Source of the DNA: Actinomycetota bacterium
Lineage (GTDB): Bacteria; Actinomycetota; Thermoleophilia; Gaiellales; Gaiellaceae
Length of the DNA: 19,528 nt
Assembly: GCA_013816275.1 (NCBI GenBank)
Contig: JACDER010000002.1
Span: 1-19,528, forward strand
Reading direction: 5' to 3'
The notes beneath the pieces are model-generated. The model saw only the letters and a list, made by a program, of their open reading frames with translations. It did no database searches and was not told the origin of the DNA. The translations under genes and the position numbers were made by a program. Each line of letters opens with the position of its first letter. The first letter of the stretch is position 1. Below, one piece after another: positions 1 to 19,528 of the stretch.

Positions 1-586
1 GGTCCGAGTCGACCTCGAGCACCTCGTCCAGCGCTTCCTCCTGCAGCGGCTCGAACGCCGATCCCTCGAACGCGGCTCGCCACTCGTCCCCGTGCGCCTT
101 CGCCACGCGGCCGTAGCGCATGAACGGATCGTTCAGAAGCTCGACCGCTTCCTCTGGAATCGGAGGCTCGACCTCCCACCACATCTTCCAGAGCAATGCG
201 AGCCCTCCGCCCGGGCGCAGGACGCGTGCGATCTCGCGGAGCGCCGCAGGCCCGTCGAACCAGTGGAAGGCCTCGCCCACGAAGACCGCGTCGACCGATG
301 CGTCCGCCAGCGGGATGTGCTCGGCCGTTCCGGCGAGTGCATCAACGCCGCGAATCAAGCTTCGCATCGCGTCGTTCGGCTCGACGGCGATCACGCGCTC
401 GAACCGCTGCGCGAGCGGCCGCGTCAGCTTTCCGGTGCCGGCGGCGAGGTCGAGCACGGTCGCGCTCTGCTCGAGGCCGAGCTCCGAGCTGATGAGATCG
501 AGCGCCTCCGCCGAGTACTCGGGCCGGACGCGTTCGTAGAGCTCCGCGACGTTCCCGAAGCTGAGGGCGAGGCCGTCGCTAGCCAA
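1..586 (-). CDS. Class I SAM-dependent methyltransferase, C-terminus cut by window edge
   Basis: I translated this frame by hand; it is open from 586 to the left edge and 195 residues are visible. It is a Rossmann-type methyltransferase (Methyltransf_11-like). Motif I VLDLAAGTGK lies at residues 44-53, the acidic end of strand 2 is E69 in AVEPN, and the AFHWFD segment at about 106-111 followed by ALREIARVLRPGG at about 115-127 is typical of the family. The substrate cannot be told. The best start is TTG at 586-584, just before the conserved SFGNVAELYERVRPEY segment; this overlaps the end of the acyl-CoA dehydrogenase gene by 8 bp, so translational coupling is likely. No clear ribosome-binding site is seen. 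The rest of the gene lies outside the window. The family call is firm; the start is less so. Confidence 0.85.
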   Translation of the reverse strand, partial: MASDGLALSFGNVAELYERVRPEYSAEALDLISSELGLEQSATVLDLAAGTGKLTRPLAQRFERVIAVEPNDAMRSLIRGVDALAGTAEHIPLADASVDAVFVGEAFHWFDGPAALREIARVLRPGGGLALLWKMWWEVEPPIPEEAVELLNDPFMRYGRVAKAHGDEWRAAFEGSAFEPLQEEALDEVLEVDSD

Positions 587-1760
587 CGCCGGCAAGCAAG
601 AACGCTCGGTTCTCCTTGAGCATCTCTCGCGCAATCACGAGGCGCTGGATCTGGTTCGTCCCCTCGTAGATCTGGGTGATCTTGGCGTCGCGCATCATCC
701 GCTCGACCGGGTACTCGCGCATGTACCCGTAGCCGCCGAGCACCTGGACGGCGTCGGTCGTGACGTCCATGGCGGCGTCCGTGCAGTAGAGCTTGGCCAT
801 CGCGGAGATCTTCGTGATCTCGTCCGCGGGCGCGCCCTCGTCGATCATCAGCCCGCACTTGTAGAGCAGCCCGCGCGCCGCCTCGCACTTCGTCTCCATG
901 TCGGCCAGCATCGCCGCGATGAGCTGGTGCTGTGCGATCGGCTTGCCGAACGTCTCCCTCGAGCGCGCATACTCGAGCGCGTAGTCGGTCGCACCCTGGG
1001 CGAGGCCGAGACCCTGCGCTCCGATCCCCGGCCGCGAGCGGTCGAGGATGCGCATCGCGATCTTGAACCCGTCCCCCTCCTCTCCGAGCAGGTTGACGGC
1101 CGGAGTGCGGCAGTCGTTGAAGAAGATCTCGCCGGTCGTCGAGCCCTTGATTCCCATCTTCGGCTCGATGCGGCCGACCTCGAACCCCGGTGCGCTCGCC
1201 TCGACGACGAAGGCGGAAATGCCTGCATGCCCCGCCTCGGGATCGGTCTTGGCGAACACGGTGTAGAGGTCGGCGACGCCGGCATTCGTGATGAAGCGCT
1301 TGGAGCCGTTGAGGACGTACTCGTCGCCGACGCGCTCCGCCGTCGTCCGCATGGCCGCCGAGTCCGAGCCCGAGCCCGGCTCGGTGAGCGCGTAGGCGGA
1401 GAGCCATTCGCCGCTCGCCAGCCTCGGAAGGAACCGCTGTTTTTGGTCCTCGTCCCCTGCCAGCTTGAGCCCGAGCGAGCCGAGCTCCTGGACGGCGAGG
1501 ATGAGCCCCGTCGTGGCGCAGACCTTCGAGATCTCCTCGATCGCGACCAGCACCATCAAGGCGCCCGTGCCGGTGCCGCCGTACTCCTCCTCGAACGGGA
1601 GCCCGAAGAGCTCGTGCTCGCGGAAGAGCTCGACCATGTCCCACGGGAACTCGGCCGCCTTGTCGATCTCCTCCGCGCGCGGCGCGATCCGCTCCCGCGC
1701 CAGCGTGCGCACGAGATCGCGGATCTCCCGCTGCTCGTCGCTCAGGGGGTCGTAGGGCAC
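579..1760 (-). CDS. Acyl-CoA dehydrogenase
   Basis: A 393-aa FAD-dependent acyl-CoA dehydrogenase of usual family length, which oxidises an acyl-CoA to the 2-enoyl-CoA and passes electrons to ETF. The N-terminal helical domain is at about 1-115. The signature ALTEPGSGSD is in the middle beta domain, and the C-terminal helical domain carries QVLGGYGYMREYPVERMMRD and then ITQIYEGTNQIQR. E366 in that last motif is the family's catalytic base. Chain-length preference (short or medium) cannot be decided here. The frame stays open far upstream, but similarity begins at VPYDPLSDEQREIRDLVR, so GTG 1760-1758 is chosen. A TACACT hexamer sits exactly 6 nt before that GTG, which fits a leaderless start. 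The methyltransferase gene overlaps its 3' end. Confidence 0.93.
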   Translation of the reverse strand: MPYDPLSDEQREIRDLVRTLARERIAPRAEEIDKAAEFPWDMVELFREHELFGLPFEEEYGGTGTGALMVLVAIEEISKVCATTGLILAVQELGSLGLKLAGDEDQKQRFLPRLASGEWLSAYALTEPGSGSDSAAMRTTAERVGDEYVLNGSKRFITNAGVADLYTVFAKTDPEAGHAGISAFVVEASAPGFEVGRIEPKMGIKGSTTGEIFFNDCRTPAVNLLGEEGDGFKIAMRILDRSRPGIGAQGLGLAQGATDYALEYARSRETFGKPIAQHQLIAAMLADMETKCEAARGLLYKCGLMIDEGAPADEITKISAMAKLYCTDAAMDVTTDAVQVLGGYGYMREYPVERMMRDAKITQIYEGTNQIQRLVIAREMLKENRAFLLAGVG

Positions 1761-1772
1761 GGGCTGAGTGTA
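1758..1772 (-). promoter_or_regulatory. -10 box and leaderless start of the acyl-CoA dehydrogenase gene
   Basis: TACACT at 1772-1767 is followed by 6 nt and then GTG, so the predicted transcription start falls on the first base of the start codon. A weak -35 (acGACt) lies 17 bp upstream. No Shine-Dalgarno sequence is present. Confidence 0.5.
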
Positions 1773-1805
1773 GTGCGGGAGAACTACTGAGTCGTGTTCC
1801 GTGTC

Positions 1806-1820
1806 GGCGCCGATGGCGCC
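1806..1820. terminator. Short GC hairpin without T-tract, 3' of the VOC gene
   Basis: GGCGCC-GAT-GGCGCC is a 6-bp perfect stem with a 3-nt loop. It lies 28 bp past the stop of the VOC gene and upstream of the separately promoted acyl-CoA dehydrogenase. No T-run follows on either strand, so a terminator role is only inferred. Confidence 0.25.
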
Positions 1821-1848
1821 CCGAGCGCGACCGGGCATGGGCGGTCGT

Positions 1849-2583
1849 TCAGCGGTTGTGACAGACCGACTCGATGTTGTTGCCGTCGGGATCGAGGACG
1901 AAGGCGCCGTAGTAGCCGGGGTGGTAGTGCCGCTCGCCCGGCGCGCCGTTGTCGCGGAAGCCCGCTGCGGTCGCGACGCGATGGAACTCGTCCACGCTCG
2001 CATTGTCATGCGCCGCGAATGCGATGTGCAGGTTCTCCGTCGGGTCGCCCTGGGTGAGCCAGAGGCTACCGCCGCGGGCGCCGAGCCCCACCCACTCGTC
2101 ACCGTCCGGTTCGTTTCCGGTTGCCCACACGCCACGGCCGAGCGGCTCGAGGACGGTCTCGTAGAAATGCCGCGCGGCGCCGAGATCATGGACGCGGATG
2201 AAGACGTGGTCGATCATGTTCGGCGTCTCGAAACCATGGTGGACGGCCTCGATGTTGTTCCCGGCCGGATCGAGCACGAAGGCCCCGTAGTAGTCCTCGT
2301 GGTACTTCGGCCGAGGGCCGGGCGGCCCGTTGTCCTGGAAGCCCGCCTCGGTGGCGGCGCGCCAGAACGCGTCAACCGCGTCGGTCGAGCCGGCGGCTAC
2401 CGCGACGTGCGCACGCCGGGTCACGGGCCGGTCCTCGCCCGCGATCGCAACCGACAGGTCGCCCCATTCGAAGAAGTGGCTGTCGGTCTCAGGCTCGCCG
2501 AAGCCGAGAGGCTCGAGTGCCGCCTCGTAGAACTTGTGCGCCTCGTCCAGGTCAGGGACGCGGATCGTGACGTGGTCGAACAC
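1849..2583 (-). CDS. Two-domain VOC (glyoxalase/bleomycin resistance/dioxygenase) protein
   Basis: A 244-aa protein made of two tandem VOC modules, residues 1-118 and about 123-244. They are clear internal duplicates. Each starts with (F/I)DHV-IRV-DL, has a (K/R)FYE--LEPLG-type helix, and ends with [14 protein letters not shown]. Likely metal ligands are H4 and E112 in the first half and H126 and E238 in the second, with a further His per half near 59 and 186. VOC proteins bind a metal and act as lyases, epimerases, dioxygenases or drug-binding proteins; the substrate cannot be predicted. GTG 2583 is chosen because the first module begins there; an AGGG lies 9 nt upstream. Divergent from cyclophilin across 33 bp. 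Members of this subfamily are usually single-module proteins of about 120 aa. Confidence 0.85.
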
Positions 2584-2603
2584 CCCAGGGGACCCTACTT
2601 CGA

Positions 2604-2619
2604 TAGCGTCTCCCGCATG
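2604..2619 (+). promoter_or_regulatory. Candidate -10 box and leaderless start of the cyclophilin gene
   Basis: TAGCGT at 2604-2609 is 7 nt before ATG 2617. There is no Shine-Dalgarno sequence in the 33-bp divergent gap. The hexamer is weak on its own; it gains weight from the same spacing at other genes in the window. Confidence 0.35.
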
Positions 2620-3078
2620 GCCAACGCGACCCTGCACACGAACCACGGCGCGATCGAGATCGAGCTCCACGAGGCCGACGCGCCCAAGACCGTCGGGAAC
2701 TTCACCAAGCTCGCCGGTGAGGGCTTCTTCGACGGGCTGATCTTCCACCGCGTCATCCCGGACTTCATGGTCCAGGGCGGCGACCCCGAGGGCACTGGAA
2801 CGGGCGGGCCCGGCTACACGTTCGAGGACGAGTTCAATCAGCATCCCGTCGCCCGCGGCGCGCTCGCGATGGCGAACTCCGGCCCGAACACGAACGGCAG
2901 CCAGTTCTTCATCGTCACCGCCGATGCCTGTCCGTGGCTCGACGGGAAGCACACCGTCTTCGGGCAAGTGACGAGCGGGATGGACGTCGTCGACGCGATC
3001 TCGAGCCTGCCGCGAGACGCGCGGGACAAGCCTCGCGAGGACGCGGTCATCGAACGGGTCGAGCTGGCCGTCAGCTAG
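2617..3078 (+). CDS. Cyclophilin-type peptidyl-prolyl cis-trans isomerase
   Basis: A 153-aa single-domain cyclophilin, which catalyses cis-trans isomerisation of Xaa-Pro bonds during folding. The core motif [15 protein letters not shown] is at 43-57 and includes the catalytic Arg45, with Phe50 and Gln53. [13 protein letters not shown] follows at 60-72, [15 protein letters not shown] at 85-99, and [12 protein letters not shown] at 107-118. There is no signal peptide, so it is cytoplasmic. The open frame extends far upstream, but homology begins at [11 protein letters not shown], so ATG 2617 is the start. Its stop codon overlaps the stop of the convergent protease gene within the tetranucleotide CTAG. 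Confidence 0.96.
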
Positions 3079-3869
3079 GGCAGCAAGACGTACAGACCGA
3101 GGAAGGCGCGCGCCTGCGGCGTGTCCAGGCGGTAGTCCACGTTCGTCGCCTTGCAAACGGCGTCGCCCGTGATCGTGATCGACACTTGGCGATTCGTCCC
3201 CTCGATGAACTGGGGACCGCCGGAGTCTCCGTAGCAGGTGCCGCCGTCGCCGTGTGCCGGATTGCCCGACAGCTTGAGCCAGACGTCGGTGAGCGAGTTG
3301 AACCCACCGGTCGCGACGCGCCGCTCGCCGGTGAAGAGGAACACATGGCCGCCAGGGGCATTGGCCGGCTCCTGGTCGCCGTAACCGACCGATGTGAACC
3401 GGGTGCCGTTCAGCAGCTTCTGCTTCTTCAGTTGATCGAGCAGACCGGCAGCCGGAAGGTCCACGGGCAAGATGTCTGTGATCGAGTCTTGGAAAGTAAC
3501 GACGGCAATGTCCTCGGGATCGGATGTGCGCTGGTTGTACAGCGGATTCGTGTGCATAACGCCGCCGGGATACACCTGCGAAGAGCCTGCCGTATAGGTC
3601 GAATCGAAGCTGACACCGACGTCTGTGATCCCTAGGCTCTGCAGATAGGCGGTGCAGTGTGATGCCGTCAGGAAGACGTTCTTCGAGATCAAGGTGCCCG
3701 AGCAAACGATCTTGTAAGACTTTAGCGGCGAACTACGAGCGACGAGCGCACCCGTGCTCGGATGGCCGTTTCCGTCCGGCTCGCCGTACGTGATCGCGTA
3801 CGCGCCGGTGGCACCGAACACGGCGATAAAGAGGACTAGAAGAAGGAGCGGCTTCTTCACAGCACCCAT
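3075..3869 (-). CDS. Secreted trypsin-like (S1) serine protease
   Basis: A 264-aa exported chymotrypsin-fold protease. Residues 1-25 form a signal peptide (KK, then a hydrophobic stretch, with a likely cut after AYA). The catalytic triad is visible: H71 in LTASHC, D120 in DPEDIAVV, and S216 in GDSGGP. C56/C72 flank the His loop and C212/C239 may form a second disulfide. The natural substrate is unknown. ATG 3869 gives a full signal peptide; GTG at codon 4 is a possible alternative. Base composition looks lower in GC than the neighbours: I counted 53% GC at 3481-3540 and 52% at 3661-3720, against about 70% at 4441-4500. That may mean later acquisition. Divergent from the amidohydrolase across 48 bp and convergent with cyclophilin. 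Confidence 0.93.
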
Positions 3870-3905
3870 CGTAGCCCGGTTTCACCGAATTTCAAGCACG
3901 ATACG

Positions 3906-3920
3906 TACGATTTCGGTGTG
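3906..3920 (+). promoter_or_regulatory. -10 box and leaderless start of the amidohydrolase gene
   Basis: TACGAT at 3906-3911 matches TATAAT at 4 of 6 positions and lies exactly 6 nt before GTG 3918. A TTCACC (3881-3886) could be a -35 with a long 19-bp spacer. No ribosome-binding site is visible. Confidence 0.5.
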
Positions 3921-5465
3921 ATCCTGGAGAACGGCGTCATCCGGACGATGGACCCTGCACTGCCGGAAGCGGCTGCGCTCGCGATCGCGGGGGACCGAAT
4001 CGCCGGCGGCGTCGGCACGCACGAGACGGCGCTCGCGAGCCCGGAGCGGATCGATCTGCGCGGCCGGTGCGTCCTGCCCGGGTTCACCGATTCGCACGTC
4101 CATTTCCTGCTCTGGTCGCTCGCTCAGGACGAGGTTCAGCTCAAGGGTGCGCAGACGCTCGAGGAGGCGGTCGCGCGGGTCGCCGAGGCAGCGGCCCAGG
4201 CCCCGCGTGGGGCGTGGGTCCGCGGCAGCGGCTGGAGAAGCGGCGACTGGTCGCCTTCCGTCGAGCCGACGAAGGAGGACCTGGACGCAGTCGCGCCCGA
4301 TTCTCCGGTCGCGCTGATCGCGCGCGACGGCCACTCCCTGTGGCTGAACTCCGCGGCGCTCGCCTCGGCTGACGGCGATCTCCAGGTCGACGGCGGCGTG
4401 GTCGAGAGAGACGAGTCGGGCGATCCGACCGGAGTCCTGCGCGAAGAGTCCGCCTGGGAGTTCCGCAGGGAACGCGTGCTGGCGGCGATCTCCGACGACG
4501 CGTGGGTCGAGCTGATGCGCCCTGCGCTGCGGCTGGCAGCGTCGCGCGGCGTCACCGCGATTCACGACAAGGACGGCTGGCTCGGCGCGCTCCCGCGCTT
4601 CCAGCGGCTCCGCCGGGAGGACGCGCTGCCCCTTCGCGTCTGGCAATCCCTTCCCGCCGCCATGCTGGACGAAATCGCGGCAGTGGGTCTTTCGTCCGGG
4701 CTCGGGGACAACTACCTGCGGGTCGGCTACATCAAGGCGTTCATGGACGGGACGCTCGGGTCGGAGACGGCGCGACTGCTCGACGGCTCGGGCGTCGAGA
4801 TCACCAGCCGGGACGAGCTCGCCGACATCGTCCGGCGGGCCGCGGCCGCCGGCTTCCCAGTCGCCGTCCACGCGATCGGCGATCTCGCCAACCGCGAGGC
4901 GCTCGACGCGTTCGAGGAAACACGCGAGCTGTGGGCTCCGCTCGGCCTGCGGCACCGGATCGAGCACGCCCAGTTGCTGGCCTGGGAGGACGTCCCGCGG
5001 TTCTCCGCCGTCGGCGTCGCCGCCTCGGTGCAGTTCAGCCACGGGCCGTCGGACCGCGACCTCGCCGACCGCATCTGGGCGGGGATGGCGGAGCGCTCGT
5101 ACGCCTACCGGTCGCTCTGGGATGCGGGCACGCTGGTCGCGAACGGCTCCGACGCACCCGTCGAGGAGCTCGATCCGCTCGCGGGCATCTGCGCCGGCGT
5201 CCTGCGAACGCTCGACGATCGCCCGGCCTGGCATCGCGAGCAGGCGCTCACGGTCGAGCAGGCGCTGCAGGCGACGACGGTCAACCCGGCCTGGCTCACC
5301 GGGGACGAGCGGCGGCGAGGCAAGCTCCTGCCCGGGTACCTCGCGGATCTGGTCGTCCTCGACCGCGATCCGCTGTCGTGCGAGCCCGGGGAGCTGCCGG
5401 AGATCTCGATCGTGGCCACGATGTGCGGGGGACGCTGGACGCACAACCCGCCCCCATGGGACTAG
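3918..5465 (+). CDS. YtcJ-type amidohydrolase (Amidohydro_3 family)
   Basis: A 515-aa metal-dependent hydrolase close to the usual length of the YtcJ/N-substituted formamide deformylase group. The N-terminal segment carries the urease-like beta sandwich (ILENGVIRTMDP, then LRGRCVLPGFTDSHVH). The metal-binding HxH is H60/H62. Other candidate active-site residues are K273 (YIKAFMDGTLGS), H318 (VAVHAIGD), H350 (HRIEHAQLL) and D412 (NGSDAPVEELDP). Family enzymes hydrolyse amides or formamides; the substrate here is unknown. It has no signal peptide. GTG 3918 is chosen because the fold begins at once and a -10 box sits 6 nt before it. A 42/43-bp repeat begins 6 bp after the stop codon. Confidence 0.92.
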   Translation: MILENGVIRTMDPALPEAAALAIAGDRIAGGVGTHETALASPERIDLRGRCVLPGFTDSHVHFLLWSLAQDEVQLKGAQTLEEAVARVAEAAAQAPRGAWVRGSGWRSGDWSPSVEPTKEDLDAVAPDSPVALIARDGHSLWLNSAALASADGDLQVDGGVVERDESGDPTGVLREESAWEFRRERVLAAISDDAWVELMRPALRLAASRGVTAIHDKDGWLGALPRFQRLRREDALPLRVWQSLPAAMLDEIAAVGLSSGLGDNYLRVGYIKAFMDGTLGSETARLLDGSGVEITSRDELADIVRRAAAAGFPVAVHAIGDLANREALDAFEETRELWAPLGLRHRIEHAQLLAWEDVPRFSAVGVAASVQFSHGPSDRDLADRIWAGMAERSYAYRSLWDAGTLVANGSDAPVEELDPLAGICAGVLRTLDDRPAWHREQALTVEQALQATTVNPAWLTGDERRRGKLLPGYLADLVVLDRDPLSCEPGELPEISIVATMCGGRWTHNPPPWD

Positions 5466-5470
5466 CACCT

Positions 5471-5513
5471 GTGGACGCGGTGCCAGGCACGCTTGAGGGT
5501 GGTCGAGGGTTGG
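5471..5513 (+). repeat. 42/43-bp repeat, copy 1
   Basis: This unit runs from GTGGACG to GAGGGTTGG and shares all but two positions with copies 2 and 3 (it has C at 5478 and G at 5491 instead of A and C). It contains the core palindrome GTGCCAGGCAC. It begins 6 bp after the amidohydrolase stop codon. The preceding ten bases share ACTAG-NNN-CT with those before copy 2. I do not recognise this family. Confidence 0.85.
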
Positions 5514-5640
5514 GGATTTGTCGCGATTCACGAGCTGATTTCGAGGCCTGGACTGAGAACCAGCGTGCTCGCATCTCGACGCCGCCTGGGACGCTCGACG
5601 AGGGCGGGGCGCTACGCGCGTCCAGCGGGGACTAGAGACT
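5514..5640. other. Non-repeat spacer between repeat copies, with a 41-codon open frame
   Basis: The spacer has no recognisable gene. Reading from the TTG at the end of copy 1 (5510) gives a 41-residue open frame ending at TAG 5633-5635. It has no similarity I recognise and is probably not a gene, or is a gene remnant. It ends in GGGGACTAG, echoing the GGGACTAG at the end of the amidohydrolase gene, so each repeat block is preceded by the same stop-codon context. Confidence 0.4.
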
Positions 5641-5682
5641 GTGGACGAGGTGCCAGGCACCCTTGAGGGTGGTCGAGGGTTG
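5641..5682 (+). repeat. 42-bp repeat, copy 2 (tandem with copy 3)
   Basis: A perfect 42-bp tandem partner of copy 3. The period is 14 codons, so the frame reads VDEVPGTLEGGRGL twice without a stop. It includes the 13-bp perfect palindrome GGTGCCAGGCACC at 5649-5661. Confidence 0.9.
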
Positions 5683-5725
5683 GTGGACGAGGTGCCAGGC
5701 ACCCTTGAGGGTGGTCGAGGGTTGG
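5683..5725 (+). repeat. 42/43-bp repeat, copy 3 (overlaps the GNAT start codon)
   Basis: Identical to copy 2 and directly abutting it. Its last bases GAGGGTTGG supply the TTG start codon proposed for the acetyltransferase at 5722-5724. Its internal GAGGGTGG (5707-5714) could serve as the ribosome-binding site, about 7 nt upstream. Confidence 0.88.
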
Positions 5726-6189
5726 CGATCCGGCCGGCGCGCCCGGACGACCTCGAGTCGCTGCTCACGATCCAGCGCGCCGCATCGACGACCGCGTTCG
5801 CGCACATCTTCCCGCCCGAGCGCTATCCCTTCCCCGACGACGCGGTGCGGGAGGAGTGGCGTGAGGCGCTCGGCGCCGACGAGATCGAGATCCACGTCGC
5901 GGACGCGGACGGGGAGCCGGTGGGCGTGGTGACCGTCGATCGCGATCTTCTCGGCCAGCTGTACGTTCTTCCCGGCCGCCAGGGCTCGGGCGTCGGCTCG
6001 ACCTTGCACGACCTGGCACTCGAGCGGCTACGCGCCAGAGGCCACTCCCGCGCCCGGCTCTGGTGCCTGACGGAGAACTGGGACGCCCGTCGCTTCTACG
6101 AGCGGCGGGGCTGGACGCTCACCGACGTGACCAGGGCCGTCCCCTTCCCGCCGAACCCGATCGACGTGCAGTACGCGCGCGAGCTATAG
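5722..6189 (+). CDS. GNAT family N-acetyltransferase
   Basis: A 155-aa single-domain GNAT enzyme that transfers an acetyl group from acetyl-CoA to an unknown amine. AIRPARPDDLESLLTIQ is the usual first strand and helix. QLYVLPGRQGSGVGSTLHDLALERLRARG contains the acetyl-CoA-binding motif A (R/Q-x-x-G-x-G/A). LWCLTENWDARRFYERRGW is motif B. The open frame runs back through two repeat copies to GTG 5641, adding a repetitive VDEVPGTLEGGRGL leader. I choose TTG 5722 because the domain starts there, but GTG 5641, 5650, 5683 and 5692 are all in frame. It ends in a 12-bp palindrome that also encodes the end of the convergent peptidase. Confidence 0.88.
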   Translation: MAIRPARPDDLESLLTIQRAASTTAFAHIFPPERYPFPDDAVREEWREALGADEIEIHVADADGEPVGVVTVDRDLLGQLYVLPGRQGSGVGSTLHDLALERLRARGHSRARLWCLTENWDARRFYERRGWTLTDVTRAVPFPPNPIDVQYAREL

Positions 6190-7503
6190 CTCGGCCCAGG
6201 CGCGAAAGAGCTCCTTCGCCGCCTCCACTCCGAGCGGCAGATACTCGAGCAGCAGGCGCTCGTTCGGCGCGTGCGCGTTGGCCCCGGGGATCGAGAATCC
6301 CGTCACGATCGTCGGAATCCCCTTCTGCTCGAGCGCAGGGACGATCGGGAGCGTCCCGCCCGAGCGGACGAGCAGGGGGCGGGCGCCGATGACACGTTCG
6401 AACGCCTCCTGGCCGAGCTCGATCGCCCGCGAGTCGGGCGCGACAAGCCCCGGATCGGCGGTGGAACCGAGCGCCACCTCGACATCGGCGCCGGCCGGCG
6501 CAGCCTCGCGAAGCAGCCGCTCGAAGGCGGGAGCGATCTCGTCGACGCTCTGCCCGGGCGCGAGGCGAATCGACACGTTGGCCTCGGCGAAGACCGGCAG
6601 CACCGTCTTCGTCAGGTGCGGCTCTCCGCCGGCGATGCCGTGGACGTCGACCGACGGCTCGCCCCAGGTGCGGAGATAGAACTCCTCCGCTGCGCGCCCG
6701 TCAGCGGGACGCGCACCCGACTGAGAGAGCTCGACGTCCCCCGGCGTCAACGAGGCCCAGTCGGACAGCTCCTCGGCCGTGATCTCGGCCACGCCGGCGC
6801 GGAGAGGCTCGGGGACGCGCCCGTCGCGCGGTAGGACCCCCGAGAGCGTCTGCATGAGCGCGTGCAGCGAGTTCATCGCGGCTCCGCCCATTAGCCCCGA
6901 GTGCAGATCCTGGGCGCCCGTCCTGACGCGAACGTGGAAGTAGCACATCCCGCGCGTCGCGATGTAGAACGCAGGGACGCCGCGCGCGAGCATGCCCGCG
7001 TCGAAGATGACGCACGCATCCGCTCCACGCTCGTCGGCGGCGAGGAAGTCGACGATCGAGTGGCCGCCGGTCTCCTCCTCGCCGTCGCACGCGAAGCGGA
7101 GGTTGACCGGGAGCTCGCCGGACGCGGCGAGAAGCTCGGCAGCCTTGAGGAGCATGTAGAGCTGGCCCTTGTCGTCGACGACGCCGCGCGCGACCAGGTA
7201 CTCGTCGTGCACCGTCGGCTCGAACGGGCCGCTGTCCCAGAGGTCGAGCGGCGCCGGAGGCTGGACGTCGAAGTGGCCGTAGCAGAGGACGGTCGGAGCG
7301 CTGACGTTCGCGCTCGCCCGGATCTCGCCGACGGCCAGCGGCTGACCCTCCCAGTCGACGAGGTCGGCCTCACCTCCCGCCGCGCGAATCCGCTCGCACA
7401 CCCAGTCACCGGCGCGGCGCACGTCCGGCGCGTGCGCGGAATCGGCGCTCACGCTGGGGATACGCAGGAACTCCGAGAGCTCGTCGACGAATGCCTGATT
7501 CAT
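6184..7503 (-). CDS. M20 family metallopeptidase (dipeptidase / CPG2-like)
   Basis: A 439-aa cytoplasmic zinc exopeptidase of the M20/M28 clan. Zinc and catalytic residues are in order: H77 and D79 in CYGHFDVQPP, D110 bridging in VVDDKGQ, the E142/E143 pair in DGEEETGG (catalytic base and metal ligand), D168 in IFDAG, and a C-terminal His in NAHAPNERL. The lid/dimerisation domain lies between about residues 190 and 300 and includes DLHSGLMGG. Family members cleave dipeptides or N-acylated amino acids; the exact substrate is not readable. ATG 7503 is chosen because the domain begins there and a TAGACT lies 7 nt upstream. The long upstream open frame is not supported. Its stop overlaps the GNAT stop region by 6 bp. 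Confidence 0.95.
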   Translation of the reverse strand: MNQAFVDELSEFLRIPSVSADSAHAPDVRRAGDWVCERIRAAGGEADLVDWEGQPLAVGEIRASANVSAPTVLCYGHFDVQPPAPLDLWDSGPFEPTVHDEYLVARGVVDDKGQLYMLLKAAELLAASGELPVNLRFACDGEEETGGHSIVDFLAADERGADACVIFDAGMLARGVPAFYIATRGMCYFHVRVRTGAQDLHSGLMGGAAMNSLHALMQTLSGVLPRDGRVPEPLRAGVAEITAEELSDWASLTPGDVELSQSGARPADGRAAEEFYLRTWGEPSVDVHGIAGGEPHLTKTVLPVFAEANVSIRLAPGQSVDEIAPAFERLLREAAPAGADVEVALGSTADPGLVAPDSRAIELGQEAFERVIGARPLLVRSGGTLPIVPALEQKGIPTIVTGFSIPGANAHAPNERLLLEYLPLGVEAAKELFRAWAEL

Positions 7504-7516
7504 GCGGGAGAGTCTA
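7501..7516 (-). promoter_or_regulatory. -10 box and leaderless start of the M20 peptidase gene
   Basis: TAGACT at 7516-7511, 7 nt before ATG. It stands back-to-back with the -10 box of the next gene, only 5 bp away, so the two promoters probably compete. Confidence 0.5.
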
Positions 7517-7521
7517 GGAAT

Positions 7522-7536
7522 TAGGCTCCGGACGTG
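7522..7536 (+). promoter_or_regulatory. -10 box and leaderless start of the small exported protein gene
   Basis: TAGGCT at 7522-7527 lies exactly 6 nt before GTG 7534. No Shine-Dalgarno sequence fits. The whole divergent gap is 30 bp. Confidence 0.5.
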
Positions 7537-8022
7537 CGCCGCTCCCTGCTCGTCGTGATCGCCGGACTCGCCCTCACGACCACGGCGCTGGCCGTCAATC
7601 CAAAATTCTGGATCACCGCGATCACGATCGGCGACGCGAATCTGCACTGGTCGCAGGCCGAGTACCGGTCGCTCTGGGGCAAGCCGGTCGTGACCGATCG
7701 GCTCGAGAACGGCTACACGCGCCTGACCTTCCCCCGCCGCGACATCGAGGTCTACTTCAAGCGTGGGATCCAGGGCGCGGTCGCGATCGTGACCTGGGAC
7801 CGGCGTGACCGGACGCTCGACAGGATCGGCCCCTGCGCCACCGTCGCGGCGCTCCGGGCCGCCTACTCGGAAGCGAAGCCCGTCCGGCAGGGCGCACGTA
7901 CGGTCGCGTACCGCCTCGGTCGCCTGATCTTCACCGCGGAGACGAAGCGGATCGGCGACGTCATGCTCGCGGTTCCCTCGGTTTCGCCGTACGTGGCGCT
8001 GAACGCGCCCGAGTGCGGGTAG
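7534..8022 (+). CDS. Small exported protein of unknown function
   Basis: A 162-aa protein with a clear Sec signal peptide: MRRS, then LLVVIAGLALTTTA, with a likely cut after ALA at residue 20. The mature part has alternating short strands (ITIGDANLHWSQAEYRSLWGKP, TRLTFPRRDIEVYFK, GAVAIVTWDRRDRT) and two cysteines, one in GPCATV and one in the C-terminal PECG, that could pair. I do not recognise the family. The layout suggests a compact beta-rich extracytoplasmic domain. It is followed after 7 bp by the NhaA-thioredoxin gene, so the two are probably co-transcribed and the protein may act at the membrane with it; this is inference from position only. The GTG start is supported by the signal peptide and the -10 box. 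Confidence 0.75.
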   Translation: MRRSLLVVIAGLALTTTALAVNPKFWITAITIGDANLHWSQAEYRSLWGKPVVTDRLENGYTRLTFPRRDIEVYFKRGIQGAVAIVTWDRRDRTLDRIGPCATVAALRAAYSEAKPVRQGARTVAYRLGRLIFTAETKRIGDVMLAVPSVSPYVALNAPECG

Positions 8023-8029
8023 GCCTCCG

Positions 8030-9910
8030 ATGACCACACAGGCGTCTTCGCTCACCGGCCGCACTGCCTGGGCGCGCAGCCTCGGGCTTCCGCTCCGAGA
8101 CTTCCTGCGCACCGAGTCGGGCGGGGCGGTCGTCCTGCTCGGCGCCGTGCTCGTCGCGCTCGTCTGGGCGAACGCCGGCGGAGGCTCGTACGAGACCTTC
8201 TGGCAGAAGGAGCTCTCGATCCACGTCGGCGGCGCGGGTGTCGCCGAGACGCTGCGCGGCTGGATCAACGACGGCCTGATGGTGTTCTTCTTCCTCGTCG
8301 CCGGGCTCGAAGCGCGGCGGGAGCTCGACATGGGCGAGCTCCGCCAGCGACGGCGGATCGCGCTTCCTCTGGTGGCGGCCGCCGGCGGGATGACCGTGCC
8401 GGTCCTGATCTTTCTCGCGTTCAACGCCGGTCACTCGAGCGCGGGCGGATGGGGTGCCGCCATGGCGACCGACACCGCGTTCGCCCTGGGCATGCTCGGG
8501 CTCGTCGCCGGCGGCTATCCCCGGCTGCGCACCTTCATCCTGACCCTTGCGGTCTTCGACGACCTGATCGCGCTCGTCGTGATCGCGACGGCGTACTCGA
8601 GCCAGGTCTCGTTCGGTGCGCTCGGTGCCGCCGTGGCCTTCTTCGCCGCGCTGCTCGCGCTCCGGGCCTTCGGCGTGCGCAACCTCCCGCTCACGATTGT
8701 TCTCGGATGCGCGACCTGGGTCGCGCTGCACGAGTCCGGGATCCATCCCACGGTGGGAGGACTGGCCCTGGGGCTGGCGCTGAGCGCCTATCCGCCAATG
8801 CGGACCGATCTCGAGCAGACGACGGCGCTCGCGCGCGAGTTCCGCGAGCAGCCGACCGCCGAGCTGGCCCGCGAGACCCAGCGCGGCATCACCGCGTCGA
8901 TCTCGGCGAACGAGCAGGTCCAGCACGCGCTACACCCGTGGACGAGCTACGCGATCGTGCCGCTGTTCGCGCTCGCGAACGCCGGAACGCACATCAGCGG
9001 GGACATCCTCCGCCACGCAGCCACGTCGCCGATCACGCTCGGGATCATCGTCGCCTACGTAGTCGGAAAGCCCGTCGGCATCCTCGCCGCCTCGTGGCTC
9101 GCGACCCGGCGCCGGCTCGGCGGGCTCCAGCTTCCGGTCGGCTGGGCGACGCTCTTCGGCGGCGGCGCGATCGCGGGCATCGGCTTCACCGTCTCGCTGC
9201 TCGTCGCGACGCTCGCGTTCCACGGAGCGCAGCTGACCGAGGCGAAGCTCGGGATCCTCGGAGCCGCGATCGGCGCGACCGCGGTCGGCTCGCTCCTCTT
9301 CGGGGCGATGTCCCGGCTCCCTCCCCGGCTGCGGGCGCGGCTCGCGATCGGCAGAGCGGAACAGCTCGTCGACCTCGCGTTCCCGGTCGATCCCGACGAA
9401 GACCACATCCGCGGCCCGGCCGACGCGCCGGTGACGCTGGTCGAGTACGGCGACTTCGAGTGCCCCTATTGCGGACGCGCCGAGCCCGTCCTGCGCGAGC
9501 TCCTGGCCGAGTTCGGAGACGAGCTGCGCTTTGTCTTCCGCGACCTGCCCCTGTCGGACGTCCACCCACGCGCCCAGCTCGCAGCGGAGGCCGCAGAGGC
9601 CGCCGCGGCCCAGGGGAAGTTCTGGGAGATGCACGACATCCTCTTCGAGCACCAGGACGCGCTCACGCCGCAGGATCTCGTTCGCTACGCGGAGGAGATC
9701 GGGCTGGACGTCCCCCGGTTCCGCGACGAGCTGCGGCGCCGGGTGTACGCCCCCGGCGTGGCCGAGGACGTGACGGGCGCCGACGAGAGCAACGTGGCCG
9801 GGACGCCGACCTTCTTCGTCAACGGCCGGCGCCACCACGGCGCGTACGACGAAGAGAGCCTGGCCGCGGCGGTTCGCTCGGCCTGGGCGCGCAAGAGACT
9901 CGCGAACTGA
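8030..9910 (+). CDS. nhaA: Na+/H+ antiporter NhaA fused to a C-terminal DsbA-like thioredoxin domain
   Basis: A 626-aa inner-membrane protein. Residues about 20-440 are a complete NhaA antiporter. D177/D178 in VFDDLIAL correspond to the proton/sodium-binding D163/D164 of E. coli NhaA, D148 in ATDTAF to D133, and K347 in VVGKPVG to K300. Multiple hydrophobic helices and GGGAIAGIGFTVSLL support this. Residues about 450-626 form a DsbA/Thioredoxin_4 domain with CPYC (C478, C481) in VEYGDFECPYCG and the cis-Pro loop GTPTFFVNG. Both halves are in one uninterrupted frame. Known NhaA topology puts the C-terminus in the cytoplasm, so the redox domain should be cytoplasmic. ATG 8030 lies 7 bp after the upstream stop; GGGTAGG overlapping that stop is a possible weak ribosome-binding site. 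Confidence 0.95.
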   Translation: MTTQASSLTGRTAWARSLGLPLRDFLRTESGGAVVLLGAVLVALVWANAGGGSYETFWQKELSIHVGGAGVAETLRGWINDGLMVFFFLVAGLEARRELDMGELRQRRRIALPLVAAAGGMTVPVLIFLAFNAGHSSAGGWGAAMATDTAFALGMLGLVAGGYPRLRTFILTLAVFDDLIALVVIATAYSSQVSFGALGAAVAFFAALLALRAFGVRNLPLTIVLGCATWVALHESGIHPTVGGLALGLALSAYPPMRTDLEQTTALAREFREQPTAELARETQRGITASISANEQVQHALHPWTSYAIVPLFALANAGTHISGDILRHAATSPITLGIIVAYVVGKPVGILAASWLATRRRLGGLQLPVGWATLFGGGAIAGIGFTVSLLVATLAFHGAQLTEAKLGILGAAIGATAVGSLLFGAMSRLPPRLRARLAIGRAEQLVDLAFPVDPDEDHIRGPADAPVTLVEYGDFECPYCGRAEPVLRELLAEFGDELRFVFRDLPLSDVHPRAQLAAEAAEAAAAQGKFWEMHDILFEHQDALTPQDLVRYAEEIGLDVPRFRDELRRRVYAPGVAEDVTGADESNVAGTPTFFVNGRRHHGAYDEESLAAAVRSAWARKRLAN

Positions 9911-9913
9911 GCG

Positions 9914-11023
9914 CTACGCGACGTCGCGGAGCTTCTGCGCGTCAGCGAGGGCGCGGAGCTTCTTCAGCGTGTGGTGCTCGATCTGGCGAATCCGCTCGCG
10001 GGTCACGTTGAACGCGCGGCCGACCTCGTCAAGTGTCAGCGGCGCACGTCCATCGAGGCCGTAGCGAAGCTGGATGACCTCGCGCTCTCGCTCGGAGAGC
10101 GTGCCGAGAATCTTCAGCAGGGCCTCGCGCCGCATCGTTGTGTCGGCCGCCTCGTCGGGCAGCGGCTCGGACTCGTCGGTGAGGAAGTGGCCGAACTCCG
10201 ACTCCTCCTCGTCGCCGACCGGCTTCTCGAGCGAGACGGGAAGCTGCGCCGTGCGCCTGATCTGGGAGACGTCGTCGATCGTCATCTCGACGTCGATCGC
10301 GATCTCCGGCGTCGTCGGCTCGCGGCCGAGCTCGCCGCGAAGCTTCCGCTCGGAGCGGACGATCTTGTTCAGCTTCTCGACGATGTGCACCGGCATGCGG
10401 ATCGTGCGCCCCTTGTCGGCGAGCGCGCGCGCGACGGCCTGCCGGATCCACCAGGTCGCGTAGGTGGAGAACTTGAACCCCTTGCGGTAGTCGAACTTCT
10501 CCGCAGCGCGCACGAGCCCGATCGTCCCCTCCTGGATCAGGTCGAGGAAGGGCAGGCCCTGGTTCCGGTACTTCTTCGCGATCGAGACGACCAGGCGGAG
10601 GTTGGCTTCCACCATCGTCTGCTTCGCGCCGTGATCACCGCGCTCGATCCGCTTGGCCAGCTCGACCTCCTGGGCTGCGGTCAGGAGATCGACGCGCCCG
10701 ATGTCCTTCAGGAAGAGCTGGAGCGAGTCGGTGGAGATCTCGCGCTCGTCGACCTTGATCGCGACCGCCTCGACCTCGGTCGCCTGCGCCGCGTTCACGA
10801 CCTCGATGTGGAGCTCTTCCAGCGCCGTGAAGAAGTCGTCGAGCTGACCGGCGTCCAGGTCGAGCTCGTCGAGCGCGAGGGCGATCTCTTCCGTGCTGAG
10901 CGACCCACTGACGCGACCGTTCTCGAGAAGCGCCTTGGCCTCGTCGGTCTCGAGCACGTCAGTGAGCGTTGCGCGACCTGCCGGCGCCTCGCTCCTCTCC
11001 TTCGTGTTCCCCCCAGTCCTCAC
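9914..11023 (-). CDS. rpoD: RNA polymerase sigma factor, sigma-70 primary type (RpoD/SigA-like)
   Basis: A 369-aa sigma factor that directs RNA polymerase to -35/-10 promoters. An acidic N-terminal segment (about 18-76) resembles region 1.1. Region 1.2 is at about 98-131 ([32 protein letters not shown]). Region 2 at about 137-207 includes [22 protein letters not shown] and [18 protein letters not shown], the core-binding and -10 recognition helices. Region 3 follows from about 208. Region 4 at about 305-365 includes [21 protein letters not shown], the -35 recognition helix. Region 1.1 favours a group 1 factor; a group 2 paralogue cannot be excluded. The start is GTG 11023. AAGGAGAGGAG inside codons 8-11 resembles a Shine-Dalgarno sequence but has no start codon at the right distance. 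It converges on NhaA with a 3-bp gap. Confidence 0.93.
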
Positions 11024-11061
11024 AGAGGACGGAACTGTCGCACGCAGGGCGGACGGACGCC

Positions 11062-11079
11062 ATAGGCCGTTCGGCCTAT
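11062..11079. promoter_or_regulatory. Perfect 8-bp inverted repeat upstream of the sigma factor gene
   Basis: ATAGGCCG-TT-CGGCCTAT is a perfect palindrome in the 73-bp gap between the TPR-like gene and the sigma factor gene. It could be an operator or, in RNA, a tight hairpin ending the upstream transcript; no T-tract follows. Only the structure is certain. Confidence 0.5.
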
Positions 11080-11104
11080 CTTGCGCGCCTGCAGGCCTAT
11101 CTTG
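11073..11104. repeat. Direct repeat pair GGCCTATCTTG, 21-bp period
   Basis: Exact 11-bp copies lie at 11073-11083 and 11094-11104, two helical turns apart. The first overlaps the right arm of the inverted repeat and the second overlaps the last codons of the TPR-like gene. Confidence 0.55.
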
Positions 11105-12053
11105 TCGGGGCGAGTTTCCGGAGGAAGACGGCGGCCTCGCGTGCCAGTGGCGAGCCCGGGTCGGCGGTCTCGGCCAGCCGAAGCTGACGCTTCCCCGCCT
11201 TCACCTCTCCGAGCCAGAGCAGCAGGAGGCCCAGATGGAAGCGGACGGTGGACGCGTGCGGGAAGCGGCGGGTCATCGGGCCGAGGCGGGAGAACGCCCG
11301 CTCGGGGTGATCCTTGTCGAAGCGGCCGACGGCGGCGGCCACCTGCGCGTCCGGATCGTCGGGAGCGCGGGCGGCGGCGGCGGCGAAGACTCGCTCGGCC
11401 GAGAGCGGGTGGCCGAGCCGCTGGAGCGCGATCCCGTACCAGATCCTGCCTTGCACCGTGCGCAGGTTGGCCAGCTCGGCGAGTTGGCCCCTGGAATCCA
11501 TGCTCACGAGGTGCGGGGCGGTGAAGCTCGGCACGAAGGTGGGCAGCCCGCCGTTGTAGCTGGGATGGAGGAGGTCGTCGGCCCGGACCGCGGACAGCGT
11601 GTCCGGCTCGGCCCGCCTGGCGTCCCGCCACGCCGACAGCGCCGCGCTACGGCGTCCGAGCCAGTAGAGGGCGACGCCGAGATGGAGTTGGACGAGGGAG
11701 CTCTTCGGATGACCTGCCGCGAGTTGGCCGAGCCGCTCGAGCGCCCCATGCGGCCACGAGGCAAACGCGGAGCCGACCTGCGCCTCCAGGGAGTCGTAGC
11801 GATCGAAGATCGGAGCGGCGCGCTCCGGCTTCCCGTGCGCGTAGAAGGACGCCGCGCGGCGGAGCGCGACCGCCTCGCGGTCGTCGCGGATCCCGAGATC
11901 CAGCTCCAGCGGGGGCCTCCCCTTTTCGCCGTTGGTGGGCGAGGAAGCGGCCCGGCCGTCTCCACCTGAGAAGACGACGACGGCCGCCACGGCGCCGATT
12001 GCCACGGCGGCTGAGATTCCCACAACCGCGTACACACGCGAGCGCTTGCTCAC
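11097..12053 (-). CDS. Membrane-anchored TPR-like protein of unknown function
   Basis: A 318-aa protein. Residues 1-28 ([27 protein letters not shown]) form a positively charged start and one membrane anchor, so the rest should lie outside the cytoplasm. After a short Gly/Ser-rich linker, the remainder is helical with TPR-like pairs. Examples are [67 protein letters not shown] and [25 protein letters not shown] domains mediate protein contacts; the partner is unknown. GTG 12053 is chosen because it starts right at the anchor and has TATCGT 6 nt upstream. It precedes the sigma factor gene, separated by a palindrome. Confidence 0.8.
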
Positions 12054-12065
12054 GAAACGACGATA
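12051..12065 (-). promoter_or_regulatory. -10 box and leaderless start of the TPR-like gene
   Basis: TATCGT at 12065-12060 followed by exactly 6 nt and GTG. No ribosome-binding site is visible. Confidence 0.5.
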
Positions 12066-12088
12066 GCCGTGGGGAGGCGCGCCATGGT

Positions 12089-12104
12089 TACCCTCTGACG
12101 CGTG
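12089..12104 (+). promoter_or_regulatory. -10 box and leaderless start of the JAMM gene
   Basis: TACCCT at 12089-12094 lies 7 nt before GTG 12102, in the 48-bp divergent gap. Confidence 0.42.
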
Positions 12105-12479
12105 GTAGTCGGCGACGACGTGCGGCGTGCCCTCGAGGAGCACGCGCGGGCGGAGTTGCCGAATGAGGCCTGCGGTCTCGTCGTCGTTCGCGGCGGAGAG
12201 GCGATTCGCTACGAGCGCGGCCGAAACGCCGCCGCCTCGCCGTACCGGTTCGAGCTCGAGGTCGACCCCGAGCTCTGGTTCCTGGAGGACGAGGGCTACG
12301 AGCTCGCCGTCTTCCACTCGCACCCATCCACGGCGGCACGTCCGTCCCGGACGGACGTCGAGCGGATCGGCCTCTGGGAGAGGCGGCCCTTCCTGATTCT
12401 CAGCGTGAGCTCGGGCGAGCTGGCCGGCTTCCGGATCTCCGGCGGCTCGGTACGGAAAGAGCCGCTTACGCGACCTTGA
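12102..12479 (+). CDS. JAMM/MPN (JAB) zinc metalloprotease
   Basis: A 125-aa stand-alone JAB domain with a complete JAMM signature: E22 in PNEACGLV, then H72-S-H74-P, seven residues, S82 and D85. The zinc ligands are H72, H74 and D85, with E22 as the general base. Bacterial members cleave isopeptide-like or C-terminal bonds of ubiquitin-fold sulfur carriers. M. tuberculosis Mec (Rv1334) releases cysteine from CysO. No cysO- or cysM-like gene is adjacent here, so the target is open. GTG 12102 is the start; it places the usual N-terminal helix (DDVRRALEEHARAELPNE) directly after Met. The 3' end overlaps the convergent cupredoxin gene by 14 bp. Confidence 0.9.
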   Translation: MVVGDDVRRALEEHARAELPNEACGLVVVRGGEAIRYERGRNAAASPYRFELEVDPELWFLEDEGYELAVFHSHPSTAARPSRTDVERIGLWERRPFLILSVSSGELAGFRISGGSVRKEPLTRP

Positions 12480-12843
12480 ACGAACCGTGCATCTGCGTCT
12501 TGTGGGGCTCGCACCAGTAGTTGTACGTGCCCTTCTTCAGCGTCAGCTTGGCCCACGTCTTCGTGCCGAGGTAGCGAACCGGCGTCACCTTGTCCACGCC
12601 TGGCCCCTTGAGACGGAAGTTGTGCTCGGTCGAGCGGTCCTGGATCACGAACGTGTAGACGCCGGGCTTGAGGGTTTTCACCGGGACGAAGTTCGCCCTC
12701 TTGAGCATGATCGTGAACCCGGGGCCGACCTGGCCGTAGAGCTTCGTCACCTTGGTCTTGTGGGAGGCGGCCTGGGTGGCGCCGGCCGCGACCAGTGAGC
12801 CCGCCACGGCGAGCGCGAGGAGTGCGTATCGGAGTCGAGGCAT
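12466..12843 (-). CDS. Exported cupredoxin (plastocyanin-like, type I copper)
   Basis: A 125-aa protein with a signal peptide at residues 1-26 (hydrophobic run LLALAVAGSLVAAGA, then TQAAS). The mature cupredoxin domain has all four type I copper ligands: H74 in STEHNF, then C111, H114 and M118 in WCEPHKTQM. It is expected to be a small blue-copper electron carrier or copper-binding protein outside the membrane. No partner oxidase or reductase is adjacent. ATG 12843 is supported by the signal peptide and a TACCCT 6 nt upstream. It is divergent from the pterin dehydratase gene across only 26 bp. Confidence 0.92.
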   Translation of the reverse strand: MPRLRYALLALAVAGSLVAAGATQAASHKTKVTKLYGQVGPGFTIMLKRANFVPVKTLKPGVYTFVIQDRSTEHNFRLKGPGVDKVTPVRYLGTKTWAKLTLKKGTYNYWCEPHKTQMHGSFKVA

Positions 12844-12855
12844 CGCGCCAGGGTA
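12841..12855 (-). promoter_or_regulatory. -10 box and leaderless start of the cupredoxin gene
   Basis: TACCCT at 12855-12850, exactly 6 nt before ATG. It is only 2 bp from the -10-like box that faces the other way. Confidence 0.5.
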
Positions 12856-12857
12856 GC

Positions 12858-12872
12858 GATACTGACCGAGTG
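12858..12872 (+). promoter_or_regulatory. -10-like box and leaderless start of the pterin dehydratase gene
   Basis: GATACT at 12858-12863 matches TATAAT at 4 of 6 positions (the first T is G) and lies exactly 6 nt before GTG 12870. Confidence 0.38.
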
Positions 12873-13121
12873 CATGCGCCGGCAGGATGGGTCGAGCGGG
12901 ACGGCGCGCTCGAGCGCGAGTTCCGCTTCACGGACTTCACCGAAGCGCTCGCCTTCGTGAACCGGGTCGGCGCCCTCGCGGAGTCCGAGAATCATCATCC
13001 CGACATCTCGGTTCACTGGAACCAGGTGACGCTCCGCTGGTGGACCCACGTGCGAGATTCGGTCACCGAGCGGGACTTCGAGCTGGCCGCCAGGACGAAC
13101 GACCTGGCGGCAGAGCCCTAG
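12870..13121 (+). CDS. 4a-hydroxytetrahydrobiopterin (pterin-4a-carbinolamine) dehydratase
   Basis: An 83-aa protein, a little shorter than the usual 95-110. It dehydrates the 4a-carbinolamine made by aromatic amino acid hydroxylases; other family members also assist in pterin cofactor recycling. WVERDGALEREFRFTDFTEALAFVNRVGALAESENHHPDISVHWNQVTLRWWTH is diagnostic in outline: the HHPD motif (first His near 43) and the later WWTH, followed by TERDFELAART. The GTG start at 12870 fits the short N-terminus and the upstream -10-like hexamer. No aromatic hydroxylase gene is in the window. It ends in CTAG, sharing its stop with the convergent CorC-type gene. Confidence 0.88.
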   Translation: MHAPAGWVERDGALEREFRFTDFTEALAFVNRVGALAESENHHPDISVHWNQVTLRWWTHVRDSVTERDFELAARTNDLAAEP

Positions 13122-14431
13122 CCTTCGGCCGCACGCTCCTCTGCGCCTACGGCCTCGCGATCCTCGTCCGGGAAGGTGACCGTCAGGCCTTGGATGCGCG
13201 TGCCTTCCACCTCGTCGATCTTGAAGCGGATCCCCCCGTGCTCGATCTCATCCCCCGCCTCGGGAGCGCGGCCGAGCTGCCCGAACACAAAGCCCGCGAC
13301 CGTGTGGTAGTCCTCGTCGGGGAGCGTGGTCCCGAGCTGTTCGTTGAAGTCGTCGATCGGGAACGTTCCATGGATGCGGACCGTCCGGTCGTCGAGGCGC
13401 TCGATCGACTCGTCCGGCAGGTCGAACTCGTCCTCGATCTCGCCGACGATCTCCTCCAGCAGATCCTCGAGCGTCACGATCCCCTCCATCGCGCCGTACT
13501 CGTCGAGAACGATCGCCATGTGCTGGTTCTGGGAGCGGAATTCCGCGAGCAGGGCGGCGAGGTCCTTCGTCTCGGGAACCACGAAGGCGTCCCTGAGCAG
13601 CTCTTCGATCCTGACCTCGGCGATGCCTCGGTCCATCAGCGCCGCAAAGAGGTCCCGCACGTGGAGGATCCCCACGATCTCGTCCAGCGAGCCCCGGTAC
13701 ACCGGGTACCGGGTGTACGGCGAGTCCATGACGGCCTCGAGCGCTTCCTCCGACGGAAGGTCGATCGAGAGCGCGACCACCTCCGGCCTGTGGACCATCA
13801 CGTCGGCGGCCTCCTTGTCGGCGAAGTCGAAGACCTTGTAGAGCATCTCCTGCTCCTCCTGCTCGATCTCCCCGTGCCGCTTCGAGCGGTCGAGCAGCAT
13901 CTTCAGCTCGGCCTCGGAATGGACGTCGCCCTCGGCGCCCGGAGGCTCCATTCCCATCGCGTGCAGGATCTGCTCCGTCGCCCAGCGCAGGATCCAGATC
14001 AGCGGCTTGAACAGGATGAAGAAGCCGCGCACTGGGCCCGAGACGGCGAGCGCGACGCGGTCCGAATACCTGAGCGCGATCCCCTTGGGGACGAGCTCGC
14101 CGATCACGACGTGGAAGAAGGTGATGATCAGGAAGGCGAAGGTGAACGAGAGCGCGGTGGCAAGGAACGGGTCGAACAGGTTGGCGAGCACGGGCTCTCC
14201 GACGGCGCCGATGCCCAGAGAGGTCAGGGTCACGCCGAGCTGCATCGCGGCGATGAAGCGCGGCGGGTCGGTCGTGATGCCCATGACCGCGCGGGCGCTG
14301 CGGTTGCCCTGCTCCTCCAGCTCGCGGATGCGCGTTCGGCGCGCCGTCACGAGGCCGTACTCCGCCGCCACGAAGAATCCGTTCAGCAGGATCAGCGCCG
14401 CGACGGCGAGCAGTTCGAGGAAGGTGGTCAC
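13118..14431 (-). CDS. CNNM/HlyC/CorC family membrane protein with CBS domains
   Basis: A 437-aa protein in the usual CNNM order. A DUF21 transmembrane domain spans about 1-160 ([61 protein letters not shown]). A CBS pair lies at about 210-330 ([65 protein letters not shown]). The CorC/HlyC C-terminal domain is at about 345-425 ([35 protein letters not shown]). Family members are linked to magnesium/cobalt homeostasis. GTG 14431 is the start, giving [22 protein letters not shown] about 7 nt upstream is the only ribosome-binding candidate. The gene follows the MBL hydrolase by 53 bp. Confidence 0.95.
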
Positions 14432-14484
14432 GTCAAATCCCCGCCGGGCGGACGTCTAGGAATGTCTTCGTCGTCCAACAGGAT

Positions 14485-15411
14485 CTAGGCCGCAGTATAG
14501 GTAACGGGTGTGACGTCTCCTTGCCGCGCGCCGTCGCCGGTAGCGACGAGGCGATCGAGATGCGCCAGCGTCTCGGCGACCGCAAAACGGCGCGGTGACG
14601 GGCCGAGGTTCCCTGGGAAGAGATCGAGCGAGATCTCGTAGCCCGTGCGCGGGTCAGATCCGAGCGCGTCGCTCGTCGCCGCGAGCCGCTCGTGGTGATG
14701 CTCGAGGATCTCGCGCGCGCGGCCTGCCGGATCGTGCATCGGCTCACCGTGCGAGGGAAGCGCGAGCCTGGGAGCGAGCCGCACGGTCCGCTCGAGCGAC
14801 GAGAGGTAGGCGCCGAGAGGATCCGGTGATGACTCGGGGTAGACGCCGACGGCCGGCGTGATGTCCGGGAGGAGATGGTCGCCCGTGAGCAAGACCCCCT
14901 CGCGCAGAAAGCCGACGTGGCCGTCGGCGTGGCCCGGGAGCGCGACGACCTCCCAGGCGTCGACCGAGTCGCCGTCGTCGAGGAGCCGCGGATCGCGCGC
15001 GAAGTGGATCAGCGGGAGGGCCTCGCGGTCTCGCTCGAGCATCGTGTCGACCATCTCGGCGGGCACGCCGTTTCGCCGGAACCAGTCCGCGATCCGTTCC
15101 GGCCAGCCCGGATCCCCCCAGACGAGCTCGCACTGCTCGTAGTCCAGCCGGCCCTGAAAGAGAGGCGCGCCGGTGACGGCGGCCGCGATCTCGCCTCCCC
15201 AGACGTGGTCGGGATGGAAATGCGTGATCACGATCGCGTCGATCGGCTCTCCGAGCTCGGCGCGAAAGAACTCCTCGAGCCCTGGGAGCGCAAGCCCCGT
15301 ATCGACCAGAAGCCTCCCTTCGTCTCCTTCGACCACGTAGCAGTGGACGTGGCCCGGCCTGACCGGGAGCTGGATCGTGAGGCGCGCGATTCCGGGCTCG
15401 ATCTCCTGCAT
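14485..15411 (-). CDS. MBL-fold metallo-hydrolase
   Basis: A 308-aa metallo-beta-lactamase-fold hydrolase. The metal motif THFHPDH at 63-69 gives H64, H66, D68 and H69. Further ligands are in LPGHADGHVGF, LLTGDHLLPD and LPSHGEPM. The length and the C-terminal helical part (REILEHHHERLAA, AVAETLAHLDRLVATG) resemble glyoxalase II-like and LACTB2-like proteins. It may act on a thioester or on nucleic acid, and the sequence does not decide which. The frame is open to 15534, but homology begins at MQEIEPGIARLTIQL, so ATG 15411 is chosen. It is divergent from the radical SAM gene across 43 bp that contain a LexA-type palindrome. Confidence 0.92.
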   Translation of the reverse strand: MQEIEPGIARLTIQLPVRPGHVHCYVVEGDEGRLLVDTGLALPGLEEFFRAELGEPIDAIVITHFHPDHVWGGEIAAAVTGAPLFQGRLDYEQCELVWGDPGWPERIADWFRRNGVPAEMVDTMLERDREALPLIHFARDPRLLDDGDSVDAWEVVALPGHADGHVGFLREGVLLTGDHLLPDITPAVGVYPESSPDPLGAYLSSLERTVRLAPRLALPSHGEPMHDPAGRAREILEHHHERLAATSDALGSDPRTGYEISLDLFPGNLGPSPRRFAVAETLAHLDRLVATGDGARQGDVTPVTYTAA

Positions 15412-15424
15412 GAGGTCATTGTTG

Positions 15425-15446
15425 TATACGAACATCTGTTCGTATA
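15425..15446. promoter_or_regulatory. Predicted LexA (SOS) operator
   Basis: A perfect palindrome: 10-bp arm TATACGAACA, spacer TC, then the exact reverse complement of the arm. The centre, CGAACATCTGTTCG (15429-15442), fits the LexA box CGAAC-N4-GTTCG known from Firmicutes and Actinobacteria. It lies directly before and partly over the TATAAT of the radical SAM gene, the classical place for a repressor. It is also 14 bp from the ATG of the divergent MBL gene and could repress both. Confidence 0.8.
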
Positions 15447-15457
15447 ATGGAGCTGTG
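15443..15457 (+). promoter_or_regulatory. Consensus -10 box and leaderless start of the radical SAM gene
   Basis: TATAAT at 15443-15448 is a perfect sigma-70 -10 and lies exactly 6 nt before GTG 15455. A weak -35 (TTGTTG, 15419-15424) is 18 bp upstream. The GGAG at 15449-15452 is only 2 nt from GTG, too close for a ribosome-binding site. Confidence 0.7.
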
Positions 15458-16351
15458 CGCACCGAGTACCGCGAAGAGCCGTGCAAGTCCGCGCTCAACC
15501 GCGTGCGGGGAATGATGTTCGACTGGTCGCTCAACCCCTACATGGGCTGCGTCCACCAGTGCACGTTCTGTTACGTCCGCGCGTTCGAGCTGCGAGCCGA
15601 CCGGCCGTATGACGACCGCTACGGCACGTCGATCCGCGTCAAGGTCAACGTCGCGGAGGTGCTGCGCCGCGAGCTCGCACGCGCGAGCTGGAAGCACGAG
15701 ACCGTCGCGATCGGCGCGGCGACCGATCCGTACCAGCCCGCGGAGGGCCGCTACCGGCTGACGCGCGCGTGCATCGAGGCGCTATCGGACGCGCACAACC
15801 CGTTCGACATCATCACCCGCGGCCCGCTGATCCTCCGGGACCTGGACGTGCTGCAGGAGGCCGCAAGGCGGGCGAACGTGCGAGTGACCTTCTCTGTCCC
15901 GACGCTCGACGAGCGCGTCTGGCGGACGACCGAGCCGGGAACGGCGCCGCCGCGGCAGCGGCTCCGAGTGCTGAAGCAGCTCGTGGAAGGCGGGATCGAC
16001 GCCGCCGTCGGGATGGCGCCCATCCTCCCGGGCATCTCGGACAAGCCGGAGCTGCTGCGCGAGGTGGTCAAGGCCGCACGTGAGGCCGGCGCCACCGGCG
16101 TGTGGGCCAACGTGCTCAACCTGCGGCCGGGCACCCGCAAGCACTTCCTCGAGCATCTGGCGGAGGACTGGCCCGAGGAGGCGGAGCGCTACGAGCGTCT
16201 CTATGCGCGGCGCGCGTACCTCGGAAAGGACGTGTCCGGGCCGGTGCAGGCGACGATCGCGGAGCTCAAGCGCGAGTACGGCGTGTCGGACCGGCGCAAG
16301 ACGAGGCTCACTCCAGCTCCCGAGCCCGAGCAACTCGAGCTCGCTGTCTAA
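15455..16351 (+). CDS. Radical SAM protein, Rv2578c family
   Basis: A 298-aa radical SAM enzyme. The [4Fe-4S]/SAM motif CxxxCxxC is C32, C36 and C39 in NPYMGCVHQCTFCYVRAFE, preceded by the family's N-terminal EPCKSALNRVRGMMFDWSLNPY. ATDPYQPAEGRYRLTR, FDIITRGPLILRDLDVL and VTFSVPTLDERVWRTTEPGTAPPRQRL follow through the partial TIM barrel. The family is distantly like spore photoproduct lyase (SplB), and its reaction is unknown. I recall that Rv2578c of M. tuberculosis belongs to the LexA regulon, which agrees with the SOS box here. GTG 15455 is chosen from the family start and the -10 position. The 62-aa gene follows after 13 bp. Confidence 0.93.
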   Translation: MRTEYREEPCKSALNRVRGMMFDWSLNPYMGCVHQCTFCYVRAFELRADRPYDDRYGTSIRVKVNVAEVLRRELARASWKHETVAIGAATDPYQPAEGRYRLTRACIEALSDAHNPFDIITRGPLILRDLDVLQEAARRANVRVTFSVPTLDERVWRTTEPGTAPPRQRLRVLKQLVEGGIDAAVGMAPILPGISDKPELLREVVKAAREAGATGVWANVLNLRPGTRKHFLEHLAEDWPEEAERYERLYARRAYLGKDVSGPVQATIAELKREYGVSDRRKTRLTPAPEPEQLELAV

Positions 16352-16352
16352 A

Positions 16353-16367
16353 TAGAATGGCGCCATG
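16353..16367 (+). promoter_or_regulatory. -10 box and leaderless start of the 62-aa gene
   Basis: TAGAAT at 16353-16358 (5 of 6 consensus) lies exactly 6 nt before ATG 16365. Although the gene starts only 13 bp after the radical SAM stop, it appears to have its own promoter. Confidence 0.55.
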
Positions 16368-16553
16368 GCGGAGAACGGCTATCTCCTGTTCGTGTGGAAG
16401 TCGAGCGGCTACGAGCTCGAGGAGCGCTCCGGCGAACCGCCGAAGCCTGGCGAGCGGGTCGAGGTCGGCGAGGAGACCCAGTGGGTGTCCAAGGTCGCAG
16501 CTTCGCCGCTCCCCGGCGACTCTCGCCTGTGCGTGTACCTACAGGCTGCTTAG
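16365..16553 (+). CDS. Small conserved-looking protein of unknown function
   Basis: A 62-aa soluble acidic protein, beginning MAENGYLLFVWKSSGYELEERSG and containing PPKPGERVEVGEETQWVSKVAASPLPGD and a C-terminal CVYLQAA. The pattern of short strands joined by Pro/Gly turns suggests a small beta-barrel. There is no signal peptide, membrane segment or catalytic motif. A real gene is supported by the near-consensus -10 box at leaderless spacing and by sensible residue composition. It may be co-transcribed with the SOS-controlled radical SAM gene by read-through, so a shared stress role is possible but not shown. Its last 15 bp overlap the convergent FAD oxidoreductase gene. Confidence 0.72.
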   Translation: MAENGYLLFVWKSSGYELEERSGEPPKPGERVEVGEETQWVSKVAASPLPGDSRLCVYLQAA

Positions 16554-17642
16554 GGCTTCTGCGGCCGTGAGGCCGAGCACCAGCGCGGCGGCGAGGCCGC
16601 TCGCGTAGCCGCCGACCGCGATCCCCCCTACGTCTACCCCCGCGGCGAACAGACCGTCGATCGGCGCGCCGTCGGCGCCCAGCACCCGCGCGCGATCGTC
16701 CACCCTCAGACCCCCAACCGTGTGCGTGATCCCGGCGGCGACGTGCACGGCGTACCGGTACGAGTCGGGCAGGTCGAAGCCGAGCTCCGGGGCCGTCAGC
16801 ACGGCTCCCCCGGAGTCGCGTGCAGCTTCGATCATCTCCGACACGCTGCGCCCGCGAATCCGGACGTCCAGCGTCGGGTCGTCCACGACATACCACGCCC
16901 GCCCGCCCGGCTGGCGCGCGATCGCCTGGACGAGATCGGTCTCCGCCCACGAGATCGGATCGGGCGCGAACTCCTCTCCATCCTCGTTCAGCACCAGCGC
17001 GTAGCTCCCGTAGAGCTGGGCCAGCTCGACGAATTTCTCCTCCGGCACGCGTGCGGGAGGAGCAGGCATCGCGCGCCCGTAGAACTCGTCGAGCCCGGCC
17101 GAGAGCGCGGCTCCGCGGGCTAGCCCGATACGCAGGCCGTCTCCGGCGCTCCAGGGATTCGCGCGCAGGAGAACGGGCTCGCCGGTGATGTGACGCTTGA
17201 CGAGCTCGGAGTCGCCCTGGAATCCTCCGGTCGCTAGGAGCAGCGCCTCGCCCGTCTCAGAAAGCGGCTCTCCGAGCCTGATCTCGCCCGCCGCACCGAC
17301 GAGCACGTCCGTCAGCCCCTTCGGGTCGAACCGCTTCCCGATCGTGCGGGGATTCCCGGTCTCCCCCCAGACGACCGGAGCGCCCAGCGACTCGAGCCAG
17401 GCGAGCGCCTCGTCGAGCCGCTCGACGATCAGCTCCTGGAGGAGCGGGTCTCCTCCCGGGCACTCGGCGCGGAAGTCCTCGAGCGAGCGGTAGCGCCAGA
17501 CGACGCAGCTCGATAGCAGCATCGATCCGCCGGGCCGGTCGCCCTTCTCGAACACGACGGGATCGGCACCGAGCTCGCGCGCGCGGGCGGCCGCGCAGAG
17601 GCCCGCCATGCCCGCGCCGGCGATATGGATCGCGCGACTCAG
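16539..17642 (-). CDS. FAD-dependent oxidoreductase (fumarate reductase/ketosteroid dehydrogenase-like), probable CTG start
   Basis: A 367-aa flavoprotein of the FAD_binding_2 type if read from CTG 17642-17640. The dinucleotide-binding loop GAGMAG is then at 9-14 after strand AIHIA, and E32 in VVFEKGDRPGGS binds the ribose. ALLLATGGF, the VHVAAGITHTVGGLRVD segment near the C-terminus and the closing IDGLFAAGVDVGGIAVGGYASGLAAALVLG are typical of fumarate reductase-like flavoproteins. The first ATG (17609) would cut through the Rossmann motif and lose strand 1. There is no ATG, GTG or TTG upstream in frame, and CTG overlaps the stop of the preceding VOC gene as CTGA, a coupling geometry. The substrate is unknown. 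It is shorter than many family members of about 450-500 aa, with a reduced substrate domain. Confidence 0.85.
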   Translation of the reverse strand: MSRAIHIAGAGMAGLCAAARARELGADPVVFEKGDRPGGSMLLSSCVVWRYRSLEDFRAECPGGDPLLQELIVERLDEALAWLESLGAPVVWGETGNPRTIGKRFDPKGLTDVLVGAAGEIRLGEPLSETGEALLLATGGFQGDSELVKRHITGEPVLLRANPWSAGDGLRIGLARGAALSAGLDEFYGRAMPAPPARVPEEKFVELAQLYGSYALVLNEDGEEFAPDPISWAETDLVQAIARQPGGRAWYVVDDPTLDVRIRGRSVSEMIEAARDSGGAVLTAPELGFDLPDSYRYAVHVAAGITHTVGGLRVDDRARVLGADGAPIDGLFAAGVDVGGIAVGGYASGLAAALVLGLTAAEALSSL

Positions 17643-18340
17643 GTCAGAGCGAAGCCGGGTTTGTGCTCGACATACTCGAGCTTGACGCGCTCGGGACCGA
17701 AGACGAAAACGGCGTAAGTGTTGGCGGCGTCCACGACCTTGTCGATCTCCACACCGAGCTCCTTCGCCTCGTCGATGTGGTCTGCCGCCGACTCCACGCG
17801 CATGGCCAGGTGGTTGAGCAAAGGACGCGCGGGCATGGCGGCGGTGCCGGGGTGGAACTCGACGAACGCGCCGCCGACCTCGACCCGGTTGGCGCCCGAC
17901 GGGCCGGGCTCGGCCGCGGAAAACCCGAGCGGAACGTAGGCAGCCGCGGTCTCCTCGGGATCCGCGGAGTAGAGCGCGACGTGATCGAGGTCGTATTCGA
18001 CCGCCGTGTCCGCCTCGACGAGCCCGAGGCGCAATCCCTCATGGACGTCGAAGTACGCCTCCCCGTCTCGCGGGCGCTCGAGCTTGACGCCGTCGGAAAG
18101 CTCGGAGAGCGCGTTCTCGAGGTCGGAGACCCGGAGCGCGACGTGCTTGAGGGGGCCCGGCTCGCGAGGCCCGTCCTCGGCGAAGAGCGTCATCTTCCCG
18201 CGACGCGCGTCGGAGCCGACCAGGGTGAAGTCGTCCGTCCGGTCGACAACATGCATGCCCACGCGGGCGGTGAGGAAGTCGGCGATCCGGTCGCGGTCCG
18301 CGACCCAGAGGGCCACGTGGTCGAGGGTCTCGGGCCGCAT
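17639..18340 (-). CDS. Two-domain VOC family protein (extradiol dioxygenase/glyoxalase-like)
   Basis: A 233-aa protein with two VOC modules. The first is at about 1-115 (TLDHVALWVADRDRIADFLTARVGMHVVDRT, then LKHVALRVSDLENALSEL). The second is at about 117-233 (YDLDHVALYSADPEETAAAYVPLGF, then LLNHLAMRVESAADHIDEAKELG and VFVFGPERVKLEYVEHKPGF). His and Glu at the usual strand ends suggest a metal site. The reaction is unknown. ATG 18340 is preferred over GTG 18361 because the first strand begins just after it; AGGG lies close upstream. The stop TGA overlaps the CTG start of the FAD oxidoreductase, so the pair is very likely one operon and may act on the same substrate. It is not closely similar to the VOC protein at 1849-2583. 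Confidence 0.88.
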   Translation of the reverse strand: MRPETLDHVALWVADRDRIADFLTARVGMHVVDRTDDFTLVGSDARRGKMTLFAEDGPREPGPLKHVALRVSDLENALSELSDGVKLERPRDGEAYFDVHEGLRLGLVEADTAVEYDLDHVALYSADPEETAAAYVPLGFSAAEPGPSGANRVEVGGAFVEFHPGTAAMPARPLLNHLAMRVESAADHIDEAKELGVEIDKVVDAANTYAVFVFGPERVKLEYVEHKPGFALT

Positions 18341-18381
18341 CGCCCTGGAGCATAGATACACGGGAGAGGTCTGGGACCCCT

Positions 18382-18407
18382 CCGGCGTATTGATCTACTT
18401 ACGCCGG
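18382..18407. terminator. 8-bp stem-loop at the 3' end of the plasmid-stabilization-type gene
   Basis: CCGGCGTA, a 10-nt loop, then TACGCCGG: a perfect inverted repeat that includes the stop codon of the gene in its loop. No T-tract follows on either strand. It could end or stabilise the transcript; the structure is certain, the role inferred. Confidence 0.4.
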
Positions 18408-18730
18408 TCGACGGCGCGCTGCAGCTGGGCCTTGTTCATTTTCGAGCGACCGGAGATGTTCATCCGCTTCGCCTCGTTGTAGAGCTGCTCCTTCGTCCGG
18501 CCGCGCTCTCTGTTCGTGCCGGACCTGAGCCCGCCGCGCCGGCCGGACGAGATGTCCTGGCGGGACGTGCGCGATGATTCACGAGCCTCGCCGCTCCGCG
18601 CGCGCTCCTTGTTGACCGTACGGGCGGCGATCTCCTTGGCCCTCTTCGTGGAGGCTCCGCTCTTCTTCGCACTGTCCTTGATGTGCTCGTACTGCCGTTC
18701 TCGTTTGTTGCTCCAGGCCTTCTGCGGCAT
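18395..18730 (-). CDS. Small basic 'plasmid stabilization'-type protein with a Rho N-terminal-like C-terminus
   Basis: A 111-aa, strongly basic and hydrophilic protein of a family often annotated as plasmid stabilization protein but widespread on chromosomes. The N-terminal block MPQKAWSNKRERQYEHIKDSA continues with KRAKEIAARTVNKERARSGE. A Ser/Arg-rich linker occupies about 45-79. The C-terminal TKEQLYNEAKRMNISGRSKMNKAQLQRAV resembles the SAP/Rho N-terminal helix-extended-loop-helix fold, so nucleic-acid binding is plausible. The actual role is unknown. ATG 18730 is fixed by a perfect AAGGAGG (18742-18736) 5 nt upstream. This is the only strong Shine-Dalgarno sequence I found in the window. 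The frame continues upstream to 19135, but that part is not supported. Confidence 0.88.
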   Translation of the reverse strand: MPQKAWSNKRERQYEHIKDSAKKSGASTKRAKEIAARTVNKERARSGEARESSRTSRQDISSGRRGGLRSGTNRERGRTKEQLYNEAKRMNISGRSKMNKAQLQRAVDRRK

Positions 18731-18735
18731 CTGAA

Positions 18736-18742
18736 CCTCCTT
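18736..18742 (-). promoter_or_regulatory. Consensus ribosome-binding site AAGGAGG
   Basis: AAGGAGG with 5-nt spacing decides the start of the 111-aa gene. It implies a leadered transcript, in contrast to the many leaderless-looking genes in this window. Confidence 0.85.
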
Positions 18743-18803
18743 GTGTTGCCGTGTCAGATGGGCATGCCCGTTCCGTGTCGTCATCAATCGCGCCGGCTGG
18801 CGT

Positions 18804-18822
18804 AAATCGGCACGAAATCGGC
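18804..18822. repeat. Direct repeat AAATCGGC, 11-bp period
   Basis: Two exact 8-bp copies one helical turn apart, 74-92 bp upstream of the 111-aa gene's ATG. A third, inverted copy lies at 18935-18942. This is operator-like, but no regulator is identified. Confidence 0.5.
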
Positions 18823-18876
18823 GCAGCTTCGGGCGATTTGCCCCGGTAGGCTCGGCCTCGGGAGGAGGGCGGACGG

Positions 18877-18899
18877 ACTCCCCGCCCAGGGTGGGGAGT
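18877..18899. other. 23-bp near-perfect inverted repeat
   Basis: ACTCCCC pairs with GGGGAGT (7 bp) around GCCCAGGGT, whose CCC/GGG can extend the stem across one G-T mismatch (a wobble pair in RNA). It could be a terminator hairpin or a protein site; no T-tract follows. Confidence 0.5.
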
Positions 18900-19260
18900 G
18901 TGGAGCGGCCTTCTCTGAAGAAGCCGGCGGACCCGCCGATTTCCCTTCCGCGCCGATAGTCGAAGCTACGGTGGAGTCCCTTACCGCGCGTTGGGCCGGC
19001 TCGTAAACGGTGGCCATCCCACAGCGGACGTACTGGAACAATCGGCCGCGGCAACGGCGTTAGCAGATTCTCGTAATGCGCGAACGCGGAGGTGGAAGCG
19101 AGCGACCAAGCTCGTGGAGTCCACGGCTTCCGCACGCCGAACCGTCAGTCCGTAGCGCATCGGGCCGAGCCTTACGATCTTCTCGTACTTTGGCTGGCTC
19201 AGCCGTCGCCCGAAGCGGAAATCACTCGCCGTCACACCGAAAAGATTACTCGGCTACGGC

Positions 19261-19528
19261 TCAGGTCTCGAGCGGCGGGTTCTGGACGTTGTGCTCGGTG
19301 GCGTAGGCGTCCACGAGCGTGTTGATCGCGTCGAACCCCTGGTCGTACGCGTAGTTGATCTTCACGAAGGGCTCCCACTTGTCGGGGAGCGCATCCTCCG
19401 GAAAGATCGCGTCGACCGGGCATTCCGGTTCGCATGCACCGCAGTCGATGCACTCCTCCGGATCGATCACGAGGATCCGACCCGCCTCGTGGATGCAGTC
19501 GACCGGGCAGACGTCGACGCAGGATAGG
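19261..19528 (-). CDS. fdxA: 7Fe-type bacterial ferredoxin, N-terminus cut by window edge
   Basis: 88 residues are visible, read by hand from the window edge: [19 protein letters not shown], then [22 protein letters not shown]. The classical CxxCxxCxxxCP motif is in [12 protein letters not shown]. The upstream cysteines in [10 protein letters not shown] match the first half of FdxA-type [3Fe-4S]/[4Fe-4S] ferredoxins. The C-terminal part ([31 protein letters not shown]) is the usual extension in this family. It is a soluble low-potential electron carrier. The N-terminus, including the first cluster cysteine and the start codon, lies beyond 19528. The internal GTG at 19470 is not the start, because the frame and homology continue upstream. 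Confidence 0.93.

Follow-up and report, generated by a model that had tools for sequence, protein, structure and literature searches.

A predicted LexA operator at the promoter of a spore photoproduct lyase-like radical SAM gene in a Thermoleophilia-like actinobacterial lineage

The divergent promoter and its radical SAM gene

The stretch of DNA that we analyzed (19,528 nucleotides in full, hereafter the window) contains a radical SAM gene and a gene for an MBL-fold hydrolase arranged head to head, with a gene for a CNNM/CBS/CorC_HlyC protein beyond the latter (Table 1). Between the divergent genes lies an inverted repeat with arms of 10 bp each (TATACGAACA at 15425-15434 and TGTTCGTATA at 15437-15446) that are 100% complementary to one another. 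The original prediction described this element as a perfect 22-bp palindrome; both arms are indeed perfect, but the 2-nt TC centre is not self-complementary, so pairing extends over 20/22 bp. The core of the repeat, CGAACATCTGTTCG, is the sole exact CGAAC-N4-GTTCG sequence in the window, where shuffling gives an expectation of 0.06 (12/200 shuffled windows held at least one such site). From the MBL start codon (ATG, 15411), the distance is 13 bp to the palindrome and 17 bp to its core. On the other side, a TATAAT hexamer precedes the GTG start codon of the radical SAM gene (15455-15457) by 6 nt, as had been predicted (15443-15448 versus 15455). The -35 region of this promoter is weak and without consensus, also in agreement with the prediction, and a consensus scan of positions 15300-15560 reported no sigma-70 promoter. 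At some distance from this promoter, a 56-nt repeat occurs three times at window positions 5458-5725, and two of its copies belong to an exact 42-nt tandem; the copies lie around the beginning of a reading frame that, on visual inspection, resembles an acetyltransferase.

Table 1. Coordinates of features at the divergent locus
Feature	Position	Strand	Remark
CNNM/CBS/CorC_HlyC protein, in relatives most often the first gene divergent from the radical SAM gene	13118..14431	-	
Divergent MBL-fold hydrolase (Lactamase_B + B_lactamase-like_C), probable operator bystander	14485..15411	-	
Predicted LexA operator, inverted repeat TATACGAACA-TC-TGTTCGTATA	15425..15446	.	core kept in relatives
Core SOS box CGAACATCTGTTCG	15429..15442	.	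same motif at own lexA, uvrA and LysM genes
TATAAT, -10 of the radical SAM gene	15443..15448	+	adjoins operator; TANNNT next to box in 24/28 loci (window included)
SPL-like radical SAM protein, 298 aa, GTG start, probably leaderless	15455..16351	+	predicted fold closest to spore photoproduct lyase

The radical SAM protein matches PF04055 and contains a CxxxCxxC cluster motif, as expected for this superfamily. Among family models it scores best against NF038135 (NCBIfam Rv2578c family radical SAM protein), with 279.3 bits across residues 7-277. This lies below the curated cut-off of 430 bits, and by this measure the protein is a relative of the Rv2578c family rather than a strict member. A predicted structural model matched spore photoproduct lyase (SPL; PDB 4fhc and mutants) at 12-14% identity, and C140 mutants were among the matched structures. 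In the solved enzyme, C140 is the hydrogen-donor cysteine. We found the cluster cysteines C32, C36 and C39 to be invariant in 41 sequences and, judging by conservation without superposition, no invariant cysteine outside the cluster that could correspond to this donor; C10 and C106 are the only other cysteines of the window protein. Because it lacks a conserved cysteine outside the cluster, unlike the hydrogen donor of SPL, the enzyme probably differs from SPL in its lesion or in the last step of its reaction.

The motif in the host genome and in relatives

We examined the occurrence of CGAAC-N4-GTTCG in the host's own assembly (1.79 Mb in 342 contigs, 64.55% complete). The bare exact motif is not enriched there (7 sites versus 6 for the reversed control), so we dropped the motif count as proof of a LexA regulon, and the significance for LexA is drawn from the position and conservation of sites rather than from their number. 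The host encodes LexA (TIGR00498, 219.6 bits versus a cut-off of 110.95), and its exact sites include one before lexA, which answers a check proposed with the original prediction, as well as one at the start of uvrA, one at a LysM gene and the one at the radical SAM gene. Four relatives together have 34 exact sites (31 fetched), among them sites at lexA, uvrA, paired LysM, Y-family polymerase, exonuclease/GIY-YIG and radical SAM genes. The exact motif exceeds the reversed control in three of these genomes (7 vs 3 in G030, 8 vs 3 in G018 and 8 vs 1 in G029) and is hardly above it in the fourth (11 vs 10 in G019); in the host genome and the relatives alike, part of the exact sites lie inside genes or could be assigned to no gene. 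The same motif at the host's lexA, uvrA and LysM genes and at SOS-type genes of relatives supports the predicted LexA-type operator, and the palindrome at 15425-15446 is very probably a LexA operator.

Two further observations concern individual sites. The host gene for the 79-aa LysM protein has a second, imperfect site beside its exact one (L003:1477-1514), and paired LexA boxes 23-24 bp apart stand at the small LysM-domain gene in three relatives (L177, L192 and L193); we take this gene to be YneA-like and possibly an SOS cell-division inhibitor. An exact LexA-type site at L001:1501-1514 lies ~116 bp before a sigma-factor-like gene and overlaps the end of an NYN-domain gene, and could reflect either chance or an SOS-linked sigma factor.

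The recA gene is absent from the host's 64.55% complete assembly. At 20 fetched recA loci of relatives (L068-L087), scanned 190-610 nt upstream of the Walker A motif, the canonical box was lacking in 19 and present in one (L069); the recA of G019 is additionally boxed, with a site starting 132 nt before the matched region. In this order, recA is thus mostly without the canonical box, whereas lexA, uvrA and others have it. As the host's own recA is absent and 19/20 recA loci of relatives are box-less, the SOS circuit may differ in its recA limb.

Conservation of the predicted operator at radical SAM genes

The radical SAM protein was found in 41/61 genomes (the host and 60 relatives) at E <= 1e-20. 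We fetched 30 loci including that of the window, of which 28 were usable (L027 and L031 had too little upstream DNA and were dropped). In all 28 (the window and 27 relatives), a box scoring 9/10 or better lies no more than 100 nt from the radical SAM gene; the background, taken over 398,463 positions of named loci outside promoters, holds 31 sites of that quality. The proposed check of related radical SAM genes thus found the box kept in 27/27 usable relatives, and the predicted conservation within the lineage was supported for the box. The GAAC and GTTC halves are invariant in these 28 boxes, of which 15 end in T and 13 in G. In 14 of the 15 with a final T, that base also opens a TANNNT sequence, so the operator seems to give up its terminal G in favour of the T with which the -10 element begins. 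TANNNT lies next to the box at 24/28 loci, and 17 of these 24 have their first in-frame start codon 6-8 nt further on. From this geometry of box, -10 and start codon, the SOS promoter of the radical SAM gene is probably leaderless.

We extended the search to named genomes, taking the best 80 of 591 confirmed matches and counting boxes of 9/10 or better up to 150 nt away; bin names were used as written, and the group labels assigned from them carry any errors in those names. Among these best 80 of 591, the nearest relatives of the radical SAM protein are records named Thermoleophilia or Actinobacteria, one of them Gaiellaceae. The box was present in 23/26 Actinomycetota, 6/11 Chloroflexota/Dormibacteraeota, 4/6 Bacillota and 1/12 others, and absent from Acidobacteriota (0/14), Gemmatimonadota (0/6) and Rokubacteria-named loci (0/5), again among the best 80 of 591. 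Conservation of the operator across phyla therefore appears to hold only in part. Inspection of 15 box-less loci by eye revealed no shared alternative LexA-like palindrome.

Four Rokubacteria-named loci (L092, L095, L096 and L105) encode a radical SAM protein 68-71% identical to that of the window without a box and without a CNNM or MBL neighbour; the gene may have been transferred and its operator lost, or the bins may carry wrong names. An Eisenbacteria-named locus has a different palindrome, TGCACATTTGTGCA, upstream of its radical SAM gene (L113:822-835), perhaps the site of that lineage's own repressor or a product of chance. In the plasmid collection, where we examined 6 of 78 matching records, the box scored 9/10 in Streptomyces and Arthrobacter, 8/10 in Nonomuraea and 7/10 in Tsukamurella, and the Methylobacterium and Sinorhizobium relatives have GTTC-N7-GTTC in its place. 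This last sequence is the alphaproteobacterial LexA motif. The strict conservation within the lineage, and the replacement of the box by another motif of the host's own type in two alphaproteobacterial relatives, speak for a damage-response role of the radical SAM enzyme outside spores.

Divergent neighbours, competing readings and known systems

Of 109 radical SAM loci tested, part of them from the best 80 of 591 in the named-genome scan, 52 encode a protein of >50% identity to that of the window. Among the matches listed, all 34 of these loci with a CNNM or MBL neighbour have the box (34/34; four duplicate another locus). One of the remaining 18 has no upstream DNA, and a box of at least 9/10 is present in 11/17 and absent at L092, L095, L096, L105, L100 and L113 (among the matches listed). 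Since the radical SAM gene is identical in L089/L009, L088/L011, L091/L015, L093/L017 and L114/L029, counts from the two sets are not all independent. Within the 34 loci, again among the matches listed, CNNM/CorC_HlyC is the first neighbour in 18 (15 distinct), with a box in 18/18; an MBL gene lies head to head in 13 further loci (12 distinct), its aligned start 10-83 bp from the radical SAM start and CNNM behind it in 13/13; and the MBL gene is 721-816 bp away in three.

These arrangements bear on the reading that one LexA operator runs both divergent genes as an SOS module, with the MBL protein as functional partner (a nuclease or a detoxifying enzyme). The 17-bp spacing between core and MBL ATG speaks in its favour, as do the 13 head-to-head loci (12 distinct, 10-83 bp), each of them boxed among the matches listed. 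Boxes extend into the aligned part of MBL at L039-L041, and at L040, L044 and L047 the stretch from the box to the conserved MBL region contains no in-frame ATG, GTG or TTG; at these last three loci the box seems to lie inside the MBL reading frame, where LexA would hinder MBL transcription. One might go further and suppose that, in the sublineage with MBL between CNNM and the radical SAM gene, the operator is a bidirectional SOS switch through which LexA silences both genes. Because the operator there covers the 5' end of the MBL frame or falls within it, the MBL hydrolase would have become a damage-induced partner (a nuclease or a nucleotide-detoxifying enzyme), and the radical SAM enzyme would repair some lesion distinct from the spore photoproduct. 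We consider the shared module quite unlikely and this elaboration of it very doubtful. We scored 30 MBL loci, taken from 36 hits, over an interval reaching from 200 nt before the aligned start to 60 nt past it. A box of 9/10 or better was present in 10/11 with an adjacent radical SAM gene but in 0/19 without one, adjacency being judged inside the fetched stretch (<=1,500 bases on each side). At L045, where MBL lies ~770 bp from the radical SAM gene (L023), no box is found near MBL, yet L023 keeps its own. The distance from box to MBL start is variable, and the nearest solved relatives of the MBL protein are MBL-family hydrolases without a repair label. The box thus does not travel with MBL, and the original proposal of a new SOS partner was not borne out. 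We reject MBL as an independent LexA target, given the 0/19 boxed among non-adjacent loci and the box kept in 18/18 CNNM-first loci (15 distinct, among the matches listed). The operator goes with the radical SAM gene, beside which MBL looks like an insertion.

A different objection is that the palindrome serves another dimeric repressor, or arose by chance, and is not a LexA site. The near-equality of motif and control counts in the host genome (7 vs 6) and the 12/200 shuffled windows with such a site are compatible with this. Against it stand the same motif at the host's own lexA, uvrA and LysM genes and at SOS-type genes of relatives, and a box in 28/28 usable promoters; we regard this reading as extremely improbable. 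A further alternative accepts SOS control but denies direct DNA repair, with the radical SAM enzyme modifying RNA, protein or a nucleotide; we judge it somewhat unlikely. We are highly confident in the main explanation, in which the palindrome serves the radical SAM gene at 15455-16351 as its LexA operator and this gene encodes a damage-induced SPL-like enzyme.

The site, its position, its conservation and the boxed lexA can be read directly from the DNA, and the fold comes from structure prediction; we infer LexA binding, induction, the leaderless start and the DNA substrate, and propose the following scheme of regulation. LexA dimers at CGAAC-N4-GTTCG would cover the -10 and the spacer and so block RNA polymerase. 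On DNA damage, active RecA would lead to self-cleavage of LexA and synthesis of the SPL-like radical SAM enzyme from a transcript that would start at the GTG or a base or two off. The enzyme's substrate is most likely damaged DNA, and its reaction a radical one. In those relatives in which MBL sits between the operator and the CNNM gene, any effect of LexA on MBL would probably be passive. The switch itself is ordinary but very well conserved. Our analysis shows the operator to be tightly tied to the radical SAM promoter and, by prediction, adds an uncultured actinobacterial class to the groups whose SPL-like radical SAM enzymes are under SOS control.

Rv2578c and PA0069 are both listed in LexA regulons; our literature search found no paper joining Rv2578c with LexA, nor one joining PA0069 with LexA. 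A search for LexA together with Thermoleophilia returned no paper on the SOS regulon of this class, as judged by titles and the opening lines of abstracts, and the single paper from a further search does not feature a metallo-beta-lactamase. SOS control of SplB-like genes has been predicted in alpha- and betaproteobacteria (PMC3323433), found in Balneolaeota (PMC7739468) and reported in Bacteroidetes (PMC8565304), and a radical SAM protein is reported as part of the core Gram-positive SOS regulon on the basis of seven analyzed species, M. tuberculosis among them (PMC7739468). A radical SAM gene of S. venezuelae is bound by LexA and induced 19.97-fold by mitomycin C (PMC9380542).

Compared with SPL itself (PDB 4fhc), the hydrogen-donor step does not appear to be conserved as such in the window protein. 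In the window, the operator touches or overlaps the -10 element and the mRNA is probably leaderless, a detail that we did not meet in the accessible parts of PMC3323433, PMC7739468, PMC8565304 and PMC9380542. Like the SplB/COG1533 genes under LexA in these four papers, the locus combines an SPL-like gene with a host-type LexA operator at its promoter; unlike them, it comes from an uncultured Thermoleophilia-like lineage. SOS control of SplB/COG1533 enzymes is already published for several phyla, and what is new here is this lineage.
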